This document shows, piece after piece, positions 1-64,000 of a DNA stretch of 64,000 nt. Under the pieces are notes generated by a model. The model ran no database searches. It was given only the letters and a program-made list of their open reading frames with translations, and was not told the origin of the DNA. The stretch is taken from assembly GCF_020215645.1 (NCBI RefSeq), contig NZ_CP084058.1, positions 4,278,001 through 4,342,000 of the forward strand, given 5' to 3'. Position numbers and translations under genes: made by a program. Numbering within the stretch: position 1 is the first letter of the stretch; every line of letters starts with the position of its first letter. Source of the DNA: Nonomuraea gerenzanensis (GTDB lineage Bacteria > Actinomycetota > Actinomycetes > Streptosporangiales > Streptosporangiaceae).

Positions 1-152
1 TGCTCCTTGCTTCCATGCCGCTTACCGGGTTAGCTGACGGGCTCGGGCGTGGAAGCTGCCCTACGGCACCGGAGTGCCGATTCGCCCCAAAGACACATGG
101 GTCCCCGGTTCCGCCAGGAGGCGGATTCAGCGGTCGCAGGACTATCCTGCGA
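1..152 (-). promoter_or_regulatory. c-di-AMP riboswitch (ydaO/yuaA type)
   Basis: Read on the minus strand, this segment carries the conserved blocks of the ydaO class in the correct order: GCTGAATCCGCC (near 132-120), CCGGGGACCCA (near 107-97), TTGGGGCGAATC, CCGTAGGGC and finally CCGTCAGCTAACCCGG (near 44-28) followed by TAAGCGGC. An 8-bp hairpin (TCGCAGGA / TCCTGCGA, 134-152) sits at its 5' side. In actinobacteria this class senses cyclic di-AMP and usually lies in the leader of peptidoglycan-hydrolase genes (Rpf, NlpC/P60). The controlled gene would start left of position 1 and is not visible. The apparent small ORF over 30-239 is an artefact of this RNA. Confidence 0.92.
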
Positions 153-266
153 TTTGCGATCTTTCTTGCGATGGTCTGACATAGCCGGACAAACCGGACG
201 TATGCCCCGAGTTGCCCCATAAGGTAATACATGAGGCAAGAGGATTACAAATCCATAAAAGCCCGG

Positions 267-1220
267 CTAGGCGAATTGCCTGCGAGCGTCGGCCAGAAGC
301 CCCATCATGGCAAGGGATTCGTCAAGAGGCATGATCGAGGATTCGGTCCTGCCTTCGGCCGTGGCGGCGCGGACTTCGCGGAGCTCTCCGGCGTATCCGT
401 TGTCCGCCGGATCGAGCACGTGCTCTTCCGGCTCCATGGAGGGCCCGGTGAGAACGATCCGCTGCGGAGCCCAGAACGGCGCCGGGATGTCCGCCCGCAT
501 CTGAGTACCTACAACACACGCCGTGTTCGGGTAATTCCCGAGCAATGAAGCGGCCACGAGAGCGTGTGCGCCGCCGGGGTAGAGCAACACGCCGGCCGCC
601 TCCGCGTCCACCCCGCTCGGGGCCAGGGAGCCGGTGATGCGCAGGTCAGCGGGCATGCCGAGGAGCAGCTGGGCCAGCCCGAACGGGTAGATCCCCAGGT
701 CGAGCAGGGCCCCGCCGCCCAGCTCCGGCGCCCACAGCCGGTGGGCGGGGTCGTAGGGCGCGGCGAAGCCGAACGTGGCCTGCACCGAGCGCAGCTCGCC
801 GAAGCGCGGATCGGCCGCGATGAGCTGGATGAGCGGGTTGAACCGCGTCCACATCGCCTCCATCAGGAACACGCCCGCCTCGCGCGCCAGGCGCACCATC
901 TTCTCCGCGTCGTCCACGGTGGCGGCCAGCGGCTTCTCGCAGAGCACGGCTTTACCCGCGGCGATGGCCGGCTCGGCCACCTGAAGGTGCTGCGCGTGCG
1001 GGGTGGCCACGTAGATCGCGTCCACCCCCGGGTCGGCGCACAGCTGCTCGTAGGAGCCGTACGCCGACTCCGCCCCCAGCGTGGCGGCCAGGGCCCGCGC
1101 CCTGGCCAGATCCCGTGAGCCGACGGCGGCCACCCGCATGCCGGGCTCCGCCGCGATGGCGGCCCCCACGGTACGGGCGATCCCGCCGGTGGCCGCAATT
1201 CCCCAAGTGAAGTCTCGCAC
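267..1220 (-). CDS. Gfo/Idh/MocA-family NAD(P)-dependent oxidoreductase
   Basis: 317 residues. The N-terminus has the Rossmann fold expected for this family (WGIAATGGIART, a degenerate GxGxxG), followed by the EKPLA motif that holds the catalytic lysine and by GGALLDLGIYP in the C-terminal alpha/beta domain. Family members oxidise or reduce sugars, inositols or trans-dihydrodiols in the cytoplasm; the substrate cannot be read from sequence. The start is GTG at 1220 with no convincing Shine-Dalgarno site. It lies 86 bp downstream of an aldo/keto reductase on the same strand, so the two may be co-transcribed. Confidence 0.88.
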   Translation of the reverse strand: MRDFTWGIAATGGIARTVGAAIAAEPGMRVAAVGSRDLARARALAATLGAESAYGSYEQLCADPGVDAIYVATPHAQHLQVAEPAIAAGKAVLCEKPLAATVDDAEKMVRLAREAGVFLMEAMWTRFNPLIQLIAADPRFGELRSVQATFGFAAPYDPAHRLWAPELGGGALLDLGIYPFGLAQLLLGMPADLRITGSLAPSGVDAEAAGVLLYPGGAHALVAASLLGNYPNTACVVGTQMRADIPAPFWAPQRIVLTGPSMEPEEHVLDPADNGYAGELREVRAATAEGRTESSIMPLDESLAMMGLLADARRQFA

Positions 1221-1306
1221 CCGGAGATGTTATATGGGAGGTAAAGAGAGAGTTATGGGGGGATATGTAATTAAAGGCGTGGCGTCACAAATGTCACGCC
1301 CGTCAC

Positions 1307-2137
1307 TCAGGTCATGTTGAACGTGTCGGGGTCCGGCCCCAGCCGCTGCCCCTTGTTCAGAGCCCCGATGGCCGACAGGTCCTCGGTGTCGAGGATGAAG
1401 TCGAACACGTCGATGTTCTCCGCGATCCGCGCGGGCGTCACCGACTTGGGGATCACCACGTTGCCGAGCTGCAGATGCCAGCGCAGCACGATCTGCGCGG
1501 GCGTCTTGCCGTACTTGCCCGACAGCACCGACAGCGCCGGGTCCGACAGCAGCCCCCTGCCCTGCCCCAGCGGGCTCCAGGCCTCGGTCAGGATGCCGTT
1601 GGCCTCGTGGAAGGCGCGCATCTCGCGCTGCTGCAGGTACGGGTGCAGCTCGATCTGGTTGATGGCGGGTGTGATGCCGGTCTCGTCCATGAGCCGGGTG
1701 AGCGTCCGCACCGTGAAGTTGGAGACCCCGATGGCCCTGGCGCGGCCGTCACGGTAGATCTTCTCCATCGCCTTCCACGCCTGCACGTACTTGTCCTGCT
1801 GCGGCACGGGCCAGTGGATGAGGAACAGGTCTATGTGGTCCAGGCCCAGCCTGGCGAGGCTCTCGTCGAAGGCGGCCTCGGCGCGGCCGTGGTCGCCGTT
1901 CCACAGCTTCGTGGTGACGAACACCTTCTCGCGCGGCAGGCCGCTGTCGCGCACGGCCCGCCCCACGCCCTCCTCGTTGCCGTAGGCGGAGGCGGTGTCG
2001 ATGTGGCGGTAGCCGGCCTTGAGCGCGGTGGTGACGGCCTGCTCGGCCTCCTCGGCAGGGACCTGCCAGACCCCGTATCCGAGCTGCGGGATCTGCACGC
2101 CGTCGGTGTTGAGCATGAGCGAATTCATACCCTCCAT
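1307..2137 (-). CDS. Aldo/keto reductase (AKR superfamily)
   Basis: 276 residues, the normal length for AKR5-type 2,5-diketo-D-gluconate reductases and related carbonyl reductases. The catalytic tetrad is visible: Asp and Tyr in DTASAYGNE, Lys in VTTKLWN and His in FLIHWP. The NADPH-binding KSVTPARI segment is near the C-terminus. It reduces aldehydes or ketones in the cytosol; substrate unknown. The chosen ATG is the first in frame; another ATG nine bases downstream is possible because GGAGGGT lies between them. Divergent from the glycosyltransferase at 2227 and upstream of the Gfo/Idh oxidoreductase. Confidence 0.88.
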   Translation of the reverse strand: MEGMNSLMLNTDGVQIPQLGYGVWQVPAEEAEQAVTTALKAGYRHIDTASAYGNEEGVGRAVRDSGLPREKVFVTTKLWNGDHGRAEAAFDESLARLGLDHIDLFLIHWPVPQQDKYVQAWKAMEKIYRDGRARAIGVSNFTVRTLTRLMDETGITPAINQIELHPYLQQREMRAFHEANGILTEAWSPLGQGRGLLSDPALSVLSGKYGKTPAQIVLRWHLQLGNVVIPKSVTPARIAENIDVFDFILDTEDLSAIGALNKGQRLGPDPDTFNMT

Positions 2138-2226
2138 TGTTCACGCCGCGTTTCTGAGGGCTTAAGGCGGTGGGGCTAGCTTGAAGCGGTCGTTAACGCG
2201 CCATCACCCCGCTGGGAGGGCAACGA

Positions 2227-3171
2227 GTGGTCGAACAGGCGTCGGCCTGGGTGGAGTCCCCGCTCCAGATGCTGTGCGCCGTCGAGGCCCACCACGCCGG
2301 GCTTCTCGGCCCCGAGACGGCTGTCGTGCCACGGGCGGGCCTGCGGCCGCTGAAGGCCACGCGGCGCGAGCTGCGCTCGCTGGGACTGCCGGACGGGCTG
2401 GTGCTGGCCGAGCCGCGCGAGCGCATGCCCAGGCGCGTGCAGGCCGTGGGGGACGCCTTCTCCGGCAAGGTGCAGCTGCGCTGGCTCACCTCCCGGCCGG
2501 GCCGCATCGTCATCGTGGATGACGGGCTGGCCACGCTGCGGCTGCTCGAACTGCTCGCCGCGGGCCCGTACCGGCCGCTGCTGCGCGCCCGCGCCCACCC
2601 CACCAGGCTGCGCTCGGCGCTCGGCCTGGCGGCGGCGCTGCGGCTGCGGTACAGCAAGGTGTCGGTCTTCACCGCCCTGAGCGTGGACGACAAGCTGGCC
2701 GAGGCCGTCCGCCAGGCCGGCGTCGACCTCGTCCGCCACGACTTCGCCTGGCTGCGGGCCCAGCCGCCCAGCGCCCAGGGCCCGGCCGAGCGCACGGTCG
2801 TGCTCGGCACCTCCCTGGTCCGCAACGGCCTGGTGCACCGCGACCACTACCTGCGCTGGCTGACCGACCTCGCCGCGCGCGAGCCGCTGGCCTACTACCC
2901 GCACCGCCGCGAGGACCCCGTGGACGTCGCCCTGATCCGGGAGCGCCCCGGCATCACCGTCCACGACGCAGGCGTGCCCGCCGAGCTGACGCTGCGCGGC
3001 CTGGACCCGGGCCAGCGCGTGCTCAGCCTGCCCTCGACGGCGATCACCTCGCTGCGGGTGCTGCTCAGCCCGCGCGGCGTCGCCGTCGAGCCCGTGGACG
3101 TTCCCGATGACTGGTGGACCAGCAGGGCGGCCCCCGCCCTGCGATCGCATTTGACCGGAGTGTCCAGTTGA
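2227..3171 (+). CDS. Polysialyltransferase/GT52-like glycosyltransferase
   Basis: 314 residues, GTG start with GGGAGGG at 2213-2219. The N-terminus has an ESPLQMLCAVEA motif and the C-terminal half a YYPHRRE motif, both typical of the GT52/polysialyltransferase-like GT-B fold; IVIVDDG marks a Rossmann segment between them. Such enzymes add sialic acid-type sugars to surface glycans. Its stop codon overlaps the TTG start of the next gene (3168), indicating translational coupling. A TAGCTT -10-like box lies at 2176-2181. Exact donor and acceptor are unknown; the neighbouring CMP-nonulosonate synthesis fusion suggests a CMP-activated donor. Confidence 0.75.
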   Translation: MVEQASAWVESPLQMLCAVEAHHAGLLGPETAVVPRAGLRPLKATRRELRSLGLPDGLVLAEPRERMPRRVQAVGDAFSGKVQLRWLTSRPGRIVIVDDGLATLRLLELLAAGPYRPLLRARAHPTRLRSALGLAAALRLRYSKVSVFTALSVDDKLAEAVRQAGVDLVRHDFAWLRAQPPSAQGPAERTVVLGTSLVRNGLVHRDHYLRWLTDLAAREPLAYYPHRREDPVDVALIRERPGITVHDAGVPAELTLRGLDPGQRVLSLPSTAITSLRVLLSPRGVAVEPVDVPDDWWTSRAAPALRSHLTGVSS

Positions 3172-4340
3172 AAGTGTTGGCGGTCGCCGACTCCGACTCG
3201 TATCTGAAATGGGCGGCCTGCCTGCTCGGTGACCTGCCTCCGGGCTGCGTCACGGAGCTGGTCGTGGTGCGCACGCCGATCGCCCCGTCCCCGGAGCAGA
3301 TCGCGGCGGCGGTGAACGGCAGGGCGGCAGACCCGCCGCCGGTGCTGTCGGCGCGGTCCGTGCGGCGGCTGGCCGAGCGGACGCAGCCCGACGTGATCCT
3401 CGTGGCCTGCACGGGCCCCGTGGTGGACGTGCTGGTGGCCGAGGTGCTCGACGGGCTGCGCCCGCGGCCGGTCTTCGTCAGCGGGCTGCCCGGCATCTCG
3501 GTGCCTGCCACGGAGAAGGCGTGGATCTTCCGCAGCGGCTGCGACCTGTTCGTGGTGCACAGCGAGCGCGAGGTGGCCGAGTTCTCCCTGATCGCCGCCA
3601 GGCTCGGCGGGGGAGGGGCGGTGGGCCTGGCCCGGCTGCCGTTCCTGCGGCCCGAGCCGACCGCCGCGGGCGGCAACCGGGTCGTGTTCGCCACCCAGGC
3701 CAAGGTGCCCAGGGAGCGCGAGCAGCGCGAGCGGATCCTGCTGTCGCTGGCCGAGCTGGCAGGGCGGCGGCCCGACCTCGACGTGGTGGTCAAGCTGCGC
3801 GCCCTGGAGGACGAGCGGCAGACGCACAACGAGCGCTTCCACTACCAGCGGCTGTGGCGGGAGCTGGGCGAGCCGGGGCGGCTGCTGTTCGCGGCCGGCT
3901 CGATGCAGGAGCAGCTCCAGCAGGCGGCCGGGTTCGTGACGGTCAGCTCGACGGCGGCGCTGGAGGCCATCGCGATGGGCGTGCCGTCGCTGGTGCTGAG
4001 CGACTTCGGCGTGAGCGCCGAGATGATCAACCTGGTGTTCGAGGGCAGCGACCTGCTGGGCACTATGGACGAGCTGGCCGCGGGCGAGTTCCGTACCGCC
4101 TCGCCGGCCTGGTGCGCGGCCAACTACTTCCAGCCCGCCGAGGAGAACGACTGGGCGGGGCTGCTGGCCGGGCTGGTGGTCTCCCGGCCGCGGGTGCCCG
4201 CCACGTCGCTGCTCGACGGGCCGGAGCACGCGGCGGGGCGGCGCCGGGCCCGGCTCCGGGTGGAGGTGCCGCCCAAGATGTTGCGGGTGGGGTACCGGGC
4301 CAAGCGCCGCATGCGCCGCTACCTCAGATCGCTGACCTGA
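3168..4340 (+). CDS. Putative glycosyltransferase (DUF6716-like, GT-B type)
   Basis: 390 residues from the TTG at 3168, which overlaps the previous stop codon and has GGAG at 3157-3160. An in-frame upstream GTG/ATG would extend it into the preceding gene and is unlikely, because KVLAVADSDSYLKWA looks like a natural N-terminus. The C-terminal half has VTVSSTAALEAIAMGVPSL, the Ser/Thr-rich nucleotide-binding loop seen in polysialyltransferase-like and other GT-B enzymes. It ends in a basic tail. I recall similar uncharacterised actinobacterial proteins as DUF6716 putative glycosyltransferases; the assignment is from memory. Its 3' end overlaps the convergent gene at 4324 by 17 bp. Confidence 0.7.
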   Translation: MKVLAVADSDSYLKWAACLLGDLPPGCVTELVVVRTPIAPSPEQIAAAVNGRAADPPPVLSARSVRRLAERTQPDVILVACTGPVVDVLVAEVLDGLRPRPVFVSGLPGISVPATEKAWIFRSGCDLFVVHSEREVAEFSLIAARLGGGGAVGLARLPFLRPEPTAAGGNRVVFATQAKVPREREQRERILLSLAELAGRRPDLDVVVKLRALEDERQTHNERFHYQRLWRELGEPGRLLFAAGSMQEQLQQAAGFVTVSSTAALEAIAMGVPSLVLSDFGVSAEMINLVFEGSDLLGTMDELAAGEFRTASPAWCAANYFQPAEENDWAGLLAGLVVSRPRVPATSLLDGPEHAAGRRRARLRVEVPPKMLRVGYRAKRRMRRYLRSLT

Positions 4341-5562
4341 TCTTCCTGCGGATCCTGGAGAGCGCGCTGGGCTTGTCGGTGACGAAGCCCAGCGTCTCCA
4401 GGCGCTTGCGCTTGAAGTAGCGCCGGTCGAAGTCGATGCCGTCCGGCCGCAGGTCCGGGTAGGTCTCGGCCTGCATGCAGTAGCCGACGGCCCGCACCAG
4501 CGCCTGCAGGTCGGTGACCGGCGGGCGCTCGATCTGCCCCTCGGGCGACAGCCTGGGCAGCATCGCGTCCACGATGGTGGCCGGGATGCGGTTGCTGTTC
4601 TCGTACGGGGTCAGCCGCTCCAGCACCAGGTCCGTGCCGTAGGAGGCCACCTGCAGCCCGAAGTAGCGCTGCGCGGTCACCAGCCCCGTGGAGAAGCAGC
4701 CCACCACCAGCTCGGGCCGCAGCGCCGCGAAGCACACCTCGGCGGGCACGCTCTCGCCCGCCACCGACAGCCGCACCCCTAACGGCCCGGCGGCGGCGCG
4801 CAGCAGCTGGGCGTGCCGGCGCCCGGCGGCCGGGTGCGGCTTGAACACGACGTCGGTCAGGCCGCGGGCGACCAGGGCCTTCAGCATGGTCTCGTGCAGC
4901 CCGGCCTCCTCCTCCGGCGTGAGCAGCTCCAGCGCCGACAGGTACTGGCCGAGGATGATCGCCTGCCCGGCCATCATGTCGGGCGCGGTGGCGGTGACGT
5001 CGTGCACGATCGACAGGAACCGCTCGTCGGGCAGGATCTCGGGGGCGACGCCGTACTCGCTGAGCAGGAGCGGCTTCAGCCCCGGCACCAGGTCGAGGTG
5101 GAGCAGCCGGCCGATGCGGCGGAAGATCTCCGCGGGCAGCGGGTCGCGGGTCGGGCCGTAGCTCATCAGCCCGTCGGAGTAGACCGTGATGGGGCAGTCG
5201 CGCACCAGGCCCGCGATCGTCCGCGCGGGCGGCACCGCGATCGACTCCAGCACCAGCTCCTCGACCCCGTCCAGGCCCCAGTGGGAGCGGATGAGCCGCT
5301 CCATCATGGGCACCTCGATGACGCGGGCCCGCCAGTCGGACGGGTGCAGCGGCGCGATCAGCTCGTTCCACGAGTGCACCTCGTCGAAGCGGGAGCGCAG
5401 CGCGGCGAAGCCGGGCGTCCTGTCCAGCGGCGCCGACACCTCGGGGATGGCCGCGTTGTTCGAGACGATCAGGACGCGACGGCCGGCGCCGAAGCGGCCC
5501 TCGTCGATGGCGGCCGCCAGCGACATCGCCCCGAACAACGTCGAGGCGTAGAAGACCTTCAC
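4324..5562 (-). CDS. Alpha-2,8-polysialyltransferase-family protein
   Basis: 412 residues from GTG at 5562, two bases after the stop of the upstream glycosyltransferase. The N-terminus KVFYASTLFGAMSLAAAI and the later VVFKPHPAAG (HP motif) and VVGCFSTGLVTA (Ser/Thr motif) match the bacterial polysialyltransferase family, where the His-Pro motif binds the CMP donor. Family members polymerise sialic acids for capsules; in actinobacteria homologues are linked to Kdn-containing teichulosonic acids of the wall. A longer in-frame extension to 5985 would overlap the upstream gene almost fully and has shadow-like composition, so it was rejected. Product linkage cannot be predicted. Confidence 0.8.
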   Translation of the reverse strand: MKVFYASTLFGAMSLAAAIDEGRFGAGRRVLIVSNNAAIPEVSAPLDRTPGFAALRSRFDEVHSWNELIAPLHPSDWRARVIEVPMMERLIRSHWGLDGVEELVLESIAVPPARTIAGLVRDCPITVYSDGLMSYGPTRDPLPAEIFRRIGRLLHLDLVPGLKPLLLSEYGVAPEILPDERFLSIVHDVTATAPDMMAGQAIILGQYLSALELLTPEEEAGLHETMLKALVARGLTDVVFKPHPAAGRRHAQLLRAAAGPLGVRLSVAGESVPAEVCFAALRPELVVGCFSTGLVTAQRYFGLQVASYGTDLVLERLTPYENSNRIPATIVDAMLPRLSPEGQIERPPVTDLQALVRAVGYCMQAETYPDLRPDGIDFDRRYFKRKRLETLGFVTDKPSALSRIRRKIRSAI

Positions 5563-5564
5563 CT

Positions 5565-6545
5565 TTAGGACTCCTCCCGGTCGCGGCGGACCCGGACGTG
5601 CGGGCTGGGGGGCAGATCGGGCACCAGGGCCCGCAGGATGGCCTCGCGTTCGACGGACATCCGCGACACCGACTCGGCCACCAGCTCCGGCGGCAGCGCC
5701 CGCACCATCTGCGCGCCGCGCGCCTCGAAACGGGAGCGCAGCGCCGGCGTGAGCCGGTCGCCGATCTCCAGGTGGTGGGCGAGCAGCGCGCAGAAGTTCC
5801 GCGCGGCCTTGGGCAGGAACTCCGGCTCCAGGTCCTTGAAGACCAGCTCGAACGCGTCGAAGAAGTGCAGCTGGCGCTCGTCGCCCACCTGCGTCAGCGA
5901 CCCCGACACCATGCGCCGGTAGAACACCCCGGCCAGCGACGCCACCGCGAACGTGGCGGCCTCCCTGTGCAGCCGCCAGATCCACGGCCGGTCCTCGGCG
6001 GTGTGCAGGGAGCCGGGGAAGTGCAGCAGGTCGCCCAGCGAGCGCTTGTAGACGCCGGCCCAGGCGTAGGGGTAGTCCACCATCGTGCGCACGTTGGCCG
6101 GCAGGATGGCCTCGCGGGGGGCGAGCACCGAGCCCCGTCGCGCCAGCGGGGCCCGGTGCACGACCCGTTTGCGCCCTTCCACCTGCACGTGGTCGACGCG
6201 CACGAAATCGCAGCCGAGGCCGTCGATCGCCTCGACGAGCCGTGCCAGGTAGCCGGGCGCCAGCCAGTCGTCGCCGTCCATGAACGTGACGTACCGGCCG
6301 GTCGCGGCCGACAGGCCCGTGTTGCGCGCGTCCGCCAGCCCCACCGGAGCGGGGTTGCGGATCACGACCAGCCCGGGCAGCTCACCGATGAAGTCGTCGA
6401 TGATGTCGCCCGTGGCGTCCACGGACCCGTCGTTCACGATGATGAACTCGAAGTCGCCGCGCGCGTTGCGGGACAGCGAGGTGAGCGCGTCGGCGATGAA
6501 GCGCTCGCCGTCCCTGATGGGCACGACGACCGAGAGCGTGATCAA
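5565..6545 (-). CDS. Family 2 glycosyltransferase
   Basis: 326 residues. A GT-A domain starts at once with LSVVVPIRDGERFI, followed by FIIVNDGSVDATGDIID and the metal/nucleotide-binding FMDGDDW. The start is a TTG at 6545 with AGGAAG about 11 bases upstream. It lies 29 bp behind the nonulosonate-synthesis fusion and 2 bp before the polysialyltransferase, so the three form one operon. It probably builds the primer or acceptor sugar to which the polymer is attached, acting at the cytoplasmic face of the membrane. That role is inferred from context only. Confidence 0.85.
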   Translation of the reverse strand: MITLSVVVPIRDGERFIADALTSLSRNARGDFEFIIVNDGSVDATGDIIDDFIGELPGLVVIRNPAPVGLADARNTGLSAATGRYVTFMDGDDWLAPGYLARLVEAIDGLGCDFVRVDHVQVEGRKRVVHRAPLARRGSVLAPREAILPANVRTMVDYPYAWAGVYKRSLGDLLHFPGSLHTAEDRPWIWRLHREAATFAVASLAGVFYRRMVSGSLTQVGDERQLHFFDAFELVFKDLEPEFLPKAARNFCALLAHHLEIGDRLTPALRSRFEARGAQMVRALPPELVAESVSRMSVEREAILRALVPDLPPSPHVRVRRDREES

Positions 6546-6574
6546 TGTTGTCGTTTCTTCCTGATGGGTTCCGG

Positions 6575-8617
6575 TCAGACGGTCACGCGCCGAAGGCGGG
6601 CCTTCGGCGCCTCCTCACCGGGGAAGACCCGCTTGACGCCGTCGCCCATGGCCTGCTCGATGATGCGGATGTCGCGCACGAGGTGCTCCAGGCCCGACGG
6701 CTCCAGCGAGGCGGCGTGGTCGGAGCCCCACATGGTGCGGTCGAGGGTGATGTGCCGCTCCACGGTCACCGCGCCGAGCGTGACCGCGGCCAGCGAGATC
6801 TGCAGGCCGCGCTCGTGGCCGGAGTAGCCGACCGGGACGCCGTAGCGCTCCTTGAGCGTGGTGATCGTCCGCAGGTTCGCCTCCTCGGGCGGCAGCGGGT
6901 ACGTGGACGTGGCGTGCATCATGATCAGCTTGTCGGTGCCGAGGATCTCCACGGCGGCGTCGATCTCCGACAGCGTGGACATGCCGGTGGACAGGATGAT
7001 CGGCTTGCCGGTCGCGGCCAGCGCGCGCAGCAGCTCGTGGTCGGCCACGCTGGCCGAGGCCACCTTGTGCACCAGGACGTTCATGTCCTCCAGGAACTCC
7101 ACCGACGGCACGTCCCACGGCGAGGCGAACCAGTGCAGCCCGCGCTCGTCGCAGTACTTGGCGATCTGGGTGTACTCGTCGCGGCCGAACTCGGTGCGCT
7201 CCTTGTACTCCAGGTACGTCATCTCGCCCCACGGCGTCTGCCGGATCTGCCCCTTCTGCTCCTCGGGCACGCAGATCGCGGGGGTGCGCTTCTGGAACTT
7301 GACCGCCTGGCAGCCGGCCTCGGCGGCCACGTCGATGAGCTGCCTGGCCAGGTCGATGTCGCCGTTGTGGTTGATGCCGATCTCGCCGATGACGTACACC
7401 GGCTCGCCGTCGCCGACCAGCACGTCCCCGATCGCCACCGGGGCGAAGTGCGGCCGGGTGCGCACCGCGACAGGGGCGGGCTCCGGCGCCGGCCGGGCGG
7501 CCACCACCCGGTCGCACAGCTCGCGCACCGCGCCGGACCCGCCGGCGCTGGACAGCACCACCCGGGCGGCGGCGCGCACCCGCGGGTGGGCGTCGGGGGT
7601 GGCGACGGGCCAGCCGACCTCGCCCATCGGGCCCAGGTCGTTGACGTCGTTGCCGACGTAGGCGACGCGGGCCGGGTCCAGGCCCTCGATCCGCAGCCAG
7701 TCGGCCAGCACGGTGCGCTTGTCGGCCAGGCCCTGCAGCACGGGCACGCCGAGCTTGCGGGCGCGGGCGGCCACCACCGGGTTCTGCTCGGTGGACATGA
7801 TCAGCACCTTCACGCCGGAGCGCTTCAGCAGCGAGACGCCCATCCCGTCGGAGCGGCTGACCAGCACCATCTCGCGGCCGTCGGAGTCGACGTAGGCGCG
7901 GTCGTCGGTGTGCACGCCGTCGAAGTCGGTGATGACGGCGTCCACGTCGATCGGCTCGGGCTGGTCGATGAACGGGGCGAGCGCTCGCACGAGCTCCAGG
8001 TCCTCCGGGTTGTCGATCTCGATGGCGTGCTTGGTGGGCACCGGCTGGACGGCGATCTCGCCGAAGAAGCGGTGGCCGTGCTCGCGCAGGCCGGCGGTGC
8101 GCATGACGTAGAAGGCGCCGTTCTCGCGGAACTCGGGCGCGCGGTCCTGGCGGCGCTGCCGGACGGCCGGGTCGTGGTTGACGCCGGCGCCGGTGGCCGT
8201 CCAGAGGAACTCGTGGGTGGGCAGCCCGGACACGACCGAGTCGGCCTCGCCGTCGAGCACCTTGCGCACCGCCGCCGACAGGTCGCCGGGGTCGATGAAC
8301 GCACTGGTCGCCTGGACGAGCACGACGACCTCGGGGTCCTCGCCCAGGGCGTCGAGCGCGTGCAGCACCGCCGACTCGCTGGAGGCGGTCGCGCCGCTCA
8401 GCTCGGCCGGGCGCTGCACCACGGTCGCGCCCGCCTGCCTGGCGGTCTCGGCGATCCCGTCGTGGTCGGTGCTGACCACGACCTGGTCCACCAGCTCGGC
8501 GCGCAGGCAGGCGCGCACCGCGCGGGTGACCAACGGGACGCCCCCGACCAGGGCGAGGTTCTTCAGGGGTACGCCCGCCGAACCTCCGCGGGCGGGAACA
8601 ACGGCCAGGACTCGCAA
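6575..8617 (-). CDS. Trifunctional nonulosonic acid enzyme: CMP-sialate synthetase / HAD phosphatase / sialate synthase
   Basis: 680 residues from TTG at 8617, preceded by GAGGAGA. Residues 1-215 form a NeuA-type cytidylyltransferase (VVPARGGS, then VLVQATSAF). Residues 224-375 form a KdsC-like HAD phosphatase with DFD at 231-233 and GNDVNDL at 323-329. Residues 395-680 form NeuB synthase (EIGINHNGD, HATSTYP, GYSGHERG), condensing PEP with a mannose- or ManNAc-type sugar. Together they cover condensation, 9-phosphate removal and CMP activation. The protein stops at the linker where other NeuB enzymes continue into an antifreeze-like SAF domain, so that domain is missing. First gene of a three-gene operon; a TAGCTT -10-like box lies upstream on this strand. 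Neu5Ac versus Kdn cannot be decided. Confidence 0.92.
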   Translation of the reverse strand: MRVLAVVPARGGSAGVPLKNLALVGGVPLVTRAVRACLRAELVDQVVVSTDHDGIAETARQAGATVVQRPAELSGATASSESAVLHALDALGEDPEVVVLVQATSAFIDPGDLSAAVRKVLDGEADSVVSGLPTHEFLWTATGAGVNHDPAVRQRRQDRAPEFRENGAFYVMRTAGLREHGHRFFGEIAVQPVPTKHAIEIDNPEDLELVRALAPFIDQPEPIDVDAVITDFDGVHTDDRAYVDSDGREMVLVSRSDGMGVSLLKRSGVKVLIMSTEQNPVVAARARKLGVPVLQGLADKRTVLADWLRIEGLDPARVAYVGNDVNDLGPMGEVGWPVATPDAHPRVRAAARVVLSSAGGSGAVRELCDRVVAARPAPEPAPVAVRTRPHFAPVAIGDVLVGDGEPVYVIGEIGINHNGDIDLARQLIDVAAEAGCQAVKFQKRTPAICVPEEQKGQIRQTPWGEMTYLEYKERTEFGRDEYTQIAKYCDERGLHWFASPWDVPSVEFLEDMNVLVHKVASASVADHELLRALAATGKPIILSTGMSTLSEIDAAVEILGTDKLIMMHATSTYPLPPEEANLRTITTLKERYGVPVGYSGHERGLQISLAAVTLGAVTVERHITLDRTMWGSDHAASLEPSGLEHLVRDIRIIEQAMGDGVKRVFPGEEAPKARLRRVTV

Positions 8618-8690
8618 GGTGTGTCTCCTCAGTGCATCGGATTGCACCCAGAAGCTAGAGGGCCGGATTGAACGGCCAGCGTCACCACCA

Positions 8691-9368
8691 TTAACTTTCC
8701 ATGGGGATCCGGTAGAGCAACTCTGGCCGGCCCACCCCGCCGTACTGCGGGATGCGGGCCGCCACACCCAGCTCGACCAGGTATTCCAGGTACCTGCGTG
8801 CCGTCACGCGAGACACTCCGATCGCGTCGGCCACGGCCTGCGCGCCCATCCCCTCCGGGCGCTCACGCAACCTCGACACCACGGTGTCCAGAGTGTCGCG
8901 GGCCATGCCTTTCGGCAGCTCCGAGGGACCGCGCAGGGTGCCGAGCACCCGATCCACGTCGCCCTGCCCCACCGCGAGGCCCGCCTCCTCCTTGAACCGG
9001 GCGTAACGCGTCAGCTTCTCCGCCAGTGTCGCGAACGTGAACGGCTTGAGCAGGTACTGCGAGACTCCGAGCGACACCGCTGAACGGACCATGGCCAGAT
9101 CGCGAGCGGAGGTGACCGCGATCACGTCGCACATGAGGCCGCCCGCCCGCACCGCGCGGCACACGTCCAGGCCGTGCATGTCGGGCAGGTAGAGGTCGAG
9201 CAGGATGAGGTCCACCTGCTGGTCCACGGGCCGCCCGCGTAGGAAGCGCAGCGCCTCCGCGCCCGACCTGGCCACCCCGGCGACCTGGAAGCCGGGCACC
9301 CGCTCGACGTAGATGCGGTTCGCCTCGGCGGTGATCTCCTCGTCCTCCACCACCAGCACGGAGATCAT
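8691..9368 (-). CDS. CitB/DcuR-family response regulator
   Basis: 225 residues. The receiver domain has acidic E8/D9, phosphoacceptor D58 (LLDLYLPD) and K108 (LLKPF). The C-terminal half has a winged-helix segment (VADAIGVSRVTARRYLEYL) typical of CitB/DctR/MalR regulators of C4-dicarboxylate or citrate genes. Its ATG overlaps the stop codon of the sensor kinase (ATGA), showing tight coupling. Expected target is the divergent dctA at 10955. Ends 73 bp before the TTG of the nonulosonate fusion; a GGCCG / CGGCC hairpin in that gap may separate the units. Confidence 0.9.
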   Translation of the reverse strand: MISVLVVEDEEITAEANRIYVERVPGFQVAGVARSGAEALRFLRGRPVDQQVDLILLDLYLPDMHGLDVCRAVRAGGLMCDVIAVTSARDLAMVRSAVSLGVSQYLLKPFTFATLAEKLTRYARFKEEAGLAVGQGDVDRVLGTLRGPSELPKGMARDTLDTVVSRLRERPEGMGAQAVADAIGVSRVTARRYLEYLVELGVAARIPQYGGVGRPELLYRIPMES

Positions 9369-10846
9369 GGCCGCGGCAGCCTCACCGTGAACGCCGAGCC
9401 CTCGACCTCGATCGTGCCGCGCAGCCGCCGCACCGCCTGCCCCACCAGCGCCAGGCCCAGCCCGCGCCCGTCGCCCTTGGTGGTCCAGCCCTTGTCGAAG
9501 ACGTCCTCGCCCGCCGGGCCTGGCCCGTTGTCGGACACCCTGATCAGCACCTGCCCCGCGCCCCCGCTCAGGTGCACCTCCACCCGGGTGGCCGCGTCGA
9601 TCGCGTTGTCGATCAGGTTGCCCACGATCGTGACCAGCTCGCGGGCGTCCAGGCCGAGGTCGTCCAGCTCGCTGTCCTGGCTGATCACCAGCTCGGCGCC
9701 GCGCTCGGCCGCCTCGGCGCTCTTGCCCAGCAGCAGCGCCGCCAGCACCGGCTCGCGCACCGCGCCCACGACCCGGTCGGTCAGCTCCTGCGCGGCCCGC
9801 AGCTCCGCGGTGCCCAGCGCCACCGCCTGCTCGGTGCGGCCCAGCTCCACCAGCGTGATGACCGTGTGCAGCCGGTTGGCGGCCTCGTGCGCGGCCGAGC
9901 GCAGCGACTCGGCGAAGCCGCGCTCGGCGTCGAGCTGGCCCGTCAGCGCCTGCAGCTCGGTGTGGTCGCGCACGGTGACGACCGTGCCGAGCCTGCTGGC
10001 CGCGCTGTTGACGGCCAGCACGCGGTCGCCGACCAGGTGGATGCGCTCCTCGTCGGCGGCCAGCACCGCCTCCAGGCCCAGCTCCCGCACGTGCCGGCCC
10101 TCGGCGTCGGCGGGCAGGCCGAGCAGCAGCCGGGCGGCGTCGTTGCAGAGCGTCAGCGTGCCGTCCTGGCCGACCAGCAGCAGGCCCTCCCTGACGGCGT
10201 GCAGGACCGCGTCGTGGTGGGCGTGGATGCGGCCCAGCTCCACCGGGCCCAGGCCGTGCGTCTGGCGGCGCAGCCGCGCGGTCACCAGCCACGTGCCCGC
10301 CGCGCCCAGCCCGAGCGCCAGCGCCACGATGAGGCCGCCCCAGGCGAGCTGGTCGCGCAGCCTGGCGCTGATCCTGTCGATCGTGATCCCCGCGCTGACC
10401 AGCGCCCGCACCCGGCCGCCGGCCATGACCGGCGTCACCGCCCGCTTGGAGGCGCCCAGCGTGCCGGTGTAGGTCTCGGTGAACGTCTCGCCGCGCAGCG
10501 CCGGCTCGATGTGGCCGAGGAAGCGCTTGCCGATCTCGGCCTCGTTCGGATGGGTGTAGCGGGTGCCGTCCGGCTTCATGATCGTGATGAAATCGACCCC
10601 CGTCGCCGCCCGTGCCCGCTGCGCGTACGGCTGCAGCCGCGCCGTCGGGTCCCGCTCGTCCAGCGCCTCCAGCACGTCGGGGGAGGCCGCCACGCTGACC
10701 GCCACCGCCGTGGCCGTGGCCCCCGCCTCCTCCTGGAGCAGCTCGTGGGCCTGCAGCAGGGCCAGCAGCGCGCCGCCCGCCGCCGTGACGGCGACGACGA
10801 GCAGCTGCAGGACCAGCATCTGCCCTGCCAGGCTCCAGCGGCGCAT
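9365..10846 (-). CDS. CitA/DcuS-family sensor histidine kinase
   Basis: 493 residues from ATG at 10846, chosen because GGAGGGG lies six bases upstream; an earlier ATG (10861) overlaps that site. Order: TM1 about 10-32, extracytoplasmic sCache-like sensor about 35-165 (YTHPNEAEIGKRF motif), TM2 about 171-190, cytoplasmic PAS about 205-300, SpoOB-type dimerisation helix with H320 in SAAHEAANRLH, and an HATPase domain (NLIDNAIDAA, DNGPG, GRGLGLALV). The H-box form is specific to CitA/DcuS. It probably senses an external C4-dicarboxylate and phosphorylates the regulator at 8691. Confidence 0.92.
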   Translation of the reverse strand: MRRWSLAGQMLVLQLLVVAVTAAGGALLALLQAHELLQEEAGATATAVAVSVAASPDVLEALDERDPTARLQPYAQRARAATGVDFITIMKPDGTRYTHPNEAEIGKRFLGHIEPALRGETFTETYTGTLGASKRAVTPVMAGGRVRALVSAGITIDRISARLRDQLAWGGLIVALALGLGAAGTWLVTARLRRQTHGLGPVELGRIHAHHDAVLHAVREGLLLVGQDGTLTLCNDAARLLLGLPADAEGRHVRELGLEAVLAADEERIHLVGDRVLAVNSAASRLGTVVTVRDHTELQALTGQLDAERGFAESLRSAAHEAANRLHTVITLVELGRTEQAVALGTAELRAAQELTDRVVGAVREPVLAALLLGKSAEAAERGAELVISQDSELDDLGLDARELVTIVGNLIDNAIDAATRVEVHLSGGAGQVLIRVSDNGPGPAGEDVFDKGWTTKGDGRGLGLALVGQAVRRLRGTIEVEGSAFTVRLPRP

Positions 10847-10954
10847 CGGATTCCCCTCCATGTACGAAACTTACGCAATGGTGACCTGCATCACTCGTGA
10901 GGCGCATAGTCGCACGACGAGAAGGTCCCTCGAAAACCGCCGGAGAACCCCCCT

Positions 10955-12310
10955 ATGCGCGATCGCACCCGCTATCTATACCTGGCCGTCATCGTGGCGG
11001 TCCTGCTCGGCATCCTGGTCGGCTTCATCTGGCCGGACGTGGGCAAGGAGCTCAAACCCCTCGGCACCGGCTTCGTGGCGCTGATCCAGATGGTGATCGG
11101 CCCCATCATCTTCTGCACGATCGTGCTCGGCATCGGCTCCGTACGCCAGGCGGCCCAGGTCGGCAAGGTCGGCGGGCTGGCCCTCGGCTACTTCATCGCC
11201 ATGTCCACGGTCGCCCTGGTCATCGGCCTGATCGTGGGCAACGTCATCGACCCGGGCTCGGGGCTGCAGCTCACCGACACGGCCAGGCAGGCCGCCGAGG
11301 CGGAGGCGGCCAAGGGCGCCGACGCCAGCACCGTGGACTTCCTGCTCGGCATCATCCCCGAGACGGTCGTCTCGGCGCTCACCGACGGCTCGGTGCTGCA
11401 GGCCCTGCTGGTCGCCCTGCTCACCGGCTTCGCGCTGCAGGCCATGGGCCCCAAGGGCGCGCCGATCCTGCGCGGCGTGGAGCACTTCCAGCGGCTCGTG
11501 TTCCGCATCCTCGCCATGATCATGTGGGCGGCGCCGGTGGGCGCGTTCGGCGCGATCGCGGCCGTCGTGGGCGCCACCGGCATCGAGGCGCTCAAGAGCC
11601 TGGCCATCATCATGATCGCCTTCTACGTGACGTGCGTGCTGTTCGTCGGCGTGGTGCTCGGCGCGATCCTGTGGCTGGTGGCCCGGATCAACCTGTGGTC
11701 GCTGCTGCGCTACCTCGGCCGCGAGTTCCTGCTCATCCTGTCCACCTCCTCCTCGGAGACCGCCCTGCCGCGGCTCATCGCGAAGATGGAGCACCTGGGC
11801 GTGAGCAAGACCGTGGCCGGCATCACCGTGCCGACCGGCTACTCCTTCAACCTCGACGGCACCGCGATCTACCTGACCATGGCCACGCTGTTCATCGCCA
11901 CGGCCACCGGCTCGCCGCTGGAGTTCGGGGAGCAGGTCGCGCTGCTGCTGTTCATGATGATCGCCTCCAAGGGCGCCGCCGGCGTCACCGGCGCGGGCCT
12001 GGCCACGCTGGCCGGCGGCCTGCAGGCGCACCGGCCCGAGCTGGTGGACGGGGTGGGCCTCATCGTGGGCATCGACCGCTTCATGTCCGAGGCGCGGGCG
12101 CTGACCAACTTCGCCGGCAACGCCGTGGCCACCGTGCTCGTCGGCACCTGGACCGGGGAGTTCGACCGGGAACGGGCGGAGCGGGTGCTGGCGGGGCAGG
12201 CGCCGTTCGACGAGGCCACGCTGCTGGACGACGACGACGCGGACGTGCCAGCCGGGCGGGACGGGCGGGACGAGCCTCGCGAGCCCGCCAAGGAGATGTC
12301 CCCGGCCTAA
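10955..12310 (+). CDS. dctA: Dicarboxylate:cation symporter (DctA type, DAACS family)
   Basis: 451 residues with the hallmarks of the glutamate/dicarboxylate symporter family: TSSSETALPRL in the HP1 loop, NLDGTAIY (the NMDGT-type cation motif), and GIDRFMSEARALTNFAGN near the C-terminus. It imports succinate, fumarate or malate with protons or sodium across the inner membrane. GGAG sits nine bases before the ATG. It is divergent from the CitA/CitB-type kinase pair across 108 bp, the usual arrangement for a transporter controlled by such a system. The acidic C-terminal tail (LDDDDAD...) is not conserved. Confidence 0.93.
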   Translation: MRDRTRYLYLAVIVAVLLGILVGFIWPDVGKELKPLGTGFVALIQMVIGPIIFCTIVLGIGSVRQAAQVGKVGGLALGYFIAMSTVALVIGLIVGNVIDPGSGLQLTDTARQAAEAEAAKGADASTVDFLLGIIPETVVSALTDGSVLQALLVALLTGFALQAMGPKGAPILRGVEHFQRLVFRILAMIMWAAPVGAFGAIAAVVGATGIEALKSLAIIMIAFYVTCVLFVGVVLGAILWLVARINLWSLLRYLGREFLLILSTSSSETALPRLIAKMEHLGVSKTVAGITVPTGYSFNLDGTAIYLTMATLFIATATGSPLEFGEQVALLLFMMIASKGAAGVTGAGLATLAGGLQAHRPELVDGVGLIVGIDRFMSEARALTNFAGNAVATVLVGTWTGEFDRERAERVLAGQAPFDEATLLDDDDADVPAGRDGRDEPREPAKEMSPA

Positions 12311-12320
12311 CGTCCAGCGG

Positions 12321-12353
12321 GCGGCGGGGAGGGCTCAGAGGCCTCCCCGCCGC
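12321..12353. terminator. Bidirectional intrinsic terminator
   Basis: A perfect 12-bp inverted repeat (GCGGCGGGGAGG at 12321-12332, CCTCCCCGCCGC at 12342-12353) with a 9-base loop lies between the convergent dctA (ends 12310) and the methyltransferase (ends 12387). There is no U-tract, as is common in high-GC actinobacteria. Confidence 0.8.
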
Positions 12354-12386
12354 TCTCCGGCGTGCGCCTCCCCGCCGGTGCCGGCG

Positions 12387-13226
12387 TCAGGGCTTGCGGC
12401 CGATCCCCGCGTACGCCATCCGCGCCAGGTCCTCGTCCACGAAGACCGGGTTGAGCGGGTCGTGGAACGGCCAGACCTGGTGGTCGGGCAGCCCCGTGGC
12501 CAGCCCGGGCGGGATCAGCTCGAAGTCGCCGAAGAAGGCCGCGATCTCGGTGCCCGCCCGGGGCGTGAAGTCGGCGTTGGCCTTGCGGTAGAACTCGCTG
12601 ACCTGCGCCGCCCGCTCCGTGGCCACGTCGTTGGTGACGTGCGAGATCGCCAGGTAGCTGCCGGGCGCGAGCGCGTCGCGGTAGGCGGCCATGAACCGCT
12701 GCGGCTCGTCCTGCTCGGTGATGAAGTGCAGGACGAACATCATCAGCACGGCCACCGGCCGGTCGAAGTCGATCAGGCCGCGCACCTCGGGGTCGGACAG
12801 GATCTCCTCCGGCCTGCGGCAGTCGCCCAGCACCATCGCCACCCGGTTCGGGTCGGCCAGCAGCGCCCTGCCGTGCGTGGCCACCACCGGGTCGTTGTCC
12901 ACGTACACCACCCTGGCCTCGGGTGCGTGGCGCAGCGCCACCTCGTGCACGTTCTCCTGCGCCGGCAGGCCGGAGCCCAGGTCGAGGAACTGGGTGACGC
13001 CCTGCCGGCAGAGGTACTGCACCACCCGGCCGATCAGCGCGCGGTTCTCCCTGGTGCCGTCGCGGACCTCGGGCATCACGCTCAGCACCATGTCACCGAG
13101 CTCCCGGTCGGCCTTGAAGTTGTCCTTGCCGCCGAGGAAGTAGTCATACATCCGCGCCGCGTTGGGGATGTGGGGGTTCACGCCCTGCGGCGCCTGCTCC
13201 GTCATGAAACCATGATCCACGACCAT
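12387..13226 (-). CDS. SAM-dependent methyltransferase, SAV2177/DUF574 family
   Basis: 279 residues. The N-terminus has the family signature NPHIPNAARMYDYFLGGKDNF, split here as NPHIPNAARMYDYFLGG plus KDNF; then QFLDLGSGLP (SAM-binding motif I) and VVYVDNDP (motif II). This actinobacterial family is strongly expanded in Streptomyces and Streptosporangiaceae; its substrates are unknown. A second ATG 21 bases downstream (13205) is an equally plausible start, because neither has a clear Shine-Dalgarno site. It lies 12 bp downstream of an orphan sensor kinase on the same strand. Confidence 0.87.
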   Translation of the reverse strand: MVVDHGFMTEQAPQGVNPHIPNAARMYDYFLGGKDNFKADRELGDMVLSVMPEVRDGTRENRALIGRVVQYLCRQGVTQFLDLGSGLPAQENVHEVALRHAPEARVVYVDNDPVVATHGRALLADPNRVAMVLGDCRRPEEILSDPEVRGLIDFDRPVAVLMMFVLHFITEQDEPQRFMAAYRDALAPGSYLAISHVTNDVATERAAQVSEFYRKANADFTPRAGTEIAAFFGDFELIPPGLATGLPDHQVWPFHDPLNPVFVDEDLARMAYAGIGRKP

Positions 13227-13238
13227 GGTTCCGGAAAT

Positions 13239-14588
13239 CTACTCGAACGCCATCGGAAGCCGCAGAACGAACCGGGCGCCGCCTGGGCAGTCCTCCACGC
13301 GGATCTCGCCGCGGTGCGCCATGGCCACATCGCGCGCGATGGCCAGGCCGAGGCCCGTGCCGCCCGCGTCGCGGCTGCGGGCGGCGTCGAGGCGGGTGAA
13401 GCGCTCGAAGATGCGCTCGCGGTCGCACTCGGCGATCTCCATGCCGTCGTTCTCGACCGCCAGCACCGCCGTGTCCGGCTCCTGCCTGCGGACGGTGACC
13501 TTCACGCTGTGCTCGGCGTGCCGCTGGGCGTTGTCCACCAGGTTCGTCAGGACCCTGGCGAGCTGCAGCCGCACGGCCTCCACCACGACCCCCTCGGCCA
13601 GCTCCACCCGCACGGGCAGCTTGTCGCTGCGGACGGCGAGCTCCTTGCGCACCAGGTCGGCCAGGTCGACGCGCTCCTTGACGACGTCCACCCGGGAGCC
13701 GATCCTGGCCAGCAGCAGCAGGTCGGTGATGATCGCCTCCAGCCGGTCGGTGTCGCGCAGCGCGCTGCGCACCAGCGCCTCCATGTCGGTGTCGTCCGGG
13801 TAGAGCTGGGCGCTCTCCAGCTGGGCGCGCAGCCCGGCGATCGGGGTGCGCAGCTCGTGGGAGGCGTCGGAGGCGAACTGGCGCTGCTGCTCGGCGGAGC
13901 GTTCCAGGCGGGTCAGCGTGCTGTTGACCGAGCGGGCCAGCTCGGCCACCTCGTCGTCGCCGGGCGGCTGCGTGACGCGGTGGCTGAGGTCGCCGGCGTG
14001 CACGGCGTCCAGCTCGGCCCGCATGGTCGCCACCGGCCGCAGCGCCCGGCCGGTGACCAGCCACGTCGCCCACGCCGTCACCCCGATGAGCAGGCCGACC
14101 TCGGCGAACACGATGACCTCGAGCGTCCTGCTGGACAGCACCTCCGGGGAGCTGCGGCCCGCGTAGACGACGGGGGAGTCGGTGAACATGCTGACCCGCA
14201 CCGCCGTCAGGTGCACGCACTCGGTCGGCAGGCAGCTGGTGGTGCTGACGACCCGGTTCCTGGCCGTCGGGCGCACGTCGCTGAGCGGCGGCAGGTTCCT
14301 GGCGGCGTCGCTCGTGGCCAGGATCCGCCCGTCGGGCCCCACCACCTGGATCAGGTCCACCGTCGGGTGCGGCACCGGGATGGCGGCGCCCATGGGCAGG
14401 GCGCCGCCGCGCATCTCGTAGGCGACCCGCTCGGCGGTGTCCCTGGTCTCGCTGAACACGGCGGCGGTGATCACCGACCTGGTCACCAGGACTCCGGCGA
14501 TGCCCACGGGGATGAGCACGAGGGCGGCTACGGCCGTCGCGATGAGGGTGACGCGTCCCCGCAGGGACCTGGCCCACCAGGGTGCCAT
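13239..14588 (-). CDS. Orphan HAMP-type sensor histidine kinase
   Basis: 449 residues: TM1 about 12-36, an extracytoplasmic sensor about 37-152, TM2 about 155-178, HAMP about 180-232, HisKA with H244 in FASDASHELRTPI, and HATPase_c (NLVDNAQRHA, GGTGLGLAI). The sensor carries two close cysteines (C119 and C124 in SCLPTEC), which could form a disulfide or bind a ligand. No response regulator is next to it, so its partner is unknown. The downstream methyltransferase on the same strand may be in the same transcript. Confidence 0.9.
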   Translation of the reverse strand: MAPWWARSLRGRVTLIATAVAALVLIPVGIAGVLVTRSVITAAVFSETRDTAERVAYEMRGGALPMGAAIPVPHPTVDLIQVVGPDGRILATSDAARNLPPLSDVRPTARNRVVSTTSCLPTECVHLTAVRVSMFTDSPVVYAGRSSPEVLSSRTLEVIVFAEVGLLIGVTAWATWLVTGRALRPVATMRAELDAVHAGDLSHRVTQPPGDDEVAELARSVNSTLTRLERSAEQQRQFASDASHELRTPIAGLRAQLESAQLYPDDTDMEALVRSALRDTDRLEAIITDLLLLARIGSRVDVVKERVDLADLVRKELAVRSDKLPVRVELAEGVVVEAVRLQLARVLTNLVDNAQRHAEHSVKVTVRRQEPDTAVLAVENDGMEIAECDRERIFERFTRLDAARSRDAGGTGLGLAIARDVAMAHRGEIRVEDCPGGARFVLRLPMAFE

Positions 14589-14654
14589 CTCACGAGGCTA
14601 CCGAGAGTGATCTCCGACAATTGCCGCGTAACGGGAAAGCTTTCGCCAATCCCC

Positions 14655-16148
<1,494 letters not shown>

Positions 16149-16215
16149 GGTTGTCCTTCCCCCGGGGCGGTGATGTTCCGGTCAACGATGTCGCGATCAC
16201 CCGCGAACGGTCAAG

Positions 16216-16236
16216 CGCAAGTTTCGGAAACTTGCG
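16216..16236. promoter_or_regulatory. Perfect palindromic operator, mal region
   Basis: Two perfect 10-base arms, CGCAAGTTTC (16216-16225) and GAAACTTGCG (16227-16236), flank a single G. It lies between the divergent alpha-glucosidase and malE genes, close to the alpha-glucosidase start. CTTGC/GCAAG cores recur at 16309-16342, suggesting one regulator binds several times; a LacI-family MalR-type repressor is the likely ligand. Confidence 0.7.
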
Positions 16237-16255
16237 GACCGCGTCCCTAGCATAT

Positions 16256-16263
16256 GAACGTTC
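16256..16263. promoter_or_regulatory. AACGTT box (LacI-type half-operator candidate)
   Basis: The palindrome GAACGTTC has the central ACGT/CG symmetry usual for LacI-family sites. A second related box, GAAACGTTCAAG, lies at 16357-16368 just before malE. Their spacing of about 100 bp could allow looping. The repressor encoded at 37911 is a candidate ligand; this is inferred. Confidence 0.45.
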
Positions 16264-16308
16264 AGCAGCGAGGTCAGCCGGGGTGAACCGGATGTGGATC
16301 AGGTAACG

Positions 16309-16342
16309 CTCTTTCGCAAGTTCTTCCAATTCTTGCAAAGAG
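16309..16342. promoter_or_regulatory. Inverted-repeat operator upstream of malE
   Basis: CTCTTTCGCAAG (16309-16320) and CTTGCAAAGAG (16332-16342) form an inverted repeat with one extra base in the left arm and an 11-base spacer. It lies about 90 bp before the malE start. The GCAAG/CTTGC cores match the palindrome at 16216-16236 and resemble the CTTGCA elements reported near streptomycete mal promoters. Confidence 0.65.
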
Positions 16343-16432
16343 CCGCTAACGTCCCGGAAACGTTCAAGCTTTCTTCCCCGGCGGCGGCGCGTGCGGCGCC
16401 GCCGTTTCCTCGGTGACCTCAGGAGGTCCTCC

Positions 16433-17710
16433 ATGCGCATGCGGGCTCTGGGAGTGGCAGCACTCGCGACCCTGGCGTTCGCCGCGACAGCGTGCGGTAG
16501 CTCCCCGTCGGCCGCGCCGACGGCGGCCCCGGGCACGTCCGCCCCGGCCTCGGCCTCCGCCGCCGCCGGCGGTGGCGCCCTCGTGATCTGGGCCGACCCG
16601 CTGCGCGTCAAGCCGCTGCAGCCCTTCGCCGAGCAGTTCGGCACCGAGAACGGCGTGACCGTCGAGGTGAAGGAGATCAGCAAGGACAACCAGATGACCT
16701 TCCTGACCGCCTCCCAGCAGGGCAGCGGCCCGGACATCGTGATCGGCGCGCACGACTGGATCGGCAACCTGGTGCAGAACGGCGCCATCGACCCCGTCAC
16801 GCTCACCGAGGAGCAGAAGGCGTCGTTCTCCCCGAAGGCCATCCAGGCGGTGACGTTCAACGGCCAGATCTACGGAGCCCCGTACGCGCTGGAGAACATC
16901 GCCCTGATCCGCAACACCGACCTCGCCCCCGACGCGCCCGCCACGATCGAGGAGATGATCGGCAAGGGCAAGGAGCTGAAGGAGGCCGGCAAGGTCAAGG
17001 AGGTGCTCTGCATCCCGGTCGGCCAGAAGGGCGACGCCTTCCACGTCTACCCGATCTTCGCCTCCGGCGGCGGCGCGCTGTTCGGCACCACCGCGAGCGG
17101 CGACCCCGACCCCAAGCAGGTGCTGCTCGGCTCCGAGGACTCCGTCAAGGCGTTCGGCAAGCTCAAGGAGCTGGGCGAGAAGGGCGACGGCGCGCTGCGC
17201 ACCTCGCTGACCAACGAGAACTACATCGTCAACTTCGCCGGCGGCAAGTGCGCCTACCTCGTCTCCGGCCCGTGGGCGATCAGCGAGGTGAAGAAGGGCG
17301 GCATCAAGTACGACATCAGCGCCGTCCCCGCGTTCAAGGACGGCAAGCCCGCCACCCCGTTCGTCGGCGTGCAGAGCTTCTTCGTCGCCTCCAAGGGCAA
17401 GAACAAGGCCCTGGCCCAGGAGTTCGTCGCCAACTACGTGACCAACAAGGACGTCGCCAAGGCCCTCTACGACGCCGACCCGCGGCCCCCGGCGCTGACC
17501 GCCGCGCTGGAGGAGGTCAAGGCGAGCGACCCCGACGCCGTCAAGTTCCTGGACGCCGGCAAGGACGGCATGCCGATGCCCGCCATCCCCGAGATGGCCG
17601 CCATCTGGGAGCCGTTCGGCATCGCCGAGAACGCCGTGGTCAAGGGCGGCGACGCCGCCAAGGCCGCCACGGCGGCGCAGAAGGCCATCGACGGCTCGCT
17701 CAAGAACTGA
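16433..17710 (+). CDS. malE: Maltodextrin ABC transporter, substrate-binding lipoprotein
   Basis: 425 residues from ATG 16433, chosen for the AGGAGG at 16421-16426; a GTG at 16391 would add 14 residues before the signal. A lipoprotein signal ends in ATAC, placing the lipidated Cys at residue 21. An Ala/Ser/Pro linker follows, then the extracellular solute-binding domain 1 fold (ALVIWADPLRVKPLQPFAEQF, YGAPYALENIALIRN, ISAVPAFKDGKP), closest in form to MalE. It captures maltose or maltodextrins outside the membrane and hands them to MalFG. First gene of malEFG-GH13; operators lie in the 284-bp region upstream. Confidence 0.92.
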   Translation: MRMRALGVAALATLAFAATACGSSPSAAPTAAPGTSAPASASAAAGGGALVIWADPLRVKPLQPFAEQFGTENGVTVEVKEISKDNQMTFLTASQQGSGPDIVIGAHDWIGNLVQNGAIDPVTLTEEQKASFSPKAIQAVTFNGQIYGAPYALENIALIRNTDLAPDAPATIEEMIGKGKELKEAGKVKEVLCIPVGQKGDAFHVYPIFASGGGALFGTTASGDPDPKQVLLGSEDSVKAFGKLKELGEKGDGALRTSLTNENYIVNFAGGKCAYLVSGPWAISEVKKGGIKYDISAVPAFKDGKPATPFVGVQSFFVASKGKNKALAQEFVANYVTNKDVAKALYDADPRPPALTAALEEVKASDPDAVKFLDAGKDGMPMPAIPEMAAIWEPFGIAENAVVKGGDAAKAATAAQKAIDGSLKN

Positions 17711-17714
17711 CGAC

Positions 17715-19283
17715 ATGGCTCTCGACGTGCGTCAGGCCGCTCCCGCCCCGGTGCGGGAGCGGCCCCGCCGGGAGACCACCACGGCGTTCGTGGTCAGCAG
17801 GATCGTGGTGCTCTCCGTGGCGGCCGCGATCCTGCTCTACGCCGTGCCGCCGCTGGTCGCCACCGGGTCGTGGGTCGCGCTCGGGCTGCTGTGCGCCGTG
17901 AGCGCGGCCATCGTCTACCTCTACCTGACCCGGCGCTTCATCCCGGCCAAGTACCTCATCCCCGGCACCGTCTTCCTCATCGCCTTCCAGGTGTTCCCGG
18001 TCGTCTACACGGTCACCACCGCGTTCACGAACTTCGGCGACGGGCACCGCGGCGACAAGGCCGCCGCCGTCACCGCCATCGAGACCGGCTCGGTACGGCA
18101 GGCGCCCGGCTCGCCCGAGTACACCCTCTCCGTCGCGCTGCGCGGCGAGGAGCTGGTCTTCCTGCTGGTGGACCCGGCGACCAAGCGGGTCTCGCTGGGC
18201 ACCGCCGACGGGCTGACCCCGCTGGACGGCGCCAAGGTCGGCGTCACCGGCAAGGTGCTCACCGCGCCCGGCCTGACCGTGCTCAAGGCGCCCGAGGCCG
18301 CCGCGCGCGGGCCGGAGATCACCGCCCTGGCCGTGCCCACCGACGACGGCGTGATCAAGGCGAACGGCCTCAGCCGCGCCGTCGAGGGCAAGGCCGCGCT
18401 GGTGTACGACGCCGCGTGCGACTGCGTACGCGGCGACGGCGACACCTGGACGGCCGACGAGAGCCAGGGCTACTTCGTCAACGCCACGGGCGAGCACCTG
18501 GCCCAGGGCTGGCAGGTCAACGTCGGCCTGGACAACTTCGCCCGGGTGCTGACCAACCCCACCATCTCCGGATACTTCGCGGGAGTGCTGGGCTGGAACC
18601 TCGCCTTCGCGCTGGCCTCCGTGCTCGGCTGCTTCGGGCTCGGCATGGGCGTCGCCCTCGCGCTGCACCACCCCCGCATGCGCGGCACCAAGATCTACCG
18701 GATCGTGCTGATCCTGCCGTACGCGATGCCCGCCTTCGCCATGCTGCTGGTCTGGCGGGACATGTTCAACCGCGACTTCGGCCTGATCAACCAGCTGCTC
18801 GGCGCCGAGATCGACTGGCTCGGCCAGACCGGCACCGCCAGGCTCGGCGTCATCCTGGTCAACATCTGGCTCGGCTTCCCGTACATGTTCCTCGTCACCA
18901 CCGGCGCGCTGCAGGCCATCCCGCGCGAGCTGACCGAGGCCGCCTCCATCGACGGGGCCACCCCGTTCAAGGCGTTCCGCCGGGTGACGCTGCCGCTGCT
19001 GCTCGTCGCGCTGACGCCGCTGCTGATCTCGGCGTTCGCTTACAACTTCAACAACTACAACGCCATCGCGCTGACCACCGACGGCGGCCCGTTCCCCGCC
19101 GACAGCCCGCAGGTGGGCAGCACCGACCTGCTCATCACCTACACCTTCAGGCTGGCCTTCGGCGCGGGCGGCGCGCAGTTCGGCTTCGCGGCGGCGATCT
19201 CGGTGTTCATCTTCGCCATCGTGGCCGTCATCTCGACGGTGGCGTTCCGCCGCACCCGCAAGCAGGAGGAGGTCTACGCGTGA
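17715..19283 (+). CDS. malF: Maltodextrin ABC transporter permease MalF
   Basis: 522 residues, four bases after malE. Like E. coli MalF it is long: a large extracytoplasmic insertion (about residues 110-275) follows the third predicted helix, whereas many actinobacterial homologues are near 300 residues. The C-terminal permease core has the EAA loop (EAASIDGATPFKAFRRVTLPLL) that docks on the ATPase, here quoted in part as EAASIDGATPFKAF. At least six further helices are evident. It forms the channel with MalG. Its TGA overlaps the GTG of malG. Confidence 0.92.
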   Translation: MALDVRQAAPAPVRERPRRETTTAFVVSRIVVLSVAAAILLYAVPPLVATGSWVALGLLCAVSAAIVYLYLTRRFIPAKYLIPGTVFLIAFQVFPVVYTVTTAFTNFGDGHRGDKAAAVTAIETGSVRQAPGSPEYTLSVALRGEELVFLLVDPATKRVSLGTADGLTPLDGAKVGVTGKVLTAPGLTVLKAPEAAARGPEITALAVPTDDGVIKANGLSRAVEGKAALVYDAACDCVRGDGDTWTADESQGYFVNATGEHLAQGWQVNVGLDNFARVLTNPTISGYFAGVLGWNLAFALASVLGCFGLGMGVALALHHPRMRGTKIYRIVLILPYAMPAFAMLLVWRDMFNRDFGLINQLLGAEIDWLGQTGTARLGVILVNIWLGFPYMFLVTTGALQAIPRELTEAASIDGATPFKAFRRVTLPLLLVALTPLLISAFAYNFNNYNAIALTTDGGPFPADSPQVGSTDLLITYTFRLAFGAGGAQFGFAAAISVFIFAIVAVISTVAFRRTRKQEEVYA

Positions 19284-20119
19284 GGATGACGCTCCGGCAC
19301 GGCTTCGTGCTCGTCGTGTGCGCGTTCGCGGTGTTCCCGATCCTGTTCGTGCTGTCGGCGGCGATCAACCCGATGGGCACGCTGGCCTCCACCGAGCTGC
19401 TGCCCACGGGCGCGAGCCTGAACAACTTCGCCAACCTGCTGGCCTCCGACACCTATCCGTTCGGCCGGTGGTTCTTCAACTCGGTGTTCATCGCGCTGGT
19501 CTCGTCGTTCGCCAGCCTGCTGCTGTCGATGTTCGCCGCGTACGCCTTCAGCCGCATGCGCTTCGCCGGCCGCCGGATCGGCATGATGGCGCTGCTGCTC
19601 ATCCAGATGTTCCCGCAGTTCCTGGCCATCGTGACGATCTTCATGATCTTCACCGAGGTGACGGAGCTCTACCCCGCCTTCGGCTTCAACACCGTCTGGG
19701 GGCTCCTGCTGCTCTACCTCGGCGGCGCGCTCGGCGTGAACACCTGGCTGATGAAGGGCTTCCTCGACACCGTGCCCAAGGAGCTGGACGAGGCCGCCAC
19801 CGTGGACGGCGCCACGCACGCCCAGATCTTCTGGCGCGTCATCATGCCGCTGGTCACGCCGATCCTCGCGGTCACGGCGCTGCTGGCGTTCATCGGCGTC
19901 ATGAGCGAGTTCCTCATGGCGAACGTGTTCCTGCGCGACCCCGAGAGCAAGACCCTGGCCGTCGGCATGTTCGGCATGATCGCCGGCGACCACCGCAACG
20001 CGAACTTCGGCATGTTCGCCGCCGGCACGCTCATTACCGCCGTTCCCACGGTCGGTGTGTTCCTCTGGTTGCAGAAGTACATCGTCTCCGGCCTGACCGC
20101 CGGAGCAGTCAAGGGGTAG
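19280..20119 (+). CDS. malG: Maltodextrin ABC transporter permease MalG
   Basis: 279 residues from GTG 19280, overlapping the malF stop and preceded by AGGAGGAGG. About six membrane helices, with the EAA motif ELDEAATVDGATHAQIFWRV contacting the ATPase. The C-terminus (IVSGLTAGAVKG) is the conserved end of MalG proteins. Partner of MalF in maltodextrin import. No ATP-binding subunit follows; the MsiK-like protein at 34910 is the best candidate in the window. Confidence 0.93.
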   Translation: MRMTLRHGFVLVVCAFAVFPILFVLSAAINPMGTLASTELLPTGASLNNFANLLASDTYPFGRWFFNSVFIALVSSFASLLLSMFAAYAFSRMRFAGRRIGMMALLLIQMFPQFLAIVTIFMIFTEVTELYPAFGFNTVWGLLLLYLGGALGVNTWLMKGFLDTVPKELDEAATVDGATHAQIFWRVIMPLVTPILAVTALLAFIGVMSEFLMANVFLRDPESKTLAVGMFGMIAGDHRNANFGMFAAGTLITAVPTVGVFLWLQKYIVSGLTAGAVKG

Positions 20120-20124
20120 GTGCA

Positions 20125-21906
20125 GTGCTGGGATTCCTGGGGGAGCCGCACCATGACGGCTCGGCTCTGTATGTCTCCGACCAGCGGCCCGAGCTGGGCG
20201 CGCGCGTCACGCTGTGGCTGCGCGCGCCGCTGGCCGCCGGCGTCACCGCCGTGCACGTGCGCGCGGTGCACGACGGCGAGCCGCGCTACTTCGAGGCCGC
20301 GGTGGACGGCGCCCGCGAGGCCGCCGGCGGCTACGGCCGGACCGACGTGTGGTGGCGGGCCGAGATCACCGCGGTCAACCCCGTCACCCCGTACCGCTTC
20401 CTGCTGCACACCGCGCGCGGGCAGCGCTGGCTGACCGCGGCCGGGCTCGCCGCGCACGACCTCACCGACGCCGGCGACTTCCGCCTCGTCTGCCACCAGG
20501 CCCCGCCGGAGTGGATGTCCGACGCGATCGTCTACCAGATCTTCCCCGACCGCTTCGACCGCTCGCACCCCATGGGCGAGGTGCCCGACTGGGCGCTGCC
20601 CCGCGACTGGGACCGCGACCCGGTGATCCCGGCCGGCCCCGGCACCGCCGAGCAGTTCTACGGCGGCGACCTCGACGGCATCGCCCGGCGCGTCGACCAC
20701 ATCCAGAGCCTCGGCGCCGACACCGTCTACCTCACGCCGATCTTCCCCGCCCGCTCCAACCACCGCTACAACGCCTCCACCTTCGAGCGTGTGGACCCGC
20801 TGCTCGGCGGCGACGAGGCGCTGCACCGCCTGTCCGGCGAGCTGCACGCGCGCGGCATGCGGCTGCTCGGCGACATCACCACCAACCACACCGGCGACAC
20901 GCACGAGTGGTTCACCGCGGCCGTCTCCGACGTGAACGCGCCGGAACGCGAGATGTTCTACTTCGACCCGGTGACGGGCGACTACGAGGCCTGGTGGGGC
21001 TTCAAGACGCTGCCCAAGCTCAACTGGGGCAGCGAGCTGGTGCGCGCCGGCATGACGGCCGTGCTGAAGAAGTGGCTCGGTCCGTTCGACGGCTGGCGCG
21101 TGGACGTGGCCAACATGACCGGCAGGCGCGGCGCCGACGACTACGCGATCGAGGTCGCCGCCCGGCTGCGCGCCGCGGTCGGCCCCGAGTACGCCTTCAT
21201 CGCCGAGCACAACCACGACGCCACCCGCGACCTCGACCGCGACGGCTGGCAGGGCACCATGAACTACGGCGGCTTCACCCGCCCCGTGTGGACCTGGCTG
21301 CGCGGCCCCGACTGCGACCTGGAGCACTTCCTCGGCACGCCGGGCGGGGTGCCGACGCGCGACGGCACCGCCGCGCTGGCCGCGTTCAGGTCGTTCGCCT
21401 CCCAGATGTCGTGGCGCTCGCTCGTGCACTCCTGGCAGCTGCTCGACTCCCACGACACGCCCCGCGTACGCACCGTGACCGGCTCGCGCGAGCGCCACCT
21501 GCTCGCCGCCGGCCTGCAGGCCACGCTGCCCGGCACGCCCATGATCTTCGCCGGCAGCGAGTACGGCCTGACCGGCGTCAACGGCGAGCACTCCCGCACT
21601 CCGATGCCCTGGAACCGGCCCGCCGACCAGGACCTCGGCACGCTGGCCGGCTACCGCGACCTGTTCGGGCTGCGCCGGGCCGAGCCCGCCCTGCGCCACG
21701 GCGGCCTGCGCTGGCTGCACGCCGACGCCGACTGCCTGGTGTTCGCGCGCGAGACGTACGAGGAGACGATCCTCGTGGCCGCCCGCCGCGCGCCCGGCGA
21801 GCCGCTCGCCATCGGCACGCACGCGACGGGCCTGTACAACGCCGAGGACGGCGACGTCATACCGGGTGCGGGACCTTCGCTGAGCATGTGGCGCGTCACG
21901 CGCTGA
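20125..21906 (+). CDS. GH13 cyclomaltodextrinase / neopullulanase / maltogenic amylase type
   Basis: 593 residues from GTG 20125, five bases after malG. An N-terminal all-beta domain of about 110 residues (CBM34-like; contains TDVWWRAEI) precedes the GH13 barrel with YQIFPDRFDRS. Catalytic residues are in DGWRVDVANM (Asp), FIAEHNHDA (Glu) and LLDSHDTPR (Asp). The CBM34 plus GH13_20/21-like layout indicates cleavage of cyclodextrins, pullulan or short maltodextrins in the cytosol. No signal peptide is seen, so it acts on imported substrate delivered by MalEFG. Confidence 0.9.
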   Translation: MLGFLGEPHHDGSALYVSDQRPELGARVTLWLRAPLAAGVTAVHVRAVHDGEPRYFEAAVDGAREAAGGYGRTDVWWRAEITAVNPVTPYRFLLHTARGQRWLTAAGLAAHDLTDAGDFRLVCHQAPPEWMSDAIVYQIFPDRFDRSHPMGEVPDWALPRDWDRDPVIPAGPGTAEQFYGGDLDGIARRVDHIQSLGADTVYLTPIFPARSNHRYNASTFERVDPLLGGDEALHRLSGELHARGMRLLGDITTNHTGDTHEWFTAAVSDVNAPEREMFYFDPVTGDYEAWWGFKTLPKLNWGSELVRAGMTAVLKKWLGPFDGWRVDVANMTGRRGADDYAIEVAARLRAAVGPEYAFIAEHNHDATRDLDRDGWQGTMNYGGFTRPVWTWLRGPDCDLEHFLGTPGGVPTRDGTAALAAFRSFASQMSWRSLVHSWQLLDSHDTPRVRTVTGSRERHLLAAGLQATLPGTPMIFAGSEYGLTGVNGEHSRTPMPWNRPADQDLGTLAGYRDLFGLRRAEPALRHGGLRWLHADADCLVFARETYEETILVAARRAPGEPLAIGTHATGLYNAEDGDVIPGAGPSLSMWRVTR

Positions 21907-21964
21907 TCACGCTACGGTGGCCCCTGCTGACTCCTCCGTCCCAACTAGATAGTGGTGTGCTCGT

Positions 21965-23218
21965 ATGAGGTTGCTGTCCGTGGCCGTCCTGGCCTCGCTC
22001 CTGCCTGCCGTACCGTCCACTGCCTACGCGGCCGCTGCGGGCACCACCTACTACGTGGACTCCCGGGGAGGTGACGACGCCGCGGCCGGCACCAGCGCCG
22101 GCACCGCGTGGAAGTCCCTGGAGAAGCTGGCCGCCGCCGAGCTCAAGCCCGGCGACACCGTCGCCGTCAAGCGCGGCGGCAGCTTCACCGGCCCGCTCAC
22201 GCTGGAGTCCAGCGGCACCGCCGCCCAGCCCATCACGATCAAGGCGTACGGCAGCGGCGCGCTCCCCAAGATCAGCGGCAGCGACGCCGACTGCGTCGTG
22301 GTCAAGGGCAACCACTGGGCCATCAGCGGCCTGCACGCCTCCAACTGCCGCTGGGCGGGCTTCCAGCTCGACGGCGACCACAACGAGCTGCGCGGGGTGA
22401 AGGCCGACCGCAACATCGCCGGCGTCTTCGTCACGCCCTCCGGCTCGCGCAACACCATCCGCGACAGCGTCCTGACCGACAACAACCGGATGAGCGTCAA
22501 CGACGACGGCGGCGACGACGACTCCGGCGCCTTCGGCGTGCTCCTCAACGGCGACGACAACGTGGTCACCGGCAACACCATCTCCGGCAGCTTCGCCAGG
22601 AGCGCCGACTACGGCACCGACGGCGCCGCCGTCGAGATCTTCAACGGCGACCGCAACCGGGTCACCCACAACGTCTCCAGGAACAACGAGACGTTCACCG
22701 AGCTCGGCGCCCAGAAGGGCAAGACCGCCACCGGCAACCTCTTCGCCTTCAACGTCGTCACCTCCTCCCGCAGCCGCGGCTCCTTCCTCATCACCCGCGG
22801 CTCCCGCCACATCGTCGGCCCGGTCAAGGGCACGATCGCCGTGCACAACTCCGTCTACCTGCCCGCCAGGGACACCATCGGCTGGTCCTGCCACGACGGC
22901 TGCTCCCCGTCCATCCTCAAGCTGCGCAACAACGTCATCGCGGTCGGCGGGGAGGCCGGCTGGGAGGACGGCGCGGGGGCCGACGAGGACGGCGGCGTCT
23001 ACCAGGGGCGCACCGCCAGGTTCAAGCTGGGGCCCAAGTCGGTGATGGCCGATCCCAAGTTCGTCTCCCGGACCGACCTGCGGCTGCGGCCGGGGTCGCC
23101 CGCGCTGGGGCGCGGGGTGGCGCTGACGCCCCAGTGGTACGGCGGCAAGGCGTTCGGCAGGGACATCAAGGGCAAGGCCCTGTCGGGCCCGCTGGACGCG
23201 GGGGCCTACCAGCACTGA
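21965..23218 (+). CDS. Secreted right-handed beta-helix protein
   Basis: 417 residues with a Sec signal peptide ending near AYAAAA (residues 20-24). The mature part starts with TTYYVDSRGGDDAAAGTSAG, the usual N-cap of secreted parallel beta-helix proteins, and then shows repeated short rungs (NELRGVKADRN, NTIRDSVLTDNN, NVVTGNTISG, NRVTHNVSRNN). This fold occurs in pectate lyases and other polysaccharide lyases or hydrolases; no catalytic set can be assigned. The gene follows the mal operon by 58 bp, and it may be co-transcribed or have its own promoter. Confidence 0.85.
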   Translation: MRLLSVAVLASLLPAVPSTAYAAAAGTTYYVDSRGGDDAAAGTSAGTAWKSLEKLAAAELKPGDTVAVKRGGSFTGPLTLESSGTAAQPITIKAYGSGALPKISGSDADCVVVKGNHWAISGLHASNCRWAGFQLDGDHNELRGVKADRNIAGVFVTPSGSRNTIRDSVLTDNNRMSVNDDGGDDDSGAFGVLLNGDDNVVTGNTISGSFARSADYGTDGAAVEIFNGDRNRVTHNVSRNNETFTELGAQKGKTATGNLFAFNVVTSSRSRGSFLITRGSRHIVGPVKGTIAVHNSVYLPARDTIGWSCHDGCSPSILKLRNNVIAVGGEAGWEDGAGADEDGGVYQGRTARFKLGPKSVMADPKFVSRTDLRLRPGSPALGRGVALTPQWYGGKAFGRDIKGKALSGPLDAGAYQH

Positions 23219-23223
23219 CGCTC

Positions 23224-23229
23224 TAGTAT
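23224..23229 (+). promoter_or_regulatory. -10 element of a leaderless promoter
   Basis: TAGTAT ends six bases before the GTG at 23236, the distance at which transcription would begin at the start codon. No Shine-Dalgarno site precedes that GTG, which fits a leaderless mRNA. Confidence 0.55.
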
Positions 23230-23235
23230 GGCCTC

Positions 23236-23538
23236 GTGTTCTCCGATGTGCGCCAGCCGCTGGTGCGGCAGCTCGCCGAGTCCGACGCGCCCCGTCACTA
23301 CTGGCACCTGGGCGACGAGGATGGGCGGGCCTGGCTGTTCGAGAGCGTCGAGGGTGACAACCGCGAGCAGTGGGCCGTGCGGCAGGTGGAGGTGGGCGCC
23401 GACAGGGGCGCCCGCCGTTACTGGTGGCGGCACCTTCAGGACGAGTACGGCTTCCTGACCGACCAGCCGCTGGAGGTCTGGGAGCTGACCGAGATCCCCC
23501 AGGAGCTGTTCGAGTCCGTCTGGGAAGCGGCCGGCTGA
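23236..23538 (+). CDS. Small conserved hypothetical protein (DUF6881-like)
   Basis: 100 residues, no signal peptide or membrane segment. The body (WLFESVEGDNREQWAVRQVEV ... PLEVWELTEIPQELFESVWEAA, quoted in short as EQWAVRQVEV and EIPQELFESVW) resembles the DUF6881 pattern of small antitoxin- or immunity-like proteins of unknown function; this match is from memory. It appears leaderless, with TAGTAT upstream. It lies 17 bp after the beta-helix gene and is convergent with the TetR gene. Confidence 0.65.
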   Translation: MFSDVRQPLVRQLAESDAPRHYWHLGDEDGRAWLFESVEGDNREQWAVRQVEVGADRGARRYWWRHLQDEYGFLTDQPLEVWELTEIPQELFESVWEAAG

Positions 23539-23577
23539 AGCCCGCCGGCGCCTGGCCGAGGCCGGTCGGCCACCTCC

Positions 23578-24135
23578 CTACCTGGACAGCCCCGCCACGC
23601 CGTCGATGATCAGCCGGATGGCCGTGTCGAAGTCGCGCTCGACCTCCTCGGCCGGCAAGTGCCCCGTCGTCTCGGCGATGACGAAGCCCGTGACGAAGGC
23701 GTGCAGCACGTCGCTCGTCCGCCGCAGCTCCGGCTCCGGCACCCCGGCCAGGCGCAGGATGCGGTAGAGGGTCTGCCAGATGACGAGCCCCCGGTCCGCG
23801 ATGATCTCGGGGTGGTTGTGCAGGTGGTGCCACATGGCCGGATGCTCCAGCGCGTTGCGGTGGTAGGCCAGGGCCAGCGCCCGCAACTGCTCCTGCCAGG
23901 GTGAGCCGTCGTCCGGCGGCAGCTCCATGCGCTGCGCGGCCGTTGCGCACAGGAGCCTGATCAGCGCCTCTTTGTTCTCCACGTGGTGGTAGAGCGACAT
24001 CGGGTTGACGTCCAGCTCGGCCGCCAGTTTGCGCATGGACAACCCCGCCACGCCGCCCTCGTCCATGAGACGCAGGGCGGTGGTGCTGATCTCTTCGAGA
24101 GTCAGGGGTGCGCCCCTGCGCGCGCTCACGGCCAT
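23578..24135 (-). CDS. TetR-family repressor, probable regulator of the P450 gene
   Basis: 185 residues from ATG 24135. The N-terminal helix-turn-helix runs about residues 10-55 (LTLEEISTTALRL ... GLSMRKLAAELDVNPMSLYHH). The C-terminal domain (HLHNHPEIIADRG, FVIAETTGH) matches TetR_C ligand-binding proteins. The ATG lies inside one operator arm (24132-24146), and TACCAT on this strand ends seven bases before it, so the mRNA is probably leaderless and self-repressed. Upstream in-frame ATGs (24159, 24186) would read through both operators and are less likely. Divergent from the CYP102-type gene. Confidence 0.88.
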   Translation of the reverse strand: MAVSARRGAPLTLEEISTTALRLMDEGGVAGLSMRKLAAELDVNPMSLYHHVENKEALIRLLCATAAQRMELPPDDGSPWQEQLRALALAYHRNALEHPAMWHHLHNHPEIIADRGLVIWQTLYRILRLAGVPEPELRRTSDVLHAFVTGFVIAETTGHLPAEEVERDFDTAIRLIIDGVAGLSR

Positions 24136-24170
24136 ACACCGTATGGTAGCGTCAGCCATACGGTGTATGG
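24132..24170. promoter_or_regulatory. Paired TetR operators
   Basis: CCATACACCGTATGG (24132-24146) and its exact reverse complement CCATACGGTGTATGG (24156-24170) are separated by nine bases. Each is itself a CCATAC/GTATGG palindrome around three bases. The region covers the start of the TetR gene and the expected transcription start of the P450 gene (TAGCGT, 24147-24152, as -10), so one repressor could shut both promoters. Confidence 0.85.
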
Positions 24171-24188
24171 CTATGGAAGGGAGCACTC

Positions 24189-27100
24189 ATGGCTCGGATC
24201 CCCGCCCCTCAGGGCCTGCCGCTCGTGGGCAACACGCTGCAGATCCCCTCGGACGCGCCCGTGGAGCACTTCGTCAAGGTCGCCTCCCGGTACGACGAGG
24301 GCATCTTCCAGCTGGAGATCGCCGGCCGCCGGGTCATCATGGTCTACGACCCCGACATGGTGGCCGAGGTGTGTGACGAGAGCCGTTTCGTCAAGCGGCT
24401 CAGACCGCCCCTGACGATCGTGCGCGACTTCGGCGGCGACGGCCTGTTCACGGCCGACCACGACGAGCCGGTGTGGGGTCACGCGCACCGCATCCTGATG
24501 CCGGCCTTCAGCCAGCGCTCGATGAAGGCGTACTACCCGCAGTTCCTGGAGGTCGCCAAGCAGCTCGTCACGTCGTGGGCGGCCCGCCAGGGGGAGGACC
24601 TGCCCGTCGCCGACGACATGACCAGGCTGACGCTCGACACGATCTCGCTGACCGGGTTCGGCTACCGGTTCAACTCCTTCGACTCGCCCGAGCTGCACCC
24701 GTTCCTGCAGGCCATGGGCGGGGCGCTGACCGAGGCCATGCACCGCAACCAGCAGCTGCCGTTCGTCACCAAGCTGAAGAAGCGCAACGAGGAGACCTAC
24801 CAGCGCGACATCGCCACCATGCAGGCCCTCGTGGACGAGGTGATCAAGCAGCGCCGCGCCGAGGGCGGCGGGGGCAGCAAGGACCTGCTCGGGCTGATGC
24901 TGGAGGCGTCGGACCCGCAGAGCGGCGCCCGCCTGTCGGATGAGAACATCCGCAATCAGGTCCTCACCTTCCTCATCGCCGGCCACGAGACCACCAGCGG
25001 CCTGCTCTCCTTCGCGCTGTACAACCTGCTGCGCGAGCCGCACCTGCTGGCCCGCGCGTATGAGGAGGTGGACCGGCTGCTGCCGGGCGACGAGCCGCCG
25101 GCGTACGAGACGATCATGAAGCTGGACGTCATCCCCCGCATCCTGGAGGAGACGCTGCGGGTCTGGTCGCCGATCCCCGTCTTCGGCGTGACCGCCGTCC
25201 AGGACACCATGATCGGCGGCTACCTCATCCCGAAGAACCAGAGCGTCGGCGTGCTGCTGCCGCCGCTGCACCGCAGCGCCAAGGCGTGGGAGCAGCCGGA
25301 CGAGTTCGACATCGACCGCTGGCTGCCGGAGAACAGGAAGCGGCACCACCCGGGCGCGTACAAGCCGTTCGGCAACGGCGAGCGGGCCTGCATCGGGCGG
25401 CAGTTCGCGCTGACCGAGGCCAGGCTGGCCCTGGCGCTGATCCTGCGGCGCTTCGCCCTGTCCGACCCGAACGTCTACCGCATGAAGACCAAGCAGACGC
25501 TCACCCTCAAGCCCGACGGGTTCACGCTGCGGGTGCGCGAGCGGCGCGCGCACGAGCGGGCCGTGGCGACCGCGCTGCCCGAGCAGGAGAGCGAGCAGCG
25601 GGACGTCGCGGTGACCGGCGTGCCGCTCACCGTCGCCTACGGCTCCAACCTGGGCACCAGCTCCGACATCGCCGAGCGGCTGGCCGAGCGGGCCGGGCGG
25701 GCCGGGTTCGCCGTCACGCTGACCACGCTGGACGAGCTGGCGCCGCCGTCCGAGGGGCTGCTGATCGTGGTGGCCTCCTCCTACAACGGCAAGGCGCCCG
25801 ACAACGCCCAGCGCTTCGACGAGCTGGAGACGCTGCCCGACCTGTCCGGGGTGCGGCTGGCCGTGCTGGGCTGCGGGAACACTCAGTGGCCGACGTACCA
25901 GGACTTCCCGCGGCGCGCGTACGAGAAGCTGACGGCGGCGGGGGCCGTCCCGCTCGTCGAGCGGGGCGAGGCCGACACGGACGGCGACTTCGACGGCGAC
26001 GTGTCCGCGTGGACGGCCCGGCTGTGGGCGGCGCTGGCCGAGGAGTACAGCGCCTCCTCTGATCTGGGCGCGGGGGCGGCCGGGCCGCGCTACGAGATGG
26101 AGGTGCTCACCGAGACCGAGGTCAGGCCGTCGGTGGTGTCGGAGCGGGCGTTCCCATTGACCGTGATCTCCAACGAGGAGCTGACCGGCGACCCCGAGGG
26201 GCTGTGGGACTTCTCGGTCGAGGCGCCGCGCCCCGGCGTGCGCTCCATCGTCGCCAGGCTGCCGGAAGGGGTGACGTACGCGGCGGGCGACCACGTGGCC
26301 GTCTTCGCCAAGAACGACCCCGAGCTGGTGGAGTGGGCGCTGCGCTGCCTGCGCGTCCCCCGCGAGCAGGTCGTACGGCTGCGCGCCGCCGGCGCCACCC
26401 ACCTGCCCGTGGACACGCCGGTCACGGCCGGGCTGCTGCTGACCGAGTTCGCCGAGCTGCAGGAGGTGGCCACCCGCGCCGACCTGGAGGCGCTGGCCGC
26501 GCACACCGCGTGCCCGTGGACCAACGGGCAGCTCGCCGAGCTGACCGCGAGCTACGCCGACGAGATCCTCGCCAAGCGCGTCTCGACGCTGGCGCTGCTG
26601 GAGCGCTTCCCGGCGATCGAGCTGCCGCTGCCGGTGTTCCTGGAGCTGGCCGGGCCGATCAAGCCGCGTTACTACTCGGTCTCCTCCTCGCCGCTGGCCG
26701 ACCCCGGCACGGTACGCCTCACCGTCGGCCTGGTCGAGGGCCCCGCCTGGTCCGGCACCGGCACCTACCAGGGCATGTGCTCGGCCTATCTGGCCGGGCT
26801 GAGGCCGGGCGAGGTCTTCTACGGCTACATCCGCGTGCCCGCGCCGCCGTTCCGGCTGCCGGACGACCCGGCCACGCCGGTGATCCTCGTCGGCCCCGGC
26901 ACCGGGTTCGCGCCGCTGCGCGGCTTCCTGGAGGAGCGGGCGCTGAGCGGGGCGAGCGGGCGGGCCGAGGTGTTCACCGGGTGCCGCCATCCCGAGCACG
27001 ACCTGCTGTACGCCGGCGAGCTGGCCGCCTGGGAGGCGGCCGACCTGGTGCGGGTGCATCGGGCGTACTCGGCGGTGGCGGGGCATCCGTACCGGTTCGT

Positions 27101-27314
27101 GCAGGAGGCCGTGGCGGATCGGGCGGAGGAGGTGTGGGAACTGCTGGAGCAGGGGGCGCACGTGTACGTCTGCGGTGACGGGCTGCGGATGGCGCCCGCC
27201 GTACGGCAGGCCCTGCTCGACATCCACCGCAGCAGGACCGGTGACGAGGACGGCGCGGCGTGGCTGGCCCGGCTGGAGGCGGACGGGCGTTACCAGCAGG
27301 ACGTGTTCGCCTGA
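24189..27314 (+). CDS. Self-sufficient cytochrome P450-reductase, CYP102 (P450 BM3) type
   Basis: 1041 residues, close to the 1049 of P450 BM3. P450 domain 1-450: oxygen-activation AGHETTS (264-270, T268), ExxR in LEETLR, and haem loop FGNGERACIG with C401. F87 and R47, which shape BM3's fatty-acid channel, are kept, but the position of Tyr51 is Met. Then a flavodoxin-like FMN domain (VAYGSNLGTS, about 475-620) and an FAD/NADPH domain (RYYSVSSSP, GPGTGFAPLRGF, VYVCGDG). It hydroxylates fatty acids or similar molecules using NADPH without partner proteins. AAGGGAG precedes ATG 24189. Followed by a terminator. Confidence 0.95.
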   Translation: MARIPAPQGLPLVGNTLQIPSDAPVEHFVKVASRYDEGIFQLEIAGRRVIMVYDPDMVAEVCDESRFVKRLRPPLTIVRDFGGDGLFTADHDEPVWGHAHRILMPAFSQRSMKAYYPQFLEVAKQLVTSWAARQGEDLPVADDMTRLTLDTISLTGFGYRFNSFDSPELHPFLQAMGGALTEAMHRNQQLPFVTKLKKRNEETYQRDIATMQALVDEVIKQRRAEGGGGSKDLLGLMLEASDPQSGARLSDENIRNQVLTFLIAGHETTSGLLSFALYNLLREPHLLARAYEEVDRLLPGDEPPAYETIMKLDVIPRILEETLRVWSPIPVFGVTAVQDTMIGGYLIPKNQSVGVLLPPLHRSAKAWEQPDEFDIDRWLPENRKRHHPGAYKPFGNGERACIGRQFALTEARLALALILRRFALSDPNVYRMKTKQTLTLKPDGFTLRVRERRAHERAVATALPEQESEQRDVAVTGVPLTVAYGSNLGTSSDIAERLAERAGRAGFAVTLTTLDELAPPSEGLLIVVASSYNGKAPDNAQRFDELETLPDLSGVRLAVLGCGNTQWPTYQDFPRRAYEKLTAAGAVPLVERGEADTDGDFDGDVSAWTARLWAALAEEYSASSDLGAGAAGPRYEMEVLTETEVRPSVVSERAFPLTVISNEELTGDPEGLWDFSVEAPRPGVRSIVARLPEGVTYAAGDHVAVFAKNDPELVEWALRCLRVPREQVVRLRAAGATHLPVDTPVTAGLLLTEFAELQEVATRADLEALAAHTACPWTNGQLAELTASYADEILAKRVSTLALLERFPAIELPLPVFLELAGPIKPRYYSVSSSPLADPGTVRLTVGLVEGPAWSGTGTYQGMCSAYLAGLRPGEVFYGYIRVPAPPFRLPDDPATPVILVGPGTGFAPLRGFLEERALSGASGRAEVFTGCRHPEHDLLYAGELAAWEAADLVRVHRAYSAVAGHPYRFVQEAVADRAEEVWELLEQGAHVYVCGDGLRMAPAVRQALLDIHRSRTGDEDGAAWLARLEADGRYQQDVFA

Positions 27315-27324
27315 CCTGCGGGCA

Positions 27325-27357
27325 CGCGGGCTCCGGTCCCCACGGCCGGAGCCCGCG
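27325..27357 (+). terminator. Intrinsic terminator after the P450 gene
   Basis: A 12-bp perfect stem (CGCGGGCTCCGG at 27325-27336, CCGGAGCCCGCG at 27346-27357) with a 9-base loop starts 11 bases after the stop codon. Confidence 0.8.
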
Positions 27358-27515
27358 GCGCTGGGAAGCCCGGCGGAAAACCTCAACTTCCCTTTATCGA
27401 CAATCCGGACTTAACACTGCATCTTGGGATATAACCGCAGCACGCGCGACATATCCGTGGAACATGCTCGAAACCTTTCCACGGCACTGTGAGAGCCTCT
27501 GGAAAGGGGGCGGAC

Positions 27516-28121
27516 ATGCTGCTGCGACTGAGGGTGTCGTTGCCCGACCGGCCGGGTGGTCTCGGCCAGGTCGCCAAGGCGCTGGGTGCGCTGGGAGCGG
27601 ACATCCTGCAGGTCACCGTGCTCGAACGCGAGGCCGGCAGGGCCGTGGACGACTTCACCGTCTCCTGGCCCGGGCCGGTGACCGCCGCCGAGGCACGCGA
27701 GCGGCTGTCCGCCATGCCCGGCGTGCGGGTGGAAGGCGTGTGGGCGACCAAGGAGGTGCCCGGCTCGGCGCCCGACTACGACCTGCTGATGCACGTGGCC
27801 GCCGAGCCCGCCAGGGGTTTCGCCACGCTCGTGGACGCCCTGCCCGCCTTGTGCGGCGCGGAGTGGTCGGTGGCCGTGGCCGACGGCGCCGTGCGGCACG
27901 CCTCGCTGGCCGCGCCCAGCGAGTTCGACCTGCCGGAGTCGCCGCCGCGGGCCATCTGCGTGGACGCCAAGGAGGTGCGGCTGATGTTGCTGCCCGTGCT
28001 CACCGCCGGGATGCACGTGGTGGTGGCGCGGGCCGAGGGGCCGGTCTTCCACCGCGCCGAGGTCGAGCGGGCCGCGCGCATCGTGGACGTGGTCTCGAAG
28101 CTGGCGGCGCGCGCCTCCTGA
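27516..28121 (+). CDS. ACT-domain amino-acid-binding protein
   Basis: 201 residues from ATG 27516, preceded by GGAAAGGGGG; an upstream in-frame GTG at 27489 would cover that ribosome site. The N-terminal ACT domain is clear (LRVSLPDRPGGLGQVAKALG, AGRAVDDFTVSWP). The second half (about 95-201) is less conserved and may be a diverged ligand-binding region. Stand-alone ACT proteins sense amino acids and modulate enzymes or regulators. No operon partner is evident; it lies between the P450 terminator and the MaoC operon. Confidence 0.78.
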   Translation: MLLRLRVSLPDRPGGLGQVAKALGALGADILQVTVLEREAGRAVDDFTVSWPGPVTAAEARERLSAMPGVRVEGVWATKEVPGSAPDYDLLMHVAAEPARGFATLVDALPALCGAEWSVAVADGAVRHASLAAPSEFDLPESPPRAICVDAKEVRLMLLPVLTAGMHVVVARAEGPVFHRAEVERAARIVDVVSKLAARAS

Positions 28122-28124
28122 GGG

Positions 28125-28152
28125 GATGATTGACCGAACAATCATCTGGTCA
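28125..28152. promoter_or_regulatory. Candidate operator upstream of the MaoC / acyl-CoA dehydrogenase pair
   Basis: Two overlapping inverted repeats occur here: GATGATTG (28125-28132) with CAATCATC (28139-28146), and TGACC (28131-28135) with GGTCA (28148-28152). The second resembles sites bound by TetR-type acyl-CoA regulators in actinobacteria. No TetR gene is adjacent. Confidence 0.45.
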
Positions 28153-28195
28153 CTAACGTGGGCCTCCTGCATCGTGTGAGCAACAGGAGCAGCCC

Positions 28196-28708
28196 GTGAC
28201 CGTGCACGAGCCCGCCATCGGCCGCTACTACGAGGACTTCACCGTAGGGGACGTCTACCAGCACCCGATGGGCCGCACGATCAGCGAGACGGACAACACC
28301 TGGTTCACGCTCCTGACGATGAACACGAACCAGAACCACTTCAACGCCCACCTCGCGGCCAGATCGCCCACCGGAAAGATCATCGTCAACTCGGGGCTGA
28401 GCGTGGCCGTCGTGCTCGGCCTGTCCGTCATCGACGTCAGCCAGACCGCGATCGTCAACCTGGGCTGGGACGGCATCAAGCTCACCCATCCCGTGTTCGT
28501 GGGCGACACCCTGTACGCGGAGTCGAAGGTGACCGGCAAACGCGAGTCGAAGTCGCGGCCGTACGCCGGGATCGTCACCTGCTACACCCGCGGGCTCAAC
28601 CAGGACGGCGACGAGGTCATGTCCTGGACCCGGACCGTCATGGTCTACAGGCGCGACGCCCCGCACGACAAGGGCTACTTCCCCCAGGCCAGGACCGGCC
28701 CGCTCTGA
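28196..28708 (+). CDS. MaoC-like hotdog-fold hydratase
   Basis: 170 residues from GTG 28196 with AGGAGC upstream. The N-terminal YYEDFTVGDVY and SETDNTWFTLLTMNTNQNHFN segments fit the MaoC/mesaconyl-type enoyl-CoA hydratases; the conserved Asp and His are in TETD-like SETDN and NQNHF. It would hydrate a 2-enoyl-CoA thioester. Ten bases before the acyl-CoA dehydrogenase, with which it forms an operon for dehydrogenation followed by hydration of an acyl-CoA. The substrate chain is unknown. Confidence 0.85.
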   Translation: MTVHEPAIGRYYEDFTVGDVYQHPMGRTISETDNTWFTLLTMNTNQNHFNAHLAARSPTGKIIVNSGLSVAVVLGLSVIDVSQTAIVNLGWDGIKLTHPVFVGDTLYAESKVTGKRESKSRPYAGIVTCYTRGLNQDGDEVMSWTRTVMVYRRDAPHDKGYFPQARTGPL

Positions 28709-28718
28709 GGAGGCGCAC

Positions 28719-29882
28719 ATGGACTTCGAGCTGACCGACGAGCAGAGGGCGTTCCGCGAGACCCTGCGCGCGTTCGTGGACAAGGAGATCGTGCCGGTCG
28801 CGACCGAGTGGGAGCACTCCGGGCGCTATCCCGCCGAGATCGTCGACAAGATGAAGCAGATGGGGCTGTTCGGCCTGTCCGTGCCCGAGGAGTACGGCGG
28901 GATGGCGGCCGACATGGTGTCGTTCGCGCTGGTCTTCGAGGAGATCGCGCGCGGCTGGATGGGCGTGGCGGGCACGATCGGCTCCCACTCGCTGGCCTGC
29001 TGGATGATCGCCCGCCACGGCACCGAGGAGCAGAAGCGGCTGCACCTGCCCGACCTGGCCGCAGGCACCCGGCGTACCGCGATCGCGCTGACCGAGCCGG
29101 GCGCCGGCACCGACCTGCAGGGCATCCAGACACGCGCCGTCCGCGACGGCGACCACTACGTGGTGACCGGCACCAAGACGTGGATCACCAACGCCCGCCA
29201 CGCCGACCCGCTGCCCGTGCTCGTCAAGACCTCGATCGCCGAGCCCGCCCACAAGGGCATGTCGGTGCTGCTCGTGGACCCCTCCACGCCGGGCTTCAGC
29301 GTCAGCCGCGACCTGCCCAAGCTCGGCTACAAGGGCACCGAGACGTGCGAGGTGGTGCTCGACGAGGTGCGCGTGCCGCTCTCCTGCCTGCTCGGCGGCG
29401 TCGAGGGGCGCGGCATGCAGCAGGTGCTCGGCGGGCTGGAGATGGGCCGCGTCAACATCGCCGCGCGCGCCGTCGGCGTCGCCCAGGCCGCCTACGACGC
29501 CGCGCTCGCCTACGCCCGTGAGCGCACCGCCTTCGGCCAGCCGATCTCCGACTTCCAGGCCATCCAGCTCAAGCTCGCCGACATGGCCACGGAGATCCAG
29601 GCCGCCCGGCTGCTCACGTACTGGGCCGCGTCCCAGGCCGACGGCGGCAGGCGGGTGGACATGGAGGCGGGCATGGCCAAGTACTTCGCCTCGGAGGTGG
29701 CGCTCAAAGCGTCGCTGGAGGCGATGCGCATCCACGGTGGGTACGGGTACTCGCAGGAGTACGTGGTCGAGCGGCTCTACCGGGACGCGCCGCTGATGGC
29801 GATCGGCGAGGGCACCAACGACGTGCAGCGCATGGTCATCGCCCGCGCGCTCGTCTCGGGGAAGGGCAAGGTCGGCTGGTAG
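28719..29882 (+). CDS. Acyl-CoA dehydrogenase
   Basis: 387 residues, standard family length, GAGGAGG six bases before the ATG. The three domains are visible: N-terminal helical (FELTDEQRAFRETLRAFV), middle beta (ALTEPGAGTDLQGIQT, signature 1) and C-terminal helical (IHGGYGYSQEYVVERLYRDA, signature 2, here partly quoted as HGGYGYSQEY). The catalytic base is the Glu in IGEGTNDVQ. It forms a trans-2,3-double bond in an acyl-CoA using FAD and passes electrons to ETF. Paired with the MaoC hydratase. Confidence 0.93.
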   Translation: MDFELTDEQRAFRETLRAFVDKEIVPVATEWEHSGRYPAEIVDKMKQMGLFGLSVPEEYGGMAADMVSFALVFEEIARGWMGVAGTIGSHSLACWMIARHGTEEQKRLHLPDLAAGTRRTAIALTEPGAGTDLQGIQTRAVRDGDHYVVTGTKTWITNARHADPLPVLVKTSIAEPAHKGMSVLLVDPSTPGFSVSRDLPKLGYKGTETCEVVLDEVRVPLSCLLGGVEGRGMQQVLGGLEMGRVNIAARAVGVAQAAYDAALAYARERTAFGQPISDFQAIQLKLADMATEIQAARLLTYWAASQADGGRRVDMEAGMAKYFASEVALKASLEAMRIHGGYGYSQEYVVERLYRDAPLMAIGEGTNDVQRMVIARALVSGKGKVGW

Positions 29883-29918
29883 GAGGCCGCTCCTTATCCT
29901 GGTGGAGGGAGGGATGCC

Positions 29919-31004
29919 ATGTCCGACCAGCACCGGCGTTCAAGCGACCACGAGGACGGGCACGAGCACGGGCACGGGCATGGGCACGGGCAGCCGGGGG
30001 AAGAGCGGCGTCGCGGGGTCGGGGCCGTGCTGGGCAGGATCGCCCACGCCCTGGCGCCGCACAGCCACGACACCTCCGACAAGACCGACAGCGCCCTGGA
30101 GGCCAGTAACCGGGGCATGCGCGTGCTGGGCATCTCCTTCGCCGTCCTCATGCTCACCGCCGCCGTCCAGGCGGTCATCGTCTACGCGTCCGGCTCCGTC
30201 GCGCTGCTCGGCGACACGCTGCACAACCTCGCCGACGCCCTCACCGCCGTGCCGCTGGCCATCGCGTTCTCGCTCGGCCGCCGCGCCGCCAACCGCCGCT
30301 TCACCTACGGGTACGGCCGCGCCGAGGACCTGGCCGGCATCGTCATCGTGCTGCTCATCACCGCCTCCGCTGCCCTGGCCGGGTACGAGGCGGTGCGGCG
30401 GCTGCTCGACCCCCAGGAGATCCAGGCCGTGGGCTGGGTGGCCGGGGCGGCGGTGATCGGGTTCGCCGGGAACGAGTGGGTGGCCCGCTACCGCATCAAG
30501 GTCGGCAAGGAGATCGGCTCGGCCGCGCTGGTCGCCGACGGGCTGCACGCCAGGACCGACGGCTTCACCTCGCTGGCCGTGCTGCTCGGCGCGGGCGGCG
30601 CCGCGCTCGGCTTCCCCGTGGCCGACCCCGTGGTGGGGCTGCTCATCACGATCGCCATCTGCTTCGTGCTGCGTGACGCGGCTCGCGAGATCTACCACCG
30701 GCTGATGGACGCCGTAGATCCGGTGCTGGTGGACGACGCCGAGCGCATCCTGGCGACGGTGGAGGGGGTGCGGCGGGTGGAGTCCGTACGGTTGCGGTGG
30801 ATCGGGCATGCGTTGCACGCCGAGGTGGAGATTCTCGTCGATCACGACATGTCGGTCGTGGCCGCTCACAAGGTGGCCGTCGAAGCAGAGCACCGGCTCA
30901 TCCACGACCTGCCCCGGCTCCGCGCCGCCACCGTCCACACCGACCCGGACGGCCCCGACGGCGCCGACCACCACTCGCCCCTCTCCACCCACCGCACCCC
31001 CTGA
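29919..31004 (+). CDS. Cation diffusion facilitator (CDF) metal exporter
   Basis: 361 residues. A His-rich N-terminus (HEHGHGHGHG) precedes about six membrane helices; the metal-site motifs HNLAD (TM2) and HARTD (TM5) give the two HxxxD pairs typical of Zn2+ or Co2+/Fe2+ CDF transporters. A cytoplasmic ferredoxin-like domain follows (VEGVRRVESVRLRWIGH). It exports divalent metal by proton antiport. The His-Asp rich tail ends inside the first unit of a tandem repeat, which contains the TGA stop. Confidence 0.9.
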   Translation: MSDQHRRSSDHEDGHEHGHGHGHGQPGEERRRGVGAVLGRIAHALAPHSHDTSDKTDSALEASNRGMRVLGISFAVLMLTAAVQAVIVYASGSVALLGDTLHNLADALTAVPLAIAFSLGRRAANRRFTYGYGRAEDLAGIVIVLLITASAALAGYEAVRRLLDPQEIQAVGWVAGAAVIGFAGNEWVARYRIKVGKEIGSAALVADGLHARTDGFTSLAVLLGAGGAALGFPVADPVVGLLITIAICFVLRDAAREIYHRLMDAVDPVLVDDAERILATVEGVRRVESVRLRWIGHALHAEVEILVDHDMSVVAAHKVAVEAEHRLIHDLPRLRAATVHTDPDGPDGADHHSPLSTHRTP

Positions 31005-31101
31005 CCGCCGCCCGTCCCCTGACCGCCGCCCGGCCTCTGCCGCCGCCCGCCCCCTGACGGTGGCCGCCCCCTGACGGCGGCTCGGCTCCTGTCACGGCCA
31101 C
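30998..31101 (+). repeat. Imperfect 17-18 bp tandem repeat at the 3' end of the CDF gene
   Basis: Six units: CCCCTGACCGCCGCCCGT (30998-31015), the same with final G (31016-31033), CCTCTGCCGCCGCCCGC (31034-31050), CCCCTGACGGTGGCCGC (31051-31067), CCCCTGACGGCGGCTCGG (31068-31085) and a degenerate last unit (to 31101). The TGA stop of the CDF gene is in unit 1. Confidence 0.85.
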
Positions 31102-31156
31102 CTCCCGGAAGGACATCAACCCCTGCCGACCCCCGCATCACCGCGGCCGGAAGGGG

Positions 31157-31162
31157 TAGGTT
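31157..31162 (+). promoter_or_regulatory. -10 element of a leaderless promoter
   Basis: TAGGTT ends seven bases before GTG 31170. No Shine-Dalgarno site precedes the GTG, so transcription probably starts at the acyltransferase start codon. Confidence 0.55.
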
Positions 31163-31169
31163 GGGGCGG

Positions 31170-32486
31170 GTGTCCGCCGCCGCCGTTCCCGCCGCCACCC
31201 CCGCCGCACCGAGCCCCGCCGCGAGGCTGGCCTGGCTGGACGCCCTGCGGGGCATCGGCGCGCTGGCCGTGGTGGCCGAGCACCTGCTGCCGTGGTTCGT
31301 GCCCGCGCTCCGGCCGTACTGGTTCAGCCTGGGCGTCTACGGCATCCTGGTCTTCTTCCTGGTCAGCGGCTACATCATCCCCACGTCCCTGGAACGGCAC
31401 GGCGACGTCAGGGCGTTCTGGATCAGCCGCTTCTTCCGCCTCTACCCGCTCTACCTCGCCGTCATCGCCCTCGTCCTGGCCCTGGCCTGGTGGGTGCCGG
31501 TGCGCGGGGAGGTGCCGCGCGACGGGAGCGCGGTGGCGGCGCACGCGACCATGCTGCTCGACGTCGTCAGCGTCGGCGGCGTGGCCGACACCATGTGGAC
31601 ACTGTCGTACGAGATGGTGTTCTACCTGCTGGTCACGGCGCTGTTCCTGACCCGGGGGCACGACCGCAGCGGGACGTGGTCGATGCTCTTCGCGGCGGCG
31701 GCCGTGGTGGTGGGGCTGGTGGCGTCGGGCGCGCTGTTCAAGGGCGGGTGGCCGGCGTACGTGTCGTGCGCGGTGTTCGTCGTCGGCCTGGCAGGCGTGC
31801 TGGTGGGCAGGTTCCGTACGGCCGCCGCCTGCCTGCTCGGTGTCATGGCGGTGACGGCGCTGGTGCTGAGCAGCCGGGTGCCGTGGCTGGGCACGGCGGT
31901 GCTGGCGGTGATGTTCGCGGGCACGGCGATCCACCGGTGGGAGCGCGGGACGGGCGGGCTGTGGCCGGTCGCGGTCACCTCGGCGCTGGTCGCGATCGCA
32001 CCCTTGTGGGCCATCGAGAGCGGCTGGTGGTGGGTGCGGGCCGACGTGTGGATCACCACGATCGCGCTGGCCGGGGCCACGTTCGCGGGCGGGATGGCGC
32101 TGCGCGGGCGGCGGCTGCCCCGCGTGCTGGTGTGGTTCGGGCTGATCAGCTACTCGCTGTACCTGGTGCACCATCCGCTGCTGAAGTACTTCGTGGAGCT
32201 CTCCGGCGACCTGCGGCGGGCGGCGCTGCCGGTGCAGCTCGGCATGTCGGCGCTGGCGGTGGCCGTGATCATCGGCGCCAGCGCGCTGACCTACCGCTAC
32301 GTCGAGCGGCCCATGCAGGACCTGGGCCGCCGCGTGTCACGCCGATACCGGCACCGGCTCCAGGGCGGCGGCGATCAGCGGGTGGCGCGTCAGGACCCCG
32401 GCCACGACGGGGTCCTCGGCCATCAGGAACGCCAGGTGCCTGACCGCGTGCGCGACCACGTTGGCCAGGGCGATCCGCTCGGGTGA
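31170..32486 (+). CDS. Membrane acyltransferase (acyltransferase 3 family)
   Basis: 438 residues. LAWLDALRGIGALAVVAEH is the N-terminal signature of the family, with the His-containing first helix; about ten membrane helices follow, with FISRFFRLYPLY-like SRFFRLYPLY and SYSLYLVHHP motifs. Such proteins O-acylate sugars, antibiotics or peptidoglycan from acyl-CoA. GTG 31170 is preferred over TTG 31161 because TAGGTT sits correctly for a leaderless mRNA. After YVERPMQDLGRR the last 45 or so residues look unconserved and run 150 bp antisense over the convergent gene at 32337. Confidence 0.85.
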   Translation: MSAAAVPAATPAAPSPAARLAWLDALRGIGALAVVAEHLLPWFVPALRPYWFSLGVYGILVFFLVSGYIIPTSLERHGDVRAFWISRFFRLYPLYLAVIALVLALAWWVPVRGEVPRDGSAVAAHATMLLDVVSVGGVADTMWTLSYEMVFYLLVTALFLTRGHDRSGTWSMLFAAAAVVVGLVASGALFKGGWPAYVSCAVFVVGLAGVLVGRFRTAAACLLGVMAVTALVLSSRVPWLGTAVLAVMFAGTAIHRWERGTGGLWPVAVTSALVAIAPLWAIESGWWWVRADVWITTIALAGATFAGGMALRGRRLPRVLVWFGLISYSLYLVHHPLLKYFVELSGDLRRAALPVQLGMSALAVAVIIGASALTYRYVERPMQDLGRRVSRRYRHRLQGGGDQRVARQDPGHDGVLGHQERQVPDRVRDHVGQGDPLG

Positions 32487-32756
32487 CGGCGCCGCCGGGG
32501 CAGCGCCCCTGGCGATCTCCAGCACCGGCACCTCGACGGCGGCCAGCCAGGGCGCCGGATCGGGGCAGACCGCGTACGTCAGCACGATCCGGCCGTCCGG
32601 CTCGTGCCGCCAGCTCGTGGAGTGCACGACGGTGCCGGGGGCGCCGGCCGGGACGCCGGCCAGCCTGCGGGCGGCGTCGTCGGGGCTCTCCCCGTGTAGT
32701 GGCTGGGTAATGGCATGCCGGTATGACCACCGGCTGTCGGTGCTCACCCGTAGCAT
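32337..32756 (-). CDS. Hypothetical protein
   Basis: 139 residues from ATG 32756; a start at ATG 32816 would give 159. Neither has a good ribosome site. No signal or membrane segment. Sequence such as WSYRHAITQPLHGESP and SWRHEPDGRIVLTYAVCPDP looks natural, and I recall similar small actinobacterial proteins of unknown function without a named family. The C-terminal half is mostly helical (NVVAHAVRHLAFLMAEDP). Its 3' end overlaps the tail of the convergent acyltransferase. No function proposed. Confidence 0.7.
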   Translation of the reverse strand: MLRVSTDSRWSYRHAITQPLHGESPDDAARRLAGVPAGAPGTVVHSTSWRHEPDGRIVLTYAVCPDPAPWLAAVEVPVLEIARGAAPAAPSPERIALANVVAHAVRHLAFLMAEDPVVAGVLTRHPLIAAALEPVPVSA

Positions 32757-32912
32757 GAACGTCTCAACCGAGACCACGTGTCTCCCCGTCACCGACGACA
32801 ACTTACTGCCAATCATATGCAAGTGCGTTCGTGAGGCATATGTGTCCTGCTCTTGAAACGTCGCGGGGAGCCGGGTTGTAGTCGAGGGCGTGCGAGAGAG
32901 AGGCCGACACTC

Positions 32913-34106
32913 ATGCCCGGTTTGCTGGTGCTGATGGGGTCGGGCGAGACGAGCCCGACCATGGTCGAGATTCACCGCGCCGCGGCGCGGACGCTGCGCG
33001 CGGGGGCGCGGGCCGTACTGCTCGACACCCCCTACGCCTTCCAGGAGAACCGTGCCGACATCTCCGCCCGCGCTCGCGGATACTTCGCCCACAGCGTGGG
33101 GCTGGATGTCGAGGTGGGGGCCGCGATCACGGGTGCCGACTGGGTGTTCTCCGGCCCGGGCAGCCCCACGTACGCGCTGGACCGGTGGGCCGGCAGCGGT
33201 GTGGCCGGCGACCTGCGGGCCAGGATCCGCGCCAGGCAGGGCGTGACCGTGCTGGCCTCGGCCGCCGCCTGCACCGCCGGCCTGGCCACCGTGCCCGTCT
33301 ACGAGATCTACAAGGTCGGCGCCGAGCCGCACTGGCGCGAGGGCATCGACCTGCTGGAGCCGCTCGGGCTGAAGACGGTGCTGATCCCGCACTTCGACAA
33401 CGCCGAGGGCGGCACCCACGACACCCGCTACTGCTACCTCGGCGAGCGCCGCCTGTCCCGCATGGAGCGCGAGCTGCCGCCCGGCACCGCGGTCCTCGGG
33501 CTCGACGAGCACACGGCCCTGGTCATCGACCTCGACAGCGAGTCGGTGCGCGTGGCGGGCCGCGGCGGCCTCACCGTGCGCCGCCCCGGCTCCCTCACGG
33601 TCCTGCCCACGGGCACCCGCACCGACCTCGACGAGCTGCGCCGCCTGGCCGAGGGCCGCGCCGGCGCCCCCGTCCCGCCCCCGCCCCGGGATCAGGAGGC
33701 GGGGGCGCCCGCCGAGGTGACGCTGGAGGAGTCGATCCACTCGTGCGAGGAGCTGTTCAAGGCCGCCGCCGACCGGCCCGACATGGTGGCGGCGGCGCAG
33801 GCGGTGCTCGACCTGGAGGCGGAGATCGTCAAGTGGGCCGCCGACACGGAGGAGGACGCGGGCGGGGTGGAGCAGGCCAGGGAGCTGATGCGGCTGCTCA
33901 TCGCCCGCCTCGGCGAGCTGGCCGCGGCGGCCAGCCGGCGCTCTGAGGGGTTGCCCGCGCTGGTGGAGCCGCTGCTGGAGCTGCGGGGCGAGTTGCGGGG
34001 CAAGGGGTGTTACGACGTGGCCGACGCGTTGCGGCAGGCCATGGCGCGGGGCGGGGTCGCGGTGGAGGACACCCCGCACGGCCCCCGGTGGTCGGCGGGC
34101 TCGTGA
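32913..34106 (+). CDS. Peptidase S51-like / glutamine amidotransferase-fold protein with CysRS-type C-terminal domain
   Basis: 397 residues from ATG 32913 (AGAGAGG upstream). Residues 1-240 resemble the cyanophycinase/S51 fold: MPGLLVLMGSGETSPTMV, then TVLASAAACTAGLAT at the nucleophile elbow, and later PHFDNAEGGTHD. The usual GxSAGA elbow is changed, so peptidase activity is doubtful. A Pro-rich linker near 255 leads to helices. The last 55 or so residues (KGCYDVADALRQAMARGG, VEDTPHGPRW) match the C-terminal domain of cysteinyl-tRNA synthetase. This combination is known only as an uncharacterised class to me. Confidence 0.75.
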   Translation: MPGLLVLMGSGETSPTMVEIHRAAARTLRAGARAVLLDTPYAFQENRADISARARGYFAHSVGLDVEVGAAITGADWVFSGPGSPTYALDRWAGSGVAGDLRARIRARQGVTVLASAAACTAGLATVPVYEIYKVGAEPHWREGIDLLEPLGLKTVLIPHFDNAEGGTHDTRYCYLGERRLSRMERELPPGTAVLGLDEHTALVIDLDSESVRVAGRGGLTVRRPGSLTVLPTGTRTDLDELRRLAEGRAGAPVPPPPRDQEAGAPAEVTLEESIHSCEELFKAAADRPDMVAAAQAVLDLEAEIVKWAADTEEDAGGVEQARELMRLLIARLGELAAAASRRSEGLPALVEPLLELRGELRGKGCYDVADALRQAMARGGVAVEDTPHGPRWSAGS

Positions 34107-34137
34107 GCCCGGGTGCGGGCCTGGCCGGCCCGCGTCG

Positions 34138-34761
34138 CTAGAACGTCCGCGCCAGCTCCCTGGCCCGCTCGTCCGCCTGCTTGCGCTCGTGCTCGTACGA
34201 GCCCGTCAGCGTCGGATGATGCCGGACGGTCACGACGTCGCCGATGCCCGCCCATCGCAGCCATCCCTCGAAGAACGTGGACTGGAAGTCGATCCCGAAC
34301 TCCGGCCCCAGGCCCGGCCCCCACACGGCGCTGGTGTAGACGACGGCGGCGCGCTTGCCCGTGACGAGGCCGCGGTAGCCGGTCTCCGGGTGCACGTCGA
34401 AGACCAGCGCGGGCTGGCTGACGACGTCGATGAACTGCTTCAGCTTGTACGGCACCCCCGAGTTCCACATCGGCACGCTGAACAGGTAGCGGTCGTAGGC
34501 GTCGAAGCGCTCGAACGTGCGCACGGCGGCCTCCCACGCCCGCGCCTGCTCGCCCTCCGGCGTGCCGCCCCCGAACACGGTCATCTTGGCGTGCGCGGCG
34601 GCCGGGCCGAACTCGGGGAGCGTGCCGTCCCACAGGTCGAAGTGGTCCACGGTGGAGCCGGGATGGGTGGCGAGGTACTCCTCGGTGAACGTCCGGGCGA
34701 TGGCCAGGGAGATCGATTCGGCTCCGCGCGGTGAGGCGGAGATGTGCAGCAGGCGGCTCAT
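34138..34761 (-). CDS. azoR: FMN-dependent NADH-azoreductase
   Basis: 207 residues from ATG 34761 with GAAGGAG nine bases upstream. The flavodoxin-like fold is typical of AzoR: LHISASPRGAESISLAIA (FMN phosphate loop), VPMWNSGVPYKLKQFID and VYTSAVWGPG. These enzymes reduce quinones and azo compounds with NADH and protect against thiol stress. Two palindromes at 34790-34837 lie upstream, implying a dedicated repressor, but none is adjacent. Confidence 0.92.
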   Translation of the reverse strand: MSRLLHISASPRGAESISLAIARTFTEEYLATHPGSTVDHFDLWDGTLPEFGPAAAHAKMTVFGGGTPEGEQARAWEAAVRTFERFDAYDRYLFSVPMWNSGVPYKLKQFIDVVSQPALVFDVHPETGYRGLVTGKRAAVVYTSAVWGPGLGPEFGIDFQSTFFEGWLRWAGIGDVVTVRHHPTLTGSYEHERKQADERARELARTF

Positions 34762-34789
34762 GGTGCAGGGCTCCTTCGCTTGACACGTT

Positions 34790-34837
34790 GCGGACTGCGG
34801 TCCGCTTACGGGACGAGACGATACGGACTGCAGTCCG
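34790..34837. promoter_or_regulatory. Two palindromic operators upstream of azoR
   Basis: GCGGACTGCGGTCCGC (34790-34805, one central mismatch pair) and the perfect CGGACTGCAGTCCG (34824-34837) are 18 bases apart. CGGAC-4-GTCCG spacing fits a TetR-like repressor that detects electrophiles or quinones. Confidence 0.72.
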
Positions 34838-34909
34838 ATTAGGCAAGCGAAGGAAGGGCCGGGCGCCTTGGGCGGCACCCGGCCCGGGGAATGGGGTCGC
34901 GCGGAAGGG

Positions 34910-36205
34910 TCAGCGGCGCGGCGGGTCGATGCGGGCGCCGTCCATCGTGAAGATCATGATGCGCGACAGGTCCACGCCCACCTTGGCGGCGTCGCCGGCC
35001 CGCCAGATGGGCCGGCCGCCGAGCCGGACGATCAGGTCGGAGCGGCGGTGGATGCCGCTGTTGGGGTGGGTGCCGACCTGCTCCTGGTCCTGCCACTCCG
35101 GCTCCTGGCGCGGGAACAGCCGCCGCACCAGGCCCGACAGCTTGCCGGAGCCGTTGTGCTCGCCGTTGCCGCGCCGCCCGCCCCGGCCGCGCGGGTCCGG
35201 CGGCTCGGGCACCGGTACGGCCGGCATCCCGCACTCCAGGTATGCCAGCCACTCGTGCCCGTGGTACTCCAGCGCCCGCACCCGCCCGAAGAACGACGGC
35301 CCCTCGTACGACTCCGGCACCGGGGCCAGCCCGTCCGGCCGCAGCCCGACGAGGACCTGCCCGCCGGTGTGCTGCGAGATGGCGTAGGCCCTGGGATCGC
35401 TCCAGGGCATCGTGAGCCGGTGCGGGCCGAAGTCGAGCATCACGTACTGGTTCTGCGGGGTCCTGACACCCGCCGCCAACAGGTTCAACTGCTGGGAGTT
35501 GAGAAAGGCCGCCACGAAGGCCGTCGCTGGATCGTTGTAAATCTGGGCCGGCGTGCCGACGTCCTGGAGGACCCCGCGATTGAGGATCGCGATCCGGTCC
35601 GCCAGCGTCAGCGCCTCCACCTGGTCGTGCGTGACGTAGATCGTCGTGACGCCGAGCGACCTGACCAGCGCCGAGATCTCCATCCGCAGCTCGGTGCGCA
35701 TGCCGGCGTCCAGGTTGGACAGCGGCTCGTCCATCAGGAACAGCTTGGGCTGGCGCACGATCGCCCGGCCCATCGCCACCCGCTGCCGCTGGCCGCCGGA
35801 GAGCGTGCCCGGGCGGCGGTCCAGCGTCTCGTCGATGTGCAGCGCCTTCGACAGCTCCGTGACGCGCTCGCGGACCAGCGCGGGGTCCGACTTGGCGATC
35901 TCGAGGGGGAAGGCGATGTTCCCGCGCACCGTCCGGTGGGGGTAGAGCGCCCCGTTCTGGAACACCATGGCCACGTCCCGGTCGCGCGGGGCCAGGTGGT
36001 TGGCCATCTCCCCGTCCAGCCAGAGCTCGCCGTCGGTGATCTCCTCAAGGCCCGCGATCATGCGCAGGAGGGTGGACTTGCCGCAGCCGGAGGGGCCGAG
36101 GAGGACGAGGAACTCGCCGTCTTCCGCCCGTAAGCTCAGCCGATCGACTGCCAGGTAGTCACCCGGATACACCTTGGACACTTTGTCGAGAACGACCGAG
36201 CTCAT
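34910..36205 (-). CDS. msiK: MsiK/UgpC-type sugar ABC transporter ATPase
   Basis: 431 residues from ATG 36205. The ATPase domain has Walker A GPSGCGKST, signature LSGGQRQRVAMGRA, Walker B LFLMDEPLSNLD and switch HD. The C-terminal MalK-like TOBE region is interrupted by about 60 residues of Gly/Arg/Pro/Asp-rich sequence (PEPPDPRGRGGRRGNGEHNG), making it longer than the usual 370. MsiK-type ATPases serve several sugar importers, and this window's malEFG lacks its own. The insertion may alter regulatory contacts. The symbol is a family-level assignment. Confidence 0.88.
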   Translation of the reverse strand: MSSVVLDKVSKVYPGDYLAVDRLSLRAEDGEFLVLLGPSGCGKSTLLRMIAGLEEITDGELWLDGEMANHLAPRDRDVAMVFQNGALYPHRTVRGNIAFPLEIAKSDPALVRERVTELSKALHIDETLDRRPGTLSGGQRQRVAMGRAIVRQPKLFLMDEPLSNLDAGMRTELRMEISALVRSLGVTTIYVTHDQVEALTLADRIAILNRGVLQDVGTPAQIYNDPATAFVAAFLNSQQLNLLAAGVRTPQNQYVMLDFGPHRLTMPWSDPRAYAISQHTGGQVLVGLRPDGLAPVPESYEGPSFFGRVRALEYHGHEWLAYLECGMPAVPVPEPPDPRGRGGRRGNGEHNGSGKLSGLVRRLFPRQEPEWQDQEQVGTHPNSGIHRRSDLIVRLGGRPIWRAGDAAKVGVDLSRIMIFTMDGARIDPPRR

Positions 36206-36444
36206 GGGCCCACACCTTGCGCGCGTGTCACCTGTGACGAGGCTGATTGAAGAGGTAGTACATCGCGCCTTAACACCACATGTCCACCCTTGACATAAAG
36301 AATCTCTTTCGTGTGCGTTTCGGGCAGGAGTTTTGGGCATCCGTACGCCGAAATTTCCGGATCTGAGTGGCCTGGAAGGACTTGCGTAAAGTTGCGGAAA
36401 AGGCTTTCATGGTCGAGACGTTCGGGGATGACTCGGGGGAAACC

Positions 36445-37905
36445 ATGACCGCTTGGTGGCGAGACGCCGCGATCTACCAGGTCTACGTGCGCAGTTTCGC
36501 CGACGGCAACGGCGACGGGGTCGGTGACCTGATCGGTGTTCGCGATCGCCTGCCGTACCTGGCCGACCTGGGTGTGGACGCCATCTGGCTGACGCCGTTC
36601 TACACCTCGCCGATGGCCGACTTCGGCTACGACGTGGCCGACTACCGCGACGTCGACCCGCTCTTCGGCTCGCTCGCCGACGCCAAGGCGCTCATCGACG
36701 AGGCGCACGAGCACGGCCTGCGGGTCATCGTGGACGTGGTGCCGAACCACACCTCCTCCGCCCACCCCTGGTTCCAGCAGGCGCTGCGCGGCGAGGGGCG
36801 CGACCGCTACATCTTCCGCGACCGGCCCAACGACTGGGAGTCGATCTTCGGCGGGCCCGCGTGGACGCAGGTCGAGGACGGGCAGTGGTACCTGCACCTG
36901 TTCGACCCCGCCCAGCCCGACCTCAACTGGGACAACGAGGAGGTGCGCGGGGAGTTCCTGTCGATCCTGCGCTTCTGGCTCGACCTGGGCGTGGACGGCT
37001 TCCGCGTGGACGTCGCGCACGGCATGGTCAAGCCCGCCGGCCTGCCCGACATCGGCCGCGGCAACCAGGCCAGGATGGTCGGCAGGGAGCCGGTGCCGTT
37101 CTTCGACAACGACGGTGTGCACGAGATCCACCGCGCCTGGCGGGCCGTGCTCGACTCCTACCCCGGCGAGCGGATCGGCGTGGCCGAGGCCTGGGCGCCG
37201 ACGCCGGAGCGGCTGGCCATGTACGTCCGCCCCGACGAGCTGCACCAGGCGTTCAACTTCCACTACCTGTTCGCCCCCTGGGACGCCGCCGAGCTGCGTA
37301 CCGTGATCGACTCCTCGCTGGCCACGTCCGCGTCCGTCGGCGCGCCCACCACCTGGGTGCTGTCGAACCACGACGTCAAGCGGCACGTCACCCGCTACGG
37401 CAGCCTGGCGCGCGCCCGCGCCGCCGCGCTGCTGACGCTCGCCCTGCCCGGCTCCGCCTACGTCTACAACGGCGAGGAGCTCGGCCTGCCCGAGGTGCTC
37501 GACCTGCCCGCGGAGCTGTGCCAGGACCCGCAGCGGCTGCGCGACCCCGACAGCGGGCGCGACGGCTGCCGCGTGCCGATGCCGTGGACGCGCGACGGCG
37601 GCTGGACCGACCCGTGGCTGCCCATCCCCACCGCGTGGGGCGAGCTGAGCGTGCAGGCCCAGCGGGGCGTGCCCGGCTCGACGCTGGAGCTGTACCGCCA
37701 GGCGTTGCGGCTGCGCAAGGAGATCGACGGCGAGCTGGTCTGGCACGACTCGCCCGAGGGCACGCTGGTCTTCTCCCGTGGCGCGTTCGTCTGTGCGGTC
37801 AACCTGACCGCGCAACCTGTGGACCTCGGCCTCGACGGCGAGCTCCTGATCGCCTCCGATGTCCCCGGAGCAGCGGATTCGGCGGCCTGGTGGAAAGTAA
37901 AGTAA
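36445..37905 (+). CDS. GH13 alpha-glucosidase, second paralogue
   Basis: 486 residues from ATG 36445 (GGGGGA upstream); in-frame ATG 36409 is less well supported. Same family as the enzyme at 14655, with IYQVYVRSFADGNGDG, nucleophile Asp in DGFRVDVAHG, acid/base Glu in VAEAWAP and third Asp in LSNHDVK. It hydrolyses alpha-glucosides in the cytosol. A TTGCG pair (CTTGCG, GTTGCGG near 36381-36398) resembles the mal operator cores. The LacI gene follows after five bases, then PfkB: a small sugar-use operon divergent from the MsiK-like ATPase. Confidence 0.92.
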   Translation: MTAWWRDAAIYQVYVRSFADGNGDGVGDLIGVRDRLPYLADLGVDAIWLTPFYTSPMADFGYDVADYRDVDPLFGSLADAKALIDEAHEHGLRVIVDVVPNHTSSAHPWFQQALRGEGRDRYIFRDRPNDWESIFGGPAWTQVEDGQWYLHLFDPAQPDLNWDNEEVRGEFLSILRFWLDLGVDGFRVDVAHGMVKPAGLPDIGRGNQARMVGREPVPFFDNDGVHEIHRAWRAVLDSYPGERIGVAEAWAPTPERLAMYVRPDELHQAFNFHYLFAPWDAAELRTVIDSSLATSASVGAPTTWVLSNHDVKRHVTRYGSLARARAAALLTLALPGSAYVYNGEELGLPEVLDLPAELCQDPQRLRDPDSGRDGCRVPMPWTRDGGWTDPWLPIPTAWGELSVQAQRGVPGSTLELYRQALRLRKEIDGELVWHDSPEGTLVFSRGAFVCAVNLTAQPVDLGLDGELLIASDVPGAADSAAWWKVK

Positions 37906-37910
37906 GTGCC

Positions 37911-38936
37911 ATGAACGGTCACGCTCGCCTAGCCGACATCGCCGCCCAGGCCGGGGTGAGCGAGGCCACGGTCAGCCGGGTCCTCAACGGGAAACCCGGA
38001 GTCTCGGCCGCCACCCGCCAAGCGGTGATGACCGCGCTCGACCTGATGGGCTACGAACGCCCGCCCCGCCTGCGGCAACGCAGCAACGGGCTGGTCGGCC
38101 TGGTCACCCCGGAGCTCGACAACCCGATCTTCCCCGCGTTCGCGCAGGCCATCGAGAAGGCGCTGACCCAGCACGGCTACACGCCCGTGCTGTGCACCCA
38201 GCTGCCCGGCGGCGCGCCGGAGGACGAGTTCACCGAGCTGCTCGTCGATCGCGGCGTCAGCGGCATCGTGTTCGTCTCGGGGCTGCACGCCGACACCACC
38301 GCGCGGATGGACCGCTACACCCGCCTGACCGACCGCGGGCTGCCGATCGTGCTGGTCGACGGCTACAGCGAGCACATCGACGCGCCCTTCATCTCGCCCG
38401 ACGACCGCATGGCCGCCCGGCTTGCCGTGCAGCACCTGGTCGACCTGGGCCACGAGCGGATCGGCATCGCGCTGGGGCCGCGCAGGTTCGTGCCGGTGAT
38501 CAGGAAGATCGAGGGCTACCGGCAGGCCATGTCGCAGCTGCTCGGCTCGGCCGACGTCGACGACCTGATCGCGCACTCGCTGTTCTCGGTCGAGGGCGGG
38601 CAGGCCGCCGCCGCCCAGCTCCTGGCGCGCGGCTGCACCGGCATCGTGTGCGCGAGCGACCTGATGGCGCTGGGCGCGATCCGCGCGTGCCGGGAGAAGG
38701 GGCTGTCGGTGCCTGCTGAGGTGTCCGTGGTCGGGTTCGACGACTCGCCGCTGATCGCGTTCACCGACCCGCCGCTCACCACCGTGCGCAAGCCGATAGG
38801 AGCGATGGCCTCGGCGGCCGTGCAGACCCTGCTCGAAGAGGTCAACGGCGCGCCCGCCAAGCACGTCGAGCTGATCTTCCAGCCCGAGCTGGTCGTACGC
38901 GGCTCCACCGGCTCCGGCCCGCTGGTCAACCGGTGA
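37911..38936 (+). CDS. LacI-family repressor, MalR-like
   Basis: 341 residues. The N-terminal helix-turn-helix and hinge are typical (LADIAAQAGVSEATVSRVLN, about 5-24), followed by a periplasmic-binding-type sensor domain (GLVTPELDNPIFPAFA, VSVVGFDDSPLIAF, PPLTTVRKP). It presumably binds the mal operators upstream of malE and its own operon and is released by a maltodextrin-type inducer. Position between an alpha-glucosidase and a sugar kinase supports this. Direct binding is inferred. Confidence 0.9.
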   Translation: MNGHARLADIAAQAGVSEATVSRVLNGKPGVSAATRQAVMTALDLMGYERPPRLRQRSNGLVGLVTPELDNPIFPAFAQAIEKALTQHGYTPVLCTQLPGGAPEDEFTELLVDRGVSGIVFVSGLHADTTARMDRYTRLTDRGLPIVLVDGYSEHIDAPFISPDDRMAARLAVQHLVDLGHERIGIALGPRRFVPVIRKIEGYRQAMSQLLGSADVDDLIAHSLFSVEGGQAAAAQLLARGCTGIVCASDLMALGAIRACREKGLSVPAEVSVVGFDDSPLIAFTDPPLTTVRKPIGAMASAAVQTLLEEVNGAPAKHVELIFQPELVVRGSTGSGPLVNR

Positions 38937-38979
38937 GCCCTCGCATCGTCGCGGCCCGGCCGGGTGGGAGCGTGGCATC

Positions 38980-39864
38980 GTGAGCGCCGACGTCCTCGTC
39001 CTCGGCGGGTCCGGGGTCGACACCACCGTGTACGTGCCCGAGCTGCCCCTGCCGTACCGCGACACCTACCACGTGCCGCCGGTCGTCGACCGGATCGGCA
39101 ACACCGGCTCCGGCGTCGCGCTCGGCTGCCACGCGCTCGGGCTCGGCGTCGTCTTCGCCGACCTCATCGGCGACGACCCGCAGGGCGCGCTGATCCGCCA
39201 CGCGCTGCGCGACCTCGACTGCCGCTTCGGCCCTGCCGAGGCGGGCACCACGCGCAGCGTCCTGCTCGTCGGCCCCGACGGGCGGCGGCTGTCGCTGCAC
39301 GACCCGAAGGCCACGCCCGGCGAGCGCCTGCCCTGCGAGCTCTACGCCGGCGTGGCCGCCCGTCACGTGCACGTCTCGATCACCGACCGCTGCCGCGACG
39401 TCTACCCCGATCTGGAGGGCAGGCCCGTCTCCACCGACCTGCACGACTGGGACGGGGCCAGCGACTACCACAAGGACTTCGCCTACGGCTCCGACCTGGT
39501 GTTCCTGTCGGCCACCGCGCTGCGCGACCCGGCCGCGGCGATGCGCGGCATCGTGCGGCGCGGGCGCGCCCGCACGGTCGTGTGCACGCGCGGCGCCGAC
39601 GGCTGTCTGGTGCTGACGCGCGAGTCCGGCGACGTGCGCGCCTTCCCGGCCGCCCCGCTGCCGGGCCCGGTGGCCGACAGCAACGGCGCGGGCGACGCGT
39701 TCGTCTCCGGCTTCCTGTACGGCCGGCTGCGCGGCGAGCCGCTGGAGCGGTGCGTACGGCTGGGCGCGATCGCCGGCGCGCACGCCTGCACCGTCGCCGG
39801 CACGCACGAGTCCCCGATCACCGAGGAGTTGCTGCTGGCCAGGGCTCAGGCCCCGGCCGACTGA
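38980..39864 (+). CDS. PfkB-family carbohydrate kinase
   Basis: 294 residues from GTG 38980. GNTGSGVALGCHALG (substrate-site signature 1-like) and DSNGAGDAFVSGFLYG (PfkB signature 2, with catalytic Asp in GAGD) define a ribokinase fold. It phosphorylates a sugar or nucleoside with ATP; substrate unknown, though the LacI/alpha-glucosidase neighbours favour a sugar. It overlaps the convergent MFS gene by 19 bp. Confidence 0.9.
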   Translation: MSADVLVLGGSGVDTTVYVPELPLPYRDTYHVPPVVDRIGNTGSGVALGCHALGLGVVFADLIGDDPQGALIRHALRDLDCRFGPAEAGTTRSVLLVGPDGRRLSLHDPKATPGERLPCELYAGVAARHVHVSITDRCRDVYPDLEGRPVSTDLHDWDGASDYHKDFAYGSDLVFLSATALRDPAAAMRGIVRRGRARTVVCTRGADGCLVLTRESGDVRAFPAAPLPGPVADSNGAGDAFVSGFLYGRLRGEPLERCVRLGAIAGAHACTVAGTHESPITEELLLARAQAPAD

Positions 39865-41057
39865 GCGCGGTCGAGCTCCCGCCAGGCCCGGCTGACGAAG
39901 GGCGGCAAGGAGATCAGCAGGTAGACGCCGGTGAAGGCGAACAGGGTGGCGCCCAGGCCGATGACCGCGGTGAGCGAGCCGGCCAGCAGCCCGCCGAGCG
40001 GCATCCCCGCGTACGCGGCGGCCGTCATGGTGCCGATCACCCGGGCTCGCATCGGGGCGGGGATGCGGCCGTACTGCAGGACGCCCAGGATGGGGTTGAT
40101 CGCGCCGGCCGCGAACCCGGACAGCGCCGTGACGGCGAGCGCGGCGGGCAGCGGCGCGCCCAGGGCCAGCACCAGCACGCGCGGCACCCCGGCCAGCAGG
40201 AAGCACAGGCCGTACGTCAGGCGCATCGGCAGGCGTTCGCCCGCCGTCCCGTACACGATGGCGCCGGCCACCGCGCCCGCTCCCAGCACGCCCGTGAGCA
40301 GCCCGAACGCCCGCGGATCGCCGGTCACCTGGCGCGCGTACAACGCCAGCAGCACCTGGGTCACGCCCGTGTCCAGCAGGTTGACCACCACGATCATGGT
40401 GGTGGCGCTGAGCTGCAGCCGGTCCCGCCACAGGAACGCCAGCCCGGCCCGCAACCCGCTGACGTACCCGCCGGGCTGCAGCCGCCGCCTGGCCACGCGC
40501 GGCACCCCGGCGGCGACCAGCGCCGCGGACAGCAGGAACGTCACCCCGTCCACCAGCAGCAGCATGCTCGGCCCCAGCCACAGGATGAGCACCCCGGCCA
40601 GCGGCGCCCCCACCATCGTGGCCCCGCGGTGCACGCCGTCGTAGGCGGCCGTGGCCTGCTCGATCCGCACGCCCGCCGCTGCGGCCAGGTCCGGCAGCAG
40701 GGCCTTGCGCGCGGTCTCGCCCGGGGTGGCCGCGAGCCAGCGCAGGAACAGCAGCACCAGCAGCAGCGGGTAGCTCAGCCCGTCCATCACGAACAGCAGC
40801 GGGACGGCCAGCACGATCAACCCGCTGACCGTGTCGGACAGCACGCTCATGGCGCGGAACCCGAGCCGGTCCACCATCGTCCCGCCGAGCGCGGCGGAGA
40901 TCACGATGGGGAACGTGGTGGCGAACGAGGCCAGCCCCGTGAGCACGGCGCTGCCGGTGGTCTCCAGCACGAACCACGGGACGGCGAGCAGGGAGAGCAT
41001 GGTGCCGGTGACGGAAAGGGCGTTGGCGGCCAGCAAGGTGATGTATGGACGCCTCAC
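39846..41057 (-). CDS. MFS transporter
   Basis: 403 residues with about 12 predicted helices. ALGGTMVDRLGFRAM in the loop between helices 2 and 3 is a motif-A-like segment; the form resembles the enterobactin/macrolide exporter-like MFS group common in actinomycetes. Likely exports a drug or metabolite by proton antiport. Convergent with the PfkB gene (overlap 19 bp) and divergent from the small ORF and FadR-type regulator. Confidence 0.88.
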   Translation of the reverse strand: MRRPYITLLAANALSVTGTMLSLLAVPWFVLETTGSAVLTGLASFATTFPIVISAALGGTMVDRLGFRAMSVLSDTVSGLIVLAVPLLFVMDGLSYPLLLVLLFLRWLAATPGETARKALLPDLAAAAGVRIEQATAAYDGVHRGATMVGAPLAGVLILWLGPSMLLLVDGVTFLLSAALVAAGVPRVARRRLQPGGYVSGLRAGLAFLWRDRLQLSATTMIVVVNLLDTGVTQVLLALYARQVTGDPRAFGLLTGVLGAGAVAGAIVYGTAGERLPMRLTYGLCFLLAGVPRVLVLALGAPLPAALAVTALSGFAAGAINPILGVLQYGRIPAPMRARVIGTMTAAAYAGMPLGGLLAGSLTAVIGLGATLFAFTGVYLLISLPPFVSRAWRELDRAQSAGA

Positions 41058-41258
41058 GCGGTCTGCCCCCGGGCAAACGGTTCCGGATTGCCAGCGTTTC
41101 TCATGGGCGGCTTGTGGTCAAGGGAGCGTGTTTGCGTAGGCATGTCGTAAATAAGGTGATTTAATAGCATGATTCGGGCGTGATGGGCGTCCTTGCTCAG
41201 GGGCTCGCGCATGACGGCGGAGAGTCGGACGCTGTTAACATCTGAGAAAAGGAGTCCC

Positions 41259-41336
41259 ATGTACCGCTGGGAGATCGTTCAGGCGGCGGGCGAGCGGGCC
41301 GCGGCCCTGCTCGCCCGCCTGGCGCAGGCGGGCTGA
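41259..41336 (+). CDS. 25-residue leader ORF coupled to the FadR-type regulator
   Basis: ATG 41259 has an ideal ribosome site (AAAAGGAG, spacing five). The frame encodes MYRWEIVQAAGERAAALLARL and a short AQAG end, then TGA at 41334-41336. The regulator's GTG lies five bases beyond the stop and lacks a Shine-Dalgarno site of its own, so its translation probably depends on ribosomes finishing this ORF. The peptide is amphipathic and Ala-rich. It is too short for most gene finders. Confidence 0.6.
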   Translation: MYRWEIVQAAGERAAALLARLAQAG

Positions 41337-41341
41337 CGGGC

Positions 41342-42061
41342 GTGAAGCTCCAGGGCCTGCACGGACAGGTGGTCGACGGGCTCGGCCGCTCCCTGGCCGC
41401 CGGTGAGCTGCGCGGGGGCGAGGTGCTGCGGCTGGAGGACGTCCAGGAGCGCTTCGGCGTCTCCCGTACGGTCGCCCGCGAGGCCGTACGCGTGCTGGAG
41501 TCCAAGCGGCTGGTCAGCAGCCGCCCGCGCGTCGGCGTCACGGTGCGCCCGATGAGCGCCTGGAACCTCTACGACCCCCAGGTGATCCGCTGGCGGCTCA
41601 CCTCGCCGGGCCGTGAGGCACAACTGCGCGAGCTGGCCGAGCTGCGCGCCGCCGTCGAGCCCGCCGCCGCCGCGCTGGCCGCCCGGCAGGCCGCCCCCGC
41701 GGTGCGGCAGGAGCTGATGAGGCACGCCCGCGCCCTCACCGCCGCCGCCGGAGCCGGCGACAGGGAACGCTTCGTGACCGCCGACGCCGCCTTTCACCGG
41801 GTGCTGCTCGGCGCGTCGGGCAACGGCATGTTCGCCCAGCTCGCCGAGGTGACGGAGGAGCTGCTGCTGGCCCGGCGCGACCTGCTGCTCCTGCCCGAGC
41901 GGCTCGACGACGCCGCCGTCCGCCGCCATCTCGACGTCGCCGCCGCCGTCGCCGAGGGGCGCGGCGAGGACGCGGCGCGGGCGGCCGGCTCGATCGTGGC
42001 GGCGGCGTGGAGCGAGGTCGAGAGCATCCTCGACGGCACCACCTGCCCCCTCCTCACCTGA
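41342..42061 (+). CDS. FadR-subfamily GntR transcriptional regulator
   Basis: 239 residues. N-terminal winged helix about 8-70 (RLEDVQERFGVSRTVAREAV) and an all-helical FCD ligand domain (LAELRAAVEPAAAALA, DAAFHRVLLGASGN, RHLDVAAAVAEG). The FCD domain's His residues (AFHRVL, RRHLD) can hold a metal and a small organic acid, as in gluconate- or lactate-responsive members. The GTG start relies on the upstream leader ORF. The target is unknown; candidates are the divergent MFS gene or its own operon. Confidence 0.88.
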   Translation: MKLQGLHGQVVDGLGRSLAAGELRGGEVLRLEDVQERFGVSRTVAREAVRVLESKRLVSSRPRVGVTVRPMSAWNLYDPQVIRWRLTSPGREAQLRELAELRAAVEPAAAALAARQAAPAVRQELMRHARALTAAAGAGDRERFVTADAAFHRVLLGASGNGMFAQLAEVTEELLLARRDLLLLPERLDDAAVRRHLDVAAAVAEGRGEDAARAAGSIVAAAWSEVESILDGTTCPLLT

Positions 42062-42130
42062 CCGCCGTCTCACTACACCTGGCCGGCCCCCACTACACCT
42101 GACCGCCCCTCACCACACCTGACGCTTTTC
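42051..42130 (+). repeat. 20-bp tandem repeat at the 3' end of the FadR-type gene
   Basis: Four units of exactly 20 bp: a degenerate first (42051-42070), CACTACACCTGGCCGGCCCC (42071-42090), CACTACACCTGACCGCCCCT (42091-42110) and CACCACACCTGACGCTTTTC (42111-42130). Unit 1 contains the TGA stop (42059-42061). The core CCTGACCGCC also occurs in the array at 30998. Confidence 0.85.
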
Positions 42131-42151
42131 CCCTCAAGTGGCCGGGCCCGT

Positions 42152-44329
42152 TCACGGCGGAGTCGCCGAAGCCGGGGCGTGCCGTAGCAGCAGCACGGCG
42201 ATGTCGTCGGCGTGCAGGCGGGCCGAAGCGGCGTGGGCCAGCAGCGCGTCCGTGAGCTGCCACAGCGGCTCGGCGCAGCCCTGGGCCAGGCGGCGGCCCA
42301 GATCGTCGATGCAGTGGTCCAGGTCGGCGCCGGGCAGCTCGACGAGACCATCGGTGTAGAGGGCCAGCACGGCCTCCGGCGGGAACGGCACGTTCAGCGT
42401 CGGGTACTCCGCGTCCGCGTCGATGCCCAGCAGTGGGCCCACGGGCACGTCGATGACCTCGGCATGCCGCCGCGGCAGGCACAGCAGGGGTGGCGGATGC
42501 CCGGCGGTGGCCGCGCGGAAGGTGCGCAGCCGCAGGTCCACGTGCACGAGCAGGCAACTGGTGAACAGGTCGGTGCCCAGCTCGACCAGCAGGCGGTTGG
42601 TGTGCTGGAGCACCTTGCCCGGGTCGGCGCCGGTGACCGTGCAGGCGCGGATGGCGGTGCGTACCTGGCCCATGAGCGCCGCGGCCGTCATGTTGTGGCC
42701 CTGCACGTCCCCGACGACGGCCGCGACCGACCCGTCGTCGAGGCTGAGCAGGTCGTAGAAGTCGCCGCCGATGCCGACCCCCCGGGTGGCGGGCACGTAG
42801 CGGGCGGCGGTCTCCAGCCCCGGGATGTGCGGCAACGCGCCGGGCAGCAGGGCGGTCTGCAGGCTGTGGGCCAGCCCGTCCTTGATCTCGTACAGCAGCG
42901 CCCGGTCCAGCGCCTGCGCGATCAGGCCGGCGAGCGCGTTGAGCGCGATCCGCTCCTCCGGCGTGAACGCGTGCGGGTCGGTGAAGGCGAGCAGGCAGGT
43001 GCCGATCCGCTGCTCGGAGACCGAGAGCGGCAGGAACGCCCAGGCGGCCTCGCCGTCCTGGCGCACGGCGTCCGGGTAGAGCTGCGCGAGCTCCTCCCAG
43101 GTGTCGAAGAACGCGGGCCGGCCCGTCTCCATGACCTGCTCCGCGGGCGTGGGCGAGGTGACGGGCAGGCCGTCGAGCCGGTCGAGCACCTCGCGGGCGT
43201 ACCCGTGGGAGCCGACGACGCGCATCCTGCCGCCCTCGGCCACCAGCAGGGCCATGGCGTGCACGCCGTACACGGGGGCGACGTGGTCGGCCACCAGGTC
43301 CACGACCTCGCGCACGTCCAGCGCGTGGGTCAGCGTCGAGGCCATGTGCAGGAAGTTGAGCGAGTCGTTCAGCGGCGGCGACTCGGCGGCGGCCGGGTCG
43401 AGCGGAGCGGGCTCGGCCCGGCCGTCCGCGTCCGGGCCGGCGGGGGTGAGGTGCAGGCTGATCCCGGACGGCGCCGGGTGCATCCTGATCTCCAGCAGCC
43501 GGCCGTCGGGATGGGCGGCCACGCAGGTCGTCGGCTGCTGTCCGATCACCGCCCCGCCGCACCGCTCCTCGAACGCCGACTCGCGCAGCCACGGCACCCG
43601 GTCCCACAGCAGGCAGCCCTGCGCGGGGGCGCCGTCGAGGCCGAAGAGCCTGGTCGCGGCGCGGTTGCAGAACGTGATGTGCCCCTCGATGTCGATGGCG
43701 GCGATGCCATCGGCGAACCGGTCGAGGCAGTCCAGCGCGGCCGGGGCCCGCTGCCCGTCCGCCTCTCCTGACCAGGGCGGGGTCACGGTGTGCGGCTGCC
43801 CGATGGGGCGCACCGGGCACCCGCTCTCCTCCGCGCTCGCCAGCGCCTGCCCGAGGCGCAGGCTGATCCGCTCGATGGTGGACAGCTCGTCGCGGGACAG
43901 GCGGGCCGGGTGCGAGGCGGGCCACACCAGGCCCCACGCGCCCGCCACACGCCCGCCGTTGTGCAGGGGAGCGGCGGCCATGGCGAAGGGGTAGGGGACG
44001 GACAGCGCCGTGGCGGGGAACCGGTGCGCCAGGTCGTCCGGCCCCGACACCCAGATCAGCTCGTCGCGGCGGGCGGCGGCGGCCACCGGCGCGCCCGCCT
44101 TCGCCCTGACGTGAGTCCACGGCTTGGCGCCCCAGGCGGGCAGCCCGAGCGCGGCCTCCAGCAGCAGCACCCGGCGCGTTTCGTGCAGCAGGTACAGCAC
44201 GACGATGTGCGCGCCCGTCCCGGCCGCCGCCTCGATCAGCGCCTCGTCCACGGCAGCCCGTACGTCCCCGGCAGGGGTTCTGGGCCGGGGAACGTTCGGG
44301 GCGCCGTCAGCAGTCAGCCGCTGGGACAT
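42152..44329 (-). CDS. GAF-PAS-GAF-SpoIIE protein phosphatase
   Basis: 725 residues: GAF 1 about 20-170, PAS about 195-300, GAF 2 about 325-480, then a PP2C-type SpoIIE domain about 500-715 with the metal sites GIGGDFYDLL, VVGDVQGHNM and DDIAVLLLR. Such multi-sensor phosphatases dephosphorylate anti-sigma-factor antagonists in actinobacteria and so trigger stress or developmental sigma factors. No HATPase kinase domain or anti-sigma gene is attached. A tandem repeat array separates it from the alpha/beta-hydrolase gene upstream on the same strand. Confidence 0.9.
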   Translation of the reverse strand: MSQRLTADGAPNVPRPRTPAGDVRAAVDEALIEAAAGTGAHIVVLYLLHETRRVLLLEAALGLPAWGAKPWTHVRAKAGAPVAAAARRDELIWVSGPDDLAHRFPATALSVPYPFAMAAAPLHNGGRVAGAWGLVWPASHPARLSRDELSTIERISLRLGQALASAEESGCPVRPIGQPHTVTPPWSGEADGQRAPAALDCLDRFADGIAAIDIEGHITFCNRAATRLFGLDGAPAQGCLLWDRVPWLRESAFEERCGGAVIGQQPTTCVAAHPDGRLLEIRMHPAPSGISLHLTPAGPDADGRAEPAPLDPAAAESPPLNDSLNFLHMASTLTHALDVREVVDLVADHVAPVYGVHAMALLVAEGGRMRVVGSHGYAREVLDRLDGLPVTSPTPAEQVMETGRPAFFDTWEELAQLYPDAVRQDGEAAWAFLPLSVSEQRIGTCLLAFTDPHAFTPEERIALNALAGLIAQALDRALLYEIKDGLAHSLQTALLPGALPHIPGLETAARYVPATRGVGIGGDFYDLLSLDDGSVAAVVGDVQGHNMTAAALMGQVRTAIRACTVTGADPGKVLQHTNRLLVELGTDLFTSCLLVHVDLRLRTFRAATAGHPPPLLCLPRRHAEVIDVPVGPLLGIDADAEYPTLNVPFPPEAVLALYTDGLVELPGADLDHCIDDLGRRLAQGCAEPLWQLTDALLAHAASARLHADDIAVLLLRHAPASATPP

Positions 44330-44435
44330 ACGTCAACGGTACGCACCCGGACGGGGGGGAAATATCCGTATTTGTCCTCTCTGGGGGTCTTGGAGGCGAG
44401 GCGCTTGCGACCCGGATGCCCTCCCGTGACCAGCG

Positions 44436-44550
44436 GGCCTCCGGCCGGGCGTGCCAGAGCACGGGGAGGCCTCCGGCCGGGGCGTACCAGGGCACGGGAG
44501 GCGCCGGGCGGGGCGTGCCAAGGCACGGGAGGCATCCGGCCGGGCGCGCC
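44436..44550 (-). repeat. Imperfect 32-bp tandem repeat at the 3' end of the hydrolase gene
   Basis: Units at 44436-44467, 44468-44499, 44500-44530 and a partial at 44531-44550, each beginning GGC(C/A)TCCGGCCGGG or close to it and ending GCACGGGA. Each full unit has a small hairpin (GTGCC AGA GCAC, GTACC AGG GCAC, GTGCC AA GGCAC). It begins four bases after the hydrolase stop, read on the minus strand. Confidence 0.82.
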
Positions 44551-44553
44551 GGG

Positions 44554-45423
44554 TCACTGCGGCGACCCCGTGGCGGCCAGCGCCCTGAGCTCGCGCGCGA
44601 TCGACGGCCAGAGCGCGCGCGGCAGGTCGTGCCCCATGCCGGGGTAGATCACCAGGCGCGCGTCGGGGATGGTGAACGCGATCTCCCTGGCCGCCCGCAG
44701 GCGCACGACGGGATCCGCGTCACCGTGCACCACCAGCGTCGGCACGGTGACGCCGGCCAGCCGAGGCAGCAGGTCGCCGGCCGCGTTCAGCGCGGCGGCC
44801 TGGCGCATCGAGCCGGGCCCGGGGTCAGGGCAGCGGTCGAACATGGTCATGGCGATCTCCCGCCACAGCTCCTCGTCGAGCGGGTACGCGGCCGTGGTGA
44901 GCGGCCGGACCGCCTCGACGAACCCGCGTGCGAACCCCTCCCTGCCCGGCCCGGGCCGCCGCATGGTCTTGCCGAGCATGCGCAGCAGGGCGCCGGGGCG
45001 CATCCTGCGCAGCCGCCAGCCCGCGTACGTGGCGGCCAGTCCGAGCGTGCGGACCCGGTGCGGCGCGCGCAGCGCGGTGAGCTGCGCGATGGTGCCGCCC
45101 GCCGCCGCGCCGAAGAGGTGGGCGCGCTCCCAGCCGAGCGCGTCCATGACCGACACGGCGTCGTCGGCCAGGTCGTCCAGCGTGTACGCGGGCCTGCGCC
45201 GCGTCCCCCGGCCGGGGCCGAGCCGGGTGGACAGGCCCGAGTCGCGGTTGTCGTACCGCACGACCGCGAACCCCTGGGCCGCCAGCTCGGCGCAGAGCCC
45301 GTCCGGCCAGGCGACCAGTTGCAGGCCCGTGCCGATGATCAGCAGCAGCGGCTCGCCGTCCTGCGCCCCCATCCGCTCGTAGGCGAGCTTCACCTCACCG
45401 TTGCGCGCGAACTCGATCGGCAT
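44554..45423 (-). CDS. Alpha/beta-hydrolase fold protein lacking the nucleophile serine
   Basis: 289 residues of the RdmC/aclacinomycin-esterase-like branch. The fold is complete (LLIIGTGLQLVAWPDGL, VVRYDNRDSGLSTR, LVVHGDADPVV, GMGHDLP with the His), but the nucleophile elbow reads FGAAAGG at 104-110 where homologues have GxSxG: Ala occupies the serine position (A107). The protein therefore may be non-hydrolytic, for example a ligand binder. A TetR-like operator (45446-45467) lies upstream. Divergent from the 2-hydroxyacid dehydrogenase. Confidence 0.85.
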   Translation of the reverse strand: MPIEFARNGEVKLAYERMGAQDGEPLLLIIGTGLQLVAWPDGLCAELAAQGFAVVRYDNRDSGLSTRLGPGRGTRRRPAYTLDDLADDAVSVMDALGWERAHLFGAAAGGTIAQLTALRAPHRVRTLGLAATYAGWRLRRMRPGALLRMLGKTMRRPGPGREGFARGFVEAVRPLTTAAYPLDEELWREIAMTMFDRCPDPGPGSMRQAAALNAAGDLLPRLAGVTVPTLVVHGDADPVVRLRAAREIAFTIPDARLVIYPGMGHDLPRALWPSIARELRALAATGSPQ

Positions 45424-45445
45424 GCCGCCGCCCCTTCTTCAGTTT

Positions 45446-45467
45446 TTACAATGCACTCGCATTGTAA
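45446..45467. promoter_or_regulatory. Perfect palindromic operator between divergent hydrolase and dehydrogenase genes
   Basis: TTACAATGC (45446-45454) and GCATTGTAA (45459-45467) are perfect 9-base arms around four bases. This form is common for TetR-family sites. It lies 23 bp from the hydrolase start. No TetR gene is next to it. Confidence 0.75.
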
Positions 45468-45553
45468 CCATGGCCACGGGTTCCTGCTATCCGGACAACG
45501 CGGGCGATATATGCTCACTCGTGATCAACGTGCTAGGACCGGGAGGCTGCCCG

Positions 45554-46459
45554 ATGACCGTCGCCGTCCACGTCGGCCCCGAGCCCGTGCCCGCGCTCAT
45601 CGAGGCCGTACACCGCGCGGGCGCCCGCGTCGTGCCGCTGGCGGAGGCCGAGGCGATCGTCTACTACGGCAACGACGACCCCGCCGAGGTGCGTTCCATG
45701 CTGCACGAGGGCATCCGCTGGGTGCAGCTCCCGCACGCGGGCGTCGAGCGGTGGGCCGACGCGGGCGTCATCACCGAGCACCCCGTCTTCACCGCCGCCA
45801 CCGGCTCGTACGGGCAGCCCGTGGCCGAGCACGCGCTGGCCCTGATGCTGGCCGCGGCGCGCGGGCTGCACCGGCTGGCCAGGGCCACGACCTGGGGGCC
45901 CAACACGTCCAGCGAACTGACCGGATCCACGGTGGCGATCGTGGGCTGCGGCGGCATCGGGCGGGCGCTGATCGCGATGCTGGAGCCGTTCCGGTGCCGG
46001 GTGATCGCCGTCAGCGACAGCGGCGAGGTGCCGGGAGCCGCCGAGGTGCTGCCGCGCGCCCGCTACCGCGAGGCGCTGCCCGAGGCCGCGTACGTGGTCG
46101 TCGCGGCGCCCGCCACGCCGGGCACCAGGGGGATGTTCGGCGCCTACGAGTTCGGGCTCATGCGGCGCGACGCGTGGCTGGTCAACGTGGCCAGAGGCGG
46201 GCTCGTCGTCACCGGTGACCTCGTCGAGGCGCTGCGCGCGGGCCGCCTCGGCGGGGCGGCGCTGGACGTCACCGATCCCGAGCCGCTGCCCGACGGGCAT
46301 CCGCTCTGGTCGCTGGAGAACGTCCTGATCACGCCGCACTCGGCGAACCCGCGCCCCGCCTACTGGCGCGGCCTGGCCGAGCGCGTCACCTCGAACGTGC
46401 GCCGCTTCGGCGCCGGACTGCCGCTCGAAGGGGTGGTGTCACCGGACCGCGGCTTCTAG
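45554..46459 (+). CDS. D-isomer-specific 2-hydroxyacid dehydrogenase family protein
   Basis: 301 residues from ATG 45554 (GGGAGG seven bases upstream); a longer frame begins at 45401 but would cover the operator. NAD-binding motif VGCGGIGRAL, catalytic Arg in NVARGGLV, Glu in DPEPLPDGHP and His in TPHSANPRP. These enzymes interconvert 2-oxo and D-2-hydroxy acids; many actinobacterial homologues are of unknown substrate. The last codons and TAG stop lie in a tandem repeat that continues to 46520. Confidence 0.9.
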   Translation: MTVAVHVGPEPVPALIEAVHRAGARVVPLAEAEAIVYYGNDDPAEVRSMLHEGIRWVQLPHAGVERWADAGVITEHPVFTAATGSYGQPVAEHALALMLAAARGLHRLARATTWGPNTSSELTGSTVAIVGCGGIGRALIAMLEPFRCRVIAVSDSGEVPGAAEVLPRARYREALPEAAYVVVAAPATPGTRGMFGAYEFGLMRRDAWLVNVARGGLVVTGDLVEALRAGRLGGAALDVTDPEPLPDGHPLWSLENVLITPHSANPRPAYWRGLAERVTSNVRRFGAGLPLEGVVSPDRGF

Positions 46460-46520
46460 CCCGGAAGGGGTGATGTCGCCGGGGTCGCGGCTTCCCGCCC
46501 GGAAGGGGTGGGGTCACGGG
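46427..46520 (+). repeat. 37-38 bp direct repeat across a gene end
   Basis: GAAGGGGTGGTGTCACCGG-type copies begin at 46427, 46463 and 46501. Copy 1 (to 46462) encodes the dehydrogenase C-terminus and its TAG; copy 2 (46463-46500) ends CTTCCCGCCC; copy 3 (46501-46520) overlaps the 3' end of the convergent kinase gene (46514). Confidence 0.75.
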
Positions 46521-48391
46521 AGGCTGACGCGCGCTCCCGTGCTCAGCCCCGAGTCGTGCACCTCGAGCCCGACCGGCTCCAACTCCCTGGGCAGCTCGAA
46601 CACCAGCGCGCCGGTGAACGACGCGCCCGCCTCGATGCGGATCGGCGTGATCTCCTTGCCGCCCTTGTCGAGCAGCTTGGTGCCGCCGTGCAGCTCGTCG
46701 TCCTCGTCGATGAGCTTCTGCTGGCCGGGGTAGAGCACCCTGGCCTCCTCGCCGACGTTGCGCACCTGCACGCCGATCTGGCAGGTGCGTTCGGCCGCGG
46801 CCTTGGCCGGCTTGGGGCACTTGGCGCTCGTCACGGCGAAGCGCAGCTTGCCGTCCTGCACGGGGCCGTCGGCGCCGACGGCGGGCGAGCGGAAGATCCA
46901 CGCCAGCACCGCCAGCAGCACCACCAGGAGCACCACGGCGATCACCAGCGCGGTCAGGCAGCCCGTCAGCACGCCCCGCTTCTGCCTGGGCGGCCGGTAG
47001 CCGGGCAGCCGGCCCTGGCCGGTGGCCGAATGGTCGCCCAGCGGGACCTGCCCGGTGGGCGCGTGGTGCGGCAGCGGCACCTGCCCGGTCTGGTGCGGTA
47101 ACGGCACCCGGCCACGCCCCACTCCAGGCGTCGGCCCGGTGCGCTCGGCCGGCGGCGGCTGCTGCGGCACGTGCGGGCCGCCGGGCTGCGGGGCGCGGGT
47201 GGGCGTGGGGCCGGTGCGTTCGGCCGCCGGCGGCTGCTGCGCCGCATGCGCGGGCTGCGGCCCTCGCGCGGAACCCGGCGTGGGGCCGGTGCGTTCGGCC
47301 GGTGGCGGCTGCTGGGCCGCGTGCGGGACGCCGGGCGCGGGTTGCGGCGCACGGGTGGGCGTGGGGCCGGTGCGTTCGGCGGGAGGTGGCTGGGGTGCGC
47401 GGTGCTGCTCAGGAGGGCGGGGCGGCAGCGGCCCGTGGCCCGTGCGGTCGGGAGGCGGCATCAGCGGCCCGAACTCCGACGGGTTCCACGCGTTGGTCAG
47501 GTGCTTGGTGGCGGCGAGCTGCGCGGCCGGCTCGTCGGAGGCCTCCACCAGCTCCAGCAGCAACTGCCGGGCCGCGGGCCGCCGCGCCGGATCGGGGTGG
47601 ATGGCCGCCGCGACCAGCCGGTCCAGCGGCGCGGGCAGCCCCCGCAGGTCCGGCGGCGCCTGGCGGGCCCTGGCCGCCATCACGTACGCGTCGCCCTCGC
47701 CGAACGGGTGCCCGCCCAGCCCCGCGTACGCGATCAGCGACCCCCACGCGAACACGTCGCCCGCCGGGCTGGAGACCCCCTCGAAGACCTGCTCGGGAGC
47801 GATCCAGCCGGGCGTGCCCATCACCATGCCGGCGTTGGTGTGCCGGAAGTGCACGTGCGTCGAGCGCGCCAGCCCGAAGTCGATCACCCGGGGCCCGGCA
47901 AGCGTCAGCATCACGTTGGCCGGCTTGAGGTCGCGGTGCACCAGCCCGGCCGCGTGGATGGCGGTCAGCGCGGCGGCCACGCCCACGGCGGCGGCGTGCA
48001 GCACCGACGGCGACAGCGCGCCGTGCTCGATGAGGTGGTCCTCCAGCGAGATGCCGTCGATGTACTCGGTGACCAGGTAGAGCACGCCGCGCTCCTCGCC
48101 GTGGTCGAGCACCCGCGCCGTGCAGAACGAGGCCACTTTGCGCGCGTTGGACACCTCTTCGTGGAAGCGCGCCCGGTAGACGGGGTCGGCGGTGTAGTCG
48201 CGCCGGATGGCCTTGAGCGCCACCCGCGAGCCGTCGGCGGCCTTGGCCAGGTAGACCACGCCCATGCCACCGGAGCCGAGACGGCTGATCAGCTCGTAGG
48301 GGCCGATCGCCGGAGGATCTTCCGGCTCAAGAGGAGTGCCTGCGGAGCGCCCCAACGTCGCCGTCCTCTCGCCGTCGTCATCCCGTCTCAA
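46514..48391 (-). CDS. Membrane-anchored serine/threonine protein kinase
   Basis: 625 residues from TTG 48391, GGGAGG 11 bases upstream. Kinase domain 31-285: Gly loop RLGSGGMGVVY, K60, HRDLKPAN (152-159), DFG (171-173), GTPGWIAPE. A Pro-rich linker follows with four copies of PPPAERTGPTP or a close variant. One membrane helix about 472-500 leads to a 125-residue outer domain (C505 and C517-type cysteines, LRFAVTSAKCPK), like DUF4352/Telokin folds. It probably couples an extracytoplasmic ligand to phosphorylation. No target is visible nearby. Confidence 0.92.
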   Translation of the reverse strand: MRRDDDGERTATLGRSAGTPLEPEDPPAIGPYELISRLGSGGMGVVYLAKAADGSRVALKAIRRDYTADPVYRARFHEEVSNARKVASFCTARVLDHGEERGVLYLVTEYIDGISLEDHLIEHGALSPSVLHAAAVGVAAALTAIHAAGLVHRDLKPANVMLTLAGPRVIDFGLARSTHVHFRHTNAGMVMGTPGWIAPEQVFEGVSSPAGDVFAWGSLIAYAGLGGHPFGEGDAYVMAARARQAPPDLRGLPAPLDRLVAAAIHPDPARRPAARQLLLELVEASDEPAAQLAATKHLTNAWNPSEFGPLMPPPDRTGHGPLPPRPPEQHRAPQPPPAERTGPTPTRAPQPAPGVPHAAQQPPPAERTGPTPGSARGPQPAHAAQQPPAAERTGPTPTRAPQPGGPHVPQQPPPAERTGPTPGVGRGRVPLPHQTGQVPLPHHAPTGQVPLGDHSATGQGRLPGYRPPRQKRGVLTGCLTALVIAVVLLVVLLAVLAWIFRSPAVGADGPVQDGKLRFAVTSAKCPKPAKAAAERTCQIGVQVRNVGEEARVLYPGQQKLIDEDDELHGGTKLLDKGGKEITPIRIEAGASFTGALVFELPRELEPVGLEVHDSGLSTGARVSLP

Positions 48392-48514
48392 CCCGAACCG
48401 TTCCTCCCGCCGGTTCGTCCGCTGGCAACCCGAATGGCAACCCGAACCGTTCCGCCGCCCGGCATCCCGTTTGTACCCCAGACTCTAACGGAGGAAGGGG
48501 CTGTCCGTTGGACA

Positions 48515-49657
48515 CTAGCCCCCAGGAGGGTCGCGCCGGAGTGGCCGCATCGACACCCGCAGCCGCGACAGATCGATCGCGTGGGGGAGCGGGCGGTGCT
48601 GCGAGATCAGCCGCCCGACGGGCTTGGGGCGGGCCGCGCCGAGCACGGCTCCGAGGAAGGCCGTGCCGACGGCGAGCGTCAGGTGCACGCCGCCGCAGCC
48701 GGGCCTGGCCCACCACTCGTCCGCGGCCGTGCCGTCCAGCCAGATCTCGGGCGCGAACGTGTTCGCGTACGGCAGTCGCTGGCTGCGCTGGTGCGCCGCG
48801 ATCGGCACGAGCACGGTGGAGCCGGCGGGCAGCACGCTGCCGTACCAATCGGTGTCGGCCGTCGTGACGCGGGCCAGTGCGGGCACCGGCGGCCACAGGC
48901 GCAGCCCCTCGCGCAGGCACGCCCGCAGGTGCTCGGAGTCCTTGCGGGCCGCCTTGCGGTGCGCCGGGTGCGCGGCGAGCAGCGCCAGCGTCTGCGTCAG
49001 GCCCGCCGCGGCCGAGCCCAGCCCCATCAGCCAGAACGCCGCGTGCATCAGCGCGCGCGACTCGTTCTCCGGCGTCTCGGCGATCAGCCCGGCCAGGCTG
49101 CCGGGCTCGGCGCGGCGCAGGTGGTCGATGATGCGGGCGTCGTAGCGGCCGGACAGGATCTCCTGGCGGCGCCTGGCCCGCCACCGGCCGGCCCGGGTCA
49201 CGCCCTCCAGCAGCCGGGTCAGCTCCTCGTCGCCCGCCGCGCCGTCGCCGTAGACGCAGCGCCTGGCCACGCGCTGCCAGCAGGCGTTGAGCCGGGCGTG
49301 GTCCACCACCCCCTCGGTCAGCGCCGCGGCCTCCTGCCTGGCGATCTCGATGAAGCGCGGCCGCAGCACGTCCGTGGGCAGGCCGAACGGGCGCTCGTGC
49401 AGCGTGGGGGCGTAGGCCTCGTCGTCCTCGGACAGCACGCGCAGGGCGTCGAGCTTGGACAGGATCAGCAGGACCCGGCCGCGCAGGCCGCGGACCAGCA
49501 CGGGCCGGCCGCCGTACCGGGACTCCAGGGCGGCCAGCAGCGCGCGGGCCCGCAGCGGGTCGCGGCCGTGCGTCAGGTGCGGCGTGCCCGGCGGGACGAG
49601 CGTGGCCGCCAGGCGCAGGCTCTCCAGCGGCGTGGCCCTGGGCAGGCCCCTAGGCAC
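48515..49657 (-). CDS. Divergent cytochrome P450-like protein
   Basis: 380 residues from GTG 49657. ExxR is kept (LREGLRLWPP) and a PERF-like segment follows, but the I-helix lacks the AGxET oxygen-activation motif (GLGSAAAG there instead) and the haem loop is reduced to PGCGGVHLTLAVG, retaining Cys-x-Gly but not FGxGxH. It may still bind haem, with changed or lost monooxygenase activity. It is short for a P450. Neighbours give no pathway. Confidence 0.68.
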   Translation of the reverse strand: MPRGLPRATPLESLRLAATLVPPGTPHLTHGRDPLRARALLAALESRYGGRPVLVRGLRGRVLLILSKLDALRVLSEDDEAYAPTLHERPFGLPTDVLRPRFIEIARQEAAALTEGVVDHARLNACWQRVARRCVYGDGAAGDEELTRLLEGVTRAGRWRARRRQEILSGRYDARIIDHLRRAEPGSLAGLIAETPENESRALMHAAFWLMGLGSAAAGLTQTLALLAAHPAHRKAARKDSEHLRACLREGLRLWPPVPALARVTTADTDWYGSVLPAGSTVLVPIAAHQRSQRLPYANTFAPEIWLDGTAADEWWARPGCGGVHLTLAVGTAFLGAVLGAARPKPVGRLISQHRPLPHAIDLSRLRVSMRPLRRDPPGG

Positions 49658-49775
49658 GTGCGGGCTCCCGCGTTCCGGTGGGGACGTTCATGGTCCGATG
49701 TGATCGTCCGGAGGCCCGCGCTCGCAATGAGGGGTTTCGGTCAGTGGAACACTTTCGGGCTGAAGCTGAGCCGGT

Positions 49776-49792
49776 GTTCCGGTCACCGGAAC
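49776..49792. promoter_or_regulatory. Palindrome downstream of the IclR gene
   Basis: GTTCCGGT (49776-49783) and ACCGGAAC (49785-49792) flank one base. A further GGAACAC at 49746-49752 pairs with GTGTTCC at 49774-49780. It may be an operator for the P450-like gene or part of a terminator after the IclR gene. Confidence 0.4.
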
Positions 49793-49799
49793 GAGGGCT

Positions 49800-50597
49800 T
49801 TACACGCCGAGGAGCGCGGCGGAGATGGCCTGGGCGGCACCGCGCACGGAGATGCCCAGCTTGGCCAGCGGCGCCAGGTGAGCGGGCGCCGCCACCCCCA
49901 CCGACATGCACACCCGCCCGCCCGGCCCGAACACCGGGGCCGCCACGCAGGCCACGCCCTCGGTGAACTCCTCCTGCGAGTAGGCGACGCCGTGCCGGCG
50001 GACCTGCGCCAGCTCCCGTTCGAGCGCGGCCAGGTTGGTGATCGTACGGCGCGTCAGCCGCTCGAACGCGCCGCGCGCCATCAGCTCCTGCCGCAGCTTC
50101 GGATCGAAGGCCAGCAGCGCCTTGCCCGTCGCCGTGCAGTGCAGCGGGGCGCGGTCGAGGCCGTCGGAGCGCGAGCCGACCCGGTTGTGGCCGTAAAGGC
50201 GCTCCACGTAGCGGGCCTCCAGGCCGGACGGCACGGCCAGGTTCACCGTCTGCCTGGTCGTCTCGAACAGGTACAGCAGATAGGGGAGCACCACCCCGCG
50301 CGTGCCGGGCACGCGCGCGCGGGTGATGCCCGCCATCGACTCCAGCAGCTCGCCGGGCAGGTACGCGTTGCCCACCCGGCGGGCCAGCTCACGCGAGCAG
50401 AGCACGCCCAGGATCCGGTGCGCGGTGGACTTGGGCAGGCCCGTGCTCCGGCAGAGCTGCGACAGCGTGACGGGGCGGGAGGCGGCGCTGAGCGCGAGCA
50501 GGATGTCGATCCCGCGCTCCAGGCTGCCCGGCTGGGACGCGGGGCGCTCGTCCGTCATCGGCTGCGCTTGGCTGACCGTTTCCGTCGGCATGGACAT
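49800..50597 (-). CDS. IclR-family transcriptional regulator
   Basis: 265 residues. N-terminal winged helix (VTLSQLCRSTGLPKSTAHRIL, about 43-63, quoted in part as LCRSTGLPKSTAHRIL) and C-terminal effector domain (HCTATGKALLAF, EFTEGVACVAAPVF, SVGVAAP). It follows the cox genes by 45 bp on the same strand and may be their last gene, or control an adjacent pathway. Acceptor effectors of this family are small aromatic or organic acids. Confidence 0.9.
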   Translation of the reverse strand: MSMPTETVSQAQPMTDERPASQPGSLERGIDILLALSAASRPVTLSQLCRSTGLPKSTAHRILGVLCSRELARRVGNAYLPGELLESMAGITRARVPGTRGVVLPYLLYLFETTRQTVNLAVPSGLEARYVERLYGHNRVGSRSDGLDRAPLHCTATGKALLAFDPKLRQELMARGAFERLTRRTITNLAALERELAQVRRHGVAYSQEEFTEGVACVAAPVFGPGGRVCMSVGVAAPAHLAPLAKLGISVRGAAQAISAALLGV

Positions 50598-50642
50598 CCC
50601 TTCGCTCTCCGAGTAGCGGAAGGGGCTTCCCGGGGATTGGCT

Positions 50643-51410
50643 TTACTCTTCCTGGCGTACCCGGGTCACCAGGCCGTGATACCGGATGATCTCTGCGTAC
50701 ACGGAAACGGCCACCTCGCCAGGCGTTCTGGCCCCTATGTCCAGGCCCGCGGGAACATGCACGCGTTCGCCTCCTTCCACCCGCGCCAGCACGGCCGCGC
50801 CGCGTCTGCGGCTGGCGATCAGCCCGACGTACGGCACGCCCGCCGCCAGCGCCTCCCGCAGCACCGGCTCCTCGCCCACCCCGTGCGAGGCCACCAGCAC
50901 GGCGGTGGTGTCGGCCGCGATGGGACCCGGCCCCGGCTCGACCGTGTAGCCCATCGCCTGCCCCACGGCGGCGAAGGCGCGCGCGATGGGGCTGTCGCCG
51001 TGCACGCGCACCAGCCGGGGCGGCGAGACGGACTCCAGGAAGATCTCCAGCGTGCCGCCCGACAGGCACGGCTGGCCCACGGCGACCAGCCCCTCCTCCT
51101 CGCGCGGCGCGTCCTCCTCCGGGGTGATGCGCAGCAGCGTGGCCCCGCCGGTGCCCATCAGGCGCAGGCCCTGCGCGCGTACGGTGTCCGTCGCGCACAC
51201 GCCGCCGACGAACCCCTCGATCGTCCCGTCGGCCAGCACCAGCGCGCGGTCGCCCGCCTTGGCACTGGTGGGCCGCTGCGCCCGCACGACGGTGGCCAGC
51301 ACGTACGGCTCCCGCCCCGACCGCAGCCGCGCCACCCTGGAGTCAAGACTGGACTCCAGGCCGGCGACCGGCCGCGGCCGGGACGTCGGCATCCCGATGA
51401 ACTCGGTCAC
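50643..51410 (-). CDS. XdhC/CoxF-family molybdenum hydroxylase maturation factor
   Basis: 255 residues from GTG 51410, which overlaps the coxL stop (GTGA). N-terminal XdhC_CoxI segment (ATVVRAQRPTSAKAGDRALV, GGVCATDTV) and C-terminal Rossmann segment (VLVASHGVGEEPVL, VPYVGLIASRRR). These proteins help insert the sulfurated molybdopterin cytosine dinucleotide cofactor into the large subunit. In typical form I clusters the comparable factor is CoxF. Confidence 0.88.
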   Translation of the reverse strand: MTEFIGMPTSRPRPVAGLESSLDSRVARLRSGREPYVLATVVRAQRPTSAKAGDRALVLADGTIEGFVGGVCATDTVRAQGLRLMGTGGATLLRITPEEDAPREEEGLVAVGQPCLSGGTLEIFLESVSPPRLVRVHGDSPIARAFAAVGQAMGYTVEPGPGPIAADTTAVLVASHGVGEEPVLREALAAGVPYVGLIASRRRGAAVLARVEGGERVHVPAGLDIGARTPGEVAVSVYAEIIRYHGLVTRVRQEE

Positions 51411-53755
51411 GGGATCGCCAGGTCCGTACGGAACGGGTCGCCGTTGACGACGCGCCACACGTTCGCCGGCGTGAGCGGCATGTCGGCGTGCCGCACCCCG
51501 TACGGCGCGAGCGCGTCCACCACGGCGTTGACCACGGCGGCCGGGGAGCCGACCGTGGCCGACTCGCCCACGCCCTTGGCCCCGATCGGGTGCGTGGGCG
51601 AGGGCGTGACGGTCTCGCCCAGCTCCCACGACGGGCACTCCATCGAGGTCGGCAGCAGGTAGTCCATGAACGAGGCCCCGAGGTGGTTGCCGTCCTCGTC
51701 GAACGCCATCACCTGCATCAGCGCCATGCCGACCCCGTCGGCCAGCCCGCCGTGGATCTGCCCCTCGACGATCATGGGGTTGATCCGCACCCCGCAGTCG
51801 TCCACCGCCACGAACCTGCGCACCTTCACCTGCCCGGTGCCCGGGTCCACGTCCACGACGCAGATGTAGGCGCCGAAGGGGTAGGTGAGGTTCGGCGGGT
51901 TGTAGACGGTGACCGCGTCCAGGTGGCCCTCGACGCCCTCGGGCAGCTCCAGGTTCGAGTGGGCGGCCAGCGCGATCTCGGCCATCGACTTGCCGGTGGA
52001 GGGGTCGCCCACCACCGACCACTTGCCGTCGGCCCACTCCAGGTCGTCCGGGGAGGCCTCCAGCATGGCCGCTGCGACGATCTTGGCCCGGTCCCGTACC
52101 TTCCTGGACACGATGGCCGTGGCGGCCCCGGAGACGGGCGTGGAGCGCGAGCCGTACGTGCCGAGGCCGAACGGCGTCTGGTCGGTGTCGCCGTGCACCA
52201 CCTCCACGTCGTCGGCCGGGATGCCCAGCTCCTGCCCGACGATCTGGGCGAACGTGGTCTCGTGCCCCTGGCCCTGCGACTGGCACGACACCCGCAGCAC
52301 CGCCTTGCCCGTCGGGTGCACGCGTAGCTCGGCGCCGTCGGCCATGCCGAGGCCGAGGATGTCCATGTGCTTGCGCGGGCCGGCGCCGACCGCCTCGGTG
52401 AAGAAGCTGACGCCGATGCCCATCAGCTCGCCCCTGGACCGCTTGTCGGCCTGCTCGGCGCGGAGCTTGTCGTAGCCGGCCATGTCCATGGCCAGGCGCA
52501 GCGCCTTCGGGTAGTCGCCCGAGTCGTACTCCCAGCCGGTGGGGGAGGTGTAGGGGAACTGCTCCGGCTTGAGCAGGTTGCGCATGCGCAGCTCGGCCGG
52601 GTCCATGCCGAGCTCCGCGGCCAGCACGTCCACCATGCGCTCGACCAGGTAGACGGCCTCGGTGACGCGGAAGGAGCAGGCGTAGGCGACGCCGCCGGGA
52701 GCCTTGTTGGTGTAGACGCCGGTGACCTCGCAGTGGGCGGTCTCGACGTCGTACGAACCGGAGAAGACGTGGAAGAACCCGGCGGGGAACTTGGTCGGCT
52801 GCGCGGTGCCGTTGAAGGCCCCGTGGTCGGCCAGCACCTTGACCCTGATGCCCTGGATCCTGCCGTCGCGGGTCGCGGCGATCTCGCCGTGCATGTGGTA
52901 GTCGCGGGCGAAGGCCGTGCTCATGAGGTTCTCGGAGCGGTCCTCCATCCACTTGACCGGCTTGCCGGTGACGATCGAGCCGACGATCGCGCACACATAT
53001 CCCGGATAAATGCCGACCTTGCCGCCGAAACCGCCGCCGATGTCCGGCGAGATCACCCGGATCTTGTGCTCGGGCAGCCCGGCCACCATCGCGTACAGCG
53101 TGCGGTGGGCGTGCGGCGCCTGCGTCGGGCACCAGACGGTCAGCTTGCCCGTGACCTTGTCGAAGTCCGCCAGCGCGCCGCAGGTCTCCAGCGGGGCCGG
53201 GTGCACGCGCGGGTAGATCATGTCCTGCGCGACCGTCACCTCCGCCTGCTCGAACACGGCGTCGGTGCGCGCCCTGTCGCCGGCCTCCCAGTCGAAGATG
53301 TGATTGCCGGTACGCCCTTCGAGATCGTCCCTGATCACCGGGGCGCCGGGGTCCAGGGCCTTCCTGGCGTCGATGACCGCGTCGAGGGGCTCGTACTCGA
53401 CGTCGATCAGCTCCAGCGCGTCGCGCGCCGAGTACGCGTCCTCGGCCACCACGAAGGCGACCTCCTGGCCCTGGAAGCGCACCTTGTCGGTGGCCAGCAC
53501 CGCCTGGACGTCGTTCGACAGCGTGGGCATCCAGGCCAGGTTCAGCCCGGCCAGCGTCTGGCCGGTGATGACCGCCTTGACCTTCGGATGCGACTCCGCC
53601 GCGCTGGTGTCGATGGAGACGATGCGGGCGTGGGCGTGGGGGCTGCGCAGGATGGCGCCGTACAGCATGCCGGGCAGGCGTACGTCGTCGGTGTAGTTGC
53701 CGCGCCCGCGGATGAACCGGGCGTCCTCTTTGCGGTGCATGCGTCCAAAGGTCAT
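51407..53755 (-). CDS. coxL: Aerobic carbon monoxide dehydrogenase, large subunit, form I
   Basis: 782 residues from ATG 53755, overlapping the coxS stop (ATGA). The active-site loop reads AYACSFR (357-363), with C360 the ligand of the Mo-Cu centre; this motif separates true form I CO dehydrogenases from form II proteins (AYRGAGR). GGGFGGK (about 240-246) and GAKGVGES (conserved Glu) are also present. It oxidises CO to CO2 at a molybdenum-copper site, passing electrons via CoxS clusters and CoxM FAD to the respiratory chain. Confidence 0.96.
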   Translation of the reverse strand: MTFGRMHRKEDARFIRGRGNYTDDVRLPGMLYGAILRSPHAHARIVSIDTSAAESHPKVKAVITGQTLAGLNLAWMPTLSNDVQAVLATDKVRFQGQEVAFVVAEDAYSARDALELIDVEYEPLDAVIDARKALDPGAPVIRDDLEGRTGNHIFDWEAGDRARTDAVFEQAEVTVAQDMIYPRVHPAPLETCGALADFDKVTGKLTVWCPTQAPHAHRTLYAMVAGLPEHKIRVISPDIGGGFGGKVGIYPGYVCAIVGSIVTGKPVKWMEDRSENLMSTAFARDYHMHGEIAATRDGRIQGIRVKVLADHGAFNGTAQPTKFPAGFFHVFSGSYDVETAHCEVTGVYTNKAPGGVAYACSFRVTEAVYLVERMVDVLAAELGMDPAELRMRNLLKPEQFPYTSPTGWEYDSGDYPKALRLAMDMAGYDKLRAEQADKRSRGELMGIGVSFFTEAVGAGPRKHMDILGLGMADGAELRVHPTGKAVLRVSCQSQGQGHETTFAQIVGQELGIPADDVEVVHGDTDQTPFGLGTYGSRSTPVSGAATAIVSRKVRDRAKIVAAAMLEASPDDLEWADGKWSVVGDPSTGKSMAEIALAAHSNLELPEGVEGHLDAVTVYNPPNLTYPFGAYICVVDVDPGTGQVKVRRFVAVDDCGVRINPMIVEGQIHGGLADGVGMALMQVMAFDEDGNHLGASFMDYLLPTSMECPSWELGETVTPSPTHPIGAKGVGESATVGSPAAVVNAVVDALAPYGVRHADMPLTPANVWRVVNGDPFRTDLAIP

Positions 53756-54210
53756 CTGGCTTCCGCCGCCCATCGGATCGAACGGACGATGTTCTCGTAA
53801 CCCGTGCACCGGCACAGCTGACCCGAGATCGCCTCGCGGATCCGCGCCTCGTCCGGGTCGGGGTCGCGGTCGAGCAGGGCCCGCGCGGTCAGCAGCATGC
53901 CCGGCGTGCAGAACCCGCACTGCAGCCCGTGGCACTCCACGAACCCCTTCTGCACCGCGTCCAGCTCGCCGTCCCGCTCCAGCCCCTCCACGGTGGTGAC
54001 CTCGTGCCCGTCGGCCATGACGGCCAGCACCGTGCACGACTTGACCGGCACGCCGTCGAGCTGCACCGTGCACACCCCGCAGTTGGAGGTGTCGCAGCCC
54101 CAGTGGGTGCCGGTCAGGTCCAGCTCGTCGCGCAGGAAGTGCACGAGCAGCAGCCGCGGCTCGACGTCCCTGGTGTACGACTGCCCGTTCACGGAGACCG
54201 TGATCCGCAT
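53752..54210 (-). CDS. coxS: CO dehydrogenase small iron-sulfur subunit
   Basis: 152 residues. Two [2Fe-2S] sites are complete: CDTSNCGVC with a fourth Cys in SCTVLA, and CGFCTPGM with CRCTGYEN. GAGGAGC lies upstream of ATG 54210. Electron transfer from the molybdenum site to FAD. Two bases after the coxM stop and overlapping coxL. Confidence 0.96.
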   Translation of the reverse strand: MRITVSVNGQSYTRDVEPRLLLVHFLRDELDLTGTHWGCDTSNCGVCTVQLDGVPVKSCTVLAVMADGHEVTTVEGLERDGELDAVQKGFVECHGLQCGFCTPGMLLTARALLDRDPDPDEARIREAISGQLCRCTGYENIVRSIRWAAEAR

Positions 54211-54212
54211 CT

Positions 54213-55076
54213 TCAGCTCCTCCCCGCGGCTCTGGCGAGCGCGCGCCTGGTCAGCTCGGCGGCCAGGTGCCGCTTGTAGTCGGCGGGGCCGCGCTGGTCG
54301 GCGTGCGGCTCGCAGTGCTCGGCGGCGATCCGGCCCGCCTGCGCGAACGCCTCCTCGTCCGGCGCCCGGCCCTCCAGGTACGCCTCGGCCTCGGGGGCGC
54401 AGAAGTGCGCGGCGCCGACCGCCGTCAGGCCGATCCCGGCCCGCGCGATCACGCCGCCTTCGATCCGCAGCACCGCTCCGGCCGCCGCCACGGGCCAGTC
54501 GCCGACGCGGCGCTCGACCTTCTCGTACGCGCTGCCCGTGCCGGCCGCGACGGGCACGCGGAGTTGGATCAGCAGCTCGTTGGGCTCGACCGCCGTCTCG
54601 TAAGGTCCCTGGTGGAATCGCCTGACAGGCACCGTACGCATGCCGCCCGGCCCCTGGATGACCGCGGTGGCCCGCAGGGCCGCGAACACGGCCGACAAAT
54701 CCTCCGAAGGATCTCCTTGGCAGAGCGACCCGCCAACGGTCCCCCGATTTCGCACTATTGGGTCGGCAATAACACGCTCCGCATCCCGAAATATCGGGAA
54801 AAGGTCGGTGGCGGTGGCACTCTCCAGCAACTCCGTGTGCCGCACCATCGCCCCGATCGCCAGCTCGTCGCCCTCCACGGCGATGCCGCCCAGCTCGTCG
54901 GCCAGGCCATTGATGTCGATCAGCGCCTCCGGCTGGGCCAGGCGGAGCTTCATCATCGGGATGAGACTGTGCCCACCTGCGACGACCCTCGCCTCGGGCC
55001 CGTAGCGCTCCAGGAGCTCGAGCGCGTGCGGGACGCTTTCGGCTCTTTCGTATTCGAACGTCGCGGGAACCTGCAT
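54213..55076 (-). CDS. coxM: CO dehydrogenase medium FAD subunit
   Basis: 287 residues from ATG 55076; a longer frame (55169) would overlap the divergent LysR start. FAD-binding loops VVAGGHSLIPMM and RNRGTVGGSLCQGDPSEDL, C-terminal CO_deh_flav_C domain (YEKVERRVGDWPVAAAGA). First gene of the coxMSL order that characterises form I clusters. The ribosome site is weak. Divergent from the LysR gene. Confidence 0.95.
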   Translation of the reverse strand: MQVPATFEYERAESVPHALELLERYGPEARVVAGGHSLIPMMKLRLAQPEALIDINGLADELGGIAVEGDELAIGAMVRHTELLESATATDLFPIFRDAERVIADPIVRNRGTVGGSLCQGDPSEDLSAVFAALRATAVIQGPGGMRTVPVRRFHQGPYETAVEPNELLIQLRVPVAAGTGSAYEKVERRVGDWPVAAAGAVLRIEGGVIARAGIGLTAVGAAHFCAPEAEAYLEGRAPDEEAFAQAGRIAAEHCEPHADQRGPADYKRHLAAELTRRALARAAGRS

Positions 55077-55100
55077 GAGAGCACATAAGCGGTTACCGAT

Positions 55101-55112
55101 TTGTCGCGACAA
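55101..55112. promoter_or_regulatory. Palindrome in the coxM / LysR intergenic region
   Basis: TTGTCGCGACAA is a perfect 12-base palindrome, 24 bp upstream of coxM and 50 bp upstream of the LysR gene. This is where a LysR-type activator would bind in a divergent promoter. Confidence 0.55.
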
Positions 55113-55162
55113 TCCATAAATAAGGCTTTCCTTAATGCGGCTGCGAGAACTAAGAAGGGGGA

Positions 55163-56071
55163 GTGACACTCAGCCAGCTCGGCGCGTTCGTCTTCGTCGC
55201 CCGCCTCGGCTCGGTCAAGGCCGCCGCGCGGGCGCTCGGCGTCAGCGAGCCCGCCGTCTCCCAGTCGCTGGCCCAGCTCCGCCGGCACCTGGGCGACGCC
55301 CTCGTCACCCGCTCGGGCGACCGCATGGTCCTCACCGAGGGCGGCCGGCGGCTGCTCGGCATCGCCGCCCAGATCGTCGCCCTCGGCGCCGAGGCCGTCG
55401 CCGCCGTCCAGCCGGGACGTCCCGCCCGCCTGCACGTGGTCATGGACGCGGGCCTGGCCGAGTACGTCGCCGGCCCGCTGCTGTGCCTGTTCACCCAGCG
55501 CAAGGCGGTCGAGGCCACCACAGGGGTGTCCGCGACCGCCGAGATCCCGCTGCTGCTGTCCAGCCGCCTGGCCGACGTCGCACTCGGCGCGCAGACCCCG
55601 GGCGAGGGCCTGGTCAGCCGCCCCGTGCTGCGCTGCCGCCTCATCGTGGTCGGCTCGCCGCGCGGGCGCCGCGACCACTGGCTGGTCGGCCCGTCCGGCA
55701 CCGACCCGGCCAGCGACACCAGCCGCCTGCTGCGCCTGCTGCGCGTCCAGGAGTCGCAGGTGCGCGTCTTCGCCAACCAGACGGCCGCCTGGAAGGCGGC
55801 GGCCGAAGGCGCGGGCGTCGCGCCCGCCACCGCGCACCTGGTGGCGTCGCAGTTACGGCGGGGCGAGCTCGTCCCCATCGAGACGCCCGCCACCCCGCTG
55901 CCCGCCTACTGGTACGCCACCACCCTGGAGCCCGCCACCCGCTCGGCCGCCGCCGGCACCTTCCTGGACTTCCTCACCACTCCGGCGGCCACGCAGGTCA
56001 TGCGCACCCCGGACGAGGGGATCCCGCGCAGCCGGTTCCGGCCGCCGGTGCACGTGTCGATCTGGAGCTGA
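55163..56071 (+). CDS. LysR-family regulator, probable CO dehydrogenase activator (CutR-like)
   Basis: 302 residues from GTG 55163. The N-terminal helix-turn-helix is typical (FVFVARLGSVKAAARALGVS, EPAVSQSLAQLRRHLG). A substrate-binding LysR domain follows, less conserved. In Mycobacterium sp. JC1 the LysR-type CutR is needed to express CO dehydrogenase; the divergent location with a palindrome between fits the same role here. The inducer is unknown. The 221 bp behind it, up to the AAA ATPase stop, hold no supported gene. Confidence 0.88.
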   Translation: MTLSQLGAFVFVARLGSVKAAARALGVSEPAVSQSLAQLRRHLGDALVTRSGDRMVLTEGGRRLLGIAAQIVALGAEAVAAVQPGRPARLHVVMDAGLAEYVAGPLLCLFTQRKAVEATTGVSATAEIPLLLSSRLADVALGAQTPGEGLVSRPVLRCRLIVVGSPRGRRDHWLVGPSGTDPASDTSRLLRLLRVQESQVRVFANQTAAWKAAAEGAGVAPATAHLVASQLRRGELVPIETPATPLPAYWYATTLEPATRSAAAGTFLDFLTTPAATQVMRTPDEGIPRSRFRPPVHVSIWS

Positions 56072-56292
56072 TCGGCTGCGATGGAGCCGCTTGCCGTCCA
56101 GGTGGCCGTTCCTCACCTCCTGGCCCTCCATGAAATGCACGCTCAGCCGCGCATCAGCTCGACGAGCGGCAGCCGGGCGCTCTCGCCGGACCATCGGGGG
56201 GTCAGCCGGGCGCGCATGGCACGCTCGCCTGCCGTGGTGCCCACCTTCAGGGCGGCAGTCTCCCGGGCCGCTGGATCATCATCGGTTCGCGA

Positions 56293-57891
56293 TCACACCC
56301 GCAGGACGGTGACCTGGCGGCCGGACGGGGTGGTCGCCTGCTCGAAGCCGCCGCGTTCCCGCCACGGCGGGGCCTCGGGGCGGCGGTCGAAGATCACCAG
56401 TGCGCCGGTGGTGAGGGTGAGGCGGTCGAGGTAGCGGTCGAGCTGGGCCAGGCCGTCGGGCATCGGGTCGTTCTCGCCGGCCCGCCAGACCTTCAGCTCC
56501 ATGGCCTCGCGCTGCATCAGCCGCTCGCCGCCGGGGCCGGGGTAGGGCCAGCGGACGAATACGTCCAGGCGTTTGGTGCCTGCGGCGTACTCGCGGTCGA
56601 GGTAGCCGCCGCCGTTGACCAGGCGGTGCAGGAAGGCCATCAGGATGATCTGGCAGGCGGCCTCGCGGTAGCCCTCCTGCTGGATGAGGATTTCGCCGTG
56701 CTCGCGCCAGAAGACGACGAACTCCCGCAGCAGGCGCGGCAGGTCGAAACGACCGTCGGGAAGCACGAAGCTGTGCGGGTCGGCGTGAATGTTCTGTTCC
56801 GTCAGGTCGCCCAGCACGCGCAGGATGAGCTCCTGGTAGATCGGGTTGGCCACCTGAGGCGGGGGTTTCTGGGTGACCAGGCCGAGGTCGCGGACGTAGG
56901 ACAGATCGCTAGAGAAGGTCGGGTCCGTATGCGGGAACGTCCCGGCCACGATCGGCTCCATGACGCGCTTGACCCGGGGTTCGTGCAGCCGGGCCGCCAG
57001 GGAGTCCAGGTGGATGGCGCGCGCCTTGATCAGCCGTTCCTTGGCGTCCTCCACCTGCCCGGTGGTGATGGTCCCCGTCACCCTCGTCTCGGTGATGATC
57101 TCATCGGCGAGAGCGTTGACCAGCCAGGGTTGCCCCTGGGTCAGCTCGAAGACCCGGTCCACGGCGTCCTTGGTGAACTCCTGGCCGGTCGCCTGGGTGT
57201 GCTGGTCGTAGAGTTCGGCGATCTGGTCGGCGGCGAAGTCGCCCAGGCGTAGCGATTTCCGGATGATGTTGAACGGGCTGGCCGCGTTGTAGCGGTCGGC
57301 GGCACCGCCTGAGGCGATCTTGTAGTCACGCACGTCGCGTAGCCCGCACAGCACCACGGACGCGGGAAAAGGCTGGCTCTCATGCCGTGCGTTGTGGCCC
57401 TCGCGGAGCTGGCTGAGGATGCTCACCAGGCTGTTGCCCTGCAACGCGTCGATCTCGTCCATGAACAACACCACCCGGCGCGGGCAGCGGCGGCACCACT
57501 CGGTCAGTGCCGAGATGAACCGGCCGCCCGGCGTGCCCTGCGGCCAGGGATCCGGCGGCAGCAGCTCCGGCGGCCATCCCGCCCCTTCTGTGGCGCGGCG
57601 AAGGGATTCCAGCAGAAGCGACTCAGCTGCGGCGTAGTCGTCACCGGCCGACTTGGCGCGCTCGCAGGAGAACATCACCGCGGCGATGTCTCCCTCGGCG
57701 GTCAGCTCGGCGGCCAGGGTGCCCAGCGTGGTCGTCTTACCGGTCTGCCGGGGCGCGTGCAGCACGAAATAGCGGTCCATCTCGACGAGCACGCGCGCCT
57801 CGGGGAGCCGCTGCGTCGGGGGCAGCATGTAGTGGCGCCGCGGGTCGCAGGGACCGGTGGTGTTGAAGTACTTCGCGCGGGGTGGCGGCAT
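56293..57891 (-). CDS. AAA ATPase with C-terminal PD-(D/E)XK-like nuclease domain
   Basis: 532 residues. FNTTGPCDPRRHYMLPPTQR is the family N-terminus; Walker A APRQTGKTTT (46-55), Walker B RVVLFMDEID (139-148). Helical middle with ELTQGQPWLVNALADE. The tail has RLDVFVRW (D443) and MELKVW (E465, K467), the spacing of a PD-(D/E)XK active site, like PDDEXK_9. Related AAA-nuclease proteins are patchily spread in bacteria and are suspected mobile or defence genes. No partner gene adjoins it; it lies between the cox LysR gene and the sugar operon. Confidence 0.82.
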   Translation of the reverse strand: MPPPRAKYFNTTGPCDPRRHYMLPPTQRLPEARVLVEMDRYFVLHAPRQTGKTTTLGTLAAELTAEGDIAAVMFSCERAKSAGDDYAAAESLLLESLRRATEGAGWPPELLPPDPWPQGTPGGRFISALTEWCRRCPRRVVLFMDEIDALQGNSLVSILSQLREGHNARHESQPFPASVVLCGLRDVRDYKIASGGAADRYNAASPFNIIRKSLRLGDFAADQIAELYDQHTQATGQEFTKDAVDRVFELTQGQPWLVNALADEIITETRVTGTITTGQVEDAKERLIKARAIHLDSLAARLHEPRVKRVMEPIVAGTFPHTDPTFSSDLSYVRDLGLVTQKPPPQVANPIYQELILRVLGDLTEQNIHADPHSFVLPDGRFDLPRLLREFVVFWREHGEILIQQEGYREAACQIILMAFLHRLVNGGGYLDREYAAGTKRLDVFVRWPYPGPGGERLMQREAMELKVWRAGENDPMPDGLAQLDRYLDRLTLTTGALVIFDRRPEAPPWRERGGFEQATTPSGRQVTVLRV

Positions 57892-57942
57892 GACTGCATT
57901 CTGTCAGCATCCATGCCCGGCCACCCGTACTCACGGAAGCGG

Positions 57943-58554
57943 CTACCTCAGAGCCGCCGCCTCGGCGGCCAGCTTCTCCACGCGCGCCCAGTCACCGGCG
58001 GCCAGCGCGTCGGCCGGGGTCAGCCAGCTCCCCCCGACGCACCCCACGTTCGGCAGCGCGAGATAGTCGCGGGCGGTCTCCGGCTTGATGCCGCCGGTCG
58101 GGCAGAAGCGCACGTCGGGCAGCGGCCCCGACAGGGACTTGAGGTACGGGATGCCGCCGGCGGCCTCGGCGGGGAAGAACTTCAGCTCCTTGATCCCCCG
58201 CTCCACCAGTGCCATGACCTCCGACACGGTGGCCGCCCCCGGCAGGTACGGCACCCCGCTGGAGTCCAGCGCCTCCACCAGCGACAGGGTCGTGCCCGGC
58301 GAGACGAGGAACTTCGCCCCCGCCGACACGGACGCGGCGATGTCCTCGGTGGTCCGGATCGTTCCCGCGCCCACCGTCGCCTCGGGCACCTCCTCGGCGA
58401 TCCTGGCGATGGCCTCGCGGGCGGCGGGCGTGCGCAGGGTCACCTCGATGACCGGCAGGCCCCCGGCCACCAGGGCGCGGGCCATCGGGACGGCGGTCCC
58501 GGCGTCCTCGATCACCACGACGGGGACCACTGGAGCGAGATCGAGCAGGCTCAT
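57943..58554 (-). CDS. eda: 2-dehydro-3-deoxyphosphogluconate (KDPG) aldolase
   Basis: 203 residues, the usual length. Catalytic Lys in LKFFPAEAAGG, Glu in IEVTLRT, phosphate loop FCPTGGI. It cleaves KDPG into pyruvate and glyceraldehyde 3-phosphate, the last Entner-Doudoroff step. Last gene of zwf-edd-glk-eda, 85 bp after glk. Confidence 0.95.
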   Translation of the reverse strand: MSLLDLAPVVPVVVIEDAGTAVPMARALVAGGLPVIEVTLRTPAAREAIARIAEEVPEATVGAGTIRTTEDIAASVSAGAKFLVSPGTTLSLVEALDSSGVPYLPGAATVSEVMALVERGIKELKFFPAEAAGGIPYLKSLSGPLPDVRFCPTGGIKPETARDYLALPNVGCVGGSWLTPADALAAGDWARVEKLAAEAAALR

Positions 58555-58639
58555 GGGGTTAACTCTCTCCTCGTCGGCCTCTCAGGGCCGTCAGCTTGTC
58601 ACGTACAACCTGTCCACCTGCCCAGCAGGCGGGCTTCAT

Positions 58640-59605
58640 TCAGCCCACCAGCTCCGTGCGGGCGTGCTGGCTCAGCCAGGCGGCCGCGCCCGTCATCCCG
58701 GGCTGGGCGGCGACGATCAGCACGGTGCCGATGCCCGCCAGGTAGGCGGCCATGTCGGGGTTGTCCTCGAAGCGCGTACGGAAGGCGCTGGCCCGCACCC
58801 GCTCCACGATCCGGGGCAGCACCCCGCCGGCCAGGTAGACCCCGCCGCGGGCGCCGAGCGTCAGCGCCACGTTGCCGGCGAAGGTGCCGAGCATGCCGCA
58901 GAACACCTCGACCGTCTCCGCGCAGAGCGAGTCGTCCACCCTGGCCACGATGTCGGAGGCGGTCAGGCCGGGCGCGCTGACGCCGTTCACCAGGGCCAGC
59001 GCCTGGTGCAGGCGGACCAGGCCGGGGCCCGACAGCAGGTGCTCGGCCACCACGTGCGGCAGGCCGTGCGACTGGAGGGCGCGCACGACCTCGACCTCGC
59101 GCGGCTCGAACACCGGCACCGTGGCGTGCCCGCCCTCGCCGGGGATCGCCGTCCAGCCGCGCTCGGTGGGCACCAGGCCGCCCACGCCGAGCCCGGTGCC
59201 CGGGCCCAGCACCGCCTTGACGCCGTGGCCGGGCGCGGGCCCGCCGAGGGACACCAGCTCGTCGCCGTCCAGGTGCGGCAGCGACACGGCCAGCGCCTCG
59301 AAGTCGTTGAGCAGCCGCGCGTACGGCACGTCGAGGTCACGGATGGAGCCGGCCCAGTGCGAGTTCGTCAGCCGGTAGTGGTCGCCGTCGATCGGGCCCG
59401 CCAGCGCCAGGCACGCCGCCCCCGGCCGCACTCCGCCCGCGTGTTCCGCGAGATAGGCGGCTACGGCTTCGGGGAGGGTGGGAAAGTCGGCACCGGGCAG
59501 GACCGCGACGTTCGACGGGCGCGCCCCCAGCGAGGTCACCAGGCCGAAGCGGGCGTTGGTCCCCCCGATGTCGGCGACGAGCCACGGAAGGTCAAAGGCA
59601 CTCAC
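58640..59605 (-). CDS. glk: Glucokinase (Glk, non-ROK type)
   Basis: 321 residues from GTG 59605, chosen for GGAGG six bases upstream; upstream ATGs lack a site. ATP loop LVADIGGTNARFGLV, GPGTGLGVGG and EGGHATVPV match E. coli-type Glk. It feeds glucose to glucose 6-phosphate ahead of Zwf. A 162-bp gap separates it from edd, so it may have its own promoter in addition to operon read-through. Confidence 0.93.
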   Translation of the reverse strand: MSAFDLPWLVADIGGTNARFGLVTSLGARPSNVAVLPGADFPTLPEAVAAYLAEHAGGVRPGAACLALAGPIDGDHYRLTNSHWAGSIRDLDVPYARLLNDFEALAVSLPHLDGDELVSLGGPAPGHGVKAVLGPGTGLGVGGLVPTERGWTAIPGEGGHATVPVFEPREVEVVRALQSHGLPHVVAEHLLSGPGLVRLHQALALVNGVSAPGLTASDIVARVDDSLCAETVEVFCGMLGTFAGNVALTLGARGGVYLAGGVLPRIVERVRASAFRTRFEDNPDMAAYLAGIGTVLIVAAQPGMTGAAAWLSQHARTELVG

Positions 59606-59767
59606 GGATACCTCCGGCATTCGGGGCGGCGTCAAGATCGCTCGCCATACACCGAAGGATCCCACGATGGCGCACAGCGCCCCATGTGGGGTGGTGCGGA
59701 CGTACGGGCTCAGGAGCGTTCAGCGCGCGCCAAACGGACACAAGGCACCGTACCGGCAAATACCCGG

Positions 59768-61695
59768 TCACCGCACCAGCGCGCCGACCGGCGCGCCCGT
59801 CTCGAGGTGGGAGTTGCCCGCCTCGGCGGGGAAGCCCAGGCCGGGACCGTGGTGCGGCGACTCGGCGCCGCTCACCCCGAAGATCCCGGCACCCTGCTCG
59901 GCGTGCCCCGCCATGCGGCGGAAGGCGGCGAACAGCTCACGCCCCGTGCCCACCCACTGCGCGTCGCTCAGCGGCCGGCCCTCGGGCGTGCGGCGGGCCA
60001 GCTCCTCGGCCGGCACCAGCAGCTCCAGGGTGCCCGCCGCCGAGTCCAGCCTGATCACGTCACCGTCGCGCACCAGCGCGATCGGGCCGCCGTCGGCCGC
60101 CTCGGGCGACAGGTGGATGGCCGCCGGCACCTTGCCCGACGCGCCCGACATGCGGCCGTCGGTGACGATCGCCACCCGCTGCCCCCTGTCGAGCAGCACG
60201 GCCAGCGGCGAGGTCAGCTTGTGCAGCTCCGGCATGCCGTTCGCGCTCGGGCCCTGGTAGCGGATGACCGCCACGAAGTCCTGCCCGTCCAGCTCGCCCG
60301 CCTCGAACGCCTTCAGCAGGTCGAGCTGGTCGTGGAAGACCTTGGCCGGCGCCTCGATCACCAGGTGCTCGGGCTTGACCGCCGAGACCTTGCTCACGGC
60401 GCGGCCCAGGTTGCCCTCGACCATGTGGATGCCGCCGTCGGCCGAGAACGGGGCCGAGGCGGGGCGCAGCACGTCCAGGTCCTTGCTGCCGCCGGTGACC
60501 GGCGACCAGACCAGCTCGCCGTCCACCAGCTCCGGCGCCTCGCGGTAACGGTCGAGGCCGGGGCCCGCCACCGTCATGACGTCCGCGTGCAGCAGGCCCT
60601 CGTCCAGCAGGTCGCCGATGAGCACCTGCATGCCGCCGGCGTCGCGGAAGTGGTTCACGTCCGCCTGGCCGTTCGGGTAGATCTTGGTCAGTGACGGCAC
60701 CACCTCCGAGAGGCGGGCCAGGTCGTCCCAGGTCAGCACGAGGCCGGCGGCGGCCGCCATGGCGACCAGGTGCAGGGTGTGGTTCGTGGAGCCGCCGGTG
60801 GCCAGCAGGGCGACGCAGGCGTTCACGATGGACTTCTCATCGACCAGCTCGCCGATCGGCGTGTACTCGGCGCCGTGCGCGGTGATCTCCACCGCCCTGC
60901 GCCCGGCGGCCTGCGTCAGGGCGTGCCGCAGCTCGGTGTGCGGGTTGACGAACGTCGAGCCGGGCAGGTGCAGGCCCATGACCTCCATCAGCGCCTGGTT
61001 GGAGTTCGCGGTGCCGTAGAAGGTGCAGGTGCCGGGGGAGTGGTACGACTTCGCCTCGGCGTCCAGCAGCTCGTCCCTGCCGACCTTGCCCTCGGCGAAC
61101 AGCTGCCGGGTGCGGGCCTTGACCTTGTTCGGCAGGCCGGAGGTCATCGGCCCGGCGGGCACGAAGATCGCGGGCAGGTGCCCGAAGTGCAGCGCCCCGA
61201 TGAACAGGCCCGGCACGATCTTGTCGCACACGCCCAGCAGCAGCGTGGAGTCGAACATGTCGTGCGACAGCGCGATCGCGGTGGCCATGGCGATCACGTC
61301 GCGGCTGTAGAGCGACAGCTCCATGCCGGCGCGGCCCTGCGTGATGCCGTCGCACATGGCCGGCACGCCGCCCGCCACCTGCGCCACGCCGCCTGCCCGG
61401 CGCACGGCCTGCTTCAGCTCCGGCGGGTACGTCTCGTACGGCTGGTGCGCGGACAGCATGTCGTTGTAGCTGGTCACGATGGCCACGCCCGGCTTGGCCG
61501 AGGCGCGCAGCGCGGGCTTGTCCTCGTCCGGGGCGCCCGCGAACCCGTGCGCGAGGTTCGCGCAGCCGAGGTGCGCCCGCGCCGGGCCCTTCGCCCTGGC
61601 GGCCTCGCCCTCGCGGCGGATCCGCTCCAGATACGTGGCACGGCTGGCGGCGCTGCGCTCGGCGATCCGGTCGGTGATCTCCTGGATGGTCCGGT

Positions 61696-61699
<4 letters not shown>
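59768..61699 (-). CDS. edd: Phosphogluconate dehydratase
   Basis: 643 residues from GTG 61699, overlapping the zwf stop (GTGA). Family IlvD/Edd signatures: [19 protein letters not shown], and [17 protein letters not shown], with conserved cysteines in the first for the iron-sulfur cluster. It converts 6-phosphogluconate to KDPG, the committed step of the Entner-Doudoroff route. Its presence with eda, zwf and glk in one operon makes the pathway complete from glucose apart from lactonase. Confidence 0.95.
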
Positions 61700-63192
<1,493 letters not shown>

Positions 63193-63282
63193 GGTGAGGG
63201 GCTCCGATGATCTACCAAGTAGGGACAGAACGGACACTAACGAGAGTTTGGGTCGTACACAAGCGGAGTTTTGGCATTTGAG

Positions 63283-63305
63283 ATGAAAAAGTCACGACTT
63301 TTCAT
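63283..63305. promoter_or_regulatory. Inverted repeat between zwf and the ROK gene
   Basis: ATGAAAAAGTC (63283-63293) and ACTTTTCAT (63297-63305) form an inverted repeat with one extra A in the left arm. It is an AT-rich island between divergent promoters and is the likely operator of the ROK repressor. Confidence 0.6.
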
Positions 63306-63334
63306 GACACAACTGCATGTGGTTCACTTAGCCG

Positions 63335-64000
63335 ATGCCTCGACGTACCGCTGCCGCCCTTGCCACCAGTGGCGAGGTGCTCCGCCTCATCCGCACCGGT
63401 GAGGCCGTGACGCGGGCCGACCTCGGCCGGGTGACCGGCCTGTCGCGCCCCGCGGTGCAGCTGCGCGTCGGCGAGCTGCTCGAACGCGGCCTGGTCGTCG
63501 AACGCACCGACGCCCCGTCCACCGGCGGGCGCCCGCCCGTCCGGCTGGAGTTCAACGCCGCGGGCGGCGTGGTCCTCGTCGCGGCCCTCGGCGCCTCCCG
63601 CACCCGCGTCGCGATCTGCGACCTCGCCGGGCACGAGCTGGCCGGGCGCGAGTTCGCGATGGACGTGGAGCAGGGGCCCGACACCGTGCTGCCGCTGCTC
63701 ATGGACACCTGGGACGAGCTGCTCGGCGACCGGCCCCGCTCGATGATCCAGGGCGTCGGGATGGGCGTGCCGGCCACCGTCGAGTTCGCGGAGGGCCGGA
63801 CGGAGAGCGCCCGCGTCATGGCCTCCTGGACCGGCGTCGTGATCCCGCCGATCATCCGCGAGCGGTTCCCCGTACCCGTGCTCGTCGACAACGACGTGAA
63901 CGTGCTGGCCATCGGCGAGCACCGGGGCGCGTACCCCGACCTCGACGACCTCATGTTCGTCAAGATCTCCACCCGCATCGGCGCCGGCGTCATCGCCGGC
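63335..64000 (+). CDS. ROK-family transcriptional repressor (cut by window end)
   Basis: 222 codons are seen from ATG 63335 and the frame is open at the window end. The N-terminal winged helix (EVLRLIRTGEAVTRADLGRV, then TGLSRPAVQ) is typical of ROK regulators. The sugar-binding domain has VPVLVDNDVNVLAIGEH, but the ATP loop reads VAALGASRTR instead of DxGGT, so the kinase function is probably lost and it acts only as a sensor. It likely represses the divergent zwf operon. Confidence 0.9.
   Translation, partial: MPRRTAAALATSGEVLRLIRTGEAVTRADLGRVTGLSRPAVQLRVGELLERGLVVERTDAPSTGGRPPVRLEFNAAGGVVLVAALGASRTRVAICDLAGHELAGREFAMDVEQGPDTVLPLLMDTWDELLGDRPRSMIQGVGMGVPATVEFAEGRTESARVMASWTGVVIPPIIRERFPVPVLVDNDVNVLAIGEHRGAYPDLDDLMFVKISTRIGAGVIAG

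Follow-up and report, generated by a model that had tools for sequence, protein, structure and literature searches.

A conserved NeuA-HAD-NeuB fusion with a synthase lacking the SAF domain: a probable CMP-Kdn-forming enzyme of Nonomuraea gerenzanensis

How does a nonulosonic acid synthase work without a SAF domain, and why is it joined, in an order opposite to that of the chemistry, to the phosphatase and the CMP-transferase that would act after it? These questions are raised by a gene in the window, i.e., the whole analysed stretch of 64,000 nucleotides from the 12.07-Mb genome of Nonomuraea gerenzanensis (Table 1). The original prediction was that one polypeptide holds the domains NeuA, HAD and NeuB in this order, and this is confirmed: profile searches with Pfam and NCBIfam find CTP_transf_3, HAD (in NCBIfam) and NeuB in the single 680-residue frame in the order given, with a linker before NeuB, and find no SAF match in the protein. 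The predicted structure has a mean pLDDT of 93.4. When 8000 candidates are scored, full-length relatives with at least 81% identity fill all 120 matches listed, and the same single frame occurs in other genomes, so that the 680-residue frame lies far beyond chance. In 21 of 22 relatives aligned, the frame begins with TTG or GTG, preceded by a ribosome site of the GGAG type, and the remaining one, L077, is shown off its start. The interpretation that accompanied the prediction is partly supported. As judged from the sequences, the fusion is real and conserved, is made of known enzymes and is built on a clade of synthases without SAF. A literature search, mostly outside subscription journals and partly limited to portions of the articles, brought up no recognised description of a NeuA-HAD-NeuB fusion or of an actinobacterial NeuB without SAF.

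Table 1. Features of the locus in window coordinates, with the evidence for each
Feature	Position	Strand	Evidence and remarks
Fused NeuA-HAD-NeuB gene	6575..8617	-	TTG start 8617, TGA 6577-6575, 680 aa, 0 internal stops
GTTCA, possible PhoP half-site	8669..8673	-	Conserved upstream of fused genes; putative role
Ribosome site GAGGAG for the TTG start	8625..8630	-	Sequence; like sites in relatives
NeuA domain, residues 1-215, CMP-nonulosonic acid synthetase	7973..8617	-	Pfam, PDB match, conserved residues
HAD domain, residues 222-376, C0-type phosphatase of the KdsC / Kdn-9-P phosphatase kind	7490..7954	-	NCBIfam
Linker, residues 377-392	7442..7489	-	pLDDT <50 at 379-386, predicted disordered
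NeuB domain, residues 393-662, nonulosonic acid (phosphate) synthase barrel without SAF	6632..7441	-	Pfam
Signature loop, residues 442-471, QKRTPxIxxP...RxTPWGxMTYxxY	7205..7294	-	SAF-less clade; segment after second strand
C-terminal tail, residues 663-680, helix 666-675, LRR motif	6578..6631	-	Ends where SAF would begin
GT2 glycosyltransferase, next operon gene	5565..6545	-	Pfam; relative in 79/80 loci (best 80 of 568)
PF07388 (alpha-2,8-polysialyltransferase family), start uncertain	4324..5556	-	Pfam 3e-25; relative in 79/80 loci
DUF6716 putative glycosyltransferase	3114..4340	+	Pfam 5.9e-133; relative in 70/80 loci
ORF2227, uncharacterised cluster gene	2227..3171	+	Relative in 62/80 loci, both Streptomyces-like loci tested

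Among the matches listed for 249 genomes sampled from the order, 134 genomes have a match of any kind: 102 are fused (97 uninterrupted and 5 matched as two pieces of one frame), 15 are split into adjacent genes (7 with one in-frame stop and 8 as two genes), in 2 the parts are found on two contigs, and 15 give weaker matches only. Since the fused frame is shared by 102 genomes, a frameshift between the domains, which would have undone the prediction on re-sequencing, is ruled out, and a sequencing artefact is rejected on the same ground. Of the best 80 of 568 confirmed stretches, 78 loci hold the same single frame, and the remaining two, from Thermobifida fusca and Actinorugispora endophytica, have NeuA-HAD and NeuB side by side in a common frame, separated by one stop. 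In 396 genomes sampled from the phylum, 89 have any match, the genome of the window gives the sole uninterrupted full-length one, and in most of the stronger loci fetched NeuA-HAD and NeuB are two distinct frames next to each other.

The order of the domains finds its explanation in these split relatives. Altogether 142 loci were classified (108 fused, 34 split), 20 of which are duplicates of others. A midpoint-rooted tree of the concatenated domains from 71 chosen loci (37 of the 108 fused and all 34 split) places the 37 fused loci in one clade (support 84) inside the split loci and beside a Thermobifida-like group, with support 100 for both together. In the split loci an in-frame ATG precedes NeuB in 34 of 34 cases, two of them duplicates, and in 30 of the 34 it is accompanied by a ribosome site. 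In 90 distinct fused genes the ATG is found in 3 and the ATG with a ribosome site in none, and GTG or TTG with a ribosome-like site in 6, so that a retained internal start in the fused genes is unlikely. Tree and start signals indicate that the fusion goes back to a NeuA-HAD / NeuB pair of adjacent genes and that it probably arose once. From the position of the fused clade among the split loci and from the loss of start and ribosome site it follows that NeuA-HAD-NeuB is the old operon order rather than a reversal of the chemistry by design. The original prediction was right about the order of the domains, but a special reason for the reversal is not called for, since the two-gene operon of the relatives has the same order. 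The linker is 14-42 residues long across the 108 fused loci, and proline plus alanine make up 42% of its residues (757/1791) in the 90 distinct ones.

Seven genomes among the matches listed (L151-L157; also L077 and L080) have one frame with a single stop, six times TAG and once TGA. In the six TAG cases, which belong to the Thermobifida-like group, the stop codon is part of the ribosome site that serves the NeuB ATG, AAAGGATAGGTA (some loci differ from it by one or two bases), and in the close relative L160 two extra bases at the stop region break the common frame. Read-through of the stop codon in these split relatives is set aside for both reasons, which make separate initiation of NeuB the simpler reading.

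The NeuB part of the fusion is complete up to the point where SAF would begin. The PF03102 match at residues 427-662 covers the whole model (1-241 of 241) with 281 bits against a cut-off of 22.1 (1e-83). The frame stops 18 residues later, at KARLRRVTV, where SAF-bearing synthases continue with an RRSL-like motif. In the structural alignment with Neisseria meningitidis NeuB (NmeNeuB, 1xuu; VIA-align, best 50 entries) the tail runs to NmeNeuB residue 294, in the stretch that also holds Phe288 and precedes the rest of SAF, which bears out the earlier claim that NeuB ends at the linker normally leading to SAF. A SAF domain sought in frame past 6575 is absent and the GT2 gene follows, so that the SAF with Arg314 of a canonical NeuB is missing here.

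The catalytic core, to the extent that it can be read from sequence, is kept. All 33 SAF-less sequences are identical at E25, K53, Q55, K129, S132, S154, Y186, S213, H215, E234, H236 and D247 (NmeNeuB numbers). Five of these positions (K53, S132, S154, H236, D247) we take to be catalytic in NmeNeuB, and all twelve core positions, which are presumed to include the PEP- and metal-binding residues, are identical to those of NmeNeuB. Other features differ: compared with 1xuu, Glu134 is replaced by Ser and the loop after strand 2 is different. At position 134 all 9 SAF-bearing sequences have Glu or Asp, whereas 27 of the 33 SAF-less sequences have Ser. The available text of PMC6795526 names 13 site residues of NmeNeuB; 7 of them are identical here, 4 are changed (Asn74, Thr110, Phe112, Asn184), and the aligned part does not reach the other 2 (Phe288 and Arg314).

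When 46 NeuB sequences are placed on a midpoint-rooted tree, all 33 SAF-less actinobacterial ones fall into a single clade (support 84), which is joined at support 100 to two SAF-bearing relatives, L109 and L110. In these two, 353 and 359 residues of open frame follow the barrel, corresponding to SAF and about 280 further residues. The SAF-less clade takes in Streptomyces, as seen from the 120 matches listed, out of 8000 candidates scored, to a Streptomyces-like member; these are mostly 302 to 320 residues long, and their precomputed Pfam domains include no SAF. Outside the order of the window the clade is mostly unfused, and the loss of SAF is, by this phylogeny, older than the fusion and a mark of the whole actinobacterial NeuB clade. 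The Leptospira borgpetersenii synthase 6ncs also lacks SAF, but it has Asp at position 134 and no signature loop, and it falls outside the actinobacterial clade, at a place of its own with weak support (55), which points to an independent loss of SAF.

The clade is further marked by its loop and its tail. In an alignment of 63 chosen rows, which also serves for the NeuA and HAD residue counts below, the loop residues R444, T445, P462, W463 and G464 are present in 35 of 35 SAF-less rows, K443 and R459 in 34, and M466, T467 and Y468 in 33, and the tail residues L675 and R676 in 34 of 35. In 9 SAF-bearing rows, position 444 is Arg in 2, and the other loop positions are variable. The loop is cut short at its end in the deep members L106 and L107, and the SAF-bearing relative L109 already has KR in the loop.

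To see how a synthase might dispense with SAF, consider what SAF contributes in NmeNeuB. According to the available text of PMC6795526, Arg314 is the one residue of the SAF domain with a direct action at the site, where it positions the N-acetyl group of ManNAc; R314A is inactive and R314K is active. Since Kdn has no such N-acetyl group, SAF may be dispensable for an enzyme that makes it. The clade would have no need of Arg314 when its substrate carries a hydroxyl instead of an N-acetyl at C2. With Man-6-P as substrate there is no N-acetyl to hold; what must be accommodated is the phosphate, and K443, R444 and R459 are available in the loop. This near-invariant loop would then bind the 6-phosphate, possibly helped by the LRR tail, and we infer roles in substrate binding for R444, R459 and R676.

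The most likely reading, with a probability of about 0.6, is that the protein is a trifunctional CMP-nonulosonic acid enzyme, and most likely a CMP-Kdn factory, the substrates and activities being assigned from sequence. NeuB would condense Man-6-P and PEP to Kdn-9-P, HAD would remove the phosphate to give Kdn, and NeuA would form CMP-Kdn from Kdn and CTP. The neighbouring GT2 and PF07388 transferases would then use CMP-Kdn to build a wall polymer free of phosphate and of the teichulosonic acid type. Two observations count against Kdn: the Kdn-9-P phosphatase model gives the HAD domain a lower score than the Kdo-8-P phosphatase model does, and one genome with the locus, G352, is without HAD.

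The neighbourhood agrees with such a polymer. The PF07388 match is the sole one in the genome, and ORF2227 has no Pfam or NCBIfam match. The locus counts in Table 1 refer to a relative anywhere in the locus in the best 80 of 568 stretches; adjacency was observed within 15 loci. Relatives of all six cluster genes occur in two of three distant loci tested, both Streptomyces-like, and the third has a relative of NeuA-HAD, NeuB and DUF6716 only; one locus is called Streptomyces-like because its NeuB is 98% identical to a Streptomyces protein, the other by a shared genus label. The Streptomyces-like loci have NeuA-HAD beside a SAF-less NeuB, together with relatives of GT2, PF07388, DUF6716 and ORF2227, so that the gene set is shared with the teichulosonic acid locus of Streptomyces type. 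Beyond the operon, positions 8691-14588 hold genes that by eye encode a response regulator, two sensor kinases, a DctA-like carrier and a methyltransferase; these genes are not part of the module, since their relatives occur in only 18 to 52 of 80 loci.

In Streptomyces coelicolor the corresponding functions would be carried by two genes, SCO4880 and SCO4881, where the window has one; this region is presumably equivalent to the Streptomyces-like loci. In the accessible parts of the respective papers, SCO4881 is named NeuB (PMC2367054), SCO4873-SCO4882 are teichulosonic acid genes controlled by the Pho system through PhoP (PMC13011467), the region is also listed under phosphate starvation, and the teichulosonic polymer contains Gal and Kdn (PMC7831098, PMC11481543). 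The accessible text of PMC8269224 describes a Planobispora rosea 'sialic acid synthase' and its neighbours as Pho-activated and calls them putative teichuronic acid genes. There, EV45_RS38880 is the counterpart of SCO4880 and no separate row for SCO4881 is given, a pattern that a fusion would produce; the portion of the paper available mentions no three-domain protein in P. rosea, and in Planobispora takensis L048 the gene is fused as in the window. The GTTCA of the present locus recurs, no more than 150 bases ahead of the NeuA match, in 88 of the 90 distinct fused genes, a count made without a shuffled control on relatives that are not independent, and this is suggestive of PhoP control of the operon.

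The NeuA domain is compatible with Kdn. The PF02348 match at residues 5-212 scores 84 bits (1.8e-23). In the alignment R10 and K19 are kept in 33 of 33 rows and Q102 and D202 in 32 of 33; R10 and K19 are taken as equivalents of the nucleotide-binding Arg12 and Lys21 named in the accessible text of PMC2901514. The domain thus combines the cytidylyltransferase family with the nucleotide-binding Arg and Lys of CMP-nonulosonic acid synthetases. Its best PDB sequence match, with 36-37% identity, is the CMP-Kdn synthetase PpNeuA of Prymnesium parvum (9t4z), which like the fused NeuA is without the Lys of the GSKG motif, but which is a separate algal protein with a 251-residue chain, too short for HAD or NeuB. 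The position of this Lys (NeuA residue 14, window 8576-8578) is A, V or T (55/34/1) in 90 of 90 distinct fused proteins and K in 28 of 32 split ones, the others having Q (2), R (1) or no motif (1), so that the change accompanies the fusion.

The same fusion and the same cluster could instead serve Neu5Ac, with ManNAc-6-P and PEP giving Neu5Ac-9-P, Neu5Ac and finally CMP-Neu5Ac. Among the PDB matches of NeuA, CMP-Neu5Ac synthetases come next and equal the first by fold (VIA-align, best 50 entries), the relatives bear source names such as N-acetylneuraminate synthase, PF07388 is named after polysialyltransferases, and the genome has one gene of the UDP-GlcNAc 2-epimerase family. No epimerase is found, however, among the seven window genes searched around the fused gene; Glu134 and Arg314 are gone; and the NnaB equivalog model TIGR03569 gives 270.5 bits against a cut-off of 399.65, with model positions 1-278 of 329 covered and the missing SAF costing part of the score. 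The related Streptomyces polymer, moreover, is reported with Kdn in the part of PMC7831098 available, and Neu5Ac as the product is judged unlikely.

Another reading concerns the phosphatase. C0 HAD phosphatases carry the motifs DxD, Ser/Thr, Lys and GNDxxD. In the vertebrate CMP-sialic acid synthetase NeuA is followed by a C0 HAD domain as in the window (1qwj and the murine HAD domain 3ewi are both matched), and the HAD of the vertebrate enzyme is inactive. If the HAD of the window were likewise structural, the synthase would use an unphosphorylated hexose. Consistent with this, no HAD relative was found in G352, in which NeuA and NeuB persist. The vertebrate protein, however, has no NeuB, and the HAD motifs in the window are complete: D231, D233, T237, S275, K300, D324 and D327, which include the C0 motif residues, are each present in 28 or 29 of 29 rows. 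The domain is also 28 to 36% identical to the listed Kdo-8-P phosphatases and 52 to 56% to Streptomyces avermitilis 3mmz, and the loop of the synthase clade has near-invariant basic residues. A purely structural HAD is therefore quite unlikely.

In Pfam, HAD stays under the cut-off (23.9 against 26.4 bits). In NCBIfam it is found by the KdsC model (3.5e-29) and by the Kdn-9-P phosphatase model (1.8e-24), in both cases below the equivalog cut-off, which for the Kdn-9-P phosphatase model NF058599 means 86.7 against 180 bits. It thus falls below the family cut-off of the Kdn-9-P phosphatase 3e81 of Bacteroides thetaiotaomicron, an organism in which the Kdn pathway consists of separate proteins. 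G352, which is Streptomyces-like, has two copies of the locus (L171 9331-11334 and L172 7482-10556); one of them carries NeuA and NeuB in a single open frame of 668 residues, apparently an independent fusion.

That legionaminic, pseudaminic or another nonulosonic acid is made is very unlikely. In the midpoint-rooted tree the NeuB domain does group with PseI and not with NmeNeuB (node support 98), but the PseI equivalog TIGR03586 reaches 214.7 of 340.25 bits over model positions 2-262 of 327, a score lowered by the loss of SAF, and the window genes searched include no dehydratase or aminotransferase. Such genes (Polysacc_synt_2 and DegT) lie near a separate, SAF-bearing NeuB of the same genome, at G000 C1:1015828-1017240 (L118 7829-9241), 3.27 Mb from the fused gene, and this locus is likely of the pseudaminic or legionaminic acid type. 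With such a neighbourhood around the separate NeuB, the cell probably uses its two synthases for different sugars. A third NeuB match in the genome, at C1:3719284, is weak (4.6e-7).

The possibility, raised earlier, that a SAF domain of another protein completes the active site in trans has in its favour that the SAF-like domain of NmeNeuB caps the other monomer (available text of PMC6795526), but it is extremely improbable, because the genome has two SAF matches only, both far from the locus, one inside the separate NeuB and the other in a 197-residue protein that by eye is CpaB-like.

A wider proposal can be formulated, which is tentative and less probable than the CMP-Kdn reading itself: the SAF-less clade may be a separate class of phosphosugar nonulosonate synthases, with a basic loop and an LRR cap, that later became part of a three-step assembly. 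SAF, Arg314 and Glu134 would have been lost together and the basic loop K443-R444-T445 ... R459-x-T-P-W-G gained. The loop would bind the 6-phosphate much as in Kdo-8-P synthase, whose loop following strand 2 holds the sugar phosphate, and the LRR tail would cap the site in place of SAF. The Streptosporangiaceae would then have joined this class to the phosphatase and the CMP-transferase, perhaps round a HAD tetramer, in an assembly that hands Kdn-9-P and Kdn from site to site.

As a large natural clade without SAF has kept the twelve core residues, the role of SAF becomes directly testable, and the question is whether SAF serves the selection of N-acyl sugars as substrates rather than the catalytic machine itself. 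Because a whole clade, and not one protein, appears to work without SAF, this mechanistic question is sharper than the one first posed. If active, the fusion would let one gene lead from Man-6-P, PEP and CTP to CMP-Kdn, which would be of use in chemo-enzymatic synthesis. For the biology of the family, the finding suggests that the Pho-activated 'teichuronic acid' genes of Planobispora rosea, as they appear in the accessible text of PMC8269224, may build a nonulosonic acid polymer instead.
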